Made by a program: the position numbers and the translations under genes. Shown piece after piece: positions 1 to 64,000 of a stretch of 64,000 nucleotides of DNA. Position 1 is the stretch's first letter. Each line of letters begins with the position of its first letter. Origin of the DNA: a virus; the IMG/VR virus record IMGVR_UViG_3300013006_000023, positions 1-64,000 of that record. One strand, written 5' to 3'. The notes below the pieces were generated by a model that saw only the letters and a program-made list of their open reading frames with translations, searched no databases and had not been told where the DNA came from.

Positions 1-120
1 TATGAAAATTGTTGGCTTAAGGATGAGAGGTTAAAGGACAAGGTAACTGTTTTAAAAGGAACAGTGGAAGAACGCATGGAAGCAATTAAAATAAAACTAC
101 ATGAATACGCAATTAGATAA
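1..120 (+). CDS. C-terminal end of an unidentified protein (partial)
   Basis: An open frame runs from the first base to a TAA at 118-120 and gives 39 C-terminal residues that are charged and helix-like (they end HEYAIR). The beginning lies outside the window. The last 20 bases overlap the start of queF, a coupling typical of genes in one operon, so it may be another gene of the deazaguanine pathway. The fragment is too short to identify. Confidence 0.6.
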   Translation, partial: YENCWLKDERLKDKVTVLKGTVEERMEAIKIKLHEYAIR

Positions 121-1021
121 CAGTAACATATCAAAGCATCTTGGTAAAATAACTGGGTACAAATGTACCTATGACCCTTCTCTCTTAGTTCGTGAGCCAA
201 GGCAGAACAATAGAAAGCATTTGGATATCTCTGATGATAATCCACCGTTTTGTGGCTATGATGTTTGGAATGCTTATGAAGTGTCTTGTCTGACTGGTGA
301 AGGCATGCCCATTTCAGCCATTGCCAAAGTTGTATACCCTGCAACCAACAAGTACATTGTGGAGTCCAAGTCCATCAAGCTGTACATGAACACTTTCAAC
401 ATGGAGACGTATCAGGGCAACATTATTAGTGTCTTGCAGCAATTAGAAGCTGTGATGGAAAACGATTTGTCTAAGCTATTAGAAACAGAAGTTAGAGTTT
501 GTGTCAGACTTACAAAAGCTATTGATGATGCAATGTACTATCCACCCTTGTTCTCTACTGCTGATTATCCTACATTGGAAAACAATATTGATGTGACGTC
601 CATTAAGTCAAGAGGATATAAAGAGGATCCCTCTCTTCTTGGCTGGTTGGAAGGTGATTCGAATAAAGTGCAGCGCTTTCATTCAGCCCTTTTAAAGAGT
701 AATTGCAGGGTCACATCTCAACCGGATTGGGGGGATGTTTATATTCATTACAAAGGTCCTTATGAGCTCAATCAAACCTCTTTGTTGCAATACATTGTTT
801 CATTCAGAGATGAATGCCATTTTCATGAGGAAATTTGCGAGACCATTTACAAGCGGTTATATGACTTGGTTAAGCCAGAAGAGCTGATGGTAGCTTGTCT
901 GTATGTTAGACGTGGTGGAATTGATATCAATCCCATTAGAGCCAATAGCCCAGAACTGTTGAAGCAGAATGGTGCTTTGTGGGATAAGTGGAAGTACTTC
1001 ACCAAGACAGTGCGACAATAA
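101..1021 (+). CDS. queF: NADPH-dependent preQ0 reductase QueF
   Basis: QueF reduces the nitrile of 7-cyano-7-deazaguanine (preQ0) to the aminomethyl group of preQ1 using NADPH. At 306 residues it has the length of the two-domain (type II) bacterial enzyme. Visible signatures are the ESKSIKLY substrate motif (residues 88-95), the nucleophile Cys202 in NCRVTSQPDW, FHEE (241-244), and the C-terminal RRGGIDINP (270-278). The start overlaps the preceding frame by 20 bp. In this window it completes a pathway with FolE (27139), QueD (25820), QueE (23367) and QueC (44038), which are dispersed rather than clustered. The family assignment is secure; whether preQ1 ends up in phage DNA, in tRNA or elsewhere is inference. 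Confidence 0.93.
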   Translation: MNTQLDNSNISKHLGKITGYKCTYDPSLLVREPRQNNRKHLDISDDNPPFCGYDVWNAYEVSCLTGEGMPISAIAKVVYPATNKYIVESKSIKLYMNTFNMETYQGNIISVLQQLEAVMENDLSKLLETEVRVCVRLTKAIDDAMYYPPLFSTADYPTLENNIDVTSIKSRGYKEDPSLLGWLEGDSNKVQRFHSALLKSNCRVTSQPDWGDVYIHYKGPYELNQTSLLQYIVSFRDECHFHEEICETIYKRLYDLVKPEELMVACLYVRRGGIDINPIRANSPELLKQNGALWDKWKYFTKTVRQ

Positions 1022-1414
1022 TTAACCGTTAAGATTCCAAAGCCTGAGGCCTTCAGGGCTCACGCTATCAAAACCATTATCAGCTAATGTCTGTGTTCCA
1101 ACACCTGTTACACAAGTAAAGATTGAGCTTGATCTGTCTGCTCTTTGCAGTGCAAATTGCACACCATTATAGGCTCTGTCAACTCTAAAAGTTGTATTAA
1201 CACCATCTAGAGTGCCTGTAAGAATTGCATATGTGTTTGTCAAGGTACGGGTAGCAGCTTGAAACAACAATGATTGTGCGGTGCTGCCTAAAGTAACTAA
1301 GTTAACACCTAAAAAATTACCTGCAGCATTAAAAGCTGACTTTGATAGATTTAGAGATGTGGGGTTTGAAGCAGTTGGTTCTGCAACTTGAAATGAAAAT
1401 ACTATTGATGCCAT
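1022..1414 (-). CDS. Small late protein, probable virion component
   Basis: A 130-residue protein rich in Ser, Thr, Ala and Asn, with alternating hydrophobic positions that suggest a beta-structured domain. I recognise no family. It starts MASIVF and is preceded at 1421-1428 by AATAAATA with a 6-base gap, the same arrangement as tail sheath gp18; the sequence around both starts is nearly identical (AATAAATA, six AT bases, ATGGC). Since it lies just beyond the terminator that ends the gp23 transcript, it is probably its own late transcription unit. A capsid decoration or fibre-associated role is plausible but unproven. Its 3' end abuts the end of queF (convergent). Confidence 0.75.
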   Translation of the reverse strand: MASIVFSFQVAEPTASNPTSLNLSKSAFNAAGNFLGVNLVTLGSTAQSLLFQAATRTLTNTYAILTGTLDGVNTTFRVDRAYNGVQFALQRADRSSSIFTCVTGVGTQTLADNGFDSVSPEGLRLWNLNG

Positions 1415-1420
1415 ATAAAT

Positions 1421-1428
1421 TATTTATT
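1421..1428 (-). promoter_or_regulatory. T4-type late promoter motif AATAAATA
   Basis: The complement of tatttatt reads AATAAATA, one mismatch from the T4 late element TATAAATA. The gap to the ATG at 1414 is 6 bases. Confidence 0.7.
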
Positions 1429-1455
1429 CTAAATAGTCAATTTTTTTATAATAAC

Positions 1456-1489
1456 CAAAAAAAAAGGGCCTCGCAAGAGGCCCTTTTTT
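1456..1489. terminator. Bidirectional intrinsic terminator after gp23
   Basis: A perfect 7-bp GC-rich stem (GGGCCTC at 1466-1472 pairing with GAGGCCC at 1477-1483) with a GCAA tetraloop is flanked by an A run (1456-1465) and a T run (1484-1489). It can therefore work on both strands. Its main role is probably to end the minus-strand head-gene transcript after the major capsid gene. Confidence 0.9.
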
Positions 1490-1547
1490 AAAGCTCCCGG
1501 GACGGACCGGGTGAAAAACTCTTTCTTTTGTTAATCCCAACTACTTC

Positions 1548-3044
1548 TTAGAAGTAGACGGCTTGTGTTCCAGGCGTAAATGCTACACCGAGACCAGACA
1601 CAATGATAACGTGATAATAAAGATTCGCACCAAAGATGTTATCTACAACACCATAACGGGTTAATAGACCAACACGAGGTGAGAAATCATTAGGACCAAT
1701 CGTTCTCTGCACCATGACCGGAATATATGGACAATAGATGATACCAGTGTCATAGAATTCAGGACCCTTGTAACCAAGGAGTGCATACTCAAGACGAGGC
1801 GGGGTACGAGTGGTACCGGCAGGGAACGGGCCCTTACCAGCATAGTTACCACCTGCACCAGCTTCAAATTGAGCTTCTGTGCGTGTGTCACGATAAACAT
1901 TAAAACGACCACCAAGCGAGCCTACCTTTGCGACACCAACTGGCTGAGTGTTAACATTGCCTTGGACCGGTACCCACTGAAATTCAGGGAGCATTTCCAA
2001 GATGGCGCAAACACGAGGCGTACCAACAATAAAGTTAGCAGCACCACGACGATTGCGAACAGCAATTCTGTTAGCCTCAACAATTAGTCTCTGATAGAAG
2101 TCACGATTACGTTCAACGAGCCAGCGACCATCTGCAGAAGCAGGAGACCAGACTGAGAAGCCTGTTCCTAATCCGGCATTAAGGGCGGTTTGGATCATAC
2201 GAATAATCATTTCGCGATCAATTTCGGCCTGCAACTCATACGACATAGCGTTGGTGAGTTCGGTATCGATATCGATGCCATTCATATTCTTAAGATCCTG
2301 CTCTAACTCTACAGACCAGCGGGCTGAAAGTCTACGAGTTCCTGCTTCAACAGCAGTCTTTTCGAAACTCACAACAACCTGCGGAATCTTTGAAGTTAGC
2401 TCAAACTGACTGAGCAATTGTGCAACACCTTGATCCTGCGGCAACATTGCAAAATACGAGTTACCGGAAAGAGTTCCGGCAGACGTACCAGTGAAGCGCG
2501 TATCGAGGTATTGATAGCCCAACTCGGCACCAGATGATTGTGCAGCAGCAGGTGAGGCATTATCGGAACTTCCGAGTGAGCCGTCGCCGCCGTTGACCTG
2601 TGTACCGAGGGATGAACCTTCGTACTTATATCTTAAAGCAAAAGCAAGACCTACTGGGCCGCTCATGGGTTGCACACCAACGATTTCGTTAGTGATCAAC
2701 TCAGGAAACGTACGGCGAATCATGGGAATGAGGATCTTAGGGAGACGAGCATCGCCAGCAGCGTATGCGGAGTCATTCTGCGAAGGGAACTGGTTACCAT
2801 AGTAACCGGCGCCAGCAGCAGGACCACCAAATACATTGCTTGTGCCACCAGCAACGTTGCTGGCTTCAAAACACCACTTCTCTTGGTTTTCCAGGAGGAT
2901 GGCGGTGTTTAAGCGAGTGTGATCGTCTTCAATTGCGCGAACGTTATCTGAGGAGTAATCCAATACTGGACCCCACTTCTCGAGAAGAACCTTAGCGCGT
3001 GACTCATCAATGTAAGCCTGTGTAGGACGGATTTGTTTTGACAT
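1548..3044 (-). CDS. 23: Major capsid protein gp23
   Basis: Major head subunit of 498 residues (T4 gp23 is 521). The N-terminal segment resembles the T4 propiece and contains a likely gp21 cleavage point at CFE|ASNVAGG (Glu60/Ala61). The following region includes GVQPMSGPVGLAFALRY, matching the conserved T4 segment around GVQPM. A clear Shine-Dalgarno sequence (AAGGA, complement of 3057-3061) sits 12 bases upstream of the ATG, unlike most late genes here. It is last in the block gp20, connector candidate, gp4, gp21, core, scaffold, capsid, and a strong terminator follows. The glycine-rich arm after the cleavage site is imitated by a 78-residue protein at 33131. Confidence 0.95.
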   Translation of the reverse strand: MSKQIRPTQAYIDESRAKVLLEKWGPVLDYSSDNVRAIEDDHTRLNTAILLENQEKWCFEASNVAGGTSNVFGGPAAGAGYYGNQFPSQNDSAYAAGDARLPKILIPMIRRTFPELITNEIVGVQPMSGPVGLAFALRYKYEGSSLGTQVNGGDGSLGSSDNASPAAAQSSGAELGYQYLDTRFTGTSAGTLSGNSYFAMLPQDQGVAQLLSQFELTSKIPQVVVSFEKTAVEAGTRRLSARWSVELEQDLKNMNGIDIDTELTNAMSYELQAEIDREMIIRMIQTALNAGLGTGFSVWSPASADGRWLVERNRDFYQRLIVEANRIAVRNRRGAANFIVGTPRVCAILEMLPEFQWVPVQGNVNTQPVGVAKVGSLGGRFNVYRDTRTEAQFEAGAGGNYAGKGPFPAGTTRTPPRLEYALLGYKGPEFYDTGIIYCPYIPVMVQRTIGPNDFSPRVGLLTRYGVVDNIFGANLYYHVIIVSGLGVAFTPGTQAVYF

Positions 3045-3120
3045 AATAATTAATTTTCCTTTGTGTATTGTCGACCTTATAATTCTTTTCAGGGCATAGC
3101 CCTCAGAAATCTAGTAAAAC

Positions 3121-3999
3121 TTAATATTTACCTAATTCACTCAGGTAAGAATTAAAAGAGGGATCATTTTCATCCTTCAACTCAACTGATTCAGCCACCA
3201 CAGGACGATCAACTTCTTTAGTCACAGTCTCTGTGATTGCTTCTCTTTTTAGATTTCCAAGTCGCTCAACTTCGGCGGTATCAAGCATCTTAAGCGTGTA
3301 ATCGAAATTTTCTTTAATGAACTCGTATGACTTTTGAGAGAGCATTCTTTTCATATACTTCTTCTCTTTTTCATCGAGATCGGAAACTTTCGTTTCTAAG
3401 AGAACAGCAGCTTTAAGCTTCTTATTCTCTTCGCTAAGATTATTGATCTCCTTGTTAGCAACTTCAAGCTGATTAACAGCTTCATCTATTTTTGTCTTTC
3501 CGTCAATTACAGCATCACGAATTCCTTCGCTTGCCATAATCATATCAACAGAAAGCATTTTGCGGAAATTTTCTAGAACAGCAACTGCTCTTTTATTCTT
3601 CACCGCTTCATTAATGTCAGCCATGGGCAGCTTCTCATCAATATAATTTTCTAAGTATTTAGAAATATTCTCAACTAAATTGGTCTTGAAGCTTGAGGCT
3701 TCACTGTTTAAAACTTTTTCGTACTTCTCGACAACAGTCTTTAATTTGACTGCTCTGTCTGCATCAATAGCACCAACAACTTTTTTCAACTTATTTGTAT
3801 GATCGGCATCAATGGCTTCAATTAGTGTTTCGAGTTTTTTTGAATAATCTTCATCTTGTTCAATCAAAGCTTTTTCAACATGAAGCTTTACTTTCTCATC
3901 CACAGAAGCATTAAATGCCGATTCAATGTCTTTTAAGACATCTTCTGTCAAGATATCTTTTGCAACCGTCTTTAATGTGTCTGTTATGTTTGTTTCCAT
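3121..3999 (-). CDS. 22: Prohead scaffold protein gp22
   Basis: A 292-residue, strongly charged, mostly helical protein lying between the core/protease genes and the capsid gene, the T4 gp22 position. The middle holds near-repeats of a heptad-like unit (LIEAIDADHTNKLK followed by VVGAIDADRAVKLK), then long coiled-coil segments. ILTED near the N-terminus and other (L/I)xE sites fit a core protein degraded by gp21 during head maturation. Its start is one base from the stop of the upstream core gene, so translation is probably coupled. Identification rests on synteny and composition, as is usual for this fast-evolving family. Confidence 0.85.
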   Translation of the reverse strand: METNITDTLKTVAKDILTEDVLKDIESAFNASVDEKVKLHVEKALIEQDEDYSKKLETLIEAIDADHTNKLKKVVGAIDADRAVKLKTVVEKYEKVLNSEASSFKTNLVENISKYLENYIDEKLPMADINEAVKNKRAVAVLENFRKMLSVDMIMASEGIRDAVIDGKTKIDEAVNQLEVANKEINNLSEENKKLKAAVLLETKVSDLDEKEKKYMKRMLSQKSYEFIKENFDYTLKMLDTAEVERLGNLKREAITETVTKEVDRPVVAESVELKDENDPSFNSYLSELGKY

Positions 4000-4000
4000 A

Positions 4001-5185
4001 TTAAAATATTTTGTTGTTTAGAGAATTCTCAATCCTTTCTTTTAACTTAGAACTGATGATGCTCTCTAAATATTTATTGGCTTCAGCGTAATTTTTTTGT
4101 GATATATTGTGAATAAATTTTACTATATCTGAAGATTCCTTAATCTTCTTTTTCTTTTTCTTTTTTCTATCTTCTTCATCTTCACCTTTAATAGCCCCTT
4201 TTATTTCCTTAACTGCACCGGGAGCAGCACCACCAATGAGACCACCAAGAGCAGCGGCACCAGCCGTTCCACCCATTAACCCGCCAGCTACGGCACCAAG
4301 AGTACCTGTGGCCAAGCCTTCCTTAGCTATAATCTTTTTTTTCTTTTTCTTTGACTCTTCCATCTCATTATTATTTATTGGCTTATTACCATTTTTCTGC
4401 TGTAATTTTTTATTAATAGCTTTAGCAGCTAAATCTGTCCCAGCTTGTAAAGCTATTTGTCGTGCAATTGCTGGGGCTAGTGCGTTTGCTCCTGCTGCTA
4501 AAGCTCCTACAAATTCTTTTACAACTTCTGGTTGCATTGACTCCATAGCTGTAAGAAGATATGTATCGAGAGTATCATCATCTTTTAATCCATACTTCTT
4601 TTTAATAGTTTCTCTATCCTTGTCAACTGAAGTCGATCGGCCGTAAAAAATATCTTGTGCCGCGGGATCAGCTTTTATCTTGTTTATTGTGTCTTTGGAT
4701 AATGATGTGGATGTCGACGAAGATGGAGCCACTGGCGAGGATGCAGTTACTGGTGATGCTGGTTTGGTGGCAGTTCCTGCAGTGGGAGTAGTTAACACAG
4801 GCGGGGTTGCTCCTGGAGCTGCTGCTGTGGGTGTGGCGGGTGATGCAGCTGTGCGTGCAGCAGGTGATGATGCAGAACTATTGGACAGCATGTTAATCAC
4901 AGAGTCAGGTATGTCAATATTAAATCTTTTTTTGAAAACATCTTTTGCAACTGCTGGTCCCACTTGTTTAATAACAGGAGCTAATGCGTTAATCAAAGAG
5001 CTGCCTATTTGTCCTGCAGAGCTACTAATCTTAGAAATGGTATCTGGATTTTTTGATACAAATTTACCAACTTGTTTGCCAAGTTTGTTTGCTTTGTACA
5101 ATGCTGCCCCACCAAGAGTTGCAGCAAGAGCTCCTTTGCCAAGCGCACCAAAGTTTACTTCGTTGACCAAATTACCATTCTTCAT
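4001..5185 (-). CDS. Prohead core protein, gp67-like C-terminus
   Basis: A 394-residue protein of unusual build. Residues 13-32 and about 285-330 are Gly/Ala-rich and hydrophobic, residues about 105-165 are an Ala/Pro/Thr/Ser linker, and there are two lysine runs. The last 50 residues (IKESSDIVKFIHNIS onward, ending NNKIF) resemble the short prohead-core protein gp67, whose T4 version begins with a similar helical segment. It lies between gp21 and gp22, close to where T4 carries 67 and 68. It overlaps gp21 by 4 bp. A late motif inside the gene (4372-4379) precedes an in-frame ATG at 4363, so a shorter C-terminal form of 120 residues may also be made. The long hydrophobic part has no T4 counterpart I know. 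Confidence 0.75.
   Translation of the reverse strand: MKNGNLVNEVNFGALGKGALAATLGGAALYKANKLGKQVGKFVSKNPDTISKISSSAGQIGSSLINALAPVIKQVGPAVAKDVFKKRFNIDIPDSVINMLSNSSASSPAARTAASPATPTAAAPGATPPVLTTPTAGTATKPASPVTASSPVAPSSSTSTSLSKDTINKIKADPAAQDIFYGRSTSVDKDRETIKKKYGLKDDDTLDTYLLTAMESMQPEVVKEFVGALAAGANALAPAIARQIALQAGTDLAAKAINKKLQQKNGNKPINNNEMEESKKKKKKIIAKEGLATGTLGAVAGGLMGGTAGAAALGGLIGGAAPGAVKEIKGAIKGEDEEDRKKKKKKKIKESSDIVKFIHNISQKNYAEANKYLESIISSKLKERIENSLNNKIF
4372..4379 (-). promoter_or_regulatory. Intragenic late promoter motif AATAAATA
   Basis: It lies inside the gp67-like gene, 8 bases before the in-frame ATG at 4363 (MEESKKKK). It could drive a separate transcript for the lysine-rich C-terminal third. 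Confidence 0.45.
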
Positions 5186-5853
5186 ACAGTTTTAAGCACT
5201 TTGAAGAAGCTAATAATCTGTTCCTTTAAATAGTCCTGAACATCTTTTCTGGGCAAATTCAAAAGTGAACGCTCGAAATTACTATAAACTTCTTCAAGAT
5301 ATTTGTCGTCTTTCAATACAAACTGTTTGCTTTCTAGAATTCCATTAACGAAAGCTTTGGGGCACGACGGATCAGCCACACAATCAATGGCTACCAGTCT
5401 CATGTCTGTAACACGGTTGATACCACCTGCTTCTTCATTCAATTTCCCTAGAGCGCGGCTTGACATGCCCACTCTAACACCATCATTGATTAAAGATCTG
5501 ACAATCTGACCCATGGGGGTGGACAATACTTGGCTCCTGCCCATGACGTAATTGTTTTCAACTTTAAGATTTGTAACAATGTGACATGCTCTCTCTAAAT
5601 CTACCTCAGCGCTTGTGGGATGATTCAATTCACCCATGGCTCTTTTGGGTTCAACCATTTCCTTTACATAGCGGTTTACTTCCTTGACCATGTCATCTTT
5701 AGAATAAATTCTTTGGTTTTTATTAACCGTTTCATACATCATGTATGGCCCTTGAATAAATAATTTGGCCGCTCCTTTAGAATTTTTTTCTTCTAGAATA
5801 TATTCAAATTGTTCTTCTGGTGCAGGTGTTTCGACTAATAATCTATATGCCAT
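5182..5853 (-). CDS. 21: Prohead maturation protease gp21
   Basis: Serine protease that cleaves scaffold, capsid and internal proteins during head maturation. At 223 residues it is close to T4 gp21 (212). The conserved GELNHP (His78) and GMSSRA (Ser131/Ser132) segments are the catalytic His and Ser regions of this family. Its own N-terminus (MAYRLLVETP) contains LVE, a possible self-cleavage site. A late motif AATAAATA lies 5 bases before the start. The stop overlaps the core-protein start by 4 bp. Its expected cleavage rule, after (L/I)xE, is what links many small late proteins elsewhere in this window. Confidence 0.93.
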   Translation of the reverse strand: MAYRLLVETPAPEEQFEYILEEKNSKGAAKLFIQGPYMMYETVNKNQRIYSKDDMVKEVNRYVKEMVEPKRAMGELNHPTSAEVDLERACHIVTNLKVENNYVMGRSQVLSTPMGQIVRSLINDGVRVGMSSRALGKLNEEAGGINRVTDMRLVAIDCVADPSCPKAFVNGILESKQFVLKDDKYLEEVYSNFERSLLNLPRKDVQDYLKEQIISFFKVLKTV

Positions 5854-5858
5854 AATAT

Positions 5859-5866
5859 TATTTATT
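5859..5866 (-). promoter_or_regulatory. Late promoter motif AATAAATA before gp21
   Basis: Complement of tatttatt; the gap to the gp21 ATG (5853) is 5 bases, leaving no room for a Shine-Dalgarno sequence downstream of the motif. Confidence 0.7.
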
Positions 5867-5883
5867 AATTTGTAATGTATTTA

Positions 5884-6336
5884 TTATAAACCTAGCTCTT
5901 TCTCTGTTAATATTAGAAACTTATAACTCCTTTGTGCACACCATTTTTTAGCCGCCTGCCATTTGGCTGCATTTTGAATATATCGTCTACCCTCATATAT
6001 AACAGTGCTATTGCGCTTTTTGCCTGTTGTTGGTGGTTTTGTCTGACTGCTTGGTTTTATTTCGACAATATATTTAGACACTGTGTCACCTTCTTTGATT
6101 ACAAGCACACCATCAGTAAAATAACGGTGCACTTTACCGTCTATTGGATTGGTGTAAGGGATGACTATTGCTTCACTTGCCCATTCTAATACATTACTGT
6201 TCTCATCACACCATCTAAAAAATTTTAACTCCCATCCACTTCGGTACACTGGGTAGCCTTTGCCTACATATTTCTTATGGTTTCTTGGCTTGAAAACTCC
6301 TTGACGGAATTTACCTGAACTATTGATGGGTATCAT
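5884..6336 (-). CDS. 4: Head completion protein gp4, PD-(D/E)XK nuclease-like
   Basis: A 150-residue homologue of T4 gp4 (gp50/gp65 group), the protein that finishes DNA-filled heads before tails attach. The segment VYRSGWELKFFRWCDEN followed by VIPYTNPIDGKVHRYFTD matches the family. D-x(n)-E-x-K (Asp in YFTDG, then VEIKP) gives the PD-(D/E)XK nuclease-fold signature. Its ATG overlaps the end of the upstream connector gene by 4 bp. No separate promoter is visible. Confidence 0.9.
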   Translation of the reverse strand: MIPINSSGKFRQGVFKPRNHKKYVGKGYPVYRSGWELKFFRWCDENSNVLEWASEAIVIPYTNPIDGKVHRYFTDGVLVIKEGDTVSKYIVEIKPSSQTKPPTTGKKRNSTVIYEGRRYIQNAAKWQAAKKWCAQRSYKFLILTEKELGL

Positions 6337-7409
6337 CCTACAAAGAATGATGGAGGTGCAGCATCTCCCAGCCCTGGTGCGCCTTCATATAGTTTTTGCT
6401 CAAGCGCGGCTTTCTCACTCAAGCCTTGATTGAGCAAGTCACTGTAATTAATTTGCCCGCCACCAAATAATTGGGTTCCTGTGTATTTACCTCTTACGTT
6501 ACCAATACATATCTTTGTTAATGCGAGAGCATATTGATAGACCCAATGCTCCTTGATTAAATCACGCAACGGTCTTTCCACATAACAACTAACAACACCA
6601 TAAAATCTGCTTCCTGAGCCTGGGGTTCTGGGTGGTGGGTAGAAAACCAGATACTGTGTGCGGTCATCAAAAGTAAAGTATCTTCTTTGAGCTAAAAGTT
6701 TTTCTCTTACTTCTAGCCAATTCTTAAGGGTGTACCAACTAATCAAATCAAACCCATAGTTACCCATGGCATAACTAAAATATGTTTGCTGAGCTAAAGT
6801 TTGTTCAATAGTGAACAATGTATTGACACCAGTTGTAGAACCCTCTTCAAAATCTATGATATCAATAACTTTTCTATAATCCATTACATCATAGTCAAAA
6901 CTGTTAACAAGTGATGCTTGTGAGTTTCTGGAAGGCTCGAAATAATTGCCGAGTATACCGTTAAAATTTATAACACTTAGATAGTTATATTTTGTTAAAA
7001 TTTGGTTTTCGAAAATACCATCCTTATAGGTTGCTGATAGAGAAGTTGAAGTAGAAAAGGCTTGAGAAGAAATTGATGATGTTGCAACATATACTGTGTT
7101 GTTTGGTGTATTGACTCTGTTGAAAGTCGGTGTAATACTAAACAATTCATCAAGTTTTACACCCTTGTAGTCTTTGTAAAGATCAGAATCAAAAACAAGT
7201 ATTTCTTCTGTATAGCCTGCAAACTTTGCAAACATTTCGCATGCTATGGATATGTTCTCAAATAGTTGATCCTGATGTACTTCCACATTGATCATTGGTG
7301 CACCAAGTGAACGAGAGATGCGTTCACCCAATCTCTGAAATGAATCCATCTTACTGTTGAGATTGGTGCTTTGAAATGCTGTTATCGGGGTAATTGCAGA
7401 ACAGTCCAT
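6333..7409 (-). CDS. Virion structural protein, probable neck/connector (gp13-like)
   Basis: A 358-residue protein between portal gp20 and gp4. The N-terminal helix region (MDSFQRLGERISRSLG), a Ser/Thr-rich middle, and a conserved C-terminal helical part (ALTKICIGNVRGKYTG, then GGGQINYSDLLNQGLSEK) fit a head-to-tail connector that packs against the portal. I relate it to the gp13/neck group by position and appearance only. ATTAAATA lies 5 bases before the start. It overlaps gp4 by 4 bp. Confidence 0.6.
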   Translation of the reverse strand: MDCSAITPITAFQSTNLNSKMDSFQRLGERISRSLGAPMINVEVHQDQLFENISIACEMFAKFAGYTEEILVFDSDLYKDYKGVKLDELFSITPTFNRVNTPNNTVYVATSSISSQAFSTSTSLSATYKDGIFENQILTKYNYLSVINFNGILGNYFEPSRNSQASLVNSFDYDVMDYRKVIDIIDFEEGSTTGVNTLFTIEQTLAQQTYFSYAMGNYGFDLISWYTLKNWLEVREKLLAQRRYFTFDDRTQYLVFYPPPRTPGSGSRFYGVVSCYVERPLRDLIKEHWVYQYALALTKICIGNVRGKYTGTQLFGGGQINYSDLLNQGLSEKAALEQKLYEGAPGLGDAAPPSFFVG

Positions 7410-7414
7410 AATTT

Positions 7415-7422
7415 TATTTAAT
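7415..7422 (-). promoter_or_regulatory. Late promoter motif ATTAAATA
   Basis: A variant of the late element, 5 bases before the ATG at 7409. Confidence 0.55.
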
Positions 7423-7437
7423 AAAAATTACTATATA

Positions 7438-9222
7438 TTATGCCACTGCAGGGGCTTGAGGCACTGATCCACCAGCAGCTGCTGCATCACCCTGTGCAGC
7501 ATCAGGCGCACCTGTTTCACCACCTGCTGCTGCTGGTGATGGACCAAACTCAGGTGGCAATCTTGAGCCACCAGCTGCACCTGCACCTGCGACTGCTTGA
7601 CCCTCTGCTCCTGCAACAGGCTGCGCTCCTACTTCACGCCAATTTGGACCACTATTAGTAATTTGATCAAGCTCCCATAGAATCTCTCTGTCTTTTCTAA
7701 GAAACTCGCGATTTGCCATGATGTCAGTTTCTGACCATCCTAGATATTTTTTTTGCGCAAAGGTCTTGGAGACCAGATCACCTTGGGTAATATTATTGAA
7801 ATTTTCTGCTTTGAGTTGGAATCTTTGATTTTCTCTTAGTTCATAAAAATTAGTTGGCACATTAAAGTACATCTCTATGTGACTTTCGTGTAGCTTATAT
7901 TCTTCAAATATTTTCTTTAACCTCAAGTGTGTAAGGAATCCGTTCTTTAATCCACTAGCAAAATGTTGTTGCATGCGAATAATAAATCTGGCAAACTTTA
8001 ATTCTTCTCTAAGAATCTCAGCTCCATCTCTGAATACATCTTCACTGTTCAAACGGCTAGTTGGTACTTTGAGTGCTTTGTATAGTTTGCCAACAAAATA
8101 CATCAAATCTGTTAGTTCACCGAGATTCTGACCTCCTTGGAGCTGGTCCACTGTCGTGCCCGTGCTGCCTTGTCTTTTTGCAAACCAGAAACTATCTAGC
8201 ATGGACTGTGGGTTAAATTTTTGCACTGATGCACCCTGGTCAGCATCATATGTGCGCCTGGACCAATAGTTGGTCATGAGTTTGCGAAGATATGCTTCAG
8301 CTTTCGGAGGAGGCATATTACCCACATCAACATTGAATACAAGTCTTTCAGGGGCTCTGACTAACCGATAGATAACTATTGCATCTTCAATTAAAGAAAG
8401 CTGTCTGTACGATCTTCTGGCATTTTCAATGTATGGTAATCTCAGAGTTTTATTTTCATTCCAGATGCCAGAGTTCACATATGTGACTTGATTGACATCC
8501 ATTGGCACAAGCTCTATCTTGGATACTTTGCCCGGGTTCTTTACATCATAAATATTTTTTCTTAATAAATATCCTTTTATAATTTGGTTCTGCACATTCT
8601 CAAAGATTGGATCAATAATATCAGAAGATATATTTACAACGCCCAATATGCCTTCCTCAGGATACTTCTTGTGAATAATATGCTCCCAATAAACCTCTGC
8701 ATCAACTAGCAGCTGTCTTATGTACTCCCAACCCTTATTCTCCAAATCAAAGAAACTAATATATTTCTGAAATTCTTTTCTAAGCTTTTCCTTCTGTTCT
8801 TCAGATAAATGTGAATCTTTTAATTTTAACTTCACTATGTCACCATTATCATCTTTGTTAATAAATTCATCGCATATTTCGTCCAACGCATCAGCTACTT
8901 CTGAATAAGCTGCCATGACTCTGTAATCGCCTAACCTCTTGCCTTTGTCAGGCTGAATGTTAGCATACATGAAGTTATGATAGTCCTTGTTCTGAAGAAC
9001 ATTAGCATATAATTCTTCATTGTATTGAATTGAAGAGGAAATGGATTGTCTGGATAGAGCTTCATCTCTTTTTGTACCTTTGTCAAAGAACTCTTCAAAC
9101 TTTGGATTCAGAGTTTTAATCTTATCTTCAACACTAAGAGATTGATATGGAAGCTTGGATGAAATGTATTTGACAAGATCCCGTCCGAAAGTACTTTCTC
9201 TATTAGAATTCTGATCAGCCAT
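7438..9222 (-). CDS. 20: Portal vertex protein gp20
   Basis: Forms the dodecameric ring through which DNA enters and leaves the head. At 594 residues it is longer than T4 gp20 (524). Recognisable T4-family segments include EVADALDEICDEFINKD, YWEHIIHKKYPEEGI, LIEDAIVIYRLVRAPERLVF (T4-like), and the region around KKYLGWSETDIMANREFLRKD near the C-terminus. The last 60 residues are a Gly/Ala/Pro low-complexity tail that T4 lacks. The motif TATAAGTA precedes the ATG by 5 bases. Confidence 0.95.
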   Translation of the reverse strand: MADQNSNRESTFGRDLVKYISSKLPYQSLSVEDKIKTLNPKFEEFFDKGTKRDEALSRQSISSSIQYNEELYANVLQNKDYHNFMYANIQPDKGKRLGDYRVMAAYSEVADALDEICDEFINKDDNGDIVKLKLKDSHLSEEQKEKLRKEFQKYISFFDLENKGWEYIRQLLVDAEVYWEHIIHKKYPEEGILGVVNISSDIIDPIFENVQNQIIKGYLLRKNIYDVKNPGKVSKIELVPMDVNQVTYVNSGIWNENKTLRLPYIENARRSYRQLSLIEDAIVIYRLVRAPERLVFNVDVGNMPPPKAEAYLRKLMTNYWSRRTYDADQGASVQKFNPQSMLDSFWFAKRQGSTGTTVDQLQGGQNLGELTDLMYFVGKLYKALKVPTSRLNSEDVFRDGAEILREELKFARFIIRMQQHFASGLKNGFLTHLRLKKIFEEYKLHESHIEMYFNVPTNFYELRENQRFQLKAENFNNITQGDLVSKTFAQKKYLGWSETDIMANREFLRKDREILWELDQITNSGPNWREVGAQPVAGAEGQAVAGAGAAGGSRLPPEFGPSPAAAGGETGAPDAAQGDAAAAGGSVPQAPAVA

Positions 9223-9227
9223 ATTAT

Positions 9228-9235
9228 TACTTATA
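9228..9235 (-). promoter_or_regulatory. Late promoter motif TATAAGTA before gp20
   Basis: One mismatch from TATAAATA, 5 bases before the ATG at 9222. Confidence 0.55.
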
Positions 9236-9241
9236 AGCTTT

Positions 9242-10042
9242 TTATATATATTCTAGTGATGAAATTTGTGGGTTGGCACTAATTGAAACTGTTTCCAATG
9301 TTTCAACAACACCTGTGCTTAGCGGGTAGACATCTGTTTGACCGCTTAATTCTGAGTATGTTGTAATATGTGAGCGTGCTCTAAAGTTACTATCAATATA
9401 AAAGATATTGCCTACAGAATTCTGCAGGTACGGGAACAACCACCCCTTTATTACAAAGCTTGTATCGCCCGAAATTCTATATTTTTCATTCGATGAAATA
9501 TCTGTAGGGTAATTTAAGGCTATATTACCATTCCAGAGCACTTCACTGCGTATTTCTTCATTTTGAGCAAAACCGTCTTGTACAAGATTATTAGGAATCT
9601 TCCACGAAATAATGATGTAAGGGTTATTATATGGAACAAAGTTGGATATAATTTGATCCATGTCAGTTTGAAATTTTGTTAATATTGACATGTTAACTGT
9701 AATGTTTATAGGAACAGGTGTTCTATAAAATTGTGATTCTCTTTTTGTATCTCTTTCGGTACTGCCCCTAGTAACATAGAAACCGCTTAATTTATTAAAA
9801 ACGCGCGATTCGTCTCTCGAAACGTTAGAAATACTTACAGCTACAACAGGTACAGTCATATTTTGTGCTTTGTTAACAATGTCAAATAAAACTCTCTGCT
9901 TGGGAGCATACACATATCGGGCTTGTACACGGCTTTGTGGCACTCGGTTCTTATCAAATCTCTTAATAATGATACTATCAAAAGCTGTAATAAACTGAGT
10001 TATTAGATCTTTTATCTCAAAATGAAATGTTTGGTTTATCAC
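9242..10042 (-). CDS. 15: Tail sheath stabiliser/tail terminator gp15
   Basis: At 266 residues it is close to T4 gp15 (272), which caps the tail and binds the neck. Shared features are the N-terminal helix leading to IIIKRFD, the VNMSILTKFQTDMDQII segment followed by NFVPYNNPYI (T4: ELSIFTRYEDDMFQIVEQI and a similar tail), and the GWLFPY turn near the C-terminus (GWMYPP in T4). It starts with GTG; the choice is supported by AATAAATA 5 bases upstream (10048-10055), which overlaps the stop region of the next gene. Confidence 0.88.
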   Translation of the reverse strand: MINQTFHFEIKDLITQFITAFDSIIIKRFDKNRVPQSRVQARYVYAPKQRVLFDIVNKAQNMTVPVVAVSISNVSRDESRVFNKLSGFYVTRGSTERDTKRESQFYRTPVPINITVNMSILTKFQTDMDQIISNFVPYNNPYIIISWKIPNNLVQDGFAQNEEIRSEVLWNGNIALNYPTDISSNEKYRISGDTSFVIKGWLFPYLQNSVGNIFYIDSNFRARSHITTYSELSGQTDVYPLSTGVVETLETVSISANPQISSLEYI

Positions 10043-10047
10043 AGTTA

Positions 10048-10055
10048 TATTTATT
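10048..10055 (-). promoter_or_regulatory. Late promoter motif AATAAATA before gp15
   Basis: It lies 5 bases before the GTG at 10042 and overlaps the last two bases of the helicase gene. It separates the late head/neck block from the genes upstream. Confidence 0.65.
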
Positions 10056-11685
10056 AACTAATCCTATCAATAAAAGAATTAGGTAGCTTGTCTTTTGCTC
10101 TTTTTAATGCATTGATACTATTACCATCAAGTATGTATGTGGTTGAAAAGTCATGTTTGCTCCTGGTGGCACGACCACATGCCTGAACAAGAGCGTTTAA
10201 CATCTTGTTTTCATACCAATCCTTATCTATGTCAAATAATTGTTTTATTCTTTTAGAAGATAGTGGCAGGAAGGGCAGCTTAACAATTACTTGGAATCTG
10301 GCCAATTCATCTTTTAGATCAATACCAAAAGACAGTGAGGGTGAAACAAGTATGGTTGGCTCTTTGCTTTGAAAATGCTCTCTAAGAATCTCTTCATTAT
10401 TAGATGCAGTATCTCTGAAGAGATATCTTTTGTCATTACTGAGTTTTGTTTTTAAGAACTGTGTGATGTCATTTGAATGTGTGTGAATAATGCCTTTTTC
10501 AGTTTTATGGTGTTCGGTTATGGTTTTTATCTGGTCACATATTTGTGGCAATACTATGGGAAGATTTTTGTAGTTCAGTTTGTTTTGTGATGAAACAAAG
10601 ATGGGTGATTTACTGGCATCAAAATCACTCTCCACTTCTACATATTCATAATCTGTAATACCCAGCGATTTTGCAAAATGCTTGTGGTCAATTATTGTGG
10701 CAGACATAAGCAATACATTGTCTGCATAATTAAAGATATATTTTGTTAAGCAATCTGCTCTAAGAGGTGTAAACGTTACTGATTTAATTGTTCTATCAAT
10801 CACATACTCACAATTTTTCCATAAACCATCAACAGTAGTTAGCGAGCCATGTAAGTTCTTAAGATATGTGAGCTTAATTTTTTCTGGTTGTGAGAGTGTT
10901 CTGTGTTTTTTATTAACTCTATTAATCAAAACATTCATCTGCTCACTGATGTTAAAAATTAAATCAGTTAACCAATTGCGAGATCTCTCTTTATTATCAG
11001 TAATTAGCGGATGCACATCAATACCGTAGTAACTCAATCTTTCAAAATTTACGTCAGCAGAAAATTGCTTTATTAACTCATCTTCAAGCTCTGATGCTTC
11101 GTCACATATAATAAAAGATTTTCTCTTAATATGGTTAGGCAGAGCAAGAAACATCTTGTAATTTAAAACAGAAAATTTAGAAAGAAGCGATTTATTACGT
11201 GCATTATAATATGTGCATCGGTTTTTTTCCCAGCAGTCTTCCCGTATCTTTGGAACCAAAACACAAGGTGCAGTCTCAACATCAAAATTATTATCCAAAT
11301 CACATGTATAGTTAGTTTTGCCTTTAAGAATGTCGGTGTCAGGAAATAAACTTAAATACTGATCTTGCAGTGATTTTGTTATGGTTAGAGCAAACGTGCC
11401 AAATGGCGGTTGCTTCAAACACTCAATTTCATTAATATAGTTGCCGTTAAAATCTTGCTTGTAAGCTGCATAAGATGAAATAAGTTCCTTGAAGTCATTT
11501 GTGCAATCCGAACTAATGCCGGATATTGTTTTGGCTAGAAAACTTTTGCCAGACCCCGTGGGCGCGCAACATATGACAAATTTTTTACCTCTATTGAATG
11601 CGCGTTCAACGCTTTTTATTATTTTTACTTGCTGATTACTTGGATTGTACTCTTTTGGAAATTGAGCTAAATAACGACTGAACAC
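10054..11685 (-). CDS. DinG/XPD-type superfamily 2 helicase
   Basis: A 543-residue ATP-dependent helicase. Walker A is APTGSGKS (41-48) and the motif II region is ICDEASEL (DEAS at 195-198). LLMSATI, SFGIDLKDE and QACGRATRS correspond to motifs III, V and VI. Four cysteines between motifs Ia and II (C128, C141, C151, C157) are placed like the iron-sulfur ligands of DinG, Rad3 and XPD helicases, which unwind DNA 5' to 3'. It starts at GTG 11685, 6 bases from the preceding gene. A role in recombination or in removing R-loops is inferred. It is distinct from Dda and UvsW. Confidence 0.85.
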   Translation of the reverse strand: MFSRYLAQFPKEYNPSNQQVKIIKSVERAFNRGKKFVICCAPTGSGKSFLAKTISGISSDCTNDFKELISSYAAYKQDFNGNYINEIECLKQPPFGTFALTITKSLQDQYLSLFPDTDILKGKTNYTCDLDNNFDVETAPCVLVPKIREDCWEKNRCTYYNARNKSLLSKFSVLNYKMFLALPNHIKRKSFIICDEASELEDELIKQFSADVNFERLSYYGIDVHPLITDNKERSRNWLTDLIFNISEQMNVLINRVNKKHRTLSQPEKIKLTYLKNLHGSLTTVDGLWKNCEYVIDRTIKSVTFTPLRADCLTKYIFNYADNVLLMSATIIDHKHFAKSLGITDYEYVEVESDFDASKSPIFVSSQNKLNYKNLPIVLPQICDQIKTITEHHKTEKGIIHTHSNDITQFLKTKLSNDKRYLFRDTASNNEEILREHFQSKEPTILVSPSLSFGIDLKDELARFQVIVKLPFLPLSSKRIKQLFDIDKDWYENKMLNALVQACGRATRSKHDFSTTYILDGNSINALKRAKDKLPNSFIDRIS

Positions 11686-11691
11686 AATACA

Positions 11692-12039
11692 TTATACCGT
11701 ATGAAGTGTTAGTTTTCTATCATAAAATTTAGAAGCTTTTTTAGTCTTTACTTTACTGACTAAATCATAAAGTTCTTTGTTGCCTTTGGTAAAGGCATTT
11801 ATTGAGTAGTCAAAAGTAACAGAATCTCTGTGTCCCAGGATATCATATGGGTAAGGTATTTCAAATACAATTTTTTTATTATTTTTTTCTTCACTCAAAA
11901 GGGTGAAGATACAGAAGAAGTCTTTTACACAGAATAAAATTAGTTTACCCTTTTTGAGTACTTTGTTTTCTATTTTAAAAATAACACTTCTCTGTAAGAA
12001 GTTATTTACTTGAGATTCAATTTCTAATATGGATGTCAT
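11692..12039 (-). CDS. Conserved phage protein of unknown function
   Basis: A 115-residue protein with alternating beta-like segments (LILFCVKDFFCIFTLLSEE, then IVFEIPYPYDIL) and a basic C-terminus. The start overlaps the neighbouring WYL-like gene by 4 bp, so the genes from 13208 down to 11692 appear cotranscribed. It resembles conserved hypothetical proteins of marine T4-like phages as I remember them; no function is known to me. I considered RegA, but neither sequence nor motif agrees. Confidence 0.7.
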   Translation of the reverse strand: MTSILEIESQVNNFLQRSVIFKIENKVLKKGKLILFCVKDFFCIFTLLSEEKNNKKIVFEIPYPYDILGHRDSVTFDYSINAFTKGNKELYDLVSKVKTKKASKFYDRKLTLHTV

Positions 12040-12413
12040 GAATTCATAAACCTCACTTTATCTAGTGTTTGCATGAGTGAGAGCTTGTCGTTAAAGTACT
12101 TCCAAAACGTTTTATTAGCAGGTATTACATTAATCATGTCGCATGCAATCATATTAATACAACGATAATCCTGCATAAAAATATCCCAAGTAATCAAAAG
12201 ATTTTTAAGATTAGGATTATATTTGGGTTGGTTAATGGCTCGTCTGTAATTTAGTGCAAGTCGACCTTCTGGACTCATGAGGAGTGGTAAACAATTCGTG
12301 CATAACATTCGTCTAGTCGCTGGCGCACCTGCTTTTGGTCGCCGACGAATAAACTTTATTTCTGCCACGTTATTTAGAAGAACGTTTTTTAATGTGGGAA
12401 GCGACACTTTCAT
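12036..12413 (-). CDS. Small Sm/SH3-barrel-like (WYL_2-type) protein
   Basis: A 125-residue protein. The N-terminal half (EIKFIRRRPKAGAPATRRM followed by LCTN) has the pattern V/I-x-F-x-(K/R)...R-x-M-x-C-T seen in small phage SH3-barrel/WYL_2 proteins (formerly DUF2693). The second half has WDIFMQDYRCIN. Such domains often bind nucleic acid or small ligands; the role here is unknown. It overlaps the co-chaperonin gene by 44 bp and the next gene by 4 bp. Confidence 0.65.
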   Translation of the reverse strand: MKVSLPTLKNVLLNNVAEIKFIRRRPKAGAPATRRMLCTNCLPLLMSPEGRLALNYRRAINQPKYNPNLKNLLITWDIFMQDYRCINMIACDMINVIPANKTFWKYFNDKLSLMQTLDKVRFMNS

Positions 12414-12816
12414 TGTCTTGTCTTACTGTAACGATACCGAAGATACGTTGTTCATTTAAGAATAAACCTTTCTTGAGTGTACCATAACCTTCAACTTCAA
12501 TATTAGCAATTGGAATGCCGAGATTATTTGGAAAACAAATGTGATCTCCGTTTTTAACATGTTTAGAGTTTGGCCCACATAAAATAATCTCTCCTATACG
12601 CCATGCCTTAGTCTCAGCATTAATGGGCACAACAATGCCGTTTCTAAGAATGGATGTTCCATCATCTGTTTCGTCCACATATCTTACTAGCAAAATGTCG
12701 TCCAACAGACTCTTAAGATTGTAACCATAAAGAACAGAGTTGAATGAATTCTTTGGTAGTTCTGACAAATCAATCAAACTCTTTTGGGTGGGAAGTAAAT
12801 CGATATTTGCTGGCAT
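12370..12816 (-). CDS. GroES-like co-chaperonin (gp31-like)
   Basis: A 148-residue protein with a GroES-type barrel. DDILLVRYVDE (about 39-49) is the first strand. A loop carries GTSILRNGIVVP, where the mobile loop and the following IVVP strand would be. GEIILCGPNSKHVKNGDHIC is the classic G-E-I/V-x-x-x-G-P...V-x-x-G-D turn, and it ends with LNEQRIFGIV. T4 gp31 replaces host GroES so that gp23 can fold in GroEL; this protein is longer (gp31 is 111 residues) with extra N- and C-terminal arms. Assignment as a functional gp31 is inferred from the fold and the phage context. Confidence 0.75.
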   Translation of the reverse strand: MPANIDLLPTQKSLIDLSELPKNSFNSVLYGYNLKSLLDDILLVRYVDETDDGTSILRNGIVVPINAETKAWRIGEIILCGPNSKHVKNGDHICFPNNLGIPIANIEVEGYGTLKKGLFLNEQRIFGIVTVRQDNESVASHIKKRSSK

Positions 12817-12830
12817 ATGTAAGGACTTAT

Positions 12831-13208
12831 TTAGTTAGTTGCTGAATTCAACGTGTGTATATAATTTTTTATTTCACGGATGGAGAGCTCGCTGTTGTGT
12901 GCAAAGATTTTTATCTTTGCCTCTTGCTCTGCATCTTTAGATTCTTTTGTCTTCTTGAAATATTGAATCTTTTTACTCGGTACCCTGGGCATCACGCCTT
13001 GAAATAGAGTATATAAATCGCGCTTATTTTGAAATACAGACAAATACTTGTTAATTTTATTACACTCTTTTGCCATGGAAGTAGAGTACATGCTCAACCA
13101 TCTATTAATAAGATAGGGTGAAAATTCTTGCTCTTCATCTATTGTATTAAGATTTCTTTTTTTTGTAAAAAGAATATCACTAATAAAATCAAATATAGTC
13201 ATTAACAA
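12831..13208 (-). CDS. Clamp-loader small subunit candidate (gp62-like)
   Basis: A 125-residue protein whose middle reads LINRWLSMYSTSMAKECNKI and is followed by a helical stretch and PRVPSKKIQYFKKTKE. The pattern INR-x-LSM...N...P-x-x-x-K/R-x-x-x-Y-(I/F)-K-K is shared by the short gp62-type clamp-loader subunits of marine T4-like phages, as I remember them. The partner gp44 is not in this window. It overlaps the DUF366-like gene by 7 bp. Confidence 0.55.
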   Translation of the reverse strand: MLMTIFDFISDILFTKKRNLNTIDEEQEFSPYLINRWLSMYSTSMAKECNKINKYLSVFQNKRDLYTLFQGVMPRVPSKKIQYFKKTKESKDAEQEAKIKIFAHNSELSIREIKNYIHTLNSATN

Positions 13209-13789
13209 ATAACTTTTGTGGTAGCGATAAAGATATCGTCATTCATCGCATAGAAAATATTAATTACGTCTTTTGCAAATTGTGTTGCTTGTTCGTCATT
13301 GAGCTGGGTTGAGAAGGCAAATGCGGGTGCTTTTTTGCCTGCGGTAATATTAATGCCGGTATGACCAAGAGCAATATTATTTTTTGAGTAGGTAATGCTC
13401 ACACTGCATTTGCCCTTTGTTTGTGTAATACCGCCTTGTGTATGCTCTTTATGAACCATGAGATCGTCGCCATCAACTTCTATTGGAGCATTAATATATT
13501 TACTACTCAAAATATTAGCAATCTGCGTATTGAAAAGACGTTGCCAAGCTACTGCACCAAAAGAATCGAGATATGGTATCTCCCATAAGAAATTAATTGC
13601 ATCATCGCTGTAGATAAAATCGTTATTAATTACATCCTCACTGTCAATCATTCCTTCTGTCTCAACTTTCATGGGTGCGCGGAACGCAATAATATTGCCT
13701 ATGGGAAGAGTTTTATTCCTAAAGAATTTATAAGCAAAGCGCGCGTGAAGAAGTTTACCGTCATATACTTTAATATCGTTTACTATCAT
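13202..13789 (-). CDS. DUF366-like protein
   Basis: A 195-residue protein that fits the layout of the DUF366 (PF04017) family: N-terminal YDGKLLHARFAYKFF, IIAFRAPMKVE, an ED pair after MIDSEDV, a central WEIPY, VDGDDLMV, and CSVSITYSKNNIALGHTGIN near the end. The family is mostly known from bacteria and archaea and has no firmly assigned reaction that I know of. It ends 7 bp into the clamp-loader candidate. A link with the deazaguanine genes is possible only by co-occurrence in this window. Confidence 0.6.
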   Translation of the reverse strand: MIVNDIKVYDGKLLHARFAYKFFRNKTLPIGNIIAFRAPMKVETEGMIDSEDVINNDFIYSDDAINFLWEIPYLDSFGAVAWQRLFNTQIANILSSKYINAPIEVDGDDLMVHKEHTQGGITQTKGKCSVSITYSKNNIALGHTGINITAGKKAPAFAFSTQLNDEQATQFAKDVINIFYAMNDDIFIATTKVIC

Positions 13790-13819
13790 AAAATGATTAT
13801 ACGTTATATAATTTAAAAA

Positions 13820-14422
13820 TCAATTCTTTTTAAATATTAAGAACCCGTGACGGTGATCAGGGTTGTCTTCTAATATTTTAAATTCTGCAGAGTTGAGAAC
13901 TTCTTCTCTAATAGCTTTACACTTGAGGCACTTGGTATCATCAAGCACCACATAATTAGCTCTATCTTTCATAAGACGCCATTCATAAAATGTGGAAAAT
14001 TCACCCCCATCCAGCAACAAAAAGTCAATTTTCTCGGGAAGTAGAAAGCTTAAATTGGGTATTTTTGACATTCTTTCTTTATCTTCTCTCAACCACGTGA
14101 CTTGATCAGGTATAAGCGATCCATGGTCAAACCAATTATCTATTGTATCTTCGTCAACTAACTTACCAAGATGTATAAAGAAATTGTTGTTTAGCTTATT
14201 TTTATTATTATCAATAGCCTGCAAATACATCTCAGGATTACACTCAAAAGATAAGAAATTGTATGTTGTTTTATGTTTTAAGCCTTCCAGTATGCATCTT
14301 GTTGTACCAAGACCGTTCCATGTTCCAACTTCGACAATATTTGTTATGGACTTGTGTGCAGCTATCTCCACAATACGCTGGCCCAGTATATCATCTTCAA
14401 AATTAATTTGCCCGGTACTCAT
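13820..14422 (-). CDS. SAM-dependent methyltransferase (class I type)
   Basis: A 200-residue protein with the Rossmann motif I IVEVGTWNGLGTT (about 29-41), the acidic strand-2 end FLSFECNPE, IDFLLLDGGEFSTFYEW and a VVLDD strand, like Methyltransf_24/cephalosporin-hydroxylase-type enzymes that modify sugars or small molecules. It overlaps the upstream glycosyltransferase by 20 bp and is last in the glycan operon, so an O-methyl cap on a glycan is a reasonable guess. A CLKC pair lies near the C-terminus. Confidence 0.7.
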   Translation of the reverse strand: MSTGQINFEDDILGQRIVEIAAHKSITNIVEVGTWNGLGTTRCILEGLKHKTTYNFLSFECNPEMYLQAIDNNKNKLNNNFFIHLGKLVDEDTIDNWFDHGSLIPDQVTWLREDKERMSKIPNLSFLLPEKIDFLLLDGGEFSTFYEWRLMKDRANYVVLDDTKCLKCKAIREEVLNSAEFKILEDNPDHRHGFLIFKKN

Positions 14423-15224
14423 TTGCTTCCTTCTTTATTATATCAAACCAATAATCAATATTCAACATATTATAATCAATTGAAATTTTTTTCTCCTTAA
14501 ACTGGCTAACATAGTTTTCCAGGAAGTTGTTATAATTTAAATTGTCCCATGAATCTATTTGTATTATAGGATATTGAAAGGTATCGTAAATTATATGCTT
14601 CTCTACTATGGGGATACTGCCTGCATATAAAGCATCCCAGGTTCTATGACAATCAATACCATTACCCCGAGGGGATGCAATAAAGAGAAATTGTTTTAAT
14701 TCCTTAAAGTAGTCTTTGTATGGTTTTTGTGTTGCCACAGCAGCCATGTCTTTACTAATTAATTTATTTAGAACATTCAATCTGTTGTGATGTGTGTGCA
14801 ATGAAAAATTACAATAAAGTTTATTAACTATTTTATTAATTCTTTCTTCCTTCCATTCAACAGTTTCTAAAAAATTATAATCTGTCCATTTGCCTTGTTC
14901 TCTACCGCTATGATTTTCAATACCTATAGGAAGAGGGACTAGATCTTTGTGCTTAAAATCAACATTTTGTGCATACCATTTCTTAATGCAATCAGGTCTA
15001 TTGTTAAAGACTTCTTCATTAATTGGATAGTCGGAGCAGTGGGTAATAAGAATAAAGCTTTCTTTTCTATTTTTTAATTCAGCAAACAGTCTGTCTAGAA
15101 AATCTGTCTTGCACCATACTACAGACCCCGACTTTATATTATCAATTTCAAATACATCAATATCTACCACCCCATCGGCTATCTGTTTAAAATTTATTCC
15201 GTTGATATACTTTGTTATGTTCAT
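14403..15224 (-). CDS. Exostosin-like glycosyltransferase
   Basis: A 273-residue protein with the exostosin-family (GT47-like) signature SPRGNGIDCHRTWDALYAG followed by SIPIVE (about 183-208), where the Arg and acidic residues contact the nucleotide sugar. The N-terminal half has HCSDYPIN and PLPIGIENH. It overlaps the GT4 gene upstream by 4 bp and the methyltransferase by 20 bp. It probably adds one sugar in the chain built by this operon; donor and acceptor are unknown. Confidence 0.75.
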   Translation of the reverse strand: MNITKYINGINFKQIADGVVDIDVFEIDNIKSGSVVWCKTDFLDRLFAELKNRKESFILITHCSDYPINEEVFNNRPDCIKKWYAQNVDFKHKDLVPLPIGIENHSGREQGKWTDYNFLETVEWKEERINKIVNKLYCNFSLHTHHNRLNVLNKLISKDMAAVATQKPYKDYFKELKQFLFIASPRGNGIDCHRTWDALYAGSIPIVEKHIIYDTFQYPIIQIDSWDNLNYNNFLENYVSQFKEKKISIDYNMLNIDYWFDIIKKEANEYRAN

Positions 15225-16288
15225 TTAGATAGAATTTCTTTACTCTTATCTAATAAGAACTCAATTTCATTTTTAACATGATATTTTTCTGAATAAGCAT
15301 AAACCTTCTTGTAATTAAAGGGTTTATTGAGAGCTTCGATTAGTTCGGAGGTGTCATTGGAACAGAAGCCTACATCTTTCTTATCTATATTTTCCGGTAT
15401 TGCCCCGTATTTGGTGCCAACAACAGGTGTACCCTTGGTGATTGCCTCTAGCCAAACTCTACCAAATGCTTCGTTTGTCTTTGTGAGCATGGCAAACATT
15501 TTTGCTTTTTTAAATACAGTGCGGTGCTGCTCACCTCTTGATAGTCCGCCTTTGTAATGAAAATTGGGAATCTCTTTGTTAAGCTCTCTCAAATAATTTT
15601 CTAAAGATGCATTGCCTGTGCCATATGCAACAAATTCTTGCTTTGGCACACGCTTAGCCATTTCAATGAACACATCCAGCCCTTTTGCTTCCATACCCCA
15701 GTTAAGACCTGCTACCCAAAGAACATAATCTTCTTTTGTAGGTTCAAAGTCATACTCCTCATCACATGCACCCACATAGCACCAAAAACTTTTTGATTTT
15801 ATTTGATTTATGAATGCATTTTGTTTTGAATCCTCAAATGTCAAGTCAAAGATATATTTTGAAATGAATCTGTAATAGATATTGTCATCGAAAACAAATT
15901 TATTATCTTCCCAACCACCACTGTCATGAATGTTGCATATTACTGGAATACCTATTCCCTGTAAACTCTTTGCTGACCATGCACTCTGAGACCAAATAAT
16001 GTCTGGCTTGGACGGTGAATTTTCAATATAAGAACGTACTTCGTTCATGAAAGTAAAAGAATTTTGACCGGATTTACTAGACTCAACAAAATCAGTATCT
16101 ACAATATTAAACTCGTATTTTTCGCTGCCTTTTTCTATAATTCTTGGAACTATGACACAAAATTTGTGCTTGTCATTATAATGCTTGTGAAATCCTTTTA
16201 CTAAATTCTCAACACTAGCCTCAATACCGCCATATTCAATTAGGGGAAACTGTTGCTTGTATTCATTGCCTATAATGCATATTTTCAT
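15221..16288 (-). CDS. GT4-family glycosyltransferase
   Basis: A 355-residue GT-B enzyme of the retaining GT4 type. The N-terminus carries IEYGGIEASVENLVKGF, a typical acceptor-domain loop. The C-terminal domain has LWVAGLNWGMEAKGLDVF, a GLSRGEQHRTVFKKA helix, and the E-x7-E donor site in EAFGRVWLEAITKGTPVV. Overlaps or short gaps of 4-8 bp on both sides place it inside the operon. Confidence 0.88.
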   Translation of the reverse strand: MKICIIGNEYKQQFPLIEYGGIEASVENLVKGFHKHYNDKHKFCVIVPRIIEKGSEKYEFNIVDTDFVESSKSGQNSFTFMNEVRSYIENSPSKPDIIWSQSAWSAKSLQGIGIPVICNIHDSGGWEDNKFVFDDNIYYRFISKYIFDLTFEDSKQNAFINQIKSKSFWCYVGACDEEYDFEPTKEDYVLWVAGLNWGMEAKGLDVFIEMAKRVPKQEFVAYGTGNASLENYLRELNKEIPNFHYKGGLSRGEQHRTVFKKAKMFAMLTKTNEAFGRVWLEAITKGTPVVGTKYGAIPENIDKKDVGFCSNDTSELIEALNKPFNYKKVYAYSEKYHVKNEIEFLLDKSKEILSK

Positions 16289-16296
16289 AATTTTAT

Positions 16297-17004
16297 TTAA
16301 ATGATGTTCCAGTTAATTCTACTTTGTGAAAAAGTGTAATCTTTGACTGTGTTGTTTTCCAGGTGCAAGTGGTAGAACAAATTCTCTCTATTAGAGAATA
16401 GTGAATCAATTAGAAGCTTGAAGCAACTATCTATGCAGTGTATTTCTTTGGCATTTTCAATCAAAGTAAGATAATCAAAAATATTATTGGTATGCGATTC
16501 ATCAGGGGTAAAGATAGGTAGCTCTTTATTAACTATGTATTTTTCTTTTATTTTAAACCCGCGGTTTTTGTCATCATGCAAGAAGATGTAGCTGTCTTTC
16601 TTAAGATCAAAGCGGTTAAAAAATCTCTCTTCTTCTTCAATGTTACGTACCGCTTTAAAATCGTCCCACCTTCTGGAGAATTTTAATCCTACTTGTTTAT
16701 AAAAAGCTTCATCAAAATTTAAACCTTGTACCATATAATCGCTTAAAAAATTATGACCTATTTTAATTTTGTCTTCCCAGGAGATGCCGTTTAAAAAAAT
16801 TTGAACATCATGATCGTCTTTTTCCTCTATTGTTAGATTGGAGATATGTTTAAACATAAATTTTACAGATTTTGCAAATTTAGGTTTGGCAAAAAGTATG
16901 ATATTTTTATCATGCATTTTTTTACATATATTATTAATAATACCATTACATATAATTTGATCTCCAAGACCAAGATGGGTATAAACGTAGAATGTGTTAT
17001 GCAT
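16297..17004 (-). CDS. Glycosyltransferase-like protein (GT9-like)
   Basis: A 235-residue protein with an N-terminal HLGLGDQIICNGIINNI, where the GxGD turn resembles heptosyltransferase/GT9 enzymes, and IENAKEIHCIDSCFKLLIDS near the C-terminus, similar to their donor-site helix. It is shorter than a full GT-B enzyme. It overlaps the upstream gene by 8 bp. The assignment is by motif and operon context. Confidence 0.6.
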   Translation of the reverse strand: MHNTFYVYTHLGLGDQIICNGIINNICKKMHDKNIILFAKPKFAKSVKFMFKHISNLTIEEKDDHDVQIFLNGISWEDKIKIGHNFLSDYMVQGLNFDEAFYKQVGLKFSRRWDDFKAVRNIEEEERFFNRFDLKKDSYIFLHDDKNRGFKIKEKYIVNKELPIFTPDESHTNNIFDYLTLIENAKEIHCIDSCFKLLIDSLFSNRENLFYHLHLENNTVKDYTFSQSRINWNII

Positions 17005-17770
17005 AGCTTTTTAGAATGTTATCAAGATATTGTTTATTTTGAGGCCAGAATAACATATTTCTGTGATGCAGAAAAATCTGTTTGTAATCGCGTGGGTAAT
17101 TGTTTCCCCATTCTGAGGGGTCAGGAGATAGATCAATATTGTGCTTTTTTGCAAGTAATGAAAGAATAGATTGATCGTGTCTATGATCTTCAAAGTCTTT
17201 TATGTTTTCTTTTGTTATGTTAGGTGCATCAGTTATTATGTTTGCATTCTGCGAGAACTTTAAATATTCATCTATAAAATCGTTATTTTTACTCGTCTTC
17301 TTGATACCAATATATGAGCCGTTAGCTTGATCAGCTTTATAATATCTCTCTTCATCACAATCCATTAGAACAAAGCAGTCTCTCTTTGTCCATCGTGAAT
17401 TATGATGTATTTTACCTTCATAGTTACCATCTCTATTGGCAAATAAAGCAATATCTTGCTTATTAATAATATCAAAAAGAGGAGCTACATCATTAATAAT
17501 CAAGTTGCCACTATCTACGTAAAATATGATATCACCGTCATTAACCATGTCCAATGCATCCTTTATAATAAAGGACTTCCATGCCCAGAATCCGTAACCA
17601 CGTTTTAAATCTTTGAAGATTAAGGGATTATTTTCTATGAATTTTTTATCTAAATTCTTTTCCGTATAATCTATATACCCGTCAAATCCATAGCGTTTAG
17701 CGCTCTTGCCCAGCAAGTACTGTGACTGATACCATTTCTCATTTGCAAAGCTTATTAATATTTTTTTCAT
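16997..17770 (-). CDS. Glycosyltransferase-like protein, GT-A type
   Basis: A 257-residue protein. The DxD-like metal/nucleotide-sugar site is probably IIFYVDSGN (about 81-89), preceded by RGYGFWAWKSFIIKDAL, a segment seen in GT-A proteins of capsule and glycan loci. DHRHDQSILSLLA near the C-terminus is also typical (acid plus helix). Its start abuts the stop of the upstream gene (1-bp overlap at 17770). Confidence 0.7.
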   Translation of the reverse strand: MKKILISFANEKWYQSQYLLGKSAKRYGFDGYIDYTEKNLDKKFIENNPLIFKDLKRGYGFWAWKSFIIKDALDMVNDGDIIFYVDSGNLIINDVAPLFDIINKQDIALFANRDGNYEGKIHHNSRWTKRDCFVLMDCDEERYYKADQANGSYIGIKKTSKNNDFIDEYLKFSQNANIITDAPNITKENIKDFEDHRHDQSILSLLAKKHNIDLSPDPSEWGNNYPRDYKQIFLHHRNMLFWPQNKQYLDNILKSYA

Positions 17771-18441
17771 TATGGAAAATTCTTCTGATGTCTCAAGTTA
17801 AAATTTTGTTCGTCTAGAGTTTTTAGATTGTCATTACGCAGGTAGAGCTTGTCAGGCTGTTCTTTAATTATAGAATACTGCTTGTGTAATATCAATTGCA
17901 TGTCTATGTATTTCACTTTCTTTAATTTCATTGATACCATTGTAAATTCAGTATCACAGTAAAGTGATTTATAGGACGGGTGGTAGATGTAGTTAAACCT
18001 GTCATAATATTTTTTACCCAGAATGCAGAGGGTATTGAGATTATTTTTTTGAAATCCATCGTTTTGCCACAATACACCATCATAATCTGGAAAATAATTT
18101 ACAAGAATATTTTTAATCAATACGTCATAACCATGAACGACAGGCTCCATATCATCTGATGCAAGCAGTAAAATATCAAAATTCTCCTGTTTTAAGTTGT
18201 TATTAATGGCCTCAATTTTAGATTTATTGTTGTCGAAGAAGACTTCTAAATTGCGGTAATTTTTAAGCTTGTTTTTAATGGCCGTATTATTCATAGTTAC
18301 ATCATCTGTATCGCAGGAGATTATGAATTTAAAATTATCACCTACCATCAGGTGATAGTATTTGTCGAGATAATGGAAGAACTTTTCCGGTCGTTCTCTA
18401 GTCGGAAATTTGATTAAGAGTTTTGAATTTTTCATATTCAT
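17770..18441 (-). CDS. Glycosyltransferase family 2-like protein
   Basis: A 223-residue protein with a GT-A-like N-terminus (KFPTRERPEKFFHYLDKY), an FIISCDTDD segment and DILLLASDDMEPV, where the acidic pair sits like a DxD site. It overlaps the upstream gene by 44 bp and touches the downstream one. Sugar specificity cannot be read from the sequence. Confidence 0.65.
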   Translation of the reverse strand: MNMKNSKLLIKFPTRERPEKFFHYLDKYYHLMVGDNFKFIISCDTDDVTMNNTAIKNKLKNYRNLEVFFDNNKSKIEAINNNLKQENFDILLLASDDMEPVVHGYDVLIKNILVNYFPDYDGVLWQNDGFQKNNLNTLCILGKKYYDRFNYIYHPSYKSLYCDTEFTMVSMKLKKVKYIDMQLILHKQYSIIKEQPDKLYLRNDNLKTLDEQNFNLRHQKNFP

Positions 18442-19141
18442 GAGACCTGCCTTGTGTGTTGTGGCTATCTAACGCTTTATGCACAAAGCATACAGGGTTA
18501 ATAAAACTAAATTCAATATTATTAATGAAGCAATATGCAGTGAGATATCTCTCAAGATTGTGCCCGGACATTTTGTCGTTATTTAAAAAATTCATAAATT
18601 TAAGTGTAAATGGGTCAAGCATAAATTTATAGAAAAAGTCTGATTTGAAATAGAAGTTATTAGTTGTACTCCAGAAATTATTATTTGGAACAATTTGTTT
18701 TATATTATTCTGCTTTAAATAGTCTAATAGTTTTTCTGAGAATATAGTTTTTGTAAGAAAATCATGTTCAATACCTAGAGGAAAAAAGCCAACTACATCT
18801 TTATCACCATTTAAAACATTTTCTTCCATTTCAGCAAACTTCTCAATGTCTCTTAAATCGGTATCATATTCCAGGAAGCAGACATATTTTGAATTGTGTG
18901 AAACTAGATTATTGGCTGCAGCCGCAAACCATGCAGTATAAGCAGTACAATGGTTGCAATGCTCTATGTGATTCGCTTGCTTGTTGCATTGTATGATATG
19001 ATCATTGCTGAAGTCGGTTTTGTAGTTTTTTACTAAAAGATATTTGTAGTTTTTTAAGGTTTTATACTTCTCCGCTTTTTCGAAAAACTCAATAATTGCT
19101 GGGTTATGCACCACAATGTAATACTCAAAATCAGCCTGCAT
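18398..19141 (-). CDS. Putative glycosyltransferase
   Basis: A 247-residue protein with YVCFLEYDTDLRDIEKF (a DTD metal-site-like motif) and HKALDSHNTQGR near the C-terminus. A cluster of Cys and His (IIQCNKQANHIEHCNHC) precedes the acidic site. It overlaps the neighbouring glycosyltransferase genes by 11 and 44 bp. Family membership is less clear than for its neighbours. Confidence 0.55.
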   Translation of the reverse strand: MQADFEYYIVVHNPAIIEFFEKAEKYKTLKNYKYLLVKNYKTDFSNDHIIQCNKQANHIEHCNHCTAYTAWFAAAANNLVSHNSKYVCFLEYDTDLRDIEKFAEMEENVLNGDKDVVGFFPLGIEHDFLTKTIFSEKLLDYLKQNNIKQIVPNNNFWSTTNNFYFKSDFFYKFMLDPFTLKFMNFLNNDKMSGHNLERYLTAYCFINNIEFSFINPVCFVHKALDSHNTQGRSHEYEKFKTLNQISD

Positions 19142-19868
19142 AAATTTTTACCTCACTATATTTTGCAATTTCGCTTTGATATGTTTCTTCGATATGCTTG
19201 CCGTAAAGATAGAGATTTTGGTTATCGTGCGTTGCATCTTCATTTATGTCAATGTTACCATCTGGCATATTTTTATTAAACTTTAAAGTTCTCCACGACA
19301 TACCTTCATAATGTCTGTAGTAATCATTATTTAAATTTACATCTCCTATCTTGAGCTTGTTCTTATGTATATCTTCAAAAAACATTGACCCTATATCATA
19401 ACCAACATCATGAACAACACTCTGCCTTTCTTTATCATAAAATTTAATCTTGTTTTTCCTTATATTTTCAACATTAATAAAGCAATGCCAAGGGTGTACT
19501 CTTTTGTGCAGCTTTTTGCCTCCCCTATCGCCGCATATTTCACCCAACAGAGTTAAATTATTTTCTTTAAATTGTTCAAAAATATCTTGGTGATTCTTAA
19601 GAAAAATTATGTCTGTATCAACTAAGAGCGCATATTCTGTTTTACAGTTTTCCAATAAAAGATTAACTGCTGGCCCGTGTAACATTTTTTTATTTCTTAG
19701 GAAATTAATATTATTCTCTTTTAAAATTTTTACTGTAGAGTCATTTGTTGAATTCTCACTTATTAAAACCTTTACTTGATAGGGGTGATGAAAGAAGAAA
19801 GATTGCAGCATTGTCTTGGTGACTTCAGGAGTGTTGTATGAAGCAGAGAGTAAGGTTAAATCCTTCAT
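19131..19868 (-). CDS. Glycosyltransferase family 2 protein
   Basis: A 245-residue GT-A protein with an N-terminal LLSASYNTPEVTKTML, the VLISENSTND nucleotide-binding loop and LLVDTDIIFL as DxD motif (about 80-89). It overlaps the upstream gene by 4 bp and the downstream one by 11 bp. It probably transfers a hexose from a nucleotide sugar. Confidence 0.78.
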   Translation of the reverse strand: MKDLTLLSASYNTPEVTKTMLQSFFFHHPYQVKVLISENSTNDSTVKILKENNINFLRNKKMLHGPAVNLLLENCKTEYALLVDTDIIFLKNHQDIFEQFKENNLTLLGEICGDRGGKKLHKRVHPWHCFINVENIRKNKIKFYDKERQSVVHDVGYDIGSMFFEDIHKNKLKIGDVNLNNDYYRHYEGMSWRTLKFNKNMPDGNIDINEDATHDNQNLYLYGKHIEETYQSEIAKYSEVKIYAG

Positions 19869-20704
19869 TTTTTTATTTTCTTGAGAAACGCTACCACTTC
19901 TTCTTGTGATTTTTGTGGGGCTGTATTTGGATATATGCCGTGTTTCTTTAGGTATTTCTCTCGACCTTCATGTATGTTCTTATACCAGTCTTCTGATTTG
20001 GATATTGAGCTTTTTGTAATTGCTTCTTGCTGCACAGAGAGGTATTTCTCGCTGTCTCCTATGTCTGCAAACCACCAGAACGGTGGGTGCAGTTCGTGCT
20101 GAATAATTCTATACGTATGGTCCACATGATCCCATGCATTGTAGAATTGTTCGTCAAATAGCCCAACCTTGTCAAGTGAATTTTTAGTAAAAAAAGAAAA
20201 GAGACCTGCAATGTGTTCATACAGGCTAACTGATGTGTTTTTGTATTGCACAGTGAGCTTGGGATTCGGTATACTGTTATTTTCAAGTAAGTGCCTGTTG
20301 TGAAGATCAAAATTTGTATTTTGTTTGCGGTTAAATGGAGTGCCTGGGCCATAGTTGAAATGCTCTATGCCTGTATTTTTGTATGCATCAATATAGACTT
20401 TAAAAACATCTGAGCTCTTGATCTCAATGTCATCTTCTATTATGAATACATAATCACATTTTTTTTCAGTCAAGTATGAAAGAATTTTATTTTTCGATGC
20501 ACCTACACCAACGTTTTTTTCGTTATGAACATAGTGAACTTTCTTAATTGCATTAAGTTTTTGCCAGTCATCAAAATTGCTCCCATCGTTAACTACAATA
20601 AACTCATCAAGTTCAGCATTTTTTAACGATTTGAAGCACTTGATAAAAAATTCTGGTCTATTGCATGTGACAATACCCACACCTATTTTTTCGTTATTAT
20701 ACAT
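19865..20704 (-). CDS. Glycosyltransferase family 2 protein, first gene of the glycan operon
   Basis: A 279-residue GT2 enzyme: VGIVTCNRPEFFIKCFKSL, EFIVVNDGSN, NVGVGASKNKIL and YVFIIEDDIEI (EDD as DxD) in the expected order, then FDEQFYNAWDHVDHTYRI, a common GT2 acceptor-site pattern. It is the first gene of a nine-gene chain running down to 13820 with almost no spacing, so its upstream region (shared with the divergent late gene at 20736) should hold the operon promoter. Confidence 0.85.
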   Translation of the reverse strand: MYNNEKIGVGIVTCNRPEFFIKCFKSLKNAELDEFIVVNDGSNFDDWQKLNAIKKVHYVHNEKNVGVGASKNKILSYLTEKKCDYVFIIEDDIEIKSSDVFKVYIDAYKNTGIEHFNYGPGTPFNRKQNTNFDLHNRHLLENNSIPNPKLTVQYKNTSVSLYEHIAGLFSFFTKNSLDKVGLFDEQFYNAWDHVDHTYRIIQHELHPPFWWFADIGDSEKYLSVQQEAITKSSISKSEDWYKNIHEGREKYLKKHGIYPNTAPQKSQEEVVAFLKKIKK

Positions 20705-20721
20705 TGATTAGTATATTTTAA

Positions 20722-20729
20722 TATAAATA
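20722..20729 (+). promoter_or_regulatory. Perfect T4 late promoter TATAAATA
   Basis: An exact match to the T4 late element, 6 bases before the ATG at 20736. Confidence 0.8.
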
Positions 20730-20735
20730 TATGGG

Positions 20736-21497
20736 ATGGCAATTGACACAACAAATTCAAATTCTGTGAATATTAGCAATCTGCCTAAAGCGCAAATTGC
20801 TGTCGATAGTGATATGCTTATTTTGCAAACTCAAAATGGTACACAGACTATAACATTTAGCGATTTTAATGTTGTAAAGACAGATGCAGCTGGTAATGCC
20901 ACAGTAATAGGAGATTTATCCGGGAATACAAGTGTTCTTAACAACGGTCTATTTAAAAATGCTCTGAGTGCAGCTTCATATTATTCAAATAACATACCAG
21001 GCACTAACAACAGTTTTGGATTCTATAATGTTTTCACCGTTTCCAATGGCTTGATAACAAGTGCTTCTTACAGAATCGGTTCAAATGAATACAATAATAT
21101 TGTTAATACTGTGATACCTGCAGTCACTGCCAATCAAACCAAAGTATACAAGTATGTTGCTTATGCAGATAATGAAACAAGTCCTATTGCTGTTCCGCCT
21201 GGTTTCAGAAGAGCACCTACAGATTTTATTATATCAAACTTCTTTGTAACTAACCCGGGCGTGGTGCTAACACCTACAGTGGGTTCAGATAATCCTATTA
21301 AGGCATGGCATTTTAATCTACACACAAATTTTGGCAGTTCTGGTAATTTCAGATTGTCATCTTATCCATTCGTTACCAATCTTGTTCGCAATGGTCCGGA
21401 TTTGAAGTTAAATGTGGATATTGGATACACTAACCCGTCCAGCTCTGATATTAACTTTTACTTTAGCTTGGTTTACCCGTACGTTCCAGTTAATTAA
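20736..21497 (+). CDS. Probable virion fibre or decoration protein
   Basis: A 253-residue Asn/Ser/Thr-rich protein. The N-terminal part (ISNLPKAQIAVDSDMLILQT followed by a QTITFSDFNVVK strand) resembles phage fibre attachment domains, and the rest looks beta-rich and low in charge. It has the clearest late promoter of the window. It ends convergent with the small gene at 21494 (4-bp overlap). Fibre or surface decoration is inferred; lying next to a glycosylation operon, it could be the glycan acceptor. Confidence 0.6.
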   Translation: MAIDTTNSNSVNISNLPKAQIAVDSDMLILQTQNGTQTITFSDFNVVKTDAAGNATVIGDLSGNTSVLNNGLFKNALSAASYYSNNIPGTNNSFGFYNVFTVSNGLITSASYRIGSNEYNNIVNTVIPAVTANQTKVYKYVAYADNETSPIAVPPGFRRAPTDFIISNFFVTNPGVVLTPTVGSDNPIKAWHFNLHTNFGSSGNFRLSSYPFVTNLVRNGPDLKLNVDIGYTNPSSSDINFYFSLVYPYVPVN

Positions 21498-21709
21498 CCA
21501 AGAGCGTGAAACATTAAAGCTTTGCTCAATCTAATCAATGTCTTGCGAGGTTCATGACCTTCATCAATTAATCTCTTGTATTCTGTTTTAAAAGATTTTA
21601 CAAAATTTTCTGATAACTTAAAATTTCTTGGATAAAAATCTCTCTTAACTGTTCTAATTGATTTGAAACTTTCCAAAAGCTGATCATACTCTTCATTAAA
21701 ATTCTTCAT
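21494..21709 (-). CDS. Small late protein with capsid-targeting-like N-terminus
   Basis: A 71-residue, basic, helical protein. It begins MKNFNEEYDQLLESF, where LLE|S fits the gp21 cleavage rule; the remaining part is a Lys/Arg-rich helix bundle (KTEYKRLIDEGHEPRKTL). AATAAATA lies 5 bases upstream. Size, charge and promoter fit a DNA-associated internal head protein. Confidence 0.65.
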   Translation of the reverse strand: MKNFNEEYDQLLESFKSIRTVKRDFYPRNFKLSENFVKSFKTEYKRLIDEGHEPRKTLIRLSKALMFHALG

Positions 21710-21713
21710 ATCA

Positions 21714-22454
21714 TTATTTATTGCCAGTTATGATTCTATTCTTAATATTTTGCTCATATTTCTCATCATACATAATGTCCTTCTGTGTTTTGAGCAGTCT
21801 CTCCATGGTTTCAATGTTACTAGTATTAAGAACACTCTCATCACTATCCACTACACCGCCTTTTTCATTTACGTACAATTTTATCATTTCAACGCGTTGT
21901 TCAGGTGTACCAAATATTTCAATGATTGGAGGTCTATCATCTTTTGCCATGAAGGGACAAACGCCTGTGGAAGCCATTGTATGGCTGATGGCTTTGAATA
22001 TATTATCAATTTCCTTTATGAAAGTCTCATCAATTTCACGATCAGCTCTTTCGACCAACTTCACAGGTGCAACTTTAGTTATGGGCAGAAAGAATACTAT
22101 GTCAATGCTCTTCATGCTCTCCTGTATTAGAGGTATGCATTTCTTTAGAAAGTCATGATCAATGTCTGAGGTTTTTTTATCTTCAGCCCAAATAGAATAA
22201 ATCAAATTATCTAACGGGCATCTGTCAAAAATTACATTATCGCTTTTTTCTGTTTTCTGCAAATCGTCAATTAAGCAATTCAAGATCTTCCACTGACCAT
22301 GTTGATCAACAGCTTTGTTAATGTTGAGTTTTTCTTCCTTAATCACTGCACGATAAGATTCATTTGACCTCTTGTACATGGGCCAATTTTTAAGAAAATC
22401 GTCCACAAGAGTCGATTTGCCCTGACATGCTGTTCCTGATATTGTGATTCTCAT
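21714..22454 (-). CDS. P-loop kinase-like NTPase
   Basis: A 246-residue protein with Walker A GTACQGKST (7-15), a DRCPLDNLIYS segment like the DRS/DR-P region of deoxynucleoside and NadR-type (AAA_28) kinases, and a mid-protein VERADREIDETF lid-like region. It most likely phosphorylates a nucleoside or related small molecule. It overlaps the small gene upstream by 4 bp and so shares a transcript with queE and rmlB. Confidence 0.65.
   Translation of the reverse strand: MRITISGTACQGKSTLVDDFLKNWPMYKRSNESYRAVIKEEKLNINKAVDQHGQWKILNCLIDDLQKTEKSDNVIFDRCPLDNLIYSIWAEDKKTSDIDHDFLKKCIPLIQESMKSIDIVFFLPITKVAPVKLVERADREIDETFIKEIDNIFKAISHTMASTGVCPFMAKDDRPPIIEIFGTPEQRVEMIKLYVNEKGGVVDSDESVLNTSNIETMERLLKTQKDIMYDEKYEQNIKNRIITGNK
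21715..21722 (-). promoter_or_regulatory. Late promoter motif AATAAATA
   Basis: It lies 5 bases before the ATG at 21709 and overlaps the end of the kinase gene. Confidence 0.65.
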
Positions 22455-22618
22455 TTCTTAAGTTTATTTATAAAACTACCCACAATAATATACACCTTTT
22501 CAACATCCAACCCTTTGCCATCAGTAAGTTCATTTATCCATTGCTCGACAGTAAACTTGTCTGTCATTTCTGATTCTTTCTGTTTCTCTGGACCATTGAC
22601 AAATTCTGTAAACTTCAT
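22451..22618 (-). CDS. Small hypothetical protein
   Basis: A 55-residue acidic protein (MKFTEFVNGPEKQKESEM and a helical tail ending INKLKK). I place the start at the ATG 22618, which overlaps the queE stop as ATGA; a longer version from a TTG at 22639 is less likely. Its stop overlaps the kinase start (4 bp). I do not recognise it. Confidence 0.6.
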   Translation of the reverse strand: MKFTEFVNGPEKQKESEMTDKFTVEQWINELTDGKGLDVEKVYIIVGSFINKLKK

Positions 22619-23367
22619 ACCTTTAAAGCTTTGTCCCAAATTACAAGCTGTAGTCGCGGACTGAAATTAAAATTATACTTCTTGCAAAGATCAGCAACAA
22701 CATGAGCTTTTTCTGAATGCTCAGCTCTGCTACCACAACAAGGCATCAACCAAATACGATCAGTAGGCACTTTGCATTCATAAACATACTTTTCTAATAT
22801 TTCTCTGACTTCCGGCTCACCACTAACAACAAACTTAAACCCTGATCGGTTTTTAGCATGCCATTTCAATACTTCAGGTTTATATCTCTTTTCAACAGGA
22901 TCGCCATTGTTACTTAGCTTTGGTGATGTTGTGAATGTAGCCTTCCAATCAAGCCATTGCTGATCAGGCATGATGGTTGCATTGGTTTCAAAATCAATCT
23001 TCGGTATATAACCAAATCTAAAAATATATTGGTCGACAAGCTCCAGTAACACTTTTTGTTGTATAAGAGGCTCACCACCTGTAATTTTCCAGATTGCACC
23101 ATCGCGCAAGCGACACTGATATCCATTTTGTGTTATGAAGTCAAAGACTTCATTATATGTCATTCTATTTTTCACAGTCCAGCTAACAAAGCTATCACAA
23201 CCATTAGGTGAATCAGCAGATGCGAATCCTTTGCAAGTAAGATTGCACATGGATAAGCGCATAAACACAGAAGGCCGACCCACATACTCACCTTCACCTT
23301 CAATTGTATAGAAGATTTTATCATCACTCAGAAAGATGGTTGGACTGCTCGGTGGTGCTTTTTCCAT
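22615..23367 (-). CDS. queE: 7-carboxy-7-deazaguanine synthase QueE (radical SAM)
   Basis: Converts 6-carboxytetrahydropterin to 7-carboxy-7-deazaguanine, the third step of preQ0 synthesis. It has FYTIEGEGEYVGRPSVFMRL at the N-terminus, the radical-SAM cysteines, and the SAM-binding WKITGGEP. The cluster cysteines are spaced C41-x3-C45-x11-C57 (residues counted from ATG 23367) instead of the usual C-x3-C-x2-C. I prefer this ATG over a TTG at 23400 because the longer form would overlap rmlB by 26 bp and adds no conserved residues. The length (250 residues) is usual. It is downstream of rmlB and upstream of the 55-residue gene. Confidence 0.9.
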   Translation of the reverse strand: MEKAPPSSPTIFLSDDKIFYTIEGEGEYVGRPSVFMRLSMCNLTCKGFASADSPNGCDSFVSWTVKNRMTYNEVFDFITQNGYQCRLRDGAIWKITGGEPLIQQKVLLELVDQYIFRFGYIPKIDFETNATIMPDQQWLDWKATFTTSPKLSNNGDPVEKRYKPEVLKWHAKNRSGFKFVVSGEPEVREILEKYVYECKVPTDRIWLMPCCGSRAEHSEKAHVVADLCKKYNFNFSPRLQLVIWDKALKV

Positions 23368-23374
23368 AAGATGA

Positions 23375-24331
23375 TTATAAACTATTTTTATAGAAATCAA
23401 TAGTCTTTTCTAAGCCCATGTCAAAATCTGTACTGGGTGACCAGCCTAACATTTGTTCTATCTTATTGCTATCAATAAAATATTTAAAATCATGTCCTTT
23501 TCTGTCTTCAACAAAACAAATTAAGGATTCATCTTTCTTGAGTATGCTTAAAACCTTTTTTACCATGGATATATTGCTAATGGTATTTGCTGTGCCAATG
23601 TTGTATGTGTTACCAGGTAGGCCTTGCTGCATCACTTTGACAATTGCTTCACAGTGATCTTTAACATATATCCATTCCCTGACATTATCACCTTCACCAT
23701 AAACAGGTATTGCATGATTTGCAAGTGCATTAATTATGACTTTGGGTAGTAATTTTTCCTTGTTCTGTCTTTCGCCATAATTATTACAGCATCTGGTTGT
23801 GCAGGTATTAAGTTTATATGTTTTAAAATAACTATTCACCAGGAGGTCTGAAGATGCTTTTGTTGACGAATATACAGAACTTGGATTAAGAATATCTGTC
23901 TCTTTGAATCCAGCATTGTTGAGTTCATTTTTTTCAATTGCACCATACACTTCATCAGTACTCACATGCACAAATTTCTTAACACCCTTGTGCCTAGCAA
24001 GCTCTAACATATTAAACGTACCCAGAACATTGGTTAGAACAAAGATCTCAGGTCTATTAATACTATTATCAACATGTGATTCAGCTGCTAAGTGAATCAC
24101 GTAATCAATGTCATTGAGGTATGGTGTTATGCATTTGGTTTGTTCATTGTTGGATATATCCACCTTGTGGAAGAACACTCTTTTGTCATGACTCATTTTA
24201 TTCTTGAAAATGAGGTCTGCAGCATAGGTCTCATTATCTAAGCAATGTATATTTGCATCTGTTCTTTGCAAAAGAACTTCAATCAAGTGTGAACCAATGA
24301 ATCCTAAGCCTCCAGTAACAATAATATTCAC
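23375..24331 (-). CDS. rmlB: dTDP-glucose 4,6-dehydratase-like RmlB
   Basis: A 318-residue extended SDR enzyme: NAD-binding GGLGFIGSH (7-15), HLAAESHVDNS (80-90), STDEVYG (124-130) and the catalytic Y154-x3-K158. The ESHVD and RxxNNYG-type (CCNNYGERQ) segments are specific to dTDP-glucose 4,6-dehydratases, which make the 4-keto-6-deoxy sugar used for rhamnose, fucosamine and others. It starts at GTG 24331. An RmlD-like reductase lies at 52380; RmlA and RmlC are not seen in the window. The product may feed the glycosyltransferase operon. Confidence 0.88.
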   Translation of the reverse strand: MNIIVTGGLGFIGSHLIEVLLQRTDANIHCLDNETYAADLIFKNKMSHDKRVFFHKVDISNNEQTKCITPYLNDIDYVIHLAAESHVDNSINRPEIFVLTNVLGTFNMLELARHKGVKKFVHVSTDEVYGAIEKNELNNAGFKETDILNPSSVYSSTKASSDLLVNSYFKTYKLNTCTTRCCNNYGERQNKEKLLPKVIINALANHAIPVYGEGDNVREWIYVKDHCEAIVKVMQQGLPGNTYNIGTANTISNISMVKKVLSILKKDESLICFVEDRKGHDFKYFIDSNKIEQMLGWSPSTDFDMGLEKTIDFYKNSL

Positions 24332-24368
24332 TTATTATTAATTTAAATGACAAAAGAAGTTTATCAAG

Positions 24369-24376
24369 AATAAATA
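24369..24376 (+). promoter_or_regulatory. Late promoter motif AATAAATA before phoH
   Basis: It lies 7 bases before the ATG at 24384. phoH is not a structural gene, so late expression would be unexpected; the match could also be chance in this AT-rich gap. Confidence 0.45.
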
Positions 24377-24383
24377 CTTATAG

Positions 24384-25127
24384 ATGTCGAAAAAAGACAG
24401 ACAGCTTAAAAAAGCTGCCAAAGCTAAAGATGAGAATGGTATTATAAGAAACGATATTTTTCTCAACTTTAAAATTGACCAAAAATTTCATTTAAATGAT
24501 CATCACAAAGCTTTTGTTGAAAAAGCTACAGATGAAACATCACAAATTTTATTTTGTGATGGCCCAGCTGGATCATCCAAAACTTACCTGGCTGTATATG
24601 TGGCATTGACCATGCTTAGAGATAAGAAAATTGATGAAATTGTGTACATAAGAAGCATTGTTGAATCAGCAACCAGAAAGCTTGGAAGTCTTCCAGGTGA
24701 AGTGGATGAGAAGTTTAAACCATGGAGCATCCCTCTCATAGAAAAATGTGATGAGTTGGTAGGAAAGCAAATAACAGAAATGTTGTTTCAAAGTGATTAT
24801 TTGAAAAGCATACCAGTTAATTTCCTGCGAGGTGCAACATTTACTAACAATGTTGTAATTGTTGATGAGGCACAAAACCTTGAGCACAGTGAGCTTGTAA
24901 CAATATTGACAAGATTTGGCAAGAATTGCAAACTATTCGTCATTGGTGATTCTCTGCAATCTGACATTCAAAAATCAGGTTTTGCAAACATAATGAAAGC
25001 TTTTGATACTGATCAAAGTCATGATAACGGTATTCATGCTTTTCACTTTACTGAAGAAGATATAACAAGAAGTAAGTTACTTAAATATATTGTTAAGGTG
25101 ATAGCAACAATAAAAGCTAAACTTTAA
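24384..25127 (+). CDS. phoH: PhoH-like ATPase
   Basis: A 247-residue P-loop protein of the PhoH family: Walker A GPAGSSKT (60-67), YIRSIVES with the PhoH-specific R-(P/S)-x(n)-E, LGSLPGEVDEKFKPW, Walker B VIVDEAQN (158-165) and VIGDSLQSD. PhoH is common in marine phages; its role there is debated (RNA metabolism or phosphate stress). It stands alone on the plus strand between rmlB and queD, converging on queD with no spacer. Confidence 0.92.
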   Translation: MSKKDRQLKKAAKAKDENGIIRNDIFLNFKIDQKFHLNDHHKAFVEKATDETSQILFCDGPAGSSKTYLAVYVALTMLRDKKIDEIVYIRSIVESATRKLGSLPGEVDEKFKPWSIPLIEKCDELVGKQITEMLFQSDYLKSIPVNFLRGATFTNNVVIVDEAQNLEHSELVTILTRFGKNCKLFVIGDSLQSDIQKSGFANIMKAFDTDQSHDNGIHAFHFTEEDITRSKLLKYIVKVIATIKAKL

Positions 25128-25820
25128 TTACACACCCCAAGAAGTTCCACCAAAAAGATTGCCATAACCTGTAGAAACATTTGATCTGCCCACATTTGCA
25201 GGTCTGGGTTGACCAGGCGCCCCACCAGCTGGAGGTGGGTTCTTGATCACATTAGTTAAATCGACGCCGGTTGTTTCTTTGACTTGTTCTAAAAAGTCTA
25301 TAGATTGGTTGACTTGTGGTATGTGGACTGGCACATTGTTAATTTCAACTGTATTGTTGTTTTGTTTTGTAACGTTATCATTTGCAAAGCAAACAATTGC
25401 AGAATTTTTATCATGTTCCCACACTTCAACCTTGTCCACCCAGCATCTGTTGTTAGTAATGCCTCTCACATGTCCATCAGCCACATCAAAACACCATTCG
25501 GCCGTCCTTTCAATACCTACACCTTTGGTCATTACGCGTAAATCTGCAGCACCACTGGCATGTAATTGTTCAAATAGAGGCAGCAATGGATCATCACCTG
25601 AAATGCATAAGGTATGGTCAAATTGCTTTTCAAAAACAGCCTTTAATTCCTTTAGTCCACCAAAGTCTACTACCCAATTCTTATCATCTAATGCATTGCA
25701 ACCAAACCAAAGCTTTGCAACTAACCTGTATCCATGTACAAATTTGCAATGACTACTAGCTCTCCATTGTCTAAATGCACAACTTCCAAGTTCAAAAATC
25801 TTAGTAGATGAAAAATTCAT
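25128..25820 (-). CDS. queD: 6-carboxytetrahydropterin synthase-like QueD
   Basis: A 230-residue member of the 6-pyruvoyl-tetrahydropterin synthase superfamily, the second step from FolE product towards preQ0. The core has CAFRQWRASSHCKFVHGYRL, WVVDFGGLKELK and FDHTLCISGDDPLL. Two of the three usual zinc-ligand positions are changed: the first His is Phe (CAF) and the HGH motif is HGY. An additional His (SHC) nearby may compensate. Residues from about 150 to 230 are an extension with Pro/Gly/Asn-rich sequence unrelated to QueD. It converges with phoH. With FolE, QueE and QueC present, a QueD role is the best reading. Confidence 0.82.
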   Translation of the reverse strand: MNFSSTKIFELGSCAFRQWRASSHCKFVHGYRLVAKLWFGCNALDDKNWVVDFGGLKELKAVFEKQFDHTLCISGDDPLLPLFEQLHASGAADLRVMTKGVGIERTAEWCFDVADGHVRGITNNRCWVDKVEVWEHDKNSAIVCFANDNVTKQNNNTVEINNVPVHIPQVNQSIDFLEQVKETTGVDLTNVIKNPPPAGGAPGQPRPANVGRSNVSTGYGNLFGGTSWGV

Positions 25821-25878
25821 TATTCGTCTTTAACAATATCTCTTAATATTATAAGAGCTTTTTTTTAGAAATCAACTA

Positions 25879-26049
25879 TTATTTTATCGATGCCTGTATA
25901 TTATTTTCCTTGAGGTATGATTCTGCCTCATCTACTGTCTTAAAAGTTACAGGCTTGCCGTTATTGCAAACAATTTCACCTGTTGCATCATTGATGCAGA
26001 TAAAACCGGCCTTGACTAAGCGTGGTTGTGGTTTGCTCTCCATTGACAT
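25879..26049 (-). CDS. Small hypothetical protein (56 residues)
   Basis: A short frame from ATG 26049 to TAA 25879 encodes a 56-residue protein: MSMESKPQPRLVKAGFICIN, then a segment with GEIVCNNGKPVTFKTVDEAE and a helix ending QASIK. The VTFKTVDEAESYLKENN part looks like the strand-helix unit of small phage proteins that read a value and a position. It fills an otherwise empty 230-bp gap between queD and the next minus-strand gene, and composition is codon-like throughout. Function unknown. Confidence 0.65.
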   Translation of the reverse strand: MSMESKPQPRLVKAGFICINDATGEIVCNNGKPVTFKTVDEAESYLKENNIQASIK

Positions 26050-26052
26050 ATA

Positions 26053-26667
26053 TTATATTTTATTCGCAGGCATTACAGTTAAAGCACCTTTAACATTGTC
26101 CACCACTCTGTAAGGCTGTAATGCACCACCATATTTACTTCTTATTGAGAACACGTCACCTCGCACCAGCTTATCCGGTTGTTTGTTTGACTTGTATATG
26201 CTTGGATTTTGCATGAAATAATCAACATCAAACATCTGCGCATTTTTTTGAAAATCACTTGTACCATAAAGCCTCTTCATTTGATCCTTCTGCAATTGTG
26301 TATCAACGGAGCTCTTTGCACCCTGTATTCCTTTTGAGATACCTCTCTCTGCACCAGCTAAAGCTTTTTGCGCTCCACCTAATACAGGGTTCGTTATATT
26401 TGATATATCACCGCTTGAATTTGGTCCGTAAACTATTCCTTGTCTCAAGGCATTTACAGCTGCACCCGGCGCGCCAATTGCCCCTTTGAGTCCTCCAGCT
26501 ACTGCACCTGCACCCTTAAGATATGTTCTCGGATCAATTGCTTTTTTAGCTAGATAGCCTGCACCTTTGAATGGCGCTTTAATAGCTGTTTTAGCTGCAG
26601 CTTTAATATAATCACTCATGGCTTCGGCAATAATTCTATCCACTGCTTCATCAAACTTAAGATTCAT
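26053..26667 (-). CDS. Probable internal head protein with targeting N-terminus
   Basis: A 204-residue protein beginning MNLKFDEAVDRIIAEAMSD, where IAE|A matches the gp21 rule and the start resembles the T4 internal-protein targeting helix. Residues about 20-120 are Gly/Ala/Lys-rich with amphipathic helices (KTAIKAPFKGAGYLAKKA), similar in style to the hydrophobic part of the core protein at 4001. The C-terminal 60 residues look like a small folded domain (LVRGDVFSIRSKYGGALQPY). It overlaps the upstream gene by 11 bp. A membrane-active or DNA-binding role after ejection is speculation. Confidence 0.6.
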   Translation of the reverse strand: MNLKFDEAVDRIIAEAMSDYIKAAAKTAIKAPFKGAGYLAKKAIDPRTYLKGAGAVAGGLKGAIGAPGAAVNALRQGIVYGPNSSGDISNITNPVLGGAQKALAGAERGISKGIQGAKSSVDTQLQKDQMKRLYGTSDFQKNAQMFDVDYFMQNPSIYKSNKQPDKLVRGDVFSIRSKYGGALQPYRVVDNVKGALTVMPANKI

Positions 26668-27091
26668 CTAGTATATAACTCCTATAAATTTCATTTATTC
26701 CTTCTGCATCATAACCATTTTGCTTTAAAAAGACTTCAATATCATCAAGCTCAGAGCAATTATTTATATTCTGAATCAAAGGATCACCCTCTTTCTTTCC
26801 ACACTTAATTAATTGCTCAATAATAAAAGCTTTCAAATCATCAACACAATTGTAGGATTCATCATTAGCAATATATTCAATTAAATCTGGTGTCACGTCT
26901 TCAACGGACATCTCTGGTTCTAGAACCAGAATCTTAATTGTTTTAATTCCTTCCATCAATATATACCCTTCATAACTTGTGCATTTTGTGAAATCGCTCT
27001 GACCGCCTGTTTGGCCTGGATCCACCTTAACTCTAACCCTGCGGAGAGATGTATTTTTAATATTCTCCTCCAAGATGTGCCTAAATCTCAT
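26657..27091 (-). CDS. Late protein with capsid-targeting-like N-terminus
   Basis: A 144-residue protein beginning MRFRHILEENIKNTS (ILE|E candidate cleavage), then RRVRVKVDPGQTGG and an acidic C-terminal half that looks helical. CATAAATA lies 5 bases before the ATG. It overlaps the next gene by 11 bp, so both are one transcript. Family not recognised. Confidence 0.6.
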   Translation of the reverse strand: MRFRHILEENIKNTSLRRVRVKVDPGQTGGQSDFTKCTSYEGYILMEGIKTIKILVLEPEMSVEDVTPDLIEYIANDESYNCVDDLKAFIIEQLIKCGKKEGDPLIQNINNCSELDDIEVFLKQNGYDAEGINEIYRSYILDES

Positions 27092-27096
27092 ATAGA

Positions 27097-27104
27097 TATT
27101 TATG
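27097..27104 (-). promoter_or_regulatory. Late promoter motif CATAAATA
   Basis: The gap to the ATG at 27091 is 5 bases. It lies back to back with the folE promoter. Confidence 0.6.
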
Positions 27105-27132
27105 TTGAAATGAACATATCTTAATATATAAT
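27105..27132 (+). promoter_or_regulatory. Sigma70-like promoter of folE
   Basis: TTGAAA (27105-27110), a 16-bp spacer, and a perfect TATAAT (27127-27132), ending 6 bases before the folE ATG. This suggests early expression by host RNA polymerase. Confidence 0.7.
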
Positions 27133-27138
27133 TCTCTT

Positions 27139-27798
27139 ATGTTAAAGAATAAACGTAATTTACCGTATGCCAATCATAACCAGCCTGTAACTGAAGAAGA
27201 GAAGAAAGACATTATTGATAGAGCTGCCAAAGCATATGAAGCATACATGGATGCATTGGGGTATGACTGGAGAAATGATCCTAACAGCAACAATACACCA
27301 CATCGCGTGGCAAAAGCTTTTGTTGAGGATTTTGCATGGGGGTGTTACAGCCTGCCACCCAAAATCACAGCTTTTGATAATGTAGACAAATATGATGGCA
27401 TAGTTGCACAAACAAACATCAAGGTCACTTCATTATGCTCACATCATCATGCACCATTTACCGGGTTTGCTCATGTTGCCTATATACCCTCTAAATCTGG
27501 CAAGGTCATTGGGTTAAGCAAATTGAATCGCGTGGTTGATTGGTTTTCACGCAGACCACAAGTACAAGAGAATCTCACAATGCAAATTCATGATTATATC
27601 AACATTATTTGCGAGAAGAATAACGGTGTTGCAGTAATGATTGAGGCAGGCCATACTTGTTGCGCAAACCGTGGCATAAGACATGATTCAACAATGAGAA
27701 CTGCCAGAATGTCTGGCACGTTTTTGGATAACAAGGATAACTCTCGCGCTGAATTCTACAAGTTTGTCGAATTTGCTCAGAACAGAAAACTCACGTAA
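27139..27798 (+). CDS. folE: GTP cyclohydrolase I FolE
   Basis: Converts GTP to 7,8-dihydroneopterin triphosphate, the first step of deazaguanine synthesis. In 219 residues it shows TSLCSHHHAPF (Cys100, His102-103; zinc and catalysis), VAYIPSKSGKVIGLSKLNR, RRPQVQENLT and EAGHTCCANRGI (zinc Cys174 or 175). Length is normal for a bacterial enzyme. Its own early-type promoter precedes it, and it converges on the late gene at 27799 with no spacer. Confidence 0.95.
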   Translation: MLKNKRNLPYANHNQPVTEEEKKDIIDRAAKAYEAYMDALGYDWRNDPNSNNTPHRVAKAFVEDFAWGCYSLPPKITAFDNVDKYDGIVAQTNIKVTSLCSHHHAPFTGFAHVAYIPSKSGKVIGLSKLNRVVDWFSRRPQVQENLTMQIHDYINIICEKNNGVAVMIEAGHTCCANRGIRHDSTMRTARMSGTFLDNKDNSRAEFYKFVEFAQNRKLT

Positions 27799-28200
27799 TC
27801 ATTGCTTGTTCACATCAATCACTGCATTCAATTGTTTCAGAAAAGGTTCACCCACAAGTATTGGATCTTCATTTTCTGATCGATCTGCTATGCTGAACGG
27901 TATATTCTTATAATCTTTACCATTTATTCTTATGTTAAGATTCACAATGGGTCTGTCTTCCTTTACACCGCTGCCAATGTGTATCTTTATATCACCACTC
28001 TTTGGTGCTTGGAATTTCTTATTCCCAACTGTTGTAAATGATACAGTCTCACCCTCTTCCGATACATCCACACCATGCAGAACATTGTATGCCTCATTAC
28101 CACTATCAATTTTTGCTTTAATCTTGCCAAGCCCTTCAACGTCAATATATTCATTAACACCCAATATAACCTTATTATAATATTCTTTGAAATTATCCAT
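27799..28200 (-). CDS. Retropepsin-like aspartic protease-fold protein
   Basis: A 133-residue protein with KAKIDSGNEAYNVLHG (D32-S33-G34, the D-(S/T)-G active-site triplet) and DRSENEDPILVGEPFL near the C-terminus. This pattern belongs to small retropepsin-like proteins such as the RimK-associated (PF05618) family (D-T-G-A...; D-R...P-x-L-x-G-x-x-F-L). The first 14 residues (MDNFKEYYNKVILG) look like the capsid-targeting helices of its neighbours but lack a clear LxE. The late motif AATAAATA at 28228-28235 is 27 bases upstream. Dimerisation would be needed for activity if it works as retropepsins do. Confidence 0.6.
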   Translation of the reverse strand: MDNFKEYYNKVILGVNEYIDVEGLGKIKAKIDSGNEAYNVLHGVDVSEEGETVSFTTVGNKKFQAPKSGDIKIHIGSGVKEDRPIVNLNIRINGKDYKNIPFSIADRSENEDPILVGEPFLKQLNAVIDVNKQ

Positions 28201-28227
28201 ATCTTTTGCCTGTGGCTTATTCTAATA

Positions 28228-28235
28228 TATTTATT
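28228..28235 (-). promoter_or_regulatory. Late promoter motif AATAAATA
   Basis: Complement of tatttatt, 27 bases before the ATG at 28200, so this transcript would have a short leader. It lies in the divergent gap with the gene at 28269. Confidence 0.5.
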
Positions 28236-28255
28236 GGTTGCAGTGACATAAAAAG

Positions 28256-28263
28256 ATTAAATA
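28256..28263 (+). promoter_or_regulatory. Late promoter motif ATTAAATA
   Basis: It ends 5 bases before ATG 28269 and supports that start over a TTG at 28206. Confidence 0.55.
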
Positions 28264-28268
28264 ATTAC

Positions 28269-28907
28269 ATGTTTGCAAGAGATTACAACACATTAAATGA
28301 ACTGTATGATACGAAAATTATCAAAGAAAATGTAGGCCTAGGCCCGCTAGCAGACAACAACAATACTACACCTAGTAACACACAAGCAGTAAGAATTAAG
28401 ATGCCACCCAAAAGAACCTGCGGTGAAAATGAAGAGCATTGTGCTTATGCTGCACAAGGTTGTGAATGTGGTGAATGTAGTGAATGTGCACACTCTGAGA
28501 GCTCCTCAGAAGATTGTGAAGGATACGATCCATCATCATACGATAGTAACGGTAAAATGGCAAGACAATTGCTTTTCAGAGTTCATAAACTTTCTGCCAT
28601 GCTTCACGATTTATTAAACAATAAAGACAATATTGAAGCCTGGGTGTTGAGTAAAATTACAAATGCACATGATCAGATAGCATCAGTATTTGGTTATGAA
28701 GATTATGAAGCTGCACTCAATTCAAATCATGGAATGTGTGGTGATAATTTAGAAGAGAATAATGAAGAAGAGCTTTTTAAGAGAATTGATGCAGGTGGAC
28801 TTGACATTCTTGATTTATTAAAATCAAAACTTAGCAGAGAATCAAAAGAGACATTAGAGAAGGTGTTGCTTGAAACAATTATTTTGTTAGAGAAGAAGTC
28901 TAAATAA
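28269..28907 (+). CDS. Late protein with Cys cluster and a phage helical domain
   Basis: A 212-residue protein starting MFARDYNTLNELYDTKIIKE. A middle stretch holds eight closely spaced cysteines (CGENEEHCAYAAQGCECGEC, then SECA and EDC), a possible metal site. The following domain (MARQLLFRVHKLSAMLHDLL, then IEAWVLSKITNAHDQIASV) resembles a helical unit I have seen in virion proteins of marine T4-like phages (x-W-V-x-S-K-I-T-x-A). It is the only plus-strand late gene in this minus-strand cluster and it converges with the nucleotidylyltransferase (8-bp overlap). Confidence 0.6.
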   Translation: MFARDYNTLNELYDTKIIKENVGLGPLADNNNTTPSNTQAVRIKMPPKRTCGENEEHCAYAAQGCECGECSECAHSESSSEDCEGYDPSSYDSNGKMARQLLFRVHKLSAMLHDLLNNKDNIEAWVLSKITNAHDQIASVFGYEDYEAALNSNHGMCGDNLEENNEEELFKRIDAGGLDILDLLKSKLSRESKETLEKVLLETIILLEKKSK

Positions 28908-29553
28908 GTTTCTTATTAAATAGATCAAAAATCCTTGGATCAAACTTACCTATAATTTGCGCTATATATTCTTTTCTCTGTTGGTCGTTGGCCGATTTGT
29001 ACATGTTCCTTAGTTCTGTTGCACTGGATATGCTCTTTCCACCCACATTGAATTGCACTGTGCCAGGAGAAAAAATGTATCCATGTCCGCCATCTTGCTT
29101 GAAGGGTACCATATCACTTAGACTTACAAATGGCTGAAAATATGTAGGGCGGCCGTCTCTTGTTACACCAAATTTAAATCTTGGATCTTCCTTCATATCC
29201 TTCTCTCCAACAGCATAAACTGCTTTGGCAACATTCTGGTCATAATCATTTAAAATTTCTATGGGTTTGTAAGGTTGCTTAACCTGCACTATCTCATGAC
29301 TGGGTACACCTGCTGCTTCCATGATTTGTTTTTTCTCTTGAAAGCTAAATGGATATCTACTTGCATCGTCTGTCTTCTGTGGAGCATCTGAGGTAGCTAT
29401 AAAAAAATCAGCTCCTGGAAATTGCTTCTTGGCCATATCAAAGAATTTCTTGTGACCAATGTGAAATGGCTGAAATCTGCCTGGAAAAATAACTATAAGA
29501 TTATTTTTTTGGTGCTGCAGCACTTCACTAATATATTGTTTAAATGTTTTCAT
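28900..29553 (-). CDS. HxGH nucleotidylyltransferase with capsid-targeting N-terminus
   Basis: A 217-residue protein. The N-terminus MKTFKQYISEVLQHQKNN is very close to the T4 internal-protein targeting peptide (MKTYQEFIAEA type), with ISE|V as the possible cut. The rest is a cytidylyltransferase-fold enzyme: IFPGRFQPFHIGHKKFF (HxGH at about 31-34) and KSISSATELRNMY (ISS-x-x-x-R). Such enzymes transfer a nucleotidyl group, for example to NMN, pantetheine phosphate or sugars; the substrate cannot be told here. Last gene of the four-gene late operon from 32105; it overlaps the ligase-like gene by 4 bp. Confidence 0.78.
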   Translation of the reverse strand: MKTFKQYISEVLQHQKNNLIVIFPGRFQPFHIGHKKFFDMAKKQFPGADFFIATSDAPQKTDDASRYPFSFQEKKQIMEAAGVPSHEIVQVKQPYKPIEILNDYDQNVAKAVYAVGEKDMKEDPRFKFGVTRDGRPTYFQPFVSLSDMVPFKQDGGHGYIFSPGTVQFNVGGKSISSATELRNMYKSANDQQRKEYIAQIIGKFDPRIFDLFNKKLI

Positions 29554-30755
29554 GCTCTTGGTGTCAGCACATTTGCTGAGCCTTCCATGCCATAAGGCGG
29601 GTTTGTTTGATAGTTCATTCTATTACCTACTGTGTTAATATTCTTCAACTCACTTGTAACATTGCTCTCTTCTTCAGATTTTTTCTGAGCAAACTTACCA
29701 GCTTCTTTACCAGTAATAAAATTGCCGGTAATCTTTACTGGGTTATTCGATATGGATGCATCGCGTACTACTATACCTTCTTGTGTATTCAAAGAGCCAA
29801 GGTCTGATGTAGCCGCATCCTTAATGGCCTGTCCAAGTGAGATAGTAGCTTGATAAAAAACAGCACCATCAATTACTGTTTGCATTGATTTTTCATCATT
29901 AACATACAAATCCAATGGCATGCTGCTCGAAACATTCTTATAATTCTCCAAACTCATAGCTGCTATTGTTCTTCCGGACTTAAGCTTAATTTTTTCATTG
30001 CGCGGATTTTTTGCTGTTGCAAGCCATTCACTAAGAGGCTTTGTTACTATATTTTTTGTATTGTAAGCAACTGTAAAAGGACTACGTAATGCAACGTTTA
30101 GATTCATATTATTTAACTTTATAGTGAACTCATGCTCCACATCAAAACCTTGTTTCTTTGCTATGGGATTTATTTTATCTATCAATGTTAACAAAGCATT
30201 TTTATCAAATGATATCTCTCTGGATGCTCTGCTCATACTGCCACGCACCGGGCTCTTCACACTAATAATTTCATTCAACCCATGAATTGCAAGAAAATTA
30301 TTTGCATATCCAACCACATTGGTCTCACCTTTAACATATTCCATGTTAAATAAAATTTTATCATTGTCCCACATGCCCAACTTCTTCAGATCCTGCTCTA
30401 TAGAAGGAATTGCTGTGTTAAAGATATTTAAAACAGTGGCTCCTATGGTGAGCATTCCATGACCTGCCGGAAACCTGCCAGCAAGTCTGCCCACTGTTAC
30501 ACCAGCCACATCTTCAGGCTTATTTGAACCTCTATCAAGAGCAAATTCTTTTTGATCTTCTTCATTGTTGATGAGTCTAATGGATGCATTAATGCCATCA
30601 ATCTTTAATGAAGCAGGTGTCTTAGCCAAGCTTTTTATTATTTTATTAAAGATGTTAATTAAATTTTTACCAGTATTTGCTTCTGGTAGATCAAATGGAT
30701 GTGCCATATGCCCTGCTACCCCGCCTTCTAATAAGAACTGCTTAAACGTTATCAT
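29550..30755 (-). CDS. Ligase/capping-type nucleotidyltransferase-like protein with targeting N-terminus
   Basis: A 401-residue protein that starts MITFKQFLLEGGVAGHMAHP, where LLE|G fits gp21 cleavage. Motifs of the covalent nucleotidyltransferases (DNA/RNA ligase, capping enzyme) follow in order: motif I K51-I-D-G54 in SLKIDGINASIRL, FALDRGS, FNMEYVKGE (motif III-like, Glu139), EGIVVRD (motif IV, about 326-332) and a weaker motif V at VKITGNFITGK. If active, Lys51 would carry AMP. The middle region 150-320 is unlike classic ligases. It overlaps the nuclease-like gene by 14 bp and has its own AAAGGA-like Shine-Dalgarno. Confidence 0.65.
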   Translation of the reverse strand: MITFKQFLLEGGVAGHMAHPFDLPEANTGKNLINIFNKIIKSLAKTPASLKIDGINASIRLINNEEDQKEFALDRGSNKPEDVAGVTVGRLAGRFPAGHGMLTIGATVLNIFNTAIPSIEQDLKKLGMWDNDKILFNMEYVKGETNVVGYANNFLAIHGLNEIISVKSPVRGSMSRASREISFDKNALLTLIDKINPIAKKQGFDVEHEFTIKLNNMNLNVALRSPFTVAYNTKNIVTKPLSEWLATAKNPRNEKIKLKSGRTIAAMSLENYKNVSSSMPLDLYVNDEKSMQTVIDGAVFYQATISLGQAIKDAATSDLGSLNTQEGIVVRDASISNNPVKITGNFITGKEAGKFAQKKSEEESNVTSELKNINTVGNRMNYQTNPPYGMEGSANVLTPRA

Positions 30756-31668
30756 TATTCCTTTTTTTACGCGACTTATTATTCAACAAATGCATTAAAA
30801 TTTTCTTTACATCTTGAGGGGATTCCAGATTCAAATTGCTTGGCGCAAGGTCATAAGATTGTAATTTAGGTGTTATGCGATATAAGGCAGTTCTTATACG
30901 AATAGGTGCACCTTTGTATGTGATGCTTCTGCTGCCGTTTGGACCTAATCTACATTCTATTGTGCATATGCCTTTGAATTCTGGTACACCTATGCCTTGA
31001 ATATCTGTACCCAAATAGTAAAGTCCCAACCCACCAATTTGAATATAATAACAATCCTTACTATTGTAGTGTTTGATAATAGTACTCACATCATTATTTT
31101 TTAAACGCACGTTAAGATCACTTAGTAAACCTTCCTGAGCTGCTTTGTCCCATGCTGTTACTGCTATCTTTCCTGTTGGTGCACGATACTGTAATGCAGA
31201 ATGTAATTCAATTGGATCACACTTCTTTATATATTCTATGTATGCTTGAAGTGCAGGTAATCTGCTTTGTGCTGCTTTTGTTACAAAGGGCAAAACAGCT
31301 GAATCTACACTGCTTGCATCAACAATTTCTACTTTACCAGTTGTTGCATCCATTCGCACAGATGTTGAACCCATTTGAGCATCCCTATTCATCTTCACTT
31401 CAACGTTGAACGGTGCACCATCTGCTTCAATACGCACATCAGCTCCGACATTACTAAAAGCACTTCCTCTGCGATTTATCTTGACTTTTGATAATGAAAA
31501 ATCCTCAATAACACTCTGAATTAATTGTGTAATCTTATGCTCATATACTGCACCACCCATGCCAGCCTTCTCCCTGTGCAACACATCATGAGCAGGTAAG
31601 AGTGGTACCTCTCTTGCGAAAGTCTCAGCAAGGTACACATCACTCAAACTTTTGTAATTTTTACTCAC
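30742..31668 (-). CDS. PD-(D/E)XK nuclease-like protein with targeting-like N-terminus
   Basis: A 308-residue protein. The N-terminus MSKNYKSLSDVYLAETFAR has LAE|T as a candidate cut. The nuclease-fold signature is GADVRIEADGAPFNVEVKMN (Asp77, Glu90, Lys92), preceded by a conserved YEHKITQLIQ helix with Glu43, as in Holliday-junction- and restriction-type PD-(D/E)XK proteins. It lies 4 bp into the end of the first operon gene. A role as a DNA nuclease acting on the host chromosome or on the phage's own DNA is inferred. Confidence 0.6.
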   Translation of the reverse strand: MSKNYKSLSDVYLAETFAREVPLLPAHDVLHREKAGMGGAVYEHKITQLIQSVIEDFSLSKVKINRRGSAFSNVGADVRIEADGAPFNVEVKMNRDAQMGSTSVRMDATTGKVEIVDASSVDSAVLPFVTKAAQSRLPALQAYIEYIKKCDPIELHSALQYRAPTGKIAVTAWDKAAQEGLLSDLNVRLKNNDVSTIIKHYNSKDCYYIQIGGLGLYYLGTDIQGIGVPEFKGICTIECRLGPNGSRSITYKGAPIRIRTALYRITPKLQSYDLAPSNLNLESPQDVKKILMHLLNNKSRKKRNNDNV

Positions 31669-32105
31669 GACTTGACATCATTACTATATCTCTTCATTGC
31701 AGATAAAATTTGTTTATACTTTGCCATAAAATTATCCTCATTAATTGTATCAACAAATTGCTTAAAATGAGGATTGTCCAATCTCTCTGGATTATCTTCA
31801 TAGTTTAAGTTCTGACTTATGGCCTCTTGCAAGCCTTCTCTAATGTTCTCAACATTTTCACGTGTAATGGTAGTTGTAAAGAGTGTGTCAATAGAACCAG
31901 ATGGTATATTCATTATCAAGGCTTTTGCGAGAAGCCTGACTAGATCCACGTATCCTTCTGGTGGCAGAGCCTGTGGTGGTGTCTTTATCTGCGGATTGAC
32001 TGCCGGATCTTCATTTGGAGCAGGGGTAGTTGCATCCTGGGGGTTAGGCTCTCCAACAGCTTCAAATACTGACATGTATGCTTCAATTTTTTTACTAAAA
32101 CTCAT
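31665..32105 (-). CDS. Late protein, first gene of the virion-enzyme operon
   Basis: A 146-residue protein: MSFSKKIEAYMSVFEAVGE (VFE|A candidate), a Pro/Ala/Asn-rich linker to about residue 50, then a helical domain with IREGLQEAISQNLNYEDN. A perfect late promoter (TATAAATA, 32111-32118) lies 5 bases upstream, and the next gene starts inside its stop (4-bp overlap). I do not recognise the family. It may be a carrier or partner of the three enzymes encoded downstream. Confidence 0.65.
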   Translation of the reverse strand: MSFSKKIEAYMSVFEAVGEPNPQDATTPAPNEDPAVNPQIKTPPQALPPEGYVDLVRLLAKALIMNIPSGSIDTLFTTTITRENVENIREGLQEAISQNLNYEDNPERLDNPHFKQFVDTINEDNFMAKYKQILSAMKRYSNDVKS

Positions 32106-32110
32106 ATGTT

Positions 32111-32118
32111 TATTTATA
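32111..32118 (-). promoter_or_regulatory. Perfect T4 late promoter TATAAATA of the virion-enzyme operon
   Basis: An exact match, 5 bases before the ATG at 32105. It heads the chain 32105 to 28900. Confidence 0.8.
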
Positions 32119-32685
32119 TTAAACCAACATAAGCTGCTTTGTTTTAAGCTGATTAAAATACTTCTCGCTCAAGAACAACAATTCATTCTGTTTGGCAAAT
32201 TTCTGTATTTTATTAAATGTATACTTCTCAAAAGTAATATTATCAACATATGTTTTTAAGTTGCTAACTATCTCAATACCACGGCCATCTCTTGTTTTTA
32301 ACAGATGGGCAAGAAATTCAATATTGTAGCTGGCAATAAAAACTCTGATGGGTAATAATTTTTTAATCTTCAACACTATTGCGTTTAATACAAGTAATAG
32401 TGCTTTTTCATCGTAATATTTTAAAATTTGACAGCTATCAGGGATATGTGATGACGAGAAGAACAACACTACCTTTTCGCTATACTTCTCCCTGAGCAGC
32501 ACCTCACATACACCATGAAACATGTGATGAAAGAAGAGTTTTCTTGCTGTTGCATTCAGCCGATCTGACAGCAAGTTGTATTTATGCAAATCATCAATTA
32601 ACTCTGTCTCAATTATATCTTTAAATAAAAAATTTAAATTAAGTACAACAAAATTATAAGGCTTAAATTCTAATAGTTTCTGCAC
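32119..32685 (-). CDS. Hypothetical protein
   Basis: A 188-residue, Leu/Lys/Phe-rich, mostly helical protein (NFVVLNLNFLFKDIIETEL near the start, VVLFFSSSHIPDSCQ in the middle). The alternation of hydrophobic strands and helices with VVLFFSSSHIPDS suggests an alpha/beta fold, possibly a PIN- or Rossmann-like one, but there is no motif I can name. Its stop lies directly at the late promoter of the operon below and it starts 4 bases after the GIY-YIG gene. Confidence 0.55.
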   Translation of the reverse strand: MQKLLEFKPYNFVVLNLNFLFKDIIETELIDDLHKYNLLSDRLNATARKLFFHHMFHGVCEVLLREKYSEKVVLFFSSSHIPDSCQILKYYDEKALLLVLNAIVLKIKKLLPIRVFIASYNIEFLAHLLKTRDGRGIEIVSNLKTYVDNITFEKYTFNKIQKFAKQNELLFLSEKYFNQLKTKQLMLV

Positions 32686-32689
32686 TTAC

Positions 32690-33121
32690 TCAGTATAAAT
32701 GTTTATTTTGTTCTATCAAGCTTTTTGGTGGCCGGCCAATTCTTACATTCATTATACCATTATAATATTCATCGCTTAACAATACCCCCCTGTTTATTTG
32801 TTCCTTTATTTCAAAATATGCCAACTCCCACTTTGATCCACATATTTTAATTATTTCAAAAGTAAAGCTGTTCTTTCCAAGCTTTATAATGTCTTCATTC
32901 AACTCAACTGAGCTGCTTGTATAAGCTCTCCAATCTGTTTCCTTTACTTCAATTCTCTTGTTCCTCTTGCCCTTGAGAGGTTTTCTCTTGTATTTCGTTT
33001 TGCACTGCTTCTTACCTATATACTTTCTGTTATTAGTATTATTTGTAATTTCATATATAAAGCCAAAAGCCTCATCACTTAATATGACATTCTCTCTTAA
33101 AATCCAATGACCTGTATCCAT
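32690..33121 (-). CDS. GIY-YIG endonuclease-like protein
   Basis: A 143-residue protein with GFIYEITNNTNNRKYIGKKQ (GIY...YIG at about 20-37) and ELAYFEIKEQI containing the expected catalytic Glu about 60 residues later. T4-like phages carry many such free-standing endonucleases; the short variants with YIGKK are widespread. It has no intron nearby. It could be a homing endonuclease or a domesticated nuclease. No late motif precedes it. Confidence 0.8.
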   Translation of the reverse strand: MDTGHWILRENVILSDEAFGFIYEITNNTNNRKYIGKKQCKTKYKRKPLKGKRNKRIEVKETDWRAYTSSSVELNEDIIKLGKNSFTFEIIKICGSKWELAYFEIKEQINRGVLLSDEYYNGIMNVRIGRPPKSLIEQNKHLY

Positions 33122-33130
33122 AAAGTTATA

Positions 33131-33367
33131 CTATAAACCTGCAAAAGATCTTCTTTTTAATTTTGTTTTTTTCTTTTTCTTGCCAAACGGCCATCTAGAA
33201 TCACCAGGTGCATATGCTAAATCGTTTTGTGAAGGGAATTGATTGCCATGGCTGCCGGCTGGGCCACCAGCACCTGTACCAAATACACCTTCAGCTCCTC
33301 CGGCGACATTCATATCTTCTAATAGTGCTCTATTAAATGCGTCTTCAAAATTTAGTATGGATTTCAT
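33131..33367 (-). CDS. Small head protein imitating the mature N-terminal arm of gp23
   Basis: A 78-residue protein: MKSILNFEDAFNRALLED with LLE|D as cut site, then a Gly-rich segment (residues 20-60) that copies the region just after the gp23 cleavage point, sharing NVAGG, VFG, GNQFPSQND, AYA and GD. It ends in a lysine/arginine tail (FGKKKKKTKLKRRSFAGL). The expected mature product would be a basic peptide with a capsid-like arm, probably binding the inner shell or DNA. CATAAATA lies 15 bases upstream of the ATG. Confidence 0.75.
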   Translation of the reverse strand: MKSILNFEDAFNRALLEDMNVAGGAEGVFGTGAGGPAGSHGNQFPSQNDLAYAPGDSRWPFGKKKKKTKLKRRSFAGL

Positions 33368-33382
33368 AATATAGTATACTAT

Positions 33383-33390
33383 TATTTATG
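33383..33390 (-). promoter_or_regulatory. Possible late promoter CATAAATA
   Basis: It lies 15 bases before the ATG at 33367, which is farther than the common 5-8, so the start of the transcript would have a short leader. Confidence 0.4.
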
Positions 33391-33392
33391 TA

Positions 33393-33785
33393 ATGCTACT
33401 TGAAGATTATATCAATGAACTGGAAAGCGACCTTAAAATAGATGAGCTTATTCTCAAAGACTATCAGCTCAAATTACCTGGCATCAAGCATAAGTGGACT
33501 GGAAGATGCATAAGGCACAAGCTACAATTGTTTCAGATTAAGAAAGACAGAGAAACAATTAAAAAGAATCTGGTAGATAAGCTTCAACAGGCAAGCCCAG
33601 TTAAATTGGCTCAACCTGTGGCTGAAAGAACAGTAGAGAAGCATAGTGAGATTCTTGAAATAGACAGTAAAATAAAAGAATTAGACTTAATTGTGGAATT
33701 GCTTGAAAGGTCTGAAAAAACATTCAGTTCGACTTCATATGATATTAAAAACATCATAGATATTATAAAGCTTGAAACTACATGA
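33393..33785 (+). CDS. uvsY: Recombination mediator UvsY
   Basis: UvsY loads UvsX recombinase onto gp32-coated single strands. At 130 residues it is near T4 UvsY (137). The N-terminus MLLEDYINELESDLKID aligns with T4 MRLEDLQEELKKDVFID, and HKWTGRCIRHKLQLFQIKKD matches the T4 WLNKHSSIKKEML region; the remainder is coiled-coil. The stop overlaps the UvsW start as ATGA, keeping the T4 neighbour order in reverse arrangement. Confidence 0.85.
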   Translation: MLLEDYINELESDLKIDELILKDYQLKLPGIKHKWTGRCIRHKLQLFQIKKDRETIKKNLVDKLQQASPVKLAQPVAERTVEKHSEILEIDSKIKELDLIVELLERSEKTFSSTSYDIKNIIDIIKLETT

Positions 33786-35251
33786 TTAACTTTCAGTTTG
33801 ATGAAAAGAAAGATGCTGGTATTATTACTTCCACTTTCCTAGATGAAATAAGAGAGGCTTTCTCTGTAAAAAATGATGCTGCGTTTTTCATGCGCAAAAG
33901 ATACGGCAGATTCCTACCTCAACGAACATATGCAATTACCCCTACCGGTAGATTTGACCCCGGTCTATATCTTGAAATAAGAAAATTTTTAACCAAAAAA
34001 CAGTATGTAGGTGAAGTTGTAACTGATGAATTACTCTTGAATATAATTAAGCCCTCGCAAAAATGGAATAATGATCCAAAGTTTAGTCTAAATGTAATAC
34101 CTCTTTCAATACCATTAAGGGATTACCAAGAGGAAATAGTTAAAAAATCTTTAACCTTTGGCAGGGGCACAATAATTCTCGCAACTGCTGGAGGCAAGAC
34201 ATTAACAGCAGCTTCGCTTTTAACTAAACTCTTCTATACATATGGCTCATCATTCAAATGTTTGTATATTGTACCTGATCTAGGATTAGCAGAACAGACA
34301 TCTGATGATTTTAAGAATTATAATGTACCGTTTTTTACTGCCAAATGGACCGGTTCATGTCCTCTGGATGAAAAACAAATGGCCATTTCAAACGTTATAA
34401 TTGCTAATCTTGGTATTCTGCAAAGCAAAAACACTGATCTTACATGGATTAGAGATATTGATGTATTAATAGTAGACGAAGTTCATAAAATAAGAAGAGG
34501 CAACGAAGTCAATAAAGTTATAAAAAATATAAAGACGCCGGTGCGCTTTGGGTTCACCGGAACTATGCCTGAAAATTTACTTGACCAATGGAACATTATT
34601 GGAAAAATTGGACCTGTAATTTATGAGAAAAATAGCTATGAACTTAGATTGGAAAAGTATATTAGCGGGGTAAGCGTGCAGATATTCAAAATTAAATACA
34701 AAGAAGACCCATTTAAGGATCTAGTAATTTCAGCTGTTAACAGGTATAGAGAAGAGCAGAAGTTTTTAATAAGAAATGAATTTAGAAATCATTTACTGAG
34801 TAAAATTTGTTGTAAGTTAAGCAATAATGCTCTTATATTGGTTGATTTAATAGAGCACGGTCAACGACTGCATGATGAGCTCAAAATTATGTGCCCAGAC
34901 AAAAAAATATACTTTATTCGTGGCGATGTGGAGATTGAACAGAGAGAACATGTTAAAAAATTAATGGAAGAGCATATGGATGTTGTAGTGGTGGCTATAT
35001 CAAAAATATTTTCTACTGGCATTAACATTAAAAATCTTCACTACATACTTTTTGCCTGTGGCGGAAAAGCTAAAATAAAGGTTGTCCAATCCATTGGAAG
35101 AGGTCTTCGCTTGCATAAGGATAAAGATAAGCTTATAATCATGGACATTGCGGATGAACTAAAGTACAGTTTAGCCCATATGCAGAAACGAATACAATTA
35201 TATGAAAAAGAAAAAATTAATTACAGCATCAAACAAATTGATGAAATCTAA
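33782..35251 (+). CDS. uvsW: UvsW superfamily 2 helicase
   Basis: A 489-residue helicase: ATAGGKT (Walker A, 134-140), VDEVHKI (motif II, DEVH 232-235), FGFTGTMPE (motif III), SKIFSTGIN (motif V) and QSIGRGLRL (motif VI). T4 UvsW unwinds R-loops and branched DNA and shifts replication from origin-driven to recombination-driven mode. It overlaps gp55 by 50 bp. Confidence 0.93.
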   Translation: MINFQFDEKKDAGIITSTFLDEIREAFSVKNDAAFFMRKRYGRFLPQRTYAITPTGRFDPGLYLEIRKFLTKKQYVGEVVTDELLLNIIKPSQKWNNDPKFSLNVIPLSIPLRDYQEEIVKKSLTFGRGTIILATAGGKTLTAASLLTKLFYTYGSSFKCLYIVPDLGLAEQTSDDFKNYNVPFFTAKWTGSCPLDEKQMAISNVIIANLGILQSKNTDLTWIRDIDVLIVDEVHKIRRGNEVNKVIKNIKTPVRFGFTGTMPENLLDQWNIIGKIGPVIYEKNSYELRLEKYISGVSVQIFKIKYKEDPFKDLVISAVNRYREEQKFLIRNEFRNHLLSKICCKLSNNALILVDLIEHGQRLHDELKIMCPDKKIYFIRGDVEIEQREHVKKLMEEHMDVVVVAISKIFSTGINIKNLHYILFACGGKAKIKVVQSIGRGLRLHKDKDKLIIMDIADELKYSLAHMQKRIQLYEKEKINYSIKQIDEI

Positions 35252-35789
35252 GCCATCGAGCTTGGAGCAGGATCTGGTCTTAGCAAAGACTGCAACTGGT
35301 GCACCAAGCATTACACCTACAGTCACAAAGAAGGTTAAAATTAAGCCCAAGGATAAAGTACACTATGTGAATGGTAAAGAATTTGAAGAAGAGATACGAG
35401 CTTATTACAAGGGTGGTGTTGTGACACAGAAACTTGGAGAAAGTTTAACCAAGATTGCCAATGGTTTGTCGTACGCTCCAAACTTTATTAACTACTCCTA
35501 TAAAGATGATATGATTGGTGATGCCATAGTAAAAATGTTCTCCGCTCTAAAGAACCACAAGTTCAGACTAGATACCGGTTTTAGCCCATTCTCCTACTTC
35601 ACTACCATTGCATTTCATGCTTTCATTAACCGTATTAAAAAAGAGAACAAACACCACGCTGTAATTAATGAATACAAGGAGAAGGTTTATATGGATCATA
35701 TGATTAATCCGGATATTACTGGGGGCGCGCATATCTATGTGGAGCCGTCAAGTAACGACGACAATTATAACACCCAGCATGACAATTAA
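35202..35789 (+). CDS. 55: Late sigma factor gp55
   Basis: A 195-residue protein (T4 gp55: 185). The region with KDKVHYVNGKEFEEEIRAYY, DDMIGDAIVKMFSALKNHKF, FSPFSYFTTIAFHAFINRIK and KKENKHH corresponds to sigma region 2 of gp55 (T4: YVNNKELLQAI, AYITQACFNAFVQRIKKER). It directs RNA polymerase to TATAAATA-type late promoters, many of which are visible here. A basic N-terminal extension of about 40 residues is not in T4. It overlaps UvsW by 50 bp. Confidence 0.9.
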   Translation: MKKKKLITASNKLMKSKPSSLEQDLVLAKTATGAPSITPTVTKKVKIKPKDKVHYVNGKEFEEEIRAYYKGGVVTQKLGESLTKIANGLSYAPNFINYSYKDDMIGDAIVKMFSALKNHKFRLDTGFSPFSYFTTIAFHAFINRIKKENKHHAVINEYKEKVYMDHMINPDITGGAHIYVEPSSNDDNYNTQHDN

Positions 35790-36855
35790 AAAGCAGGATA
35801 TACAAACTACAAATAATAAAGTATGCTGTATTGCAGATTTACACATTGGCGTACATCAAAATAATATCTTTTGGCATGAGACTGCGTTAACATGGGCCAA
35901 ATGGTTAAAGAGTCAGCTTGAAGAAGCTGATATTAAAGACATCTTTATTCTAGGTGATCTATATCATTACAGGGATGAAATTGCTGTTAATACTATTCAT
36001 GTTGTTAACCAAATACTAACATTATGGTCTGATTTTAATATTGTTATTTTGGTTGGCAATCATGATGCTTATTACAAAGACAGGTCTGACATAAACTCTC
36101 TGTCCATTCTAAATGGCTGGAAGAATATCCATGTCATCAGTCAACCAGCTGTACACACCCTCTACGGCAAGAGCATATGTTTTGTACCGTGGGGTACAGA
36201 TGTTAATGATATGGAGCCATGTGATATTATGTTTGGACATTTTGAAATTGAAACATTTAAGATGAATAGCCATAAAGCTTGTGATCATGGAGTAAAGTCT
36301 GCAGATCTTCTTTCTAAGGCGAATCTCATCTTCACAGGTCATTTTCATCTAAGAGACGAAAGAACCTACAAAGATAAAACAATTGTTTATGTTGGCAATC
36401 CATTTGAAATGGACTTTGGTGATGCTGGTTCAACCAAAGGTTACTACATACTTGATCTTGCTACCAGTAAATATGAATTTTTTGAAAACAAGCTCTCACC
36501 TAAGCATAAGAAAATATCTATTACAGATTTAACTGCTCATAAATCTCTCAGTGCTACAGAAATAAAAGATGCCGTTAATAACAACATCATCAAGCTTGTC
36601 ATAGATAAAAAAATATCAAGTGATAGTATTGACATACTAATACAGAAGATGTCCGCATTCAAACCTTTTAATTTCTCTGTTGATTACACACTCTACAATG
36701 ACTCTATCACAGTAAATGAAGACCAGGCTTATGACTTATCAGGTGTTGATATGGGCAAAGCTATTGAGGAATTTGTTTCCCTTCTCGACATTGATAGAAA
36801 AAAAGAAGTGTCGCAGCAGTGCCTAGAATTGTACAAGAAAGCCATTAGCACATGA
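35779..36855 (+). CDS. 47: Recombination endonuclease subunit gp47 (SbcD/Mre11-like)
   Basis: A 358-residue metallophosphoesterase: CIADLHIGVH (Asp20, His22), ILGDLYHYRDE (GD at 59-60), VGNHDAYY (GNHD 93-96) and FTGHFHLRDE. With gp46 it resects double-strand ends. I place the start at ATG 35779, 11 bp inside gp55, because 14 extra residues from ATG 35737 precede the conserved core and would overlap gp55 by 53 bp; the longer start cannot be excluded. Confidence 0.92.
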   Translation: MTIKKQDIQTTNNKVCCIADLHIGVHQNNIFWHETALTWAKWLKSQLEEADIKDIFILGDLYHYRDEIAVNTIHVVNQILTLWSDFNIVILVGNHDAYYKDRSDINSLSILNGWKNIHVISQPAVHTLYGKSICFVPWGTDVNDMEPCDIMFGHFEIETFKMNSHKACDHGVKSADLLSKANLIFTGHFHLRDERTYKDKTIVYVGNPFEMDFGDAGSTKGYYILDLATSKYEFFENKLSPKHKKISITDLTAHKSLSATEIKDAVNNNIIKLVIDKKISSDSIDILIQKMSAFKPFNFSVDYTLYNDSITVNEDQAYDLSGVDMGKAIEEFVSLLDIDRKKEVSQQCLELYKKAIST

Positions 36856-38663
36856 AAACTATTACATTCAATAAAATTAGTATTAAAAATTTCTTATCTG
36901 TTGGAACACAGCCTGTTGTCATTGATTTCAAAAGAGGCCTTCATATTATCACAGGGGTGAATCGTGACAAAGAGGACAGAAGAAATGGTGTGGGTAAATC
37001 AACAATTGCAGATGCTGTTTATTTTTCTGTCTTTGGTGAGACACTTCGTGATCTTAAAAAAGAGAATATCATTAATAACGTTAATAAAAAAACATGCGAA
37101 GTTGTCCTTGATGCATCAATAACAGTTGCAGACAAGAAAGAAGACATACAGATATTTCGAACTCTGGAACCTTCGAAATGCTTTGTATACGTGAACGGGG
37201 AGGATAAGACACGAGATAGTATAGCCAATACAAATGAATACATAATGAATAAGTTCAATTGTACGCCAGAAGTATTTCAGAATTGTGTCATCATGACCAT
37301 CAATAACACAATACCTTTCATGGCAAAAAAGAAGCAAGAAAAAAGAAAATTTATTGAAGACATCTTCAATCTAAGCATTTTCGGTGATATGTTGAATATA
37401 CTCAAAACCGACGTAAGCGACATCAAGAAAGCATATGATATTGAAGTCACAAGGCATGACGAATCACAGAAAACTATTCTCTCTCTTAACAAACAAAAAC
37501 AAGATTCGTCTTCTGAAAGAACCAGAAAAAAAGAAAAATACCTCAACCGTCAAGAGAACAATTCAAAAGAGATAAAGAGCATATCCAAGTCTTTGCAAAC
37601 ATTTGTAATTACAGATGTTGAACTATTAAGAAAAGAGTTAGATGAACAAGAGTTAAATGTTGAGAAAGTGGACAATAAAATTCAAGACTTACGTCATACC
37701 ATATCAGAGAAAAAAACTTTAATTAATCAAGCTTCAAAGAAAATTATCTCTATTGGCACCGATAAAAGTACTTGTCCCACATGTCTTCGTAATATTGAAG
37801 ATGTGGATAGGGATCACATTAAAAATGAAATAAAACTAATTGAAAAAGAAATAAAGCAATATGATTTAAGTATTGAGAAAATCAGTAAAGATGATATACA
37901 GCTTGTAGCTTTACAGGATAAACTTAAAAATAAAATTCAACAAATACGCGATAGCATTAACAATCATAAGCACAAGTTAAAAGAAAAAGAAAATTTCGAA
38001 CAAAGATTACAGCAATTGGAAAAGTGGCAAATTGAATTGGAGCAAGATTTAAAAGATCTTGAGAAAGATGGTGTTGCTTTTGATACACTGATATCTGATC
38101 AAACAAAGAGATTAGAAGATGTTAAAGTTGAAATTGAAAACTATAAAAATAAGCTCAACACACTTGACATAGTTAAATTTGTAGTTTCTGAAGAAGGAGT
38201 AAAGTCATACATAGTAAAGAAAATTCTGCAACTTTTCAATAGCAAGCTTTCATATTATCTCAAGAAAATGGATGCAAATTGCACGTGCACCTTTAATGAA
38301 TATTTTGAAGAAGAGATATTTGATAATAAGGGTAAGCCATGCTCATATTTTAACTTTAGCGGTGCTGAGCGTAAGAACATAGACCTAGCATGCTTGTTTA
38401 CCTTCATTGATATCAGAAGGCTGCAAGGTGATGTATCCTTTAATTTCAATATATATGATGAGCTGTTTGATTCAAGCTTAGACGAGAGAGGTGTTGAACT
38501 TGTTATAGGCATTCTCAAGGAACGTGTGGAGAAATATAAAGAATGTATTATGGTAATAAGTCATAGAAAAGAAAGTATTAAAGCGGCCACGGGCGATATT
38601 ATTTTCTTAGAGAAGACGAATGGAATCACTCGTAGAGTTGATTTCAAAGAGTACAAGTCATAA
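36852..38663 (+). CDS. 46: Recombination endonuclease subunit gp46 (SbcC/Rad50-like)
   Basis: A 603-residue SMC-like ATPase: Walker A NGVGKST (45-51), a long coiled coil, the zinc hook CPTC (308-311), the signature FSGAERKNIDLAC, and Walker B YDELFD. It overlaps gp47 by 4 bp, as expected for subunits of one complex that processes DNA ends for recombination-dependent replication. Confidence 0.93.
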   Translation: MKTITFNKISIKNFLSVGTQPVVIDFKRGLHIITGVNRDKEDRRNGVGKSTIADAVYFSVFGETLRDLKKENIINNVNKKTCEVVLDASITVADKKEDIQIFRTLEPSKCFVYVNGEDKTRDSIANTNEYIMNKFNCTPEVFQNCVIMTINNTIPFMAKKKQEKRKFIEDIFNLSIFGDMLNILKTDVSDIKKAYDIEVTRHDESQKTILSLNKQKQDSSSERTRKKEKYLNRQENNSKEIKSISKSLQTFVITDVELLRKELDEQELNVEKVDNKIQDLRHTISEKKTLINQASKKIISIGTDKSTCPTCLRNIEDVDRDHIKNEIKLIEKEIKQYDLSIEKISKDDIQLVALQDKLKNKIQQIRDSINNHKHKLKEKENFEQRLQQLEKWQIELEQDLKDLEKDGVAFDTLISDQTKRLEDVKVEIENYKNKLNTLDIVKFVVSEEGVKSYIVKKILQLFNSKLSYYLKKMDANCTCTFNEYFEEEIFDNKGKPCSYFNFSGAERKNIDLACLFTFIDIRRLQGDVSFNFNIYDELFDSSLDERGVELVIGILKERVEKYKECIMVISHRKESIKAATGDIIFLEKTNGITRRVDFKEYKS

Positions 38664-38672
38664 ATTTCAACA

Positions 38673-39890
38673 ATGTTCACACCTGGCGCACATCCTTTTG
38701 TTTCACCTTTTCCTCAACCGTTCAGCTCCCCTTTTCCTAACCAACAAGAGCCACCAAAGGATATTCTCACAAGACCGCCTGAATTGGATTTGAATCGTTC
38801 ATTGAATTATTATGCGGATTATAGTGGTTGTGGCTTTTGGCGCATGATATGGCCAGAGCACTTATTAAATGCTCACGGAAAAATGTGCATACATGGCAGC
38901 ACTGTGATGTCGTTTGATCAGAATTACTTCAGGGGTGTAAAGTCTGTACGTATTCAGCGACAAGCAACCCCTCACCAGTTAAAATTTATTCACTTCCTCA
39001 AAGACATGAGCAAGCAGTTTGGCTTTAAGATTATCTATGAAATTGATGATTTAGTCTTTAGTGAAGATATTCCTGAATATAATAAGTTTAAGCCTGCATT
39101 CACTGACCCGAATATACGCAAATGTGCCCAAGAGATAATGGAAGCATGCGATGAGATTACAGTAACATGTGATTTCATGAAAGATTATTATCGTAGCAAA
39201 ATTAGCAATCAGAACATTACTGTGATACCAAATTACCCGCCTAAATGGTGGATGGGTAATTTTTATAATGAAAAGCGGATCTCTGAAAATTTCGATGCAT
39301 ATGAAAAAAGACCGCGCATTCTTTATGCAGGATCTGGAGCTCATTTTGATGTTGAAAATAGAGTGAATCAAAATGACGACTTTCATCATGTGTGTGAAAT
39401 GATCGTCAAAACAAGACACAAATACCAATGGGTCTTTCTGGGTGCATTCCCGCTACCCTTACAGCAATTTGTTGCAAACGGTGATTTAGAGTATCATCCA
39501 TGGGCACAACTTTATAATTATGCTGAAAAGATACACAACTTAAAAGTCAACATGATGGTTGCTCCTCTGCAAGACAACACCTTTAACAAGGCAAAAAGCG
39601 ATTTGAAGTACATTGAGGCAAGTTGCTTTGGTCTGCCAGTGGCTTGTCAGGATTTAATTACATATCAAGATGCACCGATCAAATTCAAGACTGGGGAAGA
39701 GATGATCAACTGCATTGAAGATACCTTGGCAAAGAAGGGCAAATACATGAATCAATGTGCAAAATATAGAAAAGTTGCTGAATCGAGATTCCTAGAGAAT
39801 GATGACAATATTAACAAATATGTTGAGCTCTATACATATCCCTATGGCTCCAAAGAGCGAAAATTGATTAACGCCATTAATGGCTTGTAA
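38673..39890 (+). CDS. Glycosyltransferase (GT-B type) between gp46 and gp43
   Basis: A 405-residue protein. It has a Pro/Phe-rich N-terminus, YADYSGCGFWRMIWPEHLLN, IIYEIDDLVFSEDIP and a C-terminal donor domain with APLQDNTFNKAKSDLKYIEA followed by SCFGLPVACQD, typical of GT4-like enzymes of the spore-maturation/CgeB type. It stands apart from the operon at 14-21 kb and is read with the replication genes, so it may act early, for example on DNA bases or host surface; the target is unknown. Confidence 0.75.
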   Translation: MFTPGAHPFVSPFPQPFSSPFPNQQEPPKDILTRPPELDLNRSLNYYADYSGCGFWRMIWPEHLLNAHGKMCIHGSTVMSFDQNYFRGVKSVRIQRQATPHQLKFIHFLKDMSKQFGFKIIYEIDDLVFSEDIPEYNKFKPAFTDPNIRKCAQEIMEACDEITVTCDFMKDYYRSKISNQNITVIPNYPPKWWMGNFYNEKRISENFDAYEKRPRILYAGSGAHFDVENRVNQNDDFHHVCEMIVKTRHKYQWVFLGAFPLPLQQFVANGDLEYHPWAQLYNYAEKIHNLKVNMMVAPLQDNTFNKAKSDLKYIEASCFGLPVACQDLITYQDAPIKFKTGEEMINCIEDTLAKKGKYMNQCAKYRKVAESRFLENDDNINKYVELYTYPYGSKERKLINAINGL

Positions 39891-39912
39891 TTGTTGAGTT
39901 TTAAAGTATAAT
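39885..39912 (+). promoter_or_regulatory. Sigma70-like promoter of DNA polymerase gene
   Basis: TTGTAA (39885-39890), 16-bp spacer, TATAAT (39907-39912), 7 bases before the gp43 ATG. Confidence 0.55.
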
Positions 39913-39919
39913 TCATAGT

Positions 39920-42505
39920 ATGTACAGAGGTGTGGCCTATTTACCGCGCGATCAGCTGATGCGCTTATACACATGGGATGAAAGCGGCAACAGAATAGCG
40001 CTTGACACCACTTTTGAGCCATACATTTTTCTCGAGACAAATAATCGTCCGGATTGCACAAGTATTTTCAATACCAACCTCAAAAAGAAACGCTTCAAAA
40101 ACCAAGCAGATCGTGCGAGGTATTTAAGAGATAATAAAATAACTCGCGTATTTGAAAATCTTAATATTCAGCAACAGTTCCTAATTGATAGCTTTCACGA
40201 GAAAAATGAGCATGCAGATTTTAATAAAAACCCTCTCAAGGTGTATTTCATTGACATTGAGACATACAGTCCAGATGTGTTTCCAAAGCCTGAGGACCCT
40301 CAGCATCCCATCAATGTTATAACTATATATGATACGCTCAAGAAGAAATTTGTTACATGGGGGCTCAAACAGTATAATAAAAAAGCTGAAAACCAAACAT
40401 ACATATATTGCAAAACTGAGAAAGATCTGCTGACATATTTTTTAAATTTCTTCAAATCCGATTACCCCGATATTCTATCTGGCTGGAATAGTGAATTCTT
40501 CGACATACCCTACATTGTCAATAGAATCGCAAGAATACTTGGTGAAGATGAATCCAAGCAACTATCACCAGTTGGATACATAAGACCAATCGCCTTTACC
40601 GGTAAATTCGGTAGAGAGCAAGTGCGCTGGCACATTGAAGGCATATCATGTGTCGATTATCTTGACATTTACAAACGCTTTTGCCCTGTATTGAGAGAAT
40701 CATACAAGCTGGATTCAATTACTGAGACCGAGCTGGATGAGAAAAAAGTTGATTATGGTGATACAAATCTCGCAAGTCTTGCAGATGATAATTGGGAGTT
40801 ATTCGTTGATTATAACATCCAGGACGTCAATCTGCTTGTTAGCTTGGAGAATAAACTGCAATACCTGGAATTATTAAGAATGATAGCTTATGCAGGCTTG
40901 ACCACATTTGAAGGTGCACTAGGCTCACTCTCTGTCATTACAGGGTTATGCGCTATTAAAGCTCGTGCTCGTAATCAAAGAATACCTACCTTTAATAAAA
41001 ACAATACCAGCACTGAGCAGAACGCAGGAGCATATGTCAGTGACCCGCAGAAAGGATTTCAAGAATACATAGTTTCGTTTGATGCCAACAGTCTATATCC
41101 AAACGTGATGATCACATTGAATCTTTCACCTGAAACTAAAATAGGTTCCATAATTGATAAGAATGATAAAGAAATAACTATTAAACATGTGAATGGCCAA
41201 ACGTTTGTTTTGTCACACAGTAACTTTGTAGATTTTGTTAAAAAAGAGGAAATAGCCATCTCCAAAGCAAAAATCTTATTCACACAAAAGGAAAAGGGCA
41301 TCATACCTCTTACTGTAGATCATTATTATAAAAAGCGGGTTGAAATCAAGAGAAGGCTGAATGCTCTTAAAAAGAAAATTCATCTCATTGAAATGAATAC
41401 ACCTGAGTACAGGGAAGCAAAGCGCGAGATCGACAACCTCAACATCACACAGCACACTATAAAGATTTTAATCAATACAATATATGGTTACTTTGGTAAT
41501 AAACATAGCCCACTGGGCGACGACGAGTTAGCAGAGTCAATTACTTTAACTGGACAAGCCGTCATCAAAGAATCAAATAGACTGCTTGAGGAATACATAA
41601 AAAACAAAGCCAATCTCACTGATGAGGTCATTACTACTAGCTCCCCCATCATATACAATGATACCGACAGTTCATATATTTCAATAAAACATATTGTTGA
41701 AAAGACTGGTCTTAAGATGCTTGATAAAAAAGGCAAAATTACGCCTGAATATTATAAGCAAGTTCAAGAAATAGAAGATTATTTAAACGTTAATATTGTG
41801 AATTGGGGCAAGCAAGCTCTTGGATCCAAAGATTGTCGGTTTGTTTTCAAAAGAGAAGCCATAGCAGACAGTGGTCTTTTTCTTCAAAAAAAGCGATATG
41901 TTATTCACATTTTGGATGAAGAAGGTATACCTTGTGATAAATTCAAATACACAGGCGTTGAGGTTGTCCGGACCACAATGCCAGCCCCAATCAAGCCCTA
42001 TGTGAAGAAAATTATTGAGACCATGCTTATTTCTCGCGACCTAACACAGACAAATAAACTGTTTAATGAAACCTATGACATCTTTAAAAATCTTCCTATA
42101 GAAGATATAGCTTTTGTAATGGGTATCAAGGGATACGAAAAATATGCTGCACAATGTGAAGGATTCAAGACAGCAAAACATATGCCTATACATGTCAAAG
42201 CAGCTTATTATTACAATGTGTTACTGGATAGATTCACTACAGGTAAAAAATATGAAAAGATTTCTTCTGGTGACAAAGTTAGATACTTCTATACACGGCA
42301 ACCAAATAAATTTGGTATCTCTGTTGCAGGTTACAAATACACATATCCTAAGGAATTCTCAGACTCATTCGAAATAGACCATGAATTAATGTTTGAAAAG
42401 ATCATCTACTCAGTTATAGAGAGATTTTATGAAGCTGTCAATTGGAAGCTACAAAAACCAGGAACACAGGTTCAAACAGATTTGTTTGATCTGTTAAAAA
42501 TATAG
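39920..42505 (+). CDS. 43: DNA polymerase gp43 (family B)
   Basis: An 861-residue family B polymerase (T4: 898). Exonuclease motifs: YFIDIETYS (DIE 112-114), SGWNSEFFDIPYIVNRI, YNIQDVNLL. Polymerase motifs: SFDANSLYPNVM (A), KILINTIYGYFGN (B) and YNDTDSSYIS (C). The C-terminus ends TQVQTDLFDLLKI, a plausible clamp-binding tail. Uninterrupted by introns or inteins. Confidence 0.97.
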   Translation: MYRGVAYLPRDQLMRLYTWDESGNRIALDTTFEPYIFLETNNRPDCTSIFNTNLKKKRFKNQADRARYLRDNKITRVFENLNIQQQFLIDSFHEKNEHADFNKNPLKVYFIDIETYSPDVFPKPEDPQHPINVITIYDTLKKKFVTWGLKQYNKKAENQTYIYCKTEKDLLTYFLNFFKSDYPDILSGWNSEFFDIPYIVNRIARILGEDESKQLSPVGYIRPIAFTGKFGREQVRWHIEGISCVDYLDIYKRFCPVLRESYKLDSITETELDEKKVDYGDTNLASLADDNWELFVDYNIQDVNLLVSLENKLQYLELLRMIAYAGLTTFEGALGSLSVITGLCAIKARARNQRIPTFNKNNTSTEQNAGAYVSDPQKGFQEYIVSFDANSLYPNVMITLNLSPETKIGSIIDKNDKEITIKHVNGQTFVLSHSNFVDFVKKEEIAISKAKILFTQKEKGIIPLTVDHYYKKRVEIKRRLNALKKKIHLIEMNTPEYREAKREIDNLNITQHTIKILINTIYGYFGNKHSPLGDDELAESITLTGQAVIKESNRLLEEYIKNKANLTDEVITTSSPIIYNDTDSSYISIKHIVEKTGLKMLDKKGKITPEYYKQVQEIEDYLNVNIVNWGKQALGSKDCRFVFKREAIADSGLFLQKKRYVIHILDEEGIPCDKFKYTGVEVVRTTMPAPIKPYVKKIIETMLISRDLTQTNKLFNETYDIFKNLPIEDIAFVMGIKGYEKYAAQCEGFKTAKHMPIHVKAAYYYNVLLDRFTTGKKYEKISSGDKVRYFYTRQPNKFGISVAGYKYTYPKEFSDSFEIDHELMFEKIIYSVIERFYEAVNWKLQKPGTQVQTDLFDLLKI

Positions 42506-42539
42506 TGGATTTTTTTTTCTTTATACATAATATAAGTAT

Positions 42540-42911
42540 ATGAGCGAAACAAAAAACTTAATCACATTTATTGACCACATTGGCAGAACAATCTTAGCTG
42601 AAGAGGTTTCTCTTGACAAGAACCATTTAACAGTTAAAAATCCTGCCATCATCCATGTACAACCAACACAGCAAGGACAGCTTAATGTTCAGACTATTCC
42701 TCTTTATTTCCGTGAATTTCTAGGACCAAATTCACAGAAAGAAGGAACTTCCTGGAAGTTTAATGTGGCAAACATTGTGCAGGGTGTTGATATTGACAAT
42801 GATCCGAGATTGGTTGAACAATATCATCGCTTATTTAGCGCCACTCCAAATATTACTATTCCTGAACCCAGAGATCCCAAGGAAAAAGTAATTAAGTTGT
42901 TTGACGAGTAA
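42540..42911 (+). CDS. Conserved small protein, possible Sm-like fold
   Basis: A 123-residue protein between gp43 and uvsX. ITFIDHIGRTILAEEVSLDK followed by NHLTVKNPAIIHVQP has the strand pattern of an Sm/Hfq-like barrel, then a proline- and Gln-rich turn and an acidic tail. A gene in this position is common in marine T4-like phages as I recall. RNA binding is only a suggestion. Confidence 0.6.
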   Translation: MSETKNLITFIDHIGRTILAEEVSLDKNHLTVKNPAIIHVQPTQQGQLNVQTIPLYFREFLGPNSQKEGTSWKFNVANIVQGVDIDNDPRLVEQYHRLFSATPNITIPEPRDPKEKVIKLFDE

Positions 42912-42919
42912 TATTTTAC

Positions 42920-42947
42920 TTGTATTCAAAGGCATTCCATATATACT
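42920..42947 (+). promoter_or_regulatory. Possible sigma70-like promoter of uvsX
   Basis: TTGTAT (42920-42925), 16-bp spacer, TATACT (42942-42947), 6 bases before the uvsX ATG. Confidence 0.45.
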
Positions 42948-42953
42948 AGATCT

Positions 42954-44069
42954 ATGAATAAAGATCTCAAACAAGTATTTGCTTCTCTAGATAAGCTCAA
43001 CAGTGAAGCTTCCATGTTAAATGAAAATGCACTTAGTAAAGTGGATGAATGGTTTGATACAGGTTGCTATGCTCTCAACGCCATTCTAGGTGGCAGCTGC
43101 CGTAGTGGTGGTGTACCTAAAGGTAGAATCATAGGATTCTCAGGACCTAGCCAAACTGGCAAAACATTCATTGTTAACAAGATATTGGCCAGTGCACAAA
43201 AGAAAGGGTTAACCCCTGTTATTTTTGATACTGAAATAGCCATCGATGAAAACAGTACCAAAGGCGTCGGACTGGATGCTGAAAATACAAAATATGTTCC
43301 TGTGGATACTATTGATCAATGCAGAAATCAAATTGCTGCATTCCTGGATAGCGTCATTGAAAACAATGCAAAAGGTAAGTTTATTATCAGCATTGATAGC
43401 TTGGGTAACCTTGCTTCTCAGAAAGAACTGGATGATATTGTCAAAGACAAATCGGCTACAGATATGGGTCTTCGTGCCAAATCTCTCAAGAGTTTGTTTC
43501 GCACCCTCACATTCAAAGCTGCAAAAGCTGGTGTGACCATTTTGTTTACAAACCATACGTATGAAGATCCAGGCTCCATGTACCCGACACTGGTCAAGAG
43601 TCAAGCAGGCGGCTCTGGCCCTGTTTATATGTCCAGTATTTTGGTGCAATTAGCCAAGCGCAATGAAAAAGAAGGTGAAGGAGATTCAATGGATGCAGAC
43701 GATAAAAAGATTGCTGAAGCTAACAAATACTCAGGAACAACTCTTCGAGCTCTAACTGTAAAAAATCGATTCATTCCTCCATTCCTTGAAGCAGAGATGT
43801 ATCTTTCCTTCAAGACAGGTTTAAACAAATACAGTGGTCTACTTGCCATGGCAGCTGCACGTGGCATTGTTGAGCAAGCTGGCGCCACATATTCTGTGGG
43901 CATCACATCAGGCAAGTACAAGAAGGGTGATAAGCTTGGTTATGCCAAGACTTTTGCCAAAGATCCTTTATTTTACGAAGAATTTATTATACCTGAATTA
44001 GACAAACGTCTTGTATTAGATTACCAGTATAACTCTAATGAAGCGCAAGCAGAAGAGCCCATCCAGTAA
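42954..44069 (+). CDS. uvsX: Recombinase UvsX (RecA-like)
   Basis: A 371-residue strand-exchange protein: Walker A GPSQTGKT (64-71), VIFDTEIAIDENS, FIISIDSLGNL (Walker B) and a loop region with TLVKSQAGGSGPVYMSS. T4 UvsX is 391 residues. It drives recombination-dependent replication with UvsY and gp32. Its last 32 bp overlap queC. Confidence 0.95.
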   Translation: MNKDLKQVFASLDKLNSEASMLNENALSKVDEWFDTGCYALNAILGGSCRSGGVPKGRIIGFSGPSQTGKTFIVNKILASAQKKGLTPVIFDTEIAIDENSTKGVGLDAENTKYVPVDTIDQCRNQIAAFLDSVIENNAKGKFIISIDSLGNLASQKELDDIVKDKSATDMGLRAKSLKSLFRTLTFKAAKAGVTILFTNHTYEDPGSMYPTLVKSQAGGSGPVYMSSILVQLAKRNEKEGEGDSMDADDKKIAEANKYSGTTLRALTVKNRFIPPFLEAEMYLSFKTGLNKYSGLLAMAAARGIVEQAGATYSVGITSGKYKKGDKLGYAKTFAKDPLFYEEFIIPELDKRLVLDYQYNSNEAQAEEPIQ

Positions 44070-44784
44070 AGTCGTAGTGCCCGTCAGTGGTGGCATGGAT
44101 AGCAGTGTTCTGTTGCATTTTGCTGCTAGCAAGTATGACAAAGTAATTGCAGTTAATTATGACTACGGTCAAAAACACCGTGATAAGGAACTCAATTGTG
44201 CATCATTTCAAATTGAATCGGTTGACACACCGATTGATAGTCTACATTTAAAATTACCGTTTTTTAAAGATATATGTCAAGTTTCTTCACTCCTTAATAA
44301 TAAAGTTGCTGTTGCCAAGGCTAAAGATGTAATGGGTGATCCACAGACTGTAAACTATGTTCCATACAGAAACTTAATGTTACTTAGCATTTCATTGGCC
44401 ATTGCAGAAAATTATCAGGCCAGCACTGTTTTTCATGGTGCGGCTCAAGCCGATAGTGTAGCGGGGTTTTGGGATGGCAGTGAAGAATTTTTGGAGCAAA
44501 TTAATAATGTATCGGCTTTGAATCGTAGAAATAAAATTACAGTTGCAGCACCATTGATTGACAAATCAAAGCAAGAAATCATAAAGCTCGGTATGAAGCT
44601 TGGTGTCGATTTTAGTCAGACTTGGACCTGTTACGAGGGTGAAGAGCAAGCCTGTGGTGAATGTACTGCATGCTCATTGCGCATCAAGGGCTTCATGGAT
44701 GCTGGGTACATAGACCCTGTTTCATATAAAATCTCATTACCCTGGAACAAATACAACTGCAAACCTATCAGTCGCTGTAACTAA
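44038..44784 (+). CDS. queC: 7-cyano-7-deazaguanine synthase QueC
   Basis: Uses ATP and ammonia to turn 7-carboxy-7-deazaguanine into preQ0. PVSGGMDSSVLLH is the N-type ATP pyrophosphatase P-loop (SGGMDS 17-22); YVPYRNLMLLSISLAIAE and the zinc site C198, C206, C209, C212 (TWTCYEGEEQACGECTAC) complete the family pattern. It is translated from within the end of uvsX, so it is expressed with the recombination genes, away from folE, queD and queE. Confidence 0.95.
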   Translation: MKRKQKSPSSKVVVPVSGGMDSSVLLHFAASKYDKVIAVNYDYGQKHRDKELNCASFQIESVDTPIDSLHLKLPFFKDICQVSSLLNNKVAVAKAKDVMGDPQTVNYVPYRNLMLLSISLAIAENYQASTVFHGAAQADSVAGFWDGSEEFLEQINNVSALNRRNKITVAAPLIDKSKQEIIKLGMKLGVDFSQTWTCYEGEEQACGECTACSLRIKGFMDAGYIDPVSYKISLPWNKYNCKPISRCN

Positions 44785-45676
44785 AATTACCCCTATCAAC
44801 TGGCGCCTGTCTTAATCCAAACTCTTGCTTGGCTGCTGTATATACATCATCGCCCTCTGGATATTCATCTACTGTTGGAGCTTCACCTGTACCCTCCCCT
44901 TCGCTTTGTTTGGTTTCACTTGCCGGCATGTAGCTATTCTTATATTTCAATGAATCAATGAAGTCTCTTATAAATTCTTTATCTTTGGACTTGGTTACAT
45001 CATAAGCACGTGTTGTAGCTTCAATAACCTCATTCTCAAGTTCAGGTGATTCATAAATATCTCCTTTGTCAATCTTGATTTCATCAGGCAGTTCAACAAA
45101 AATTGGCATAAATTCTCTAATAAACTTTGTTGCCATATTCTTAACATAAGTGTTGGATGTTGCAACTGCATCCAAAGGCGAACCTGCTGGATGTTCTGTG
45201 CCAGTAATCGGCTTATTAATCATTCCTGCATCAACAGCTTGTTTTACTTTTACCATTGTTGTGTTAACACCGCCTTCCACATCAACCCTTACAACATTTA
45301 ACAAATTATCGATCACCCGCGCTGTATATTTTGCATCTGTGCCACCCAACTTTAACTCTGTTTTGATTAAATTTTCTAAATCTGCGCGAAACTTCATCTT
45401 GCTACCAGGATAGAAAAGCTGATACTCTTTACCATCAATAATGTTTGAACCGGGCTTAAAGAGCTTTGATTTGATGGCAGTCAACAAGCTATTGGCAATG
45501 TCGGTCTTTGTCTTGCCTTCTCTGGCTGCAGCTTTGCCGACACCATAACCACCACCTGGTGTTTTCTCAATGTCACCGGTGTATCCCATATCACCCATGC
45601 CATAGATCGGAGCTTCAGAAAGCACTTTCTTTCTTTTCAAATATGCTTCAAATATAAGACTGCAATCACTATTCAT
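44768..45676 (-). CDS. Late protein with capsid-targeting-like N-terminus
   Basis: A 302-residue protein: MNSDCSLIFEAYLKRKKVLS followed by EAP gives LSE|A as candidate cut. It is then Gly-rich (GMGDMGYTGDIEKTPGGGYG) and ends in a helical, acidic region with PEGDDVYTAAKQEFGLRQ. ATTAAATA lies 7 bases upstream. It is an isolated minus-strand gene among plus-strand replication genes, convergent with queC (17-bp overlap). The family is unknown to me; a minor head protein is likely. Confidence 0.6.
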   Translation of the reverse strand: MNSDCSLIFEAYLKRKKVLSEAPIYGMGDMGYTGDIEKTPGGGYGVGKAAAREGKTKTDIANSLLTAIKSKLFKPGSNIIDGKEYQLFYPGSKMKFRADLENLIKTELKLGGTDAKYTARVIDNLLNVVRVDVEGGVNTTMVKVKQAVDAGMINKPITGTEHPAGSPLDAVATSNTYVKNMATKFIREFMPIFVELPDEIKIDKGDIYESPELENEVIEATTRAYDVTKSKDKEFIRDFIDSLKYKNSYMPASETKQSEGEGTGEAPTVDEYPEGDDVYTAAKQEFGLRQAPVDRGNFSYSD

Positions 45677-45683
45677 CTTGAAT

Positions 45684-45691
45684 TATTTAAT
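45684..45691 (-). promoter_or_regulatory. Late promoter motif ATTAAATA
   Basis: 7 bases before the ATG at 45676. Confidence 0.5.
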
Positions 45692-45707
45692 CTTATACAT
45701 ATAATAA

Positions 45708-45716
45708 TAAGGAGGT
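45708..45716 (+). promoter_or_regulatory. Perfect 9-base Shine-Dalgarno deciding an ATT start
   Basis: TAAGGAGGT is fully complementary to the 3' end of typical 16S rRNA. It is 9 bases before the ATT at 45726 and too far (63 bases) from the first ordinary in-frame start (TTG 45780). Confidence 0.8.
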
Positions 45717-45725
45717 ATAAAATAT

Positions 45726-46406
45726 ATTTGTGGAATATTTGGAGCCAAAGAGTTTACAGAATACGTTAAACTCTATAATTTGAACAAGAACAGGGGCACC
45801 TTTTCTTATGGTGGGCTATTGATTGATAACAAGATGCATGCCATTATTAAGAGCGCTGGAAAAATGCAGCTTAGTAAGAAGCTTGATATTGAATATGGAA
45901 AGACAAGAAAACCCATAAATACTTTCAAATATTACCTTGGCCACACACAAGCACCAACATCCTCAGAGAGAAACTACACACCTAGGACGTCACATCCTTT
46001 CTCTTTCAAAGATTGGCATGTAGCTCACAACGGTGTGCTCACCAATTACAAGCAGCTTCGTGAACTACTACCCAAGAAATCCTATAATGCAGTTGATACA
46101 TCCGTTATACCGCCTCTTCTTGACCAAGCATACAAACAAACAAAAGACGAGATTACTGCTATCCGTCATGTGCTAGGCTCACTACAAGGCACATTTGGCC
46201 TATGGATTTATAATCATAAGACACACCACATATACATAGCGCGATCTGGTAGCACCATATATGCAGATTTCCTTACAAATAGTTTTTCTTCAATAAAACA
46301 AGATAATTTTCATGAACTTGAAGAGGGATTAATTTATCTCATAACACCAGAAGGTATAACATCTGTGGGTAAATTCATACCAAATTCACCTTTCTTCACT
46401 AAATGA
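45726..46406 (+). CDS. Class II glutamine amidotransferase (Ntn type), ATT start
   Basis: A 226-residue protein when read from the ATT: M-C-G-I-F-G puts the nucleophile Cys at position 2, exactly as these enzymes require after Met removal. Further motifs are NRGTFSYGG (Arg23), GHTQAPT (72-78), WHVAHNGVLTNY (HNG from 101) and NAVDTSV (Asp124). It would hydrolyse glutamine and deliver ammonia. Only the amidotransferase domain is present; there is no synthetase or phosphoribosyl domain. QueC uses ammonia and lies 1 kb away, so it could supply it, but a role in peptide or sugar amidation is equally open. It overlaps the following glycosyltransferase by 4 bp. Confidence 0.82.
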   Translation: MCGIFGAKEFTEYVKLYNLNKNRGTFSYGGLLIDNKMHAIIKSAGKMQLSKKLDIEYGKTRKPINTFKYYLGHTQAPTSSERNYTPRTSHPFSFKDWHVAHNGVLTNYKQLRELLPKKSYNAVDTSVIPPLLDQAYKQTKDEITAIRHVLGSLQGTFGLWIYNHKTHHIYIARSGSTIYADFLTNSFSSIKQDNFHELEEGLIYLITPEGITSVGKFIPNSPFFTK

Positions 46407-47077
46407 AAACTGCTTTTTATTTCTGTACCCGAAATACGCATGCTAAATCAACACTGGCATTCAAATCTTTATTGCAAATAAATCAAAAATTAAATTTTGA
46501 TATATTTTACAAATCAAACAACAAGGATGGCTTGTCAGTTAATTATAATTCCTTTCTTAAAGAAAAATCTGCTCAATATGATAACATTGTCTTCATGCAT
46601 GATGATGTGTATGTAGACGATTTCAATATAATAGATAAACTTAAAAAAGCGCACGACAGTTTTGACATTGTTGGATTAGCAGGTGGGATAAACATGAAAA
46701 TACAGAATCCTGCACTGTGGCATCTCATGTGCGGCGGCTTTCAAAGCAACAACCTACGAGGTGCAGTTGCTCATTTTGTTTCTGAAAACATTATTAATAT
46801 GACAAGCTTTGGCATAACACCATCACGAGTTGCTGTATTGGACGGCTTGTTCTTAAGCGTCAATTGCAAGGCAATAAATACCGCAGAATTTACTTTTAAT
46901 GAAAATTACACCTTTCATCATTATGACATTTCAAGCTGTATAGATGCCAATCAAAAGAAATTAAAATTGGGTGTGTATCCCATATGGGTTATTCACAAAT
47001 CACCGGGGCTTTTAGACCCTAATAGTGCTCTGTATCTAGACAGCGAGCGCAAATTTCTCCAAGAATACCTTGATTGA
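46403..47077 (+). CDS. Glycosyltransferase-like protein, GT2 type
   Basis: A 224-residue protein with AFYFCTRNTHAKSTLAFKSL, NYNSFLKEKSAQYDNIVFMH followed by DDVYVDD (DDV as metal site), and HKSPGLLDPNSALYLDSE. It overlaps the amidotransferase gene by 4 bp, which suggests the two act on the same product. The acceptor is unknown. Confidence 0.65.
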   Translation: MKTAFYFCTRNTHAKSTLAFKSLLQINQKLNFDIFYKSNNKDGLSVNYNSFLKEKSAQYDNIVFMHDDVYVDDFNIIDKLKKAHDSFDIVGLAGGINMKIQNPALWHLMCGGFQSNNLRGAVAHFVSENIINMTSFGITPSRVAVLDGLFLSVNCKAINTAEFTFNENYTFHHYDISSCIDANQKKLKLGVYPIWVIHKSPGLLDPNSALYLDSERKFLQEYLD

Positions 47078-47101
47078 AAATTCGTTTATTGATATTATAA
47101 T
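47074..47101 (+). promoter_or_regulatory. Sigma70-like promoter of gp41
   Basis: TTGAAA (47074-47079), 16-bp spacer, TATAAT (47096-47101), 6 bases before the ATG at 47108. Confidence 0.65.
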
Positions 47102-47107
47102 ACAGTT

Positions 47108-48430
47108 ATGGCTCAGTTAGATTTAGACTTTTTTGAGACTATCATAGCATACAAATGTCTTACAGATGAAATATATCTGGCTTCTGTTATTGACCATCTA
47201 AATCCTATCTTCTTTAAGAACAAAGACACCAAAGCTATTTTTGAGCTAATAAAAGGGTTTTATACCAAAAATAGTGCTTGCCCCACTATAACTGAAATAA
47301 AGGCCTACCTGACAACTGACGAGTTAAAGACGTCTTTAAAAAATGTGGTATCACTATTCACCGGCATAGACAAAAATTTTAATAACGATGAGCTAACTAC
47401 AAATACAGAGAAATTTTTGAAAGAAAAAGCCGTCTACCATACAATGATGAGTGTAGTGGATGACATATCTAAAAACGATGTTGATACATCAAAAATATTA
47501 GAAAAATTCGATAAAGCTTGTAATATTACACTCACTACTCAAATAGGTTTAGATTTATTCACCGACATTGATATGGTAATAAATGACCTCAACTCCACAG
47601 AGAAATACATTCCCTCCAAATGGAAATGGCTTGATGATAAGATCGGTGGCGGGTTTCTAGAGAATGGCAGGTCGCTCTATCTTTTTGCTGGCGAGACCAA
47701 CATCGGCAAGTCTATATTCTTAGGCAATGTAGCAGTCAACATTGCACAACAGGGCAAAACAGTTCTTCTTGTGTCTCTTGAAATGCCTGAACTCATATAT
47801 GCAAAAAGATTATGCAGCAGTGTTTCAAAAATACCGCTAGGTCAGCTCAAGGCTGAATGTGTAACACTCAAGAATCAAATTAGTGAATATTGTCTCGAAA
47901 ACCCGCAATCAAAAATTCTTATCAAAGAGTTTCCGCCAGCAACCATAACTGCACATCAACTCAAATCGTTTATTCAAAAAATAATTCAAAAAGGTATTAA
48001 CATTGATGCCATAGTACTAGATTATGTCAATCTTCTTAAACCAGCTTTTGGTGATTCAAGCTATGAGCGTATTAAGAACTGTACAGAACATCTTCGTGCT
48101 CTGTCATATCATTTTAATTGTCCAGTCATCTCTGCAACACAACTCAATAGAGAAGGGTATGAAATTACTGATCCTGGTCTCAAGACAATATCTGAAAGTA
48201 TAGGCTTAGCCATGACAGGTGATGTTATTCTGAGTATTTGGCAAGAAGATACAGATAAAGAATTAGGCGTTATCAAAATGGGCTTCATGAAAAACCGGTT
48301 CGGTCCAAACTTCGGACATTGTTCTATGAGAATTGATTACTCGACCTTAACAATTACAGAAGATGAGCATGCTAATGATACTGAGGGCAGTTCTAGTACA
48401 ATTTCTACTCTTTCCAAGCTATCGTTATAA
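47108..48430 (+). CDS. 41: Replicative helicase gp41 (DnaB-like)
   Basis: A 440-residue helicase (T4 gp41: 475). It has a DnaB-type N-terminal helical domain, Walker A GETNIGKS (195-202), VLLVSLEMPE, IDAIVLDYVNLL (Walker B) and SATQLNREGY. It works with primase gp61 (53963) and loader gp59 (48962). Confidence 0.93.
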   Translation: MAQLDLDFFETIIAYKCLTDEIYLASVIDHLNPIFFKNKDTKAIFELIKGFYTKNSACPTITEIKAYLTTDELKTSLKNVVSLFTGIDKNFNNDELTTNTEKFLKEKAVYHTMMSVVDDISKNDVDTSKILEKFDKACNITLTTQIGLDLFTDIDMVINDLNSTEKYIPSKWKWLDDKIGGGFLENGRSLYLFAGETNIGKSIFLGNVAVNIAQQGKTVLLVSLEMPELIYAKRLCSSVSKIPLGQLKAECVTLKNQISEYCLENPQSKILIKEFPPATITAHQLKSFIQKIIQKGINIDAIVLDYVNLLKPAFGDSSYERIKNCTEHLRALSYHFNCPVISATQLNREGYEITDPGLKTISESIGLAMTGDVILSIWQEDTDKELGVIKMGFMKNRFGPNFGHCSMRIDYSTLTITEDEHANDTEGSSSTISTLSKLSL

Positions 48431-48576
48431 ACTGTTGATTTGCATTAAATAGTATATAATTAACAGTAACTGTGAATGGACTTAACCCCACTGAAAATTT
48501 GAGCTCGTATGAGTACACACATCTCTTTCTTTCCTTTTGTAGTTTTGTTACATTATTACATACTAAGAAATTAAAC

Positions 48577-48759
48577 ATGGCTAACGTCTTTATTATGCTA
48601 TTGCAACGCGAGGATTTGAGAGATCTATTTAAAAAGTATTGCGACCTACAGAACAATTTTTCTGCAGTCACTTTTTTTCTTCAATTTGAGCCTGGACTTT
48701 ATAAAAGTAAGTATATAATGAAGTATCTAAACAGTCATACCAACAATCTACCATTATGA
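48577..48759 (+). CDS. Small hypothetical protein upstream of the bS21 gene
   Basis: A 60-residue protein, MANVFIMLLQREDLRDLFKK to a C-terminus ending HTNNLPL. Its stop overlaps the next start as ATGA, which supports it being translated. A longer form from GTG 48472 would add a hydrophobic stretch; I prefer the ATG. In T4 the gene order 33-59-32 occurs at this place, so it could be a diverged gp33 (late coactivator), but no sequence match supports that. The 145 bp between gp41 and this gene hold only an AT-rich leader. Confidence 0.5.
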   Translation: MANVFIMLLQREDLRDLFKKYCDLQNNFSAVTFFLQFEPGLYKSKYIMKYLNSHTNNLPL

Positions 48760-48965
48760 ACCAACCAAATATAAATGCAGCAGTTATCTTAGATCCAAAA
48801 AAATGCACAGAGAAAATGTATTTTGATAAAATGTACACCAAGTTCAGCAGGCAAGTAATTACAAGCGGTGTTCTGGATGACCTTAGGTTAAGAAGACGGT
48901 TCTTAACACCATCCCAAAGAAAAAAACTCAAAGTTCAGCTTGCCAACAAGAGAAGATTTGCTTGA
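48756..48965 (+). CDS. Ribosomal protein bS21-like
   Basis: A 69-residue basic protein. The part FDKMYTKFSRQVITSGVLDD and RLRRRFLTPSQRKKLKVQLA then NKRR follows bS21: a helix with F-(K/S)-R, the turn GVL, then R-R-x-(F/Y), a TP turn and a Lys/Arg-rich helix. bS21 sits at the mRNA exit on the 30S subunit near the anti-Shine-Dalgarno and is known from several phages of aquatic bacteria. Coupling with gp59 and gp32 suggests expression with replication genes. It could bias host ribosomes to phage mRNAs. Confidence 0.72.
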   Translation: MNQPNINAAVILDPKKCTEKMYFDKMYTKFSRQVITSGVLDDLRLRRRFLTPSQRKKLKVQLANKRRFA

Positions 48966-49603
48966 TTACAAATTTCGATAAACACATATACAATTCTTTT
49001 CTAAAAGCCTCACGCGCTTCAAAAAATCTGCCTTTCAACTATAGAAAGGACTTTAACAAGCTTGATGACGTAAAATATGTATCTCTTAAAAGATTAAGCT
49101 CTTTTTTTAAAAGGTTTCCAAACATCTCAATGGACGATTTCTTTAGTGCGCCCTACACTCTCTATAAAGATGAGAATTTTTTCCCCATTGAATACTTTAC
49201 AACATTAAAAGCTACAAAAGCCTATACGCTTTTTCAAAAAAATAAAATTAATCAGGATCCCGATTCTGATGAACAGTTGAATAGCATCAAAAACTCTTTA
49301 ATCTTTATTAAGAATTTTTGCAAAGAGAGTAACATAGACATAAAAAACTACATATGCAACAAAACCAACAATCAGCACTCATTTCTACTTCACCTGAGAG
49401 ACCACAAGATAAACTTCTATACATTATTTGGCTTTTCAAATTTTGACACTGTGCTTAAGAGCATTAATCCTGATATTGTCAAATTTACTATTAACGAAGA
49501 TCTTTACAATAAAGTCTCCTTCTTTAGAACCAAGCTGTATAATTCAAAAAAAGCCCTGAACCTTGTCACCCTGGGATTAGATAAAATTACGAAAAAGAGT
49601 TGA
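48962..49603 (+). CDS. 59: Helicase loader gp59
   Basis: A 213-residue basic helical protein (T4 gp59: 217) directly upstream of gp32, the same place as in T4. FFPIEYFTTLKATKAYTLFQ and the helical pair around LIFIKNFCKESNIDIKNYIC and SFLLHLRDHKINFYTLFGFS match the T4 layout (YFFQKL..., SYIFKLLQSNIISFETFILL). It starts at TTG 48962, overlapping the bS21 stop; no ATG exists before residue 57. It loads gp41 at forks. Confidence 0.75.
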   Translation: MITNFDKHIYNSFLKASRASKNLPFNYRKDFNKLDDVKYVSLKRLSSFFKRFPNISMDDFFSAPYTLYKDENFFPIEYFTTLKATKAYTLFQKNKINQDPDSDEQLNSIKNSLIFIKNFCKESNIDIKNYICNKTNNQHSFLLHLRDHKINFYTLFGFSNFDTVLKSINPDIVKFTINEDLYNKVSFFRTKLYNSKKALNLVTLGLDKITKKS

Positions 49604-49627
49604 TTTATACATTATATCTGTTATTAT
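49600..49627 (+). promoter_or_regulatory. Possible sigma70-like promoter of gp32
   Basis: TTGATT (49600-49605), 16-bp spacer, TATTAT (49622-49627), 6 bases before the ATG at 49634. Confidence 0.45.
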
Positions 49628-49633
49628 TAGTTT

Positions 49634-50497
49634 ATGAGTACATTTACAACATCCATGTTTGAGAGCATCAAAGGTGCTCTTTCCAAAAATAACGAAAAAT
49701 CATCAGGTGCAAAGGATTTTATCCGCACAGAAGTAGGCAATACATACACTGTAAGATTGCTTCCCAATTTAAAGGACCCTACCAAAACATTTTTACATTA
49801 TTATTCCTATGGCTGGAATAGCTTCGCTACCGGTCAACTCATTACTGCAGTAAGTCCATCCACATGGAACCAGAGGGATCCCATTGCAGAAGAGCGATAT
49901 AAAGTTCTAAGAACAGGTACTGAGAAGGAAAAAGAGAGAGCCAAGGCCATCAACCGCACTGAACGCTGGCTTGTAAATTGTTATGTTGTTAATGATCCAG
50001 TTAATGCTGAGAATAACAACAAGGTAAAGATTCTTCGCTTTGGCCGTCAACTGCATAAAGTAATTATGGAAGCTATTGAGGGTGAAGAAGCATCAGAGCT
50101 TGGTCCAAGAATTTTTGATCTGTCTCCAAAAGGCTGCAATCTTCGCATTAAAGTGGAAAAGCAGGGTGACTATCCAACCTATGTTTCATCTAAGTTTACA
50201 ACACCCAAAGAGCTTGAAAATGTTGATGAGGATAGTTATGATAAGGTTTACAAGAGCTCTTTTGACCTAGAATCGTACGTAACTGCAAAGAGTTATGATG
50301 AGCTCAAGAGTCTCATGGATACACATTATTATGCAACAAAGGATGTCGACGATGAGGGCACAAGCACACCAGTCGTTCATACTGAGGTTAAGGCTTCTGC
50401 TCCAGTTCCCAGTGTTGCACCAACTAAGAGCGTGAAGATCTCCTCTAATAAGACTTCTGAAGATGACTCTATCAATGAGTTGCTCAAAGACCTATAA
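49634..50497 (+). CDS. 32: Single-strand DNA-binding protein gp32
   Basis: A 287-residue protein (T4: 301). The core matches T4 gp32: TYTVRLLPN, TERWLVNCYVVNDPVNAENN, KVKILRFGRQLHKVIME and NLRIKVEKQGDYPTYVSSKF. The acidic tail ends DDSINELLKDL, like the T4 DLDDLLNDL that recruits partners. The zinc-binding cysteines of T4 (C77, C87, C90) are absent; the region reads TWNQRDPIAEERY. It therefore probably folds without zinc. Confidence 0.93.
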   Translation: MSTFTTSMFESIKGALSKNNEKSSGAKDFIRTEVGNTYTVRLLPNLKDPTKTFLHYYSYGWNSFATGQLITAVSPSTWNQRDPIAEERYKVLRTGTEKEKERAKAINRTERWLVNCYVVNDPVNAENNNKVKILRFGRQLHKVIMEAIEGEEASELGPRIFDLSPKGCNLRIKVEKQGDYPTYVSSKFTTPKELENVDEDSYDKVYKSSFDLESYVTAKSYDELKSLMDTHYYATKDVDDEGTSTPVVHTEVKASAPVPSVAPTKSVKISSNKTSEDDSINELLKDL

Positions 50498-50500
50498 TCA

Positions 50501-50911
50501 ATGGATACATTCCGAGAGCTAACACCTGAAGAAATAAAGTTAACAACTATTCAGTTCATGGGACAGCATCTCATGGGTGAAATGAAAGAGTTGGATAGAA
50601 ACATTATTTCCAAGAGTAATAGTCTCCAGGGATTGACATTAAGACCAGAACAGATTATAGAAAGTGTGGGTGTATCGCCGCAAATAGCTTCTCCTGTCAA
50701 TACTGTTAACCCTGGCATTAACTTGCAGCCAGCTCTTGCTCAGCAGATGCAATTGTCTATCAATAATACTGCAGCAAGCAATGGCACACCCAATGATCCA
50801 AACCAACTTGAGTTTGACTTTAATAACTGTAACTATGCAAAACTAATTTTTGATAAACTTGATTACCTTGATATCAAAATGGATCGACTAATTGAGCTAC
50901 TTAAAAAGTAA
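50501..50911 (+). CDS. Conserved small protein between gp32 and gp45
   Basis: A 136-residue protein: an N-terminal helical region (MDTFRELTPEEIKLTTIQFM), a Pro/Asn-rich linker, and C-terminal NQLEFDFNN followed by KLDYLDIKMDRLIELLKK. NQLEFDF looks like a sliding-clamp-binding peptide (QLxxxF), which would fit its position 34 bp before the clamp gene. Function unknown; a late coactivator role is only a thought. Confidence 0.6.
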   Translation: MDTFRELTPEEIKLTTIQFMGQHLMGEMKELDRNIISKSNSLQGLTLRPEQIIESVGVSPQIASPVNTVNPGINLQPALAQQMQLSINNTAASNGTPNDPNQLEFDFNNCNYAKLIFDKLDYLDIKMDRLIELLKK

Positions 50912-50940
50912 TTGATTTAGCTTCACTCTTACATTATAAT
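50912..50940 (+). promoter_or_regulatory. Sigma70-like promoter of gp45
   Basis: TTGATT (50912-50917), 17-bp spacer, TATAAT (50935-50940), 5 bases before the ATG at 50946. Confidence 0.65.
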
Positions 50941-50945
50941 ATGTT

Positions 50946-51677
50946 ATGAAGCTTTTGATAAGTGATAAAGATAAATTTGTTAATAATTTCTTATCCCCTC
51001 TTAGCCGAGTAGTTGATAGTGCAGTTATTAATATCGACAAAGGAAAAATTTCAACGCTCATTGCAACTAGTGATAATACCGTTATTGTTAGCAGTGTCTT
51101 TAATGATGAAAATATAGACATTAAGAAAACCTTAAATGTACCGGATCTAAAAAAACTTAATCGTGTCATCTCATGCATTGAGCCGTCTGCTTTTGAATTA
51201 GATGTTTCATCTAATTTTATAGGTTATACGTCTAATACAATCAGGTTTAAATACCATTTATATGATGATAATATCATCTCTTCACCAAAAGTGAACATTG
51301 ATAAAATAAATGCATTGGAGTTTGACGGTAAATTTACACTGCTACAAAATACAATTCTTAGTCTCATTAAAGGTAGTACGATTACCACTGAGTCAAATAA
51401 AATATATATTAGCGTTAAAAACAGTTCAGTTCTTGGTGAGCTCACAGATAAGACTCGCCCCAATATCGATTCCTATGGTATTGAGATCTCCAATAATTAT
51501 GAAGGTACACAGTTTGCAGTACCTATACCGTTGAATTTTGAGATATTTAGAATAATATCTTCTATGAAGTTCAAAGACATACAATTCAACCTTATAACAA
51601 AGATGGGGGTGGGTGTACTGGATTTAAATCAAGACAATACTTCGTTTAAATTCATTATATCTGCTCTAACAAACTAA
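50946..51677 (+). CDS. 45: Sliding clamp gp45
   Basis: A 243-residue processivity factor (T4: 228). It begins MKLLISDKDKFVNNFLSPLS and shows the two-domain beta/alpha repeat of clamps, with SSVFNDENIDIKKTLNVPDL, IRFKYHLYDD and a C-terminal GVGVLDLNQDNTSFKFIIS. In T4 it also activates late transcription with gp55 and gp33. Its stop overlaps the next start by one base. Confidence 0.88.
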   Translation: MKLLISDKDKFVNNFLSPLSRVVDSAVINIDKGKISTLIATSDNTVIVSSVFNDENIDIKKTLNVPDLKKLNRVISCIEPSAFELDVSSNFIGYTSNTIRFKYHLYDDNIISSPKVNIDKINALEFDGKFTLLQNTILSLIKGSTITTESNKIYISVKNSSVLGELTDKTRPNIDSYGIEISNNYEGTQFAVPIPLNFEIFRIISSMKFKDIQFNLITKMGVGVLDLNQDNTSFKFIISALTN

Positions 51678-52051
51678 TGAGCAAAAATAAATTAAGAACA
51701 CCTAGTTATTTCATAAAACGTCTAAAAGACAATGGTTTTGTTGTTTTGAAAGTCTTCAATGTGTATGCTAAATCTGATCCTCGCCAGTGGACAATCATAG
51801 TTAATCCAACTGAAGCTTCAGTCTTTATAACTTGTTATTTTAACAAAAGTAATATAAATGAAGTGCTATTTGAGATGAATGATGGCGGCAGACGCATTCA
51901 AAAGAATTTCTATATAGCAACTGATAGCATAGAAGTAATCATCAACTTTTTATTAAAAAGCGGCGTATCCAATGGTGTCGATTACCCAGGACGCAATAGA
52001 TATCTTCGTCAAAGAATAAATAAATATGATGAGCAAAAGCAATCCTCCTGA
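51677..52051 (+). CDS. Conserved protein following the clamp gene
   Basis: A 124-residue protein: TPSYFIKRLKDNGFVVLKVF, DPRQWTIIVNPTEASVFITC, FEMNDGGRRIQKNFYIAT. Similar proteins are found next to gp45 in marine T4-like phages as I recall, replacing the T4 clamp-loader genes. Mixed alpha/beta; function unknown. It overlaps the next gene by 26 bp. Confidence 0.7.
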   Translation: MSKNKLRTPSYFIKRLKDNGFVVLKVFNVYAKSDPRQWTIIVNPTEASVFITCYFNKSNINEVLFEMNDGGRRIQKNFYIATDSIEVIINFLLKSGVSNGVDYPGRNRYLRQRINKYDEQKQSS

Positions 52052-52358
52052 TAGCAATCTAAACAATTTTAACCCCAATGAGAACAAGGAGGTTAAAGAG
52101 CTCACTCATAAAGCATTAATTAACTTTTTAAAAGAAGAGATAACTAATAAGCATGCATTAAAGAAGGATCTAGATGCTCTCAATTCTACAATATCAGAAT
52201 ATTTAAATTGTTTTATTCTATTGGGATACAATTGTGATGGTGATCCTGTGCAAACTATTTTTGCACACAATCAGCAGGAAGCTGATTCTCTTGGCACACT
52301 GGTTAATAAGTTTATGTTCAGTACACGCGAAAAAGATGATGATCGTGGAGATTTGTAA
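52026..52358 (+). CDS. Hypothetical acidic protein
   Basis: A 110-residue protein with an Asn-rich N-terminus and a helical core (LTHKALINFLKEEITNKHAL), then FILLGYNCDGDPVQTIFAHN and an acidic tail (EKDDDRGDL). The start is ATG 52026 or 52029. I do not recognise it. Confidence 0.6.
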   Translation: MMSKSNPPDSNLNNFNPNENKEVKELTHKALINFLKEEITNKHALKKDLDALNSTISEYLNCFILLGYNCDGDPVQTIFAHNQQEADSLGTLVNKFMFSTREKDDDRGDL

Positions 52359-52379
52359 AAACTAATATAAACTATATTA

Positions 52380-53264
52380 GTGAAAAACATAATAATTCTT
52401 GGCAAAGGCTTTGTCGGCAACCATATCTTCAATCATTTTAAAGAATGGTTCAACATGCATGCAGTTATAGTTGACAGGAAAGAAGTTGACTATTTCAATG
52501 AAATTGCATTGAAAAAATTTCTAAGGGAGCTTCATTGCTATCCAGAGAATGACATTGTGTTTATTAATTGTTCTGGATACACAGGCAGACCCAATGTTGA
52601 TGCATGTGAGTTGAACAAAGAAATTTGTGTGGAATACAATACTAAATTGCCCATTTTCTTGAGCAACTTCTGCCAAAAATATAAACACTATCTCATCAAT
52701 GTGTCAAGCGGGTGTATTTACAGCGGTTATGAGAAAGACTACACAGAAGATGACGTTCCGAATTTTGGAATGTATTCCAATGTTAGCAGTTTTTATTCTA
52801 AAACAAAACATCTAGCTGAACTGCTCTATACAAAGACACATTCATCAATCCTCAGAATACGTATGCCATTCTGCTCATATTCTTCTGAACGCAATATCAT
52901 TAATAAAATTATAAACTATGATAATCTCATATCTTTCAAAAACAGTTTAACCTCTCTTGATGATTTGTCAGTCTTTATTAACAAATTCATAGTTCACGAA
53001 TTTTACAAGACTAAACCTGATATATACAATGTGGTCAACCCAGGTGGAATTGATGCAAAGGAGATAGTTCAGTTACTTTCAAAAAATAACATCATTAATA
53101 AGAATTGGAAGTTTGTAGATATTGAAAATTTGCAACTCAAAGCAAATCGTTCCAATTGTGTTTTGTCTACTGAAAAAATAGCTGATCTTGGATTAGACCT
53201 GCCCCCTGTGCATGAAACACTGCTGTCTAGTATTGAGAAACTCTCCCATGAAACAGCTGTTTAG
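52380..53264 (+). CDS. RmlD-like NAD-dependent sugar reductase
   Basis: A 294-residue extended SDR protein: ILGKGFVGNHIF (GxGxxG), FINCSGYTGRPNVDACE, INVSSGCIYSGYEKDYTEDD and the active-site Y139-x3-K143 in SFYSKTKHLAE, then LRIRMPF. This is the layout of dTDP-4-dehydrorhamnose reductase and related enzymes that act after RmlB and RmlC. It starts at GTG 52380. It is the second nucleotide-sugar gene of the window (RmlB at 24331), again embedded in core genes. Confidence 0.78.
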   Translation: MKNIIILGKGFVGNHIFNHFKEWFNMHAVIVDRKEVDYFNEIALKKFLRELHCYPENDIVFINCSGYTGRPNVDACELNKEICVEYNTKLPIFLSNFCQKYKHYLINVSSGCIYSGYEKDYTEDDVPNFGMYSNVSSFYSKTKHLAELLYTKTHSSILRIRMPFCSYSSERNIINKIINYDNLISFKNSLTSLDDLSVFINKFIVHEFYKTKPDIYNVVNPGGIDAKEIVQLLSKNNIINKNWKFVDIENLQLKANRSNCVLSTEKIADLGLDLPPVHETLLSSIEKLSHETAV

Positions 53265-53529
53265 TTTGTTCAGCAAACATCCTCGCGAGCGTCATGTATA
53301 TGCTGTTTGTGGTGGTAAATACTTGGGTGAAATGTTTGTTTTTATGGAAAAACGAGATGCAGAATACTATTTCCTATCATTACCAGACATGCAAATCAGA
53401 CAGGTGCCTATTGAAAAATTCGATACAGGATTAAAGGAAAAGATACTGGATGTTGTCAACAAGCTGCCTGTAGAGATCTATAGTATGTGTCAAAAACAGT
53501 ATAAAACAAATAAGACTATTGATAAATAA
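53248..53529 (+). CDS. Conserved small protein
   Basis: A 93-residue protein, MKQLFSLFSKHPRERHVYAV then GGKYLGEMFVFMEKRDAEYY and a Lys-rich end. It looks like a small alpha/beta domain that presents one value (FLSLPDMQIRQVP). I take ATG 53248, 17 bp inside the end of the RmlD-like gene; ATG 53212 would add 12 residues. Function unknown. Confidence 0.65.
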   Translation: MKQLFSLFSKHPRERHVYAVCGGKYLGEMFVFMEKRDAEYYFLSLPDMQIRQVPIEKFDTGLKEKILDVVNKLPVEIYSMCQKQYKTNKTIDK

Positions 53530-53538
53530 TTAGGGTGG

Positions 53539-53546
53539 TATAAATA
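53539..53546 (+). promoter_or_regulatory. Perfect T4 late promoter TATAAATA
   Basis: An exact match, 5 bases before the ATG at 53552, inside a region of early/middle genes. Confidence 0.7.
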
Positions 53547-53551
53547 GTTCT

Positions 53552-53761
53552 ATGAATTTAATTATTGAAACAACTTTTAGGTCTGAGAAAGATAAGAATA
53601 AGGACGTGGAATCATTTACAGTTCTTTGTGATATTGATGCTATTCAAAATATTATTAATACCAAAGGCGTGGAGGCTGCAAATACTGCGCTGGATTCATA
53701 TGTTGCAAAGTTCACAGAGGATTTCAAGAGAAAGCTTTCCACTGCCTTGAGAAAGGTCTGA
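53552..53761 (+). CDS. Small hypothetical protein
   Basis: A 69-residue protein: MNLIIETTFRSEKDKNKDVE, CDIDAIQNIINTKGVEAANT and a basic helix ending ALRKV. The start is fixed by TATAAATA 5 bases upstream. It ends 1 base before the next gene. Function unknown. Confidence 0.65.
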   Translation: MNLIIETTFRSEKDKNKDVESFTVLCDIDAIQNIINTKGVEAANTALDSYVAKFTEDFKRKLSTALRKV

Positions 53762-53762
53762 T

Positions 53763-53948
53763 ATGGATCTTATTGACCCTCGTCCCATCACTTCCCCCAT
53801 TAGTGGACAGCCTGTCAGACCAGTCTTAAAGACCTTTATTCGTGGTAACAAGGAAATAGTTGAAGCGCATTATATTGATCCTGCAAGTGGTGTTTTCATA
53901 CGCAAAGGCCTGGTATCAGTAAAAGATATTGAACCTCCAAAGAAATAA
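53763..53948 (+). CDS. Conserved small protein
   Basis: A 61-residue protein, MDLIDPRPITSPISGQPVRP then KEIVEAHYIDPASGVFIRKG and VSVKDIEPPKK. The pattern (TGQP-x-x-P..K-x-x-x-EAH-x-x-DPASG-x-F-I-(R/K)-KG) is one I associate with small proteins of marine T4-like phages. Function unknown. Confidence 0.65.
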   Translation: MDLIDPRPITSPISGQPVRPVLKTFIRGNKEIVEAHYIDPASGVFIRKGLVSVKDIEPPKK

Positions 53949-53962
53949 GTTATAATATTTTT

Positions 53963-55006
53963 GTGGTTATACCTCAAGAATATATTGTTCAGAAATTCTA
54001 TCAGTATGCAGGTTACCCTAAGTTCAAGAAATTTAGCAACACATACATGGCCGGGTGTCCAATATGCAGAGAAGGAAAATCATGGAACAAAAAACGTAGA
54101 TGCATTTATTTGGTAGATGATAATAAAATTTGCTGTCATAATTGTGGTTGGTATGGTGATACTGTCAAGTGGGTGCAAGAAGTCTCCGGACTTACTTTTG
54201 TGGAAATTATAAATGAATCGAAAAATTATGAGATTTTGCCTCTGGAAGCATTAGCGGACGACCAGAGAAGCGACATTCAAAAACCCATCAAAGTTGAAAG
54301 ACTGCCACTTGAATCAATTGATTTATTTGACAAGATGCAGATTAATTACTATAACAACAATAGGACAGTTAATGATGCACTGCTCTTGTTAGAGAAGAGA
54401 AGAATGATTAACGCTATCAATAGACCCAAATCTTTGTTTCTATCATTGAATGATAAAGTTCATAAGAACAGAATCATAATACCTTTCTATAACGAGGAAA
54501 ATGAGGTCATCTTCTATCAATCAAGAATCATCTATGATAAAGATCTGAGGCTGTATCCCAAATACTTGAGCAAAATAAATGGTGAAAAATCTCTGTACAA
54601 CATTAACAACATAAATGCAGATTTAGAATATATCTTTGTTTTTGAAGGCCCTATTGATGCATTTTTTGTGCGCAATGGCACAGCAATTTCAGGTATTCAA
54701 GAGAATAGCCACACCATGTTTTCTGCATTACAGGAGAATCAGCTGAATTCATTTAAATTTCACAAACGCATTTGGGTGCTGGATAGTCAATATAATGATA
54801 GGGCCAGCAGAAACAAGACTGAGAAGCTCATACAAAATGGTGAAACTGTATTCATATGGCCTGAAAATGACGGCAAAAAATACAAGGATATTAATGATCT
54901 GGTAATAGATAAAAAAATAGATTCAGTGGATCCAAGTTATTTTGTTGAAAATTCCCACAGCGGAATCAAGGCAAAATTATTATTATCTGTCATTAGCAGA
55001 AATTAA
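53963..55006 (+). CDS. 61: DNA primase gp61
   Basis: A 347-residue primase (T4: 342). The N-terminal zinc finger is GCPICREG...ICCHNCGWYGD (two CxxC pairs), NRIIIPFYNEENEVIFYQSR follows, and the TOPRIM domain has IFVFEGPIDAFFV (Glu-Gly and D-x-D-like acids) and IWVLDSQYND. It makes RNA primers with gp41. It starts at GTG 53963. It converges with the late gene at 55390 (24-bp overlap). Confidence 0.9.
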   Translation: MVIPQEYIVQKFYQYAGYPKFKKFSNTYMAGCPICREGKSWNKKRRCIYLVDDNKICCHNCGWYGDTVKWVQEVSGLTFVEIINESKNYEILPLEALADDQRSDIQKPIKVERLPLESIDLFDKMQINYYNNNRTVNDALLLLEKRRMINAINRPKSLFLSLNDKVHKNRIIIPFYNEENEVIFYQSRIIYDKDLRLYPKYLSKINGEKSLYNINNINADLEYIFVFEGPIDAFFVRNGTAISGIQENSHTMFSALQENQLNSFKFHKRIWVLDSQYNDRASRNKTEKLIQNGETVFIWPENDGKKYKDINDLVIDKKIDSVDPSYFVENSHSGIKAKLLLSVISRN

Positions 55007-55390
55007 GTACCCCTTCATTGATTCACTCAATGAGCTTAATTCTGCGGCCAGCCTGGCAATCTTCTTTTTCTCACTTCTGGCCATGTCCTCAAATATTGAA
55101 TCACAAGGAGCAGCATGCAGCTGCACTTGAATAGAATCAGAATCTGTGCCATTTAAAAATTTAATAAACACATCAATTTGCTCAATCCATCCTCTTAATG
55201 ACTGCAATTGATGTTGCTTGTTTTGATCAACAACTGTCTCTCTGCCTTTAATATCATAGTCTTCAGGTGCTGTGGTTTTTAGAGTTTGCGCCATGGCATT
55301 TCTATCATTTTGTGGAGCTGCTACTGCAGTATCATCCATGTTCTCATCCGCTTCAAGCACTGTATCAAACACCTTATTAAAGAGACTCAT
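54983..55390 (-). CDS. Late protein with capsid-targeting-like N-terminus
   Basis: A 135-residue protein: MSLFNKVFDTVLEADENMDD, where VLE|A fits gp21 cleavage, an Ala/Asp/Gln-rich linker, then a helical C-terminal half (LQSLRGWIEQIDVFIKFLNG). AATAAATA lies 5 bases before the ATG. It is an isolated minus-strand late gene. Family unknown; probably a head-internal protein. Confidence 0.65.
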   Translation of the reverse strand: MSLFNKVFDTVLEADENMDDTAVAAPQNDRNAMAQTLKTTAPEDYDIKGRETVVDQNKQHQLQSLRGWIEQIDVFIKFLNGTDSDSIQVQLHAAPCDSIFEDMARSEKKKIARLAAELSSLSESMKGYLISANDR

Positions 55391-55395
55391 AATAT

Positions 55396-55403
55396 TATTT
55401 ATT
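55396..55403 (-). promoter_or_regulatory. Late promoter motif AATAAATA
   Basis: Complement of tatttatt, 5 bases before the ATG at 55390. Confidence 0.65.
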
Positions 55404-55411
55404 CCAAAAAG

Positions 55412-55419
55412 ATTAAATA
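55412..55419 (+). promoter_or_regulatory. Late promoter motif ATTAAATA
   Basis: 5 bases before GTG 55425; it is back to back with the minus-strand late motif at 55396. Confidence 0.5.
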
Positions 55420-55424
55420 ATTAT

Positions 55425-55787
55425 GTGAAACATACTCTTTTGTTTGATGAAGTGATGCAATATAACAAATGGGTAAGCGGCATTGCATCCAGAGATCTGT
55501 CAACTCAACGTGTCACTCTGAATGACATTTTTGACACCAACAAAAACCCGCAAATTCCAGGTGCCATCAAAGCTGGCAATGATCTGCCATACCCACTTAG
55601 AAACGTTATAAATCAGCTTGGTGATCTGTATGTAAACTCTTCTAATTCAGTGGAGCTCTTCAAGCAATCATTGAACAATCCAAATATTGAGTTCAATGAT
55701 GATGCCAAGGCTTACATCATTTCTGCAATCAAGAAACTCACAGTCATACAAAACTTAATAAAAACTGTTATCAGTGGTAACAAATAG
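55425..55787 (+). CDS. Hypothetical protein, probable late gene
   Basis: 120 residues from GTG 55425 (then KHTLLFDEVMQYNKWVSGIA). I choose this start because the open frame farther upstream runs across the opposite-strand late gene, and because ATTAAATA lies 5 bases before it; ATG 55458 is an alternative. The core QIPGAIKAGNDLPYPLRNVI followed by helices looks folded. The function is not recognised. Confidence 0.6.
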   Translation: MKHTLLFDEVMQYNKWVSGIASRDLSTQRVTLNDIFDTNKNPQIPGAIKAGNDLPYPLRNVINQLGDLYVNSSNSVELFKQSLNNPNIEFNDDAKAYIISAIKKLTVIQNLIKTVISGNK

Positions 55788-55824
55788 CTTGCTGATATTG
55801 GAATTGTAATATATAATACTATAT

Positions 55825-56250
55825 ATGCTCAAAAAGCTATTGAATCAGCTATTCACACTGTGCCTTGTGTCTTTGCTATTTGCCATTATTTTTTATCTGC
55901 TGAAGCTTAATTTTGTTGCAGGCATACTGACAGGTATCGTCTTTCAGTTTACTGGTTTTTACTTGTATTCAACCTTTTTACGAATTTACACCGGTCTTCA
56001 AATAAAAAAAATCGAAAATGAAATGCTCAAGGAGCTGTCTTTTCAAGGTTTGGAAGTGGCATGCCCTTGCTACAAGAAGGTTGTGGAATTTGTACCCATT
56101 AGACTCAATGCAAAGAATTATTACAAATGCACGCAGTGCAACAAGAAAATAAGTGTAATAATTGACGCGGAAACGGCCATTGCAACAGAAGCCATTGAAA
56201 ACCCATCAGCTGTTTTAAATAATCTAAGGATTCCAGATGCAAATTCCTAA
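55825..56250 (+). CDS. Small membrane protein with zinc-ribbon-like domain
   Basis: A 141-residue protein with two transmembrane segments (about residues 8-27, LFTLCLVSLLFAIIFYLL, and 30-50) followed by a cytoplasmic part with two cysteine pairs, CPCYKK (80-82) and CTQCNK (102-105), that can bind zinc. The N-terminus is short and basic, so the zinc domain is probably inside the cell. It overlaps the next gene by 14 bp. A role in remodelling or anchoring at the host membrane is only inferred. Confidence 0.65.
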   Translation: MLKKLLNQLFTLCLVSLLFAIIFYLLKLNFVAGILTGIVFQFTGFYLYSTFLRIYTGLQIKKIENEMLKELSFQGLEVACPCYKKVVEFVPIRLNAKNYYKCTQCNKKISVIIDAETAIATEAIENPSAVLNNLRIPDANS

Positions 56251-56686
56251 AAGCATTGAGAAATTGACAACCAGCATACCGCCCAATAGCATTGACCGTG
56301 CAGTTGAATCTGCAAGCTTGCTTCCAGATGACATTATACTTTTTTTTAAAAAGTATCTGACCATAGCTGACTACCAAAAATTTGAATATGGCTTTGTATC
56401 TCTTAAAAAAGTATCTGATGAAAGAGTTTTCTTCTCCGGTTTAAATAATCTCTTTTATGATGCGTTGAGTGCCTCTATCAAAAATAGCGATGTGTTGGAA
56501 GAACATAAAGAACAAATTACCAGATGCTGCCGCACATTCTTTGAAGCACAAAACACGTCTTTGAATGCATTTCTTGAAGTGATAACTTTTTTTAATAAAA
56601 ATAAGAATCTTCTTGACGTAAAAGATCTTTCATATATTATTATTGGATATGCAATTAGTACCATCAAAAAACTCCATAACAGTTAA
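56237..56686 (+). CDS. Hypothetical helical protein
   Basis: A 149-residue protein, all-helical in appearance: DDIILFFKKYLTIADYQKFE, EHKEQITRCCRTFFEAQN. It overlaps both neighbours (14 and 38 bp), so it belongs to the small operon 55825-57211. No known family. Confidence 0.6.
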   Translation: MQIPKSIEKLTTSIPPNSIDRAVESASLLPDDIILFFKKYLTIADYQKFEYGFVSLKKVSDERVFFSGLNNLFYDALSASIKNSDVLEEHKEQITRCCRTFFEAQNTSLNAFLEVITFFNKNKNLLDVKDLSYIIIGYAISTIKKLHNS

Positions 56687-56975
56687 GACCAATTCAAATA
56701 AAGTTCATGAACTTAAACTTCAAGAATATACCAGGTGGATATGCTTGGTTGAAGCCTTGGATTACATATCAAAAAAAGCAGGCAATTTCAAATGCAATTT
56801 GCAGGACAATGATGACTGGATCAAGCCCTTGGCTTTTCAAAAATATATTGCTGAGAGGTATGAATCCATGCTAGATGAAATTTCATTAAATGAATTCAAT
56901 ACAATGCACACTGTACCACCTAGTTTAAATGAGGAGAATGCATGCACTACATCGTTGGAACCAGCTTCACTATAA
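56649..56975 (+). CDS. Hypothetical protein
   Basis: A 108-residue protein: MQLVPSKNSITVKTNSNKVH, LQEYTRWICLVEALDYISKK, DDWIKPLAFQKYIAERYES. I take ATG 56649 rather than TTG 56643. It overlaps the preceding gene by 38 bp and the next by 34 bp. Not recognised. Confidence 0.6.
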   Translation: MQLVPSKNSITVKTNSNKVHELKLQEYTRWICLVEALDYISKKAGNFKCNLQDNDDWIKPLAFQKYIAERYESMLDEISLNEFNTMHTVPPSLNEENACTTSLEPASL

Positions 56976-57211
56976 TACACAACCCTTCATATCAATTGCT
57001 TGATAAAAGGTTCAAATACAATATAAAATATGTATTAACCAACATATCCAAGAAAGATAATAAATTTATCTATACATTTGCATGCATAGATGGTAAAGTG
57101 GCTGCTGAATTTAACAGCATACCAGATGCAGAAAAGTTCATTTCAAATTGCAGAAAAGAAAGAATACCTGTGTATTCTTATGATGAACCTCAACCGCCAT
57201 ATCCGCCATAA
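56942..57211 (+). CDS. Hypothetical protein
   Basis: An 89-residue protein: MHYIVGTSFTIIHNPSYQLL, YTFACIDGKVAAEFNSIPDA, a Tyr/Pro-rich end (VYSYDEPQPPYPP). It resembles a compact beta-type domain. Its last 22 bp overlap the convergent gp14. Last gene of the plus-strand group. Confidence 0.6.
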   Translation: MHYIVGTSFTIIHNPSYQLLDKRFKYNIKYVLTNISKKDNKFIYTFACIDGKVAAEFNSIPDAEKFISNCRKERIPVYSYDEPQPPYPP

Positions 57212-57924
57212 ACATCAGAGTAATTGGTTTGGCTGTAGTCAAACACGCTCTTGGATGCTTCATTGACACTGTAGTTGTAAGGCTTGACTGCACCTGATGC
57301 ATAAGGGCTTTTTGTGTCGTCAAAAACCTGATCATTAACCACTTCACCGCCACTGAGCCCAGGCTCAAATGAATATTCAAACCTCTTGGCTTTAACCAAC
57401 CACACATAGTGTCCCATGAGAGGGTTTATTTGTGCAATATCTTGATCTAGTCGTTGTGTGATTTCATATATGTTGCCTTGTCTGCCACCAGGCCTATCAT
57501 TGCCATATTCAACAAGCTTGAACAGATCACCAGACTTGGGCTCCTGGTTATAACCAAATGCAGTGTAAAATGCGCTTATGTGAATGAATGCGGTGAGCTC
57601 ATCATCTGATACCAATCCAAACTTGCTCAACATTAATGCATTTTCTTGCAAGTTTATTGCCACAGTAATCAATCTTGGTGTAGAATATTGTTGTATTGGA
57701 TCTTCGCCATATAAATTATCTGCAGATAAAACGTTGTAATTGTGTGTATAATACTCGACCTTCTGACCGTACAGATTAATCTGTTCCCTCCAATAATTAG
57801 AAACCGTCATTCGTTCAGCTGAATTGTTATCTTTATCTGTGTATCTAAAACAGTCGTTATCCTTGAAGGCAAAAGGCTGTATGTTTATAGTGTTACTACC
57901 TGTATACTTGTCCTTAGTATTCAT
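57190..57924 (-). CDS. 14: Neck protein gp14
   Basis: A 244-residue protein (T4 gp14: 256). SNYWREQINLYGQKVEYYTH, NLYGEDPIQQYS, ENALMLSKFGLVSDDELTAF, GDLFKLVEYG, YEITQRLDQDIAQINPLMGH and YVWLVKAKRFEYSFEPG follow the T4 gp14 order (T4: FGEDLKNKFTKAW, EGDLIYFPMDN, FEINWVEPYDPFYQLG). It closes the head-tail neck with gp13 and gp15. The start overlaps the upstream gene by 4 bp. Confidence 0.85.
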   Translation of the reverse strand: MNTKDKYTGSNTINIQPFAFKDNDCFRYTDKDNNSAERMTVSNYWREQINLYGQKVEYYTHNYNVLSADNLYGEDPIQQYSTPRLITVAINLQENALMLSKFGLVSDDELTAFIHISAFYTAFGYNQEPKSGDLFKLVEYGNDRPGGRQGNIYEITQRLDQDIAQINPLMGHYVWLVKAKRFEYSFEPGLSGGEVVNDQVFDDTKSPYASGAVKPYNYSVNEASKSVFDYSQTNYSDVYGGYGG

Positions 57925-58244
57925 TTCTCTATTATGGCTTTCCTAAAAATTGGGTCAAATTTCAAAACAATGCCTGTATTGCCAAGCTTCTTTGGATTTT
58001 GCGGATCAAATTCCAAGTTGTATTCATTTTGTATTTGTTGTATATCCTGAATATTAAGAATTTGTTTACCACTATCTTGATTCATCAAGGTCTGTACTTT
58101 TTGATTCTTAACTTTAGTTCTTACGTAATCAGGAACCGTTTTACCCGGGGTTTGTGGATGCGATATGGGATCAGGGATTACATCTTTCATGTGCCGATGC
58201 TCCACTCCATACTTTTCGAAAAATTTTAAAAAGGACTCAGCCAT
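57921..58244 (-). CDS. Small protein upstream of gp14
   Basis: A 107-residue protein: MAESFLKFFEKYGVEHRHMK, PDPISHPQTPGKTVPDYVRT, and an Asp/Asn-rich C-terminus (LEFDPQNPKKLGNTGIVLKF). Late motif CTTAAATA lies 5 bases before the ATG. It overlaps gp14 by 4 bp, so the two are cotranscribed and it is probably a virion or assembly protein. No family recognised. Confidence 0.6.
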   Translation of the reverse strand: MAESFLKFFEKYGVEHRHMKDVIPDPISHPQTPGKTVPDYVRTKVKNQKVQTLMNQDSGKQILNIQDIQQIQNEYNLEFDPQNPKKLGNTGIVLKFDPIFRKAIIEK

Positions 58245-58249
58245 GTAGA

Positions 58250-58257
58250 TATTTAAG
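58250..58257 (-). promoter_or_regulatory. Late promoter motif CTTAAATA
   Basis: 5 bases before the ATG at 58244; the second position is T instead of A. Confidence 0.45.
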
Positions 58258-58258
58258 C

Positions 58259-58296
58259 AAAAAAAAAGGCTTAATTTACATTAAGCCCTTTTTTTA
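58259..58296. terminator. Bidirectional intrinsic terminator
   Basis: Stem GGCTTAA (58268-58274) with TTAAGCC (58281-58287), loop TTTACA, flanked by an A run and a T run. It ends the minus-strand transcript of the acidic gene at 58315 before the next unit begins. Confidence 0.85.
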
Positions 58297-58314
58297 CTAT
58301 TTTTGAATTTTTAG

Positions 58315-59232
58315 TTATTTTAAACCAGCAAGGTATGATCCGACTTTTGATGTCTTTGAATCAACTTTGTTGCTTTTGCCTGTGAAAGCATTAGCACCTT
58401 TGACTCCAGCACCAACTAAAGCATGGCCTTTTTCACCATCATTGCCAACTTTATCAGTAACCTTGGCATCACCTGCACCACTTGAAGTTAGTGACTTTGT
58501 AACATCACCAACTTTGTTGTCTTTCTTCTGTAGTCCTTGACCAGCAGAAGCAGGAAGTTCCTTGAGCTCTGTAGCTTCCTTTGCAACACCTTCATTATCT
58601 TCATCTTCTTTATGCTCATCTTTCTTCATCTTTGCCTTTGCTTCGGCATCTTCTGAAGGAGCAAATTGTTCATCTTCACTTGCATCACCCTCTTCACCGC
58701 CCATTCCCTCTTCATCGCCAGCTTCCTCTTCAGTGTCAAGAACAGCTTTTAGTGCATCACACAATTTGTGTGCAATGTCACGAGGCAGTGTAAAACTTAC
58801 TTCACCTTCTTCACCTGAATCATTACCTGAATCAACTGAAGGCAGGCCAAGGGCTGCAGCATCAACTGCTTCAGTGTCTTGGGCCTGATCGGACATTACA
58901 TCCTCATACAATTTGTCAAAAATAGATTTGCTCATAAAATTATTTATTGTTTTAACTTCAGTTTTTTCATAATTTTGTGAGAATTTTTCTGGTTGATAGA
59001 AATTTTCTTTTTTACTTGCTACCTTTGTATCAATTAAATTGTCTCTAAACCCGTCAGCATTCTCTGGACCAGTGTTCTTAACAAAAGCATTCTTGTCAGC
59101 TTCTGCCTCCGAGGGCTCTTTCTTATCCACCATCTTGAAAGTGCCCTTGGGTGGAAACATTGACTTCTTTTCTTCTATAATCTTATTTTCATAGAAGTTA
59201 CCCATTTCTATTAGTGTTCTTGTCTGGTTCAT
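58315..59232 (-). CDS. Acidic head-core-like protein, two in-frame starts
   Basis: 305 residues from ATG 59232, or 206 residues from the in-frame ATG 58935. The N-terminal part is charged and disordered-looking (EKKSMFPPKGTFKMVDKKEP). The inner start gives MSKSIFDKLYEDVMSDQAQD, a targeting-helix-like beginning, then FTLPRDIAHKLCDALKAVLD, a highly acidic stretch and a Gly/Lys-rich tail. Both starts have a late motif: ATTAAATA (gap 6) and AATAAATA (gap 5). Two products, or a recent fusion of two adjacent genes, are possible. Position next to gp17 and acidity suggest a prohead-core protein. Confidence 0.65.
   Translation of the reverse strand: MNQTRTLIEMGNFYENKIIEEKKSMFPPKGTFKMVDKKEPSEAEADKNAFVKNTGPENADGFRDNLIDTKVASKKENFYQPEKFSQNYEKTEVKTINNFMSKSIFDKLYEDVMSDQAQDTEAVDAAALGLPSVDSGNDSGEEGEVSFTLPRDIAHKLCDALKAVLDTEEEAGDEEGMGGEEGDASEDEQFAPSEDAEAKAKMKKDEHKEDEDNEGVAKEATELKELPASAGQGLQKKDNKVGDVTKSLTSSGAGDAKVTDKVGNDGEKGHALVGAGVKGANAFTGKSNKVDSKTSKVGSYLAGLK
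58941..58948 (-). promoter_or_regulatory. Intragenic late promoter motif AATAAATA
   Basis: It lies inside the 305-residue frame, 5 bases before the internal ATG 58935. Confidence 0.6.
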
Positions 59233-59238
59233 ATTAAG

Positions 59239-59246
59239 TATTTAAT
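59239..59246 (-). promoter_or_regulatory. Late promoter motif ATTAAATA
   Basis: 6 bases before the outer ATG at 59232. Confidence 0.5.
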
Positions 59247-59252
59247 GTATCT

Positions 59253-60959
59253 ATGCCAAAAAAACCAGATTCCAAGTTTTATTTAGGTAATCAAAATCTA
59301 CCTACGTCTGAAACAGTATTTGATTATGAAGCACACCCTGAATGGGTGGAAGACATAGCCAAATCAAGAAAGAACATACTTTTCTTTGCAGAAAACTTTT
59401 TCTTCATTACCAACCTGGACGAGGGAAAGATGAAGATCAAGCTTCACAGCTATCAAAGGCGAATCTTGAGAAGTCTAAGGGATAATAGATTTGTTTGTCT
59501 GTTGGCATCAAGACAAGTAGGAAAAACAACTCTCATGACCATATATGCTTTGTGGATTGCCTGCTTTTTTGAAGATCAACGTATTTTAGTGGTCGCCAAC
59601 AAAGAGCAAACTGCAATTAACATTTTTAAGAGGATACGGTTAGCTTATGAAAAACTACCTAACTACCTCAAACCAGGCACTGTAGAATATGGGAAAACAT
59701 CCATGTCACTGGGCAATGGCAGTAGCATAGGCATTTCCACAACCAGCAGTGATGCAGGCAGAGGTGACAGTTGCAACGTTCTTATTTTGGACGAGCTAGC
59801 GTTTATTGACAATCATCTTGTGGAACAATTCTGGAGCTCAGTCTATCCAATTATCTCATCATCTAAGAAGTCCAAAATATTTGTTGCTTCAACACCAAAT
59901 GGTACAGGCAATCTCTTTCATGAATTATATACAGGAGCAATAGAACGTAAAAATGACTGGCATGCAGAAAAAGTCGATTGGTGGGAATTTCCGGGAAGAG
60001 ATGAAGCATGGAAAGAAAATACAATACGCACCTTAGGTAGCAGGGATGTATTTGATCAAGAGTTTGGAAATGTTTTCTTACAAACTGGTGAAAGTGCTCT
60101 GGACGAAAAACTTTTTGAAGAAATGAAAAGTGAATGCACTGAACCAAAATTTGTTTTTGAAGATGGAAAATATCAATTATGGGATGAACCTAACAAAGAA
60201 AAAATTTATGTCGTTGGCGTGGACATAAGTGAAGGTGTGGGTGAAGCTGCAAGTGTCATACAAATCTTGGACATTACTAACTTAAGACAGATTGAACAGG
60301 TAGCTGTGTATCACAATCGAACTATAAGCCCTTATAACTTCACAACAAAATTATTTGAAATCCTACAACATTGGGGCTCACCGCTTGCCATGATTGAAAG
60401 AAACAATTGTGGCGCACAAGTAGTTGATCAACTTAAAAATACGCACCTATATGAGAATATTGTTTCATATGGTCCCAAGATTGGTGGCACTAGTTTTAAT
60501 AAACCAGGTGTACTGGCTCATACTAATTCAAAGTATAAAGGTGTAATGAACATGAGGTATTGGATTAATGAATTAAAATCTGTAAAAATTAAAGATGTAA
60601 AAACACTAAAAGAATTAAAAGCTTTTATTCGGTATCCTAATGGTACGTGGAGTGCTAAACCTGGAATGGATAATTGGGATGATCGTGTAATGAGCTTAAT
60701 ATGGGCATTAATGATCTTAGAAAATGATTTGGTTGAAAAATTTTTTGATGTTAGTGAATTTGATTCAAATAAAAAACCACTAACAATTAAATCGCTTGAC
60801 TACGGAATAAAATATTTTATTAATCCAACTTCAATATACAGTAATGAAAAGGATGCATCCATGGGCTCCACAACACCTATTGTGTTTTCACAAGCTGATC
60901 AAGAAGAGCTTGAAGGCTTAAAAGAATTGGAGTCACAGGGGTGGTCTAGATTAAGTTAA
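59253..60959 (+). CDS. 17: Terminase large subunit gp17
   Basis: A 568-residue packaging motor (T4: 610). The ATPase has SRQVGKT (Walker A, 86-92), NVLILDELAF (Walker B, 177-181) and ASTPNGTGN. The RNase-H-like nuclease has VGVDISEGVG (Asp324) and DNWDDRVMSLIWAL. It starts divergently from the acidic core gene with only 20 bp between. The small terminase gp16 was not identified. The gene is 3 bp from the tube-fold gene. Confidence 0.95.
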   Translation: MPKKPDSKFYLGNQNLPTSETVFDYEAHPEWVEDIAKSRKNILFFAENFFFITNLDEGKMKIKLHSYQRRILRSLRDNRFVCLLASRQVGKTTLMTIYALWIACFFEDQRILVVANKEQTAINIFKRIRLAYEKLPNYLKPGTVEYGKTSMSLGNGSSIGISTTSSDAGRGDSCNVLILDELAFIDNHLVEQFWSSVYPIISSSKKSKIFVASTPNGTGNLFHELYTGAIERKNDWHAEKVDWWEFPGRDEAWKENTIRTLGSRDVFDQEFGNVFLQTGESALDEKLFEEMKSECTEPKFVFEDGKYQLWDEPNKEKIYVVGVDISEGVGEAASVIQILDITNLRQIEQVAVYHNRTISPYNFTTKLFEILQHWGSPLAMIERNNCGAQVVDQLKNTHLYENIVSYGPKIGGTSFNKPGVLAHTNSKYKGVMNMRYWINELKSVKIKDVKTLKELKAFIRYPNGTWSAKPGMDNWDDRVMSLIWALMILENDLVEKFFDVSEFDSNKKPLTIKSLDYGIKYFINPTSIYSNEKDASMGSTTPIVFSQADQEELEGLKELESQGWSRLS

Positions 60960-60962
60960 TAT

Positions 60963-61565
60963 ATGGCAAACCTAGTTCCATATTCACAAAGTATTTTTAA
61001 TAAAAGCAGAAAAGATAAATTTTTGCTCATATTGAACCTGCCCAAAGGATTAAAAGGCATTGATCGAAAAATTAATCGCAGTGATGCAACTATCAAAGAA
61101 GACTCTCTTCAATTTTCAGTCTATGGCAGCATTGTGCCCAACATTGAAATACCTGCAATACCCTTAAAGTATGCAGGCCAAACCTTACACACATCTTCTC
61201 TGACCAGACCGCCCTATCCACCTCTTACTATAAACTTTACCGTTGACAACAGGTTCAACAATTATTGGGTAATTTACAAGTGGCTAAACATATTGAATGA
61301 CAGTAAAACAGGCATATATGATGGTACCGATATCATGGCAAATAACAATAAATCCATTAATCTTGAATATGCATCTAACTTGTCAATCTTCTCTTTGGAT
61401 GAATATGACAAAAGAGTTATTGAGTTTGTATACACAAACGCGTTTCCAACCAGCTTAGCAGGCATTGATTACAACAATAGAGATGCAGGCGAAATAGAAA
61501 CATCAGCTACATTCAATTATTCACAATTTCATGCTACTTTGGTGGAGAGTGTAGATAGTTTGTAA
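60963..61565 (+). CDS. Tail-tube-fold virion protein between gp17 and gp18
   Basis: A 200-residue protein: FLLILNLPKGLKGIDRK, LQFSVYGSIVPNIEIPAIPL, PLTINFTVDNRFNNYWVIYK then FVYTNAFPTSLAGIDYNNRD and a beta-rich end. The order F-x-G-x...P, V-D-x-x-(F/Y), W, F-x-N-A-x-P follows the gp19/gp54-type tube fold. T4 has no such gene here. It may be a tube-tip, tube-initiator or a second tube protein. Confidence 0.65.
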   Translation: MANLVPYSQSIFNKSRKDKFLLILNLPKGLKGIDRKINRSDATIKEDSLQFSVYGSIVPNIEIPAIPLKYAGQTLHTSSLTRPPYPPLTINFTVDNRFNNYWVIYKWLNILNDSKTGIYDGTDIMANNNKSINLEYASNLSIFSLDEYDKRVIEFVYTNAFPTSLAGIDYNNRDAGEIETSATFNYSQFHATLVESVDSL

Positions 61566-61592
61566 AAAACTAAAAAGTTTTATCCAAAAAAC

Positions 61593-61600
61593 AATAAATA
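61593..61600 (+). promoter_or_regulatory. Late promoter motif AATAAATA before gp18
   Basis: 6 bases before the ATG at 61607; no Shine-Dalgarno is present near the start. Confidence 0.65.
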
Positions 61601-61606
61601 ATTTAT

Positions 61607-63904
61607 ATGGCACGCACAATTCAAAGTCCCGGTGTACAGATAACTGAGCAAGATTTTACAATAAGAAACGTTGGCGCACAACCCACAGTGGTATTTATTC
61701 CAGGGTTTGCAGCTAAAGGTCCTTCTTCAGAACCCATCAGTGTAACATCTGTTTCTGAGTTTGAGCAGATATACGGCCAACCCAGCAATGCTGCAGAGAG
61801 ATATTTCTACCACACAACAAAAGCTATATTACAGTCACCGGCAAGCGTAATTGTTTATAGATTACCATATGGTAATGGTGCAGGTTTTGATGTGAGTACA
61901 GAATATAGTGCTCTTGTTTATCCAGTGGTCTCATATGTGGATGGAGTATCTTCAACTGCAATTGATCGCAATGATTCAGTATATTTCTTTGGCAAGCCAA
62001 CCCATCTCAAACTCTCTCAACCTGAGTATCTTTCCATTTTAAGAGGAGATGGGTTCACATGGTCAAACAATACCAGTGGAGCAACCGCCTTCAGCAATGT
62101 TGCATCTCTCAAAGATGCGGGTCTTATACTTCTCAATAAAGCACAAACCACAATCAACACCCGTTATGAGGGAACATATGTGGGTATTATTGATAATACC
62201 AATCTCAATCCCGCCACCCCATATAATGACATAAATTCAGTTTTATCCATTAACAGCGATGCACAAGCAATAGGTGGTGGCGATTATGTAAATGTACCCT
62301 CAACTCGTTTGAACTTTGGTTTGAGCGCTGCTGCTGGCACTGGGGGCGGCAATAACTTAACAATTTCAGAAATTTTAGAAAACATACCCTCATATGACAT
62401 TTCATCAAGTAAATTTGATGATACAGTTTCAGTGGGTGTCTTCAAACTTGTACAATCATCCAGCTCACCTGATGTAATTGCTCTTGATTATATTCTCAAG
62501 GATGGCTTCACAGCTTCATTTGATTATAACCGTCAAATCGCTTCACAAAATGGTGGGCCTGCAATAAGCAATTTCCTTGAGCAAGTAGATAACAATTCTA
62601 CAAACATTATCTCAATAGTTAACCCATTCATTTCTAATAAAAACAAGCCCACATGGCTTGATTCTACCGGTTTACCAACAAAGAAAGTTCGTTTTCTCAG
62701 TCAAGGCATGTCGGAATATTTGAATGGCGAATCATCTCAGGACTACATCAACAGAATTGGCGCGCCAATTGGACAAGTTCGCGGGTTTCTAAATCTGTTA
62801 GGTGAGACCAACAATTTGGTTGCCCTGGGTGATTATGATAACCAGGATTTAACCACAAAGCTTATTGGCAATGTGCCAACCAAGCTTGATTATGCTTTTG
62901 ATAAAATCAACAATGTTGATCTTTATCCTGTCAATCTCACAACAGAAGCTGGCTTAGGCACAGTGTACCTCAACTCCTTTAACCCTGCAACTTCAGGATA
63001 CTTTGATGACACAGTCCCATATGATAGCGCAGTGCAGTCGCTAACAGCACAAACAGGACCAGCACCTTTTGCGACTTCAAGATACATGGAAGTTGCAACA
63101 TCATTTTTAAACTTTACTAATGTGCGCAAGGATCATCTGTTCATTGCTGATCCCATTACAAACATATTTGTGCAAGGTTCAAACATCAAAACCCTTGATC
63201 TTGCAACCAACTCATTCAATAACAACATCTACTGGCCATTAAAGAATCAATTTGCTGGTATTAATACAAGTTATGCATGCACATTCGCCAATTGCGCACG
63301 TGTTTCAGATGTTACAACAAATCAAGATGTGTGGGTTCCATTCTCTGGCTTTGCTGCAGCTGCAATGGCAAATACTGACTCTAACTTCCAACCATGGTTT
63401 GCACCAGCAGGATTTAAACGCGGTGTACTAACAGGTGTTGTTGATATTGCTCTCTATCCTAAGCAGAAACAACGCGACTTACTATATCGTATTAGCTTGA
63501 ACCCAGTAACCTTCTTCCCTGCAGAAGGATACGTTATATTTGGTCAAAAGACACTTCAGAAAATACCAAGTGCATTTGATAGAATTAATGTTCGTAGGTT
63601 GTTCTTGAGTCTGGAGACTGCAACTCGCGATACAGTAAAATACTTCGTATTCGAGCCTAATACACTCTTTACAAGAACACAAATATTAAATTCAATTTCA
63701 CCTATTTTTGATAACGCAAAAAATACACAAGGTGTTTACGATTATTTGATAATCTGCGACGAACGAAACAATACAACCAATGTTATTGATGACAATACAA
63801 TTGTAATTGATATCTATATTAAACCAGTACGAAGTGCAGAGTACATTCTTTGCAATTTTTACGCAACCAGAACAGGAACCAGCTTCCAAGAGATAGTTTC
63901 CTAA
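61607..63904 (+). CDS. 18: Tail sheath protein gp18
   Basis: A 765-residue contractile sheath subunit (T4: 659). QSPGVQITEQDFTIRNVGAQ then TVVFIPGFAAKGP are typical N-terminal sheath segments. The C-terminal third has RVSDVTTNQDVWVPFSGFAA, FAPAGFKRG and VIFGQKTLQKIPSAFDRINV followed by RRLFLSLE, the conserved sheath core. The middle (about 200-430) is a phage-specific insertion domain on the sheath surface. Confidence 0.95.
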   Translation: MARTIQSPGVQITEQDFTIRNVGAQPTVVFIPGFAAKGPSSEPISVTSVSEFEQIYGQPSNAAERYFYHTTKAILQSPASVIVYRLPYGNGAGFDVSTEYSALVYPVVSYVDGVSSTAIDRNDSVYFFGKPTHLKLSQPEYLSILRGDGFTWSNNTSGATAFSNVASLKDAGLILLNKAQTTINTRYEGTYVGIIDNTNLNPATPYNDINSVLSINSDAQAIGGGDYVNVPSTRLNFGLSAAAGTGGGNNLTISEILENIPSYDISSSKFDDTVSVGVFKLVQSSSSPDVIALDYILKDGFTASFDYNRQIASQNGGPAISNFLEQVDNNSTNIISIVNPFISNKNKPTWLDSTGLPTKKVRFLSQGMSEYLNGESSQDYINRIGAPIGQVRGFLNLLGETNNLVALGDYDNQDLTTKLIGNVPTKLDYAFDKINNVDLYPVNLTTEAGLGTVYLNSFNPATSGYFDDTVPYDSAVQSLTAQTGPAPFATSRYMEVATSFLNFTNVRKDHLFIADPITNIFVQGSNIKTLDLATNSFNNNIYWPLKNQFAGINTSYACTFANCARVSDVTTNQDVWVPFSGFAAAAMANTDSNFQPWFAPAGFKRGVLTGVVDIALYPKQKQRDLLYRISLNPVTFFPAEGYVIFGQKTLQKIPSAFDRINVRRLFLSLETATRDTVKYFVFEPNTLFTRTQILNSISPIFDNAKNTQGVYDYLIICDERNNTTNVIDDNTIVIDIYIKPVRSAEYILCNFYATRTGTSFQEIVS

Positions 63905-63910
63905 TAAATA
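63903..63910 (+). promoter_or_regulatory. Late promoter motif AATAAATA before gp19
   Basis: 6 bases before the ATG at 63917; it overlaps the gp18 stop. Confidence 0.65.
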
Positions 63911-63916
63911 TTTTAT

Positions 63917-64000
63917 ATGGCAGACGTAAATCAACTCATTACTGACTTCTACAGAATAGCAACATCACGCGAATTTGCACGTGATTTTAACTTCAGAGTG
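63917..64000 (+). CDS. 19: Tail tube protein gp19 (partial, N-terminus)
   Basis: The window ends after 28 codons: MADVNQLITDFYRIATSREF then ARDFNFRV. The position after gp18, the late motif and the ARxxxFRV segment (T4 gp19: ARPNLFQVEI) point to the inner tail tube. The rest lies outside. Confidence 0.8.
   Translation, partial: MADVNQLITDFYRIATSREFARDFNFRV

What the first reader, a model, noticed from the sequence alone, without database searches (positions are those of the whole stretch)
28900..32118. Operon of putative capsid-delivered nucleic-acid and nucleotide enzymes
One perfect TATAAATA (32111-32118) heads four overlapping genes: a 146-residue carrier-like protein, a PD-(D/E)XK nuclease-like protein (Asp77, Glu90, Lys92), a KxDG nucleotidyltransferase of the ligase/capping superfamily (Lys51) and an HxGH nucleotidylyltransferase. 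All four have the targeting-type N-terminus. A cutting enzyme, a joining or nucleotidylating enzyme, and a nucleotide-activating enzyme made late and sent into the head make little sense inside the dying cell but do make sense as injected first-strike enzymes, for example to nick and repair entering DNA, nucleotidylate host molecules, or counter host defence.
Basis: inference. Interest (0 to 1): 0.87.

Follow-up and report, generated by a model that had tools for sequence, protein, structure and literature searches.

The report
Phage-head enzyme kit with swappable nuclease
This bacterial virus makes, late in infection, an RNA-ligase-like enzyme, an NAD-synthesis-type enzyme and a probable nuclease with cut-off address tags that should load them into the virus head for delivery into the next cell, and in near-identical sister viruses the nuclease alone is swapped for unrelated ones behind the same tag.

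Summary
The four overlapping genes and their late promoter are real. The phage is T4-like and encodes a gp21 prohead protease. LIG and NT are the only 2 of 116 predicted genes whose first ten residues fit the T4 capsid-targeting spacing (expected 0.02). In 81 of 90 distinct LIG relatives an L/I-x-E|GG-type protease site directly precedes the enzyme, also at junctions inside fused proteins. In 8 of the other 9 a Met sits at that spot. The enzyme therefore probably always starts with free Gly. LIG has all the nucleotidyltransferase motifs and a model resembling RNA ligases. NT is NMNAT-like. PDX has invariant D/E/K nuclease residues but no fold match. Natural fusions link NT with LIG and NT with PDX. 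A related cassette, with DUF6267 in the LIG position, occurs in marine T4-like phages. An NT homologue was found in cyanophage virions by others. New here: in sister phages 97-99% identical on both flanks, the nuclease body is replaced behind a constant leader of about 33 residues; six unrelated bodies so far. Packaging and protease maturation are likely but untested in this phage. Substrates and the first-strike role remain inference. "Carrier-like" is unsupported.

The parts
32111..32118 (-). late promoter octamer TATAAATA, 5 nt before the first start codon
   Evidence: conserved position in relatives
31665..32105 (-). CAR: 146-aa protein, leader of about 15 aa ending VFE|A, conserved C-terminal helical part, function unknown
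30742..31668 (-). PDX: 308-aa PD-(D/E)XK-like protein; E43, D77, E90, K92 invariant in 13 relatives
   Evidence: no PDB fold match
31570..31668 (-). 33-residue constant leader of PDX (YKSLSDVYLAETFAREVPLLP...LHRE), shared with unrelated nuclease-like bodies in relatives
29550..30755 (-). LIG: 401-aa nucleotidyltransferase of the ligase/capping superfamily (K51-x-D-G; E139; EGxV 326-329; KxTG 341-344)
30726..30755 (-). LIG 10-residue capsid-targeting propeptide MITFKQFLLE|GG
28900..29553 (-). NT: 217-aa HxGH nucleotidylyltransferase, NadM/NMNAT-like
29524..29553 (-). NT 10-residue capsid-targeting propeptide MKTFKQYISE
5182..5853 (-). gp21 prohead protease (PF03420), the enzyme expected to cut the propeptides
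   Evidence: E 3e-33
1548..3044 (-). gp23 major capsid protein (PF07068) with a likely gp21 site CFE|ASNVAGG

Best explanation
The operon makes a late, capsid-loaded enzyme kit. Each protein is made with an N-terminal address peptide. The peptide takes the enzyme into the prohead core, and the gp21 protease cuts it off after (L/I)-x-E, leaving for LIG a free Gly-Gly N-terminus that the enzyme family keeps. The enzymes travel with the DNA and enter the next cell. LIG adenylylates Lys51 and most likely seals RNA. NT makes NAD+ or a related dinucleotide and works together with LIG. PDX is a DNA or RNA nuclease whose body is exchanged under diversifying selection, either to attack unprotected host or rival nucleic acid or to counter defence. 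Shown here: sequences, motifs, conservation, fusions, cargo swaps and promoter position. Inferred: packaging and cutting in this phage, ejection, substrates, and benefit to the phage.
For: T4 CTS spacing ([FY]4, [FYW]7, [LIV]8, E10) in LIG and NT only, 2 of 116 genes against 0.023 expected; the T4 rule is from PMC9026906. gp21, gp23 and gp20 are present. L/I-x-E|GG-type site in 81 of 90 distinct LIG relatives; Met at the same site in 8 of the other 9, most with a Shine-Dalgarno-like upstream sequence. The same sites lie at domain junctions of fusions. LIG motifs invariant in about 75 relatives, model pLDDT 81, best PDB hits RNA ligases, weak PF09414 RNA_ligase hits in two relatives. NT fused to LIG in both orders and to PDX. 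Marine cassettes PDX-DUF6267-small-NT with tags. NT homologue gp154 (MKNFSSFLTE|A) detected in S-CREM2 virions (PMC10665884). Nuclease swap behind the leader.
Against: No virion data exist for this uncultured phage. The DUF6267 protein of S-CREM2 is not in its virion list, and that copy has no propeptide. The Foldseek match of LIG to the PDB is weak (best E 0.0098). PDX has no PDB fold match. NT is far below the equivalog cut-offs for NMNAT, so its substrate is open. PDX and CAR lack the strict 10-residue tag. Late expression plus processing would also fit a role inside the head.
Confidence: 0.66

Rival explanations
1. The enzymes act inside the prohead or during packaging (trimming, nick-sealing or end-processing of phage DNA) and are not injected effectors.
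For: Late promoter and prohead-type processing fit as well. A nuclease plus ligase could edit packaged DNA.
Against: An NMNAT-type partner and fast exchange of the nuclease body between near-identical phages fit an interaction with hosts or rivals better than constant packaging chemistry. LIG looks RNA-ligase-like.
Confidence: 0.17
2. Ordinary cytosolic repair and NAD-salvage enzymes; the N-terminal similarity to capsid tags is coincidental.
For: Some homologues have no propeptide (L019, L105, P-SSM2 PDX, S-CAM9 and S-CRM01 DUF6267).
Against: Conserved E|GG or Met|GG in 89 of 90 relatives, sites at fusion junctions, CTS statistics, and virion mass spectrometry of an NT homologue.
Confidence: 0.12
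3. Narrow version: LIG is NAD+-dependent and NT recycles the released NMN to NAD+, a closed ATP-driven ligation cycle in one delivered pair.
For: NT and LIG are fused in both orders. An HxxHxxD block precedes motif I in LIG and DUF6267, in the place where NAD+-dependent DNA ligases carry their NMN-binding part (own knowledge).
Against: No sequence match to LigA. All RNA ligases known to me use ATP. The NT substrate is unproven.
Confidence: 0.12
4. Anti-NADase counter-defence: delivered NT restores NAD+ against NAD-depleting immunity, and LIG repairs tRNAs cut by host nucleases.
For: Phage NAD+ reconstitution pathways exist (PMC12774641, seen as abstract). NadM-like motifs in NT and a Nudix domain fused to LIG in L120.
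Against: No NAMPT, Adps or tRNA-kinase partner was identified beside the operon; the rest of the genome was not searched for one.
Confidence: 0.25

Closest known systems
T4 internal proteins IPI-IPIII and Alt with capsid-targeting sequence (PMC9026906)
   Same: Propeptide with determinants at residues 4, 7, 8 and 10, a gp21-type L/I-x-E site, late expression, a cargo that differs between phages
   Different: Three catalytic folds in one operon; constant leader with interchangeable nuclease bodies; multi-domain polyproteins with internal sites; packaging not shown in this phage
Rnl2/REL1-type RNA ligases (PF09414) within the ligase/capping superfamily
   Same: KxDG(x)N motif I, motifs III, IV and V, model closest to TbREL1 and other RNA ligases
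   Different: Below the Pfam cut-off; conserved GG..GHMxHPFD N-terminus; a different middle helical insert; activity unknown
DUF6267 (PF19782, phrog_455) of T4-like cyanophages
   Same: KWDG motif, HxxHxED block, tag in many members, next to an NT and sometimes a PDX gene; profile match E 1.4e-4 over the N-terminal part
   Different: Full-length homology not shown; annotated only as hypothetical; often without a propeptide
NMNAT-like/cytidylyltransferase virion proteins of cyanophages S-CREM2 and S-SCSM1 (PMC10665884, PMC9602691)
   Same: HxGH nucleotidylyltransferase; the S-CREM2 copy has a CTS-type N-terminus; detected in CsCl-purified virions
   Different: Only distant relatives of NT; not described as part of a ligase-nuclease cassette
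Polymorphic toxins and polyvalent proteins (PMC5512222)
   Same: Conserved delivery part with an exchangeable catalytic part, deployed in conflicts
   Different: Leader is a short cleavable capsid tag; the swap occurs at one locus between sister phages; no immunity gene was identified next to it

Membership tests
T4-type capsid-targeted internal protein | N-terminal CTS with key residues 4, 7, 8 and 10 and an L/I-x-E gp21 site | tested here: met
   LIG and NT met strictly, 2 of 116 genes against 0.023 expected; PDX and CAR only loosely
T4-type capsid-targeted internal protein | A gp21-type prohead protease in the same phage | tested here: met
   PF03420, E 3e-33
T4-type capsid-targeted internal protein | Mature protein present in virions and ejected | not testable with these tools
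   Only literature on a distant NT homologue (PMC10665884)
Ligase/capping covalent nucleotidyltransferase superfamily (LIG) | Motifs I (KxDG), III, IV and V | tested here: met
   K51/D53/G54, E139, E326-G327-V329 and K341-T343-G344 invariant in about 75 relatives
Ligase/capping covalent nucleotidyltransferase superfamily (LIG) | Adenylylation-domain fold | tested here: inconclusive
   Model pLDDT 81; best PDB hit RNA ligase TbREL1 E 0.0098 prob 0.84; viral library DNA ligase hit E 3.6e-4
RNA ligase PF09414 | Score above the curated cut-off | tested here: not met
   Weak hits only, E 0.029 and 0.078 in two relatives
NMNAT (NadM type) for NT | HxGH nucleotidylyltransferase superfamily | tested here: met
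   PF01467 E 3.2e-9 over cut-off
NMNAT (NadM type) for NT | Equivalog-level score for NMN adenylyltransferase | tested here: not met
   29 bits against a cut-off of 397
PD-(D/E)XK nuclease for PDX | Conserved E..D..(D/E)xK residues on an alpha-beta-beta-beta core | tested here: met
   E43, D77, E90, K92 invariant in 13; D77 and E90/K92 lie at predicted strands 78-82 and 85-92
PD-(D/E)XK nuclease for PDX | Fold match to solved members | tested here: not met
   No significant PDB match
DUF6267 for LIG | Match to PF19782 | tested here: not met
   No hit at E up to 1 or 0.5; profile-profile relation only, E 1.4e-4

The most novel reading that the evidence does not exclude
A phage-head effector system: a constant, cleavable capsid leader serves as a docking module for interchangeable nuclease warheads, delivered together with a ligase-NMNAT pair that becomes active only when the prohead protease exposes its Gly-Gly N-terminus.
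Probability: 0.42. Interest if true: 0.9.

Novelty: new variant of a known kind. Interest (0 to 1): 0.76.

Why it matters
DUF6267 and its relatives occur in 467 annotated phage records, nearly all T4-like cyanophages, labelled hypothetical; the evidence here suggests a delivered ligase-superfamily enzyme coupled to an NAD-type enzyme. The nuclease swap between sister phages makes it directly testable what phages carry into a cell before any gene is expressed. A nearly universal free-Gly N-terminus suggests protease-activated enzymes, which would explain why they need not act in the producing cell. The leaders are ready-made tags for loading proteins into phage heads.

Tried and rejected
DNA similarity of the operon in phage records: none. 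tblastn of LIG in phage records: none. A loose N-terminal regex over the genome was not enriched (7 of 116 against about 5% background), so only the strict T4 spacing and conservation are used. TATAAATA frequency alone is at chance. PADLOC search: nothing relevant. Fold search of PDX: nothing. Pfam scan of the alternative nuclease bodies: nothing, so their nuclease nature rests on GxGE...GD...EVK-type motifs only. LIG in bacterial genomes: 5 hits, several on short MAG contigs, so essentially a virus family. DUF6267 in papers: none. The acyl-carrier idea for CAR: no support.

Full report
WHAT IS THERE. The window is part of a 107,651-base virus record of a T4-like myovirus: gp23, gp20, the terminase and the gp21 prohead protease are recognised at strong E-values. 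On the minus strand four genes overlap end to end: CAR 31665-32105, PDX 30742-31668, LIG 29550-30755, NT 28900-29553. The octamer TATAAATA at 32118-32111 lies 5 nt before the CAR start codon. The octamer is not over-represented in the window, but its placement is: 21 of 116 predicted genes carry NATAAATA 5-10 nt before the start (expected 0.2), including gp21 and the sheath and tube genes, while replication genes carry TATAAT-like elements instead. The element is kept at the same place before CAR in several relatives. The operon is therefore most likely late.

ADDRESS PEPTIDES. In T4 the first ten residues of internal protein III suffice for packaging; targeting depends on residues 4 and 7, processing on residues 8 and 10, and gp21 cuts after L/I-x-E (PMC9026906). 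LIG (MITFKQFLLE|GG) and NT (MKTFKQYISE|V) fit this spacing. They are the only two of 116 genes that do; 0.023 are expected from internal positions. A looser pattern is not enriched, so I do not claim the strict tag for PDX or CAR. These have other leaders with L/I-x-E-type sites.

THE FREE GLY-GLY N-TERMINUS. Across a 14-member alignment of LIG relatives the only conserved [LIVMF]-x-E is residue 10. In 90 distinct relatives from viral contigs, 81 have [LIVMFY]-x-E followed by Gly (pattern [GAST]) immediately before the conserved GHMxHPFD block. Of the nine others, eight have a Met exactly there, most with a Shine-Dalgarno-like sequence upstream, so that translation itself would start at Met-Gly; in five of those the frame is also open upstream, so the start is inferred. 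The search pattern fixed GHMAHPFD but not the residues before it. In fusions the same site stands between domains, for example LINE|GG in L018, LITE|GG in L015, LLLE|GG in L098 and L128, and IIAE|GG in the isolate Microcystis phage Mel-JY01. Two ways of making one N-terminus is strong evidence that the mature enzyme begins with Gly-Gly. Parallel cases: P-SSM2 PDX begins M-AGQQGFAYE, and S-CAM9 and S-CRM01 DUF6267 begin without a tag. A gp21-type protease was found in 7 of 12 of these phage records, many of them incomplete.

ENZYMES. LIG: K51-x-D53-G54, E139, E326-G327-x-V329 and K341-x-T343-G344 are invariant in about 75 relatives. The AlphaFold model has pLDDT 81, with the first 15 residues disordered. 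Foldseek against the PDB gives RNA ligases first, but weakly (TbREL1 E 0.0098, prob 0.84). The viral library gives a DNA ligase at 3.6e-4 and many proteins annotated cytidyltransferase-like. Two relatives have weak PF09414 RNA_ligase hits. NT: PF01467 at 3.2e-9; the nearest named families are NadM-type NMN adenylyltransferases, far below their cut-offs. PDX: E43, D77, E90 and K92 are invariant in 13 relatives and sit on an alpha-beta-beta-beta arrangement (model pLDDT 82.5), but no solved fold matches. CAR has no assignable family.

THE CASSETTE ELSEWHERE. NT is fused to LIG in both orders and to PDX in L039. In marine contigs PDX, DUF6267, a small basic protein and NT follow one another, with tags on most of them. 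DUF6267 has a KWDG motif and a profile match to LIG at E 1.4e-4 over the N-terminal part including the catalytic Lys (HH-suite probability only 52%). It occurs in 467 phage records, nearly all cyanophages. Independent mass spectrometry found the NT homologue gp154 of cyanophage S-CREM2 (MKNFSSFLTE|A) and the NMNAT-like ORF91 of S-SCSM1 in purified virions (PMC10665884, PMC9602691). The S-CREM2 DUF6267 protein, which has no tag, is not in that list. The authors themselves caution that such proteins might be contaminants of CsCl-purified phage.

CARGO SWAP. Between CAR and LIG, relatives keep the same leader of about 33 residues (mean identity 59%) but carry bodies of 24% mean identity, which is at or near background for unrelated proteins, whereas the flanking genes are 54-76% identical on average. 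L002 and L003 are 99.2% identical in DNA up to the leader, share nothing over the nuclease body, and are 97% identical again exactly from the LIG start codon. L007 and L008 show the same pattern at 88-90%. Eleven leader-bearing proteins fall into seven body clusters: six nuclease-like types plus one in which the leader sits directly on LIG (L009). The bodies share only a motif of the GxGE...GD...EVK kind, so their nuclease nature is an inference.

MECHANISM AND LIMITS. I read this as a late, capsid-loaded, protease-matured enzyme kit. Packaging, cutting, ejection and substrates are not shown in this phage. A role inside the head, or plain cytosolic repair, remains possible. What the kit does on arrival (RNA repair, NAD supply, attack on unprotected nucleic acid) is open; the rivals and tests are listed. 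The phage also carries FolE, QueD, QueC and a QueE-like gene, so its DNA may be modified with 7-deazaguanine. That would let it carry a nuclease safely, but this is speculation.

Noticed in passing
whole record, e.g. window 5853, 32118, 61607, 63917: Promoter -10-like elements lie 5-8 nt before start codons for late (NATAAATA) and apparently early (TATAAT) genes, with few Shine-Dalgarno sequences: widespread leaderless transcripts are likely.
   Followed up: partly
window 33131-33367 (-) against 1548-3044 (-): A 78-residue protein copies the N-terminal arm of the phage's own major capsid protein after a similar protease site (score 136, shuffled maximum 52) and ends in a basic tail; it is conserved in relatives. 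S-CREM2 virion protein gp160 shows the same mimicry of its own capsid protein (score 95, shuffled maximum 51).
   Followed up: partly
window 22615-23400, 25128-25820, 27139-27798, 44038-44784: Probable preQ0 pathway genes (QueE-like, QueD, FolE, QueC): possible 7-deazaguanine DNA modification.
   Followed up: no
window 32690-33121 (-): SegE-type GIY-YIG endonuclease upstream of the operon, conserved in relatives.
   Followed up: no
window 27799-28200 (-): Small protein with a sub-threshold match to Pfam Zn_protease and a retroviral-type aspartyl protease family.
   Followed up: no
L120:6002-8326 (-), L098, L124, L128: Large multi-domain proteins carry LIG together with Nudix or other domains and internal L/I-x-E|GG sites: possible prohead-protease polyproteins.
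   Followed up: partly
L037:8013-8726 (S-CREM2 gp156): A virion-detected protein of S-CREM2 whose sequence looks like a Pol-beta-type nucleotidyltransferase, judged by eye.
   Followed up: no
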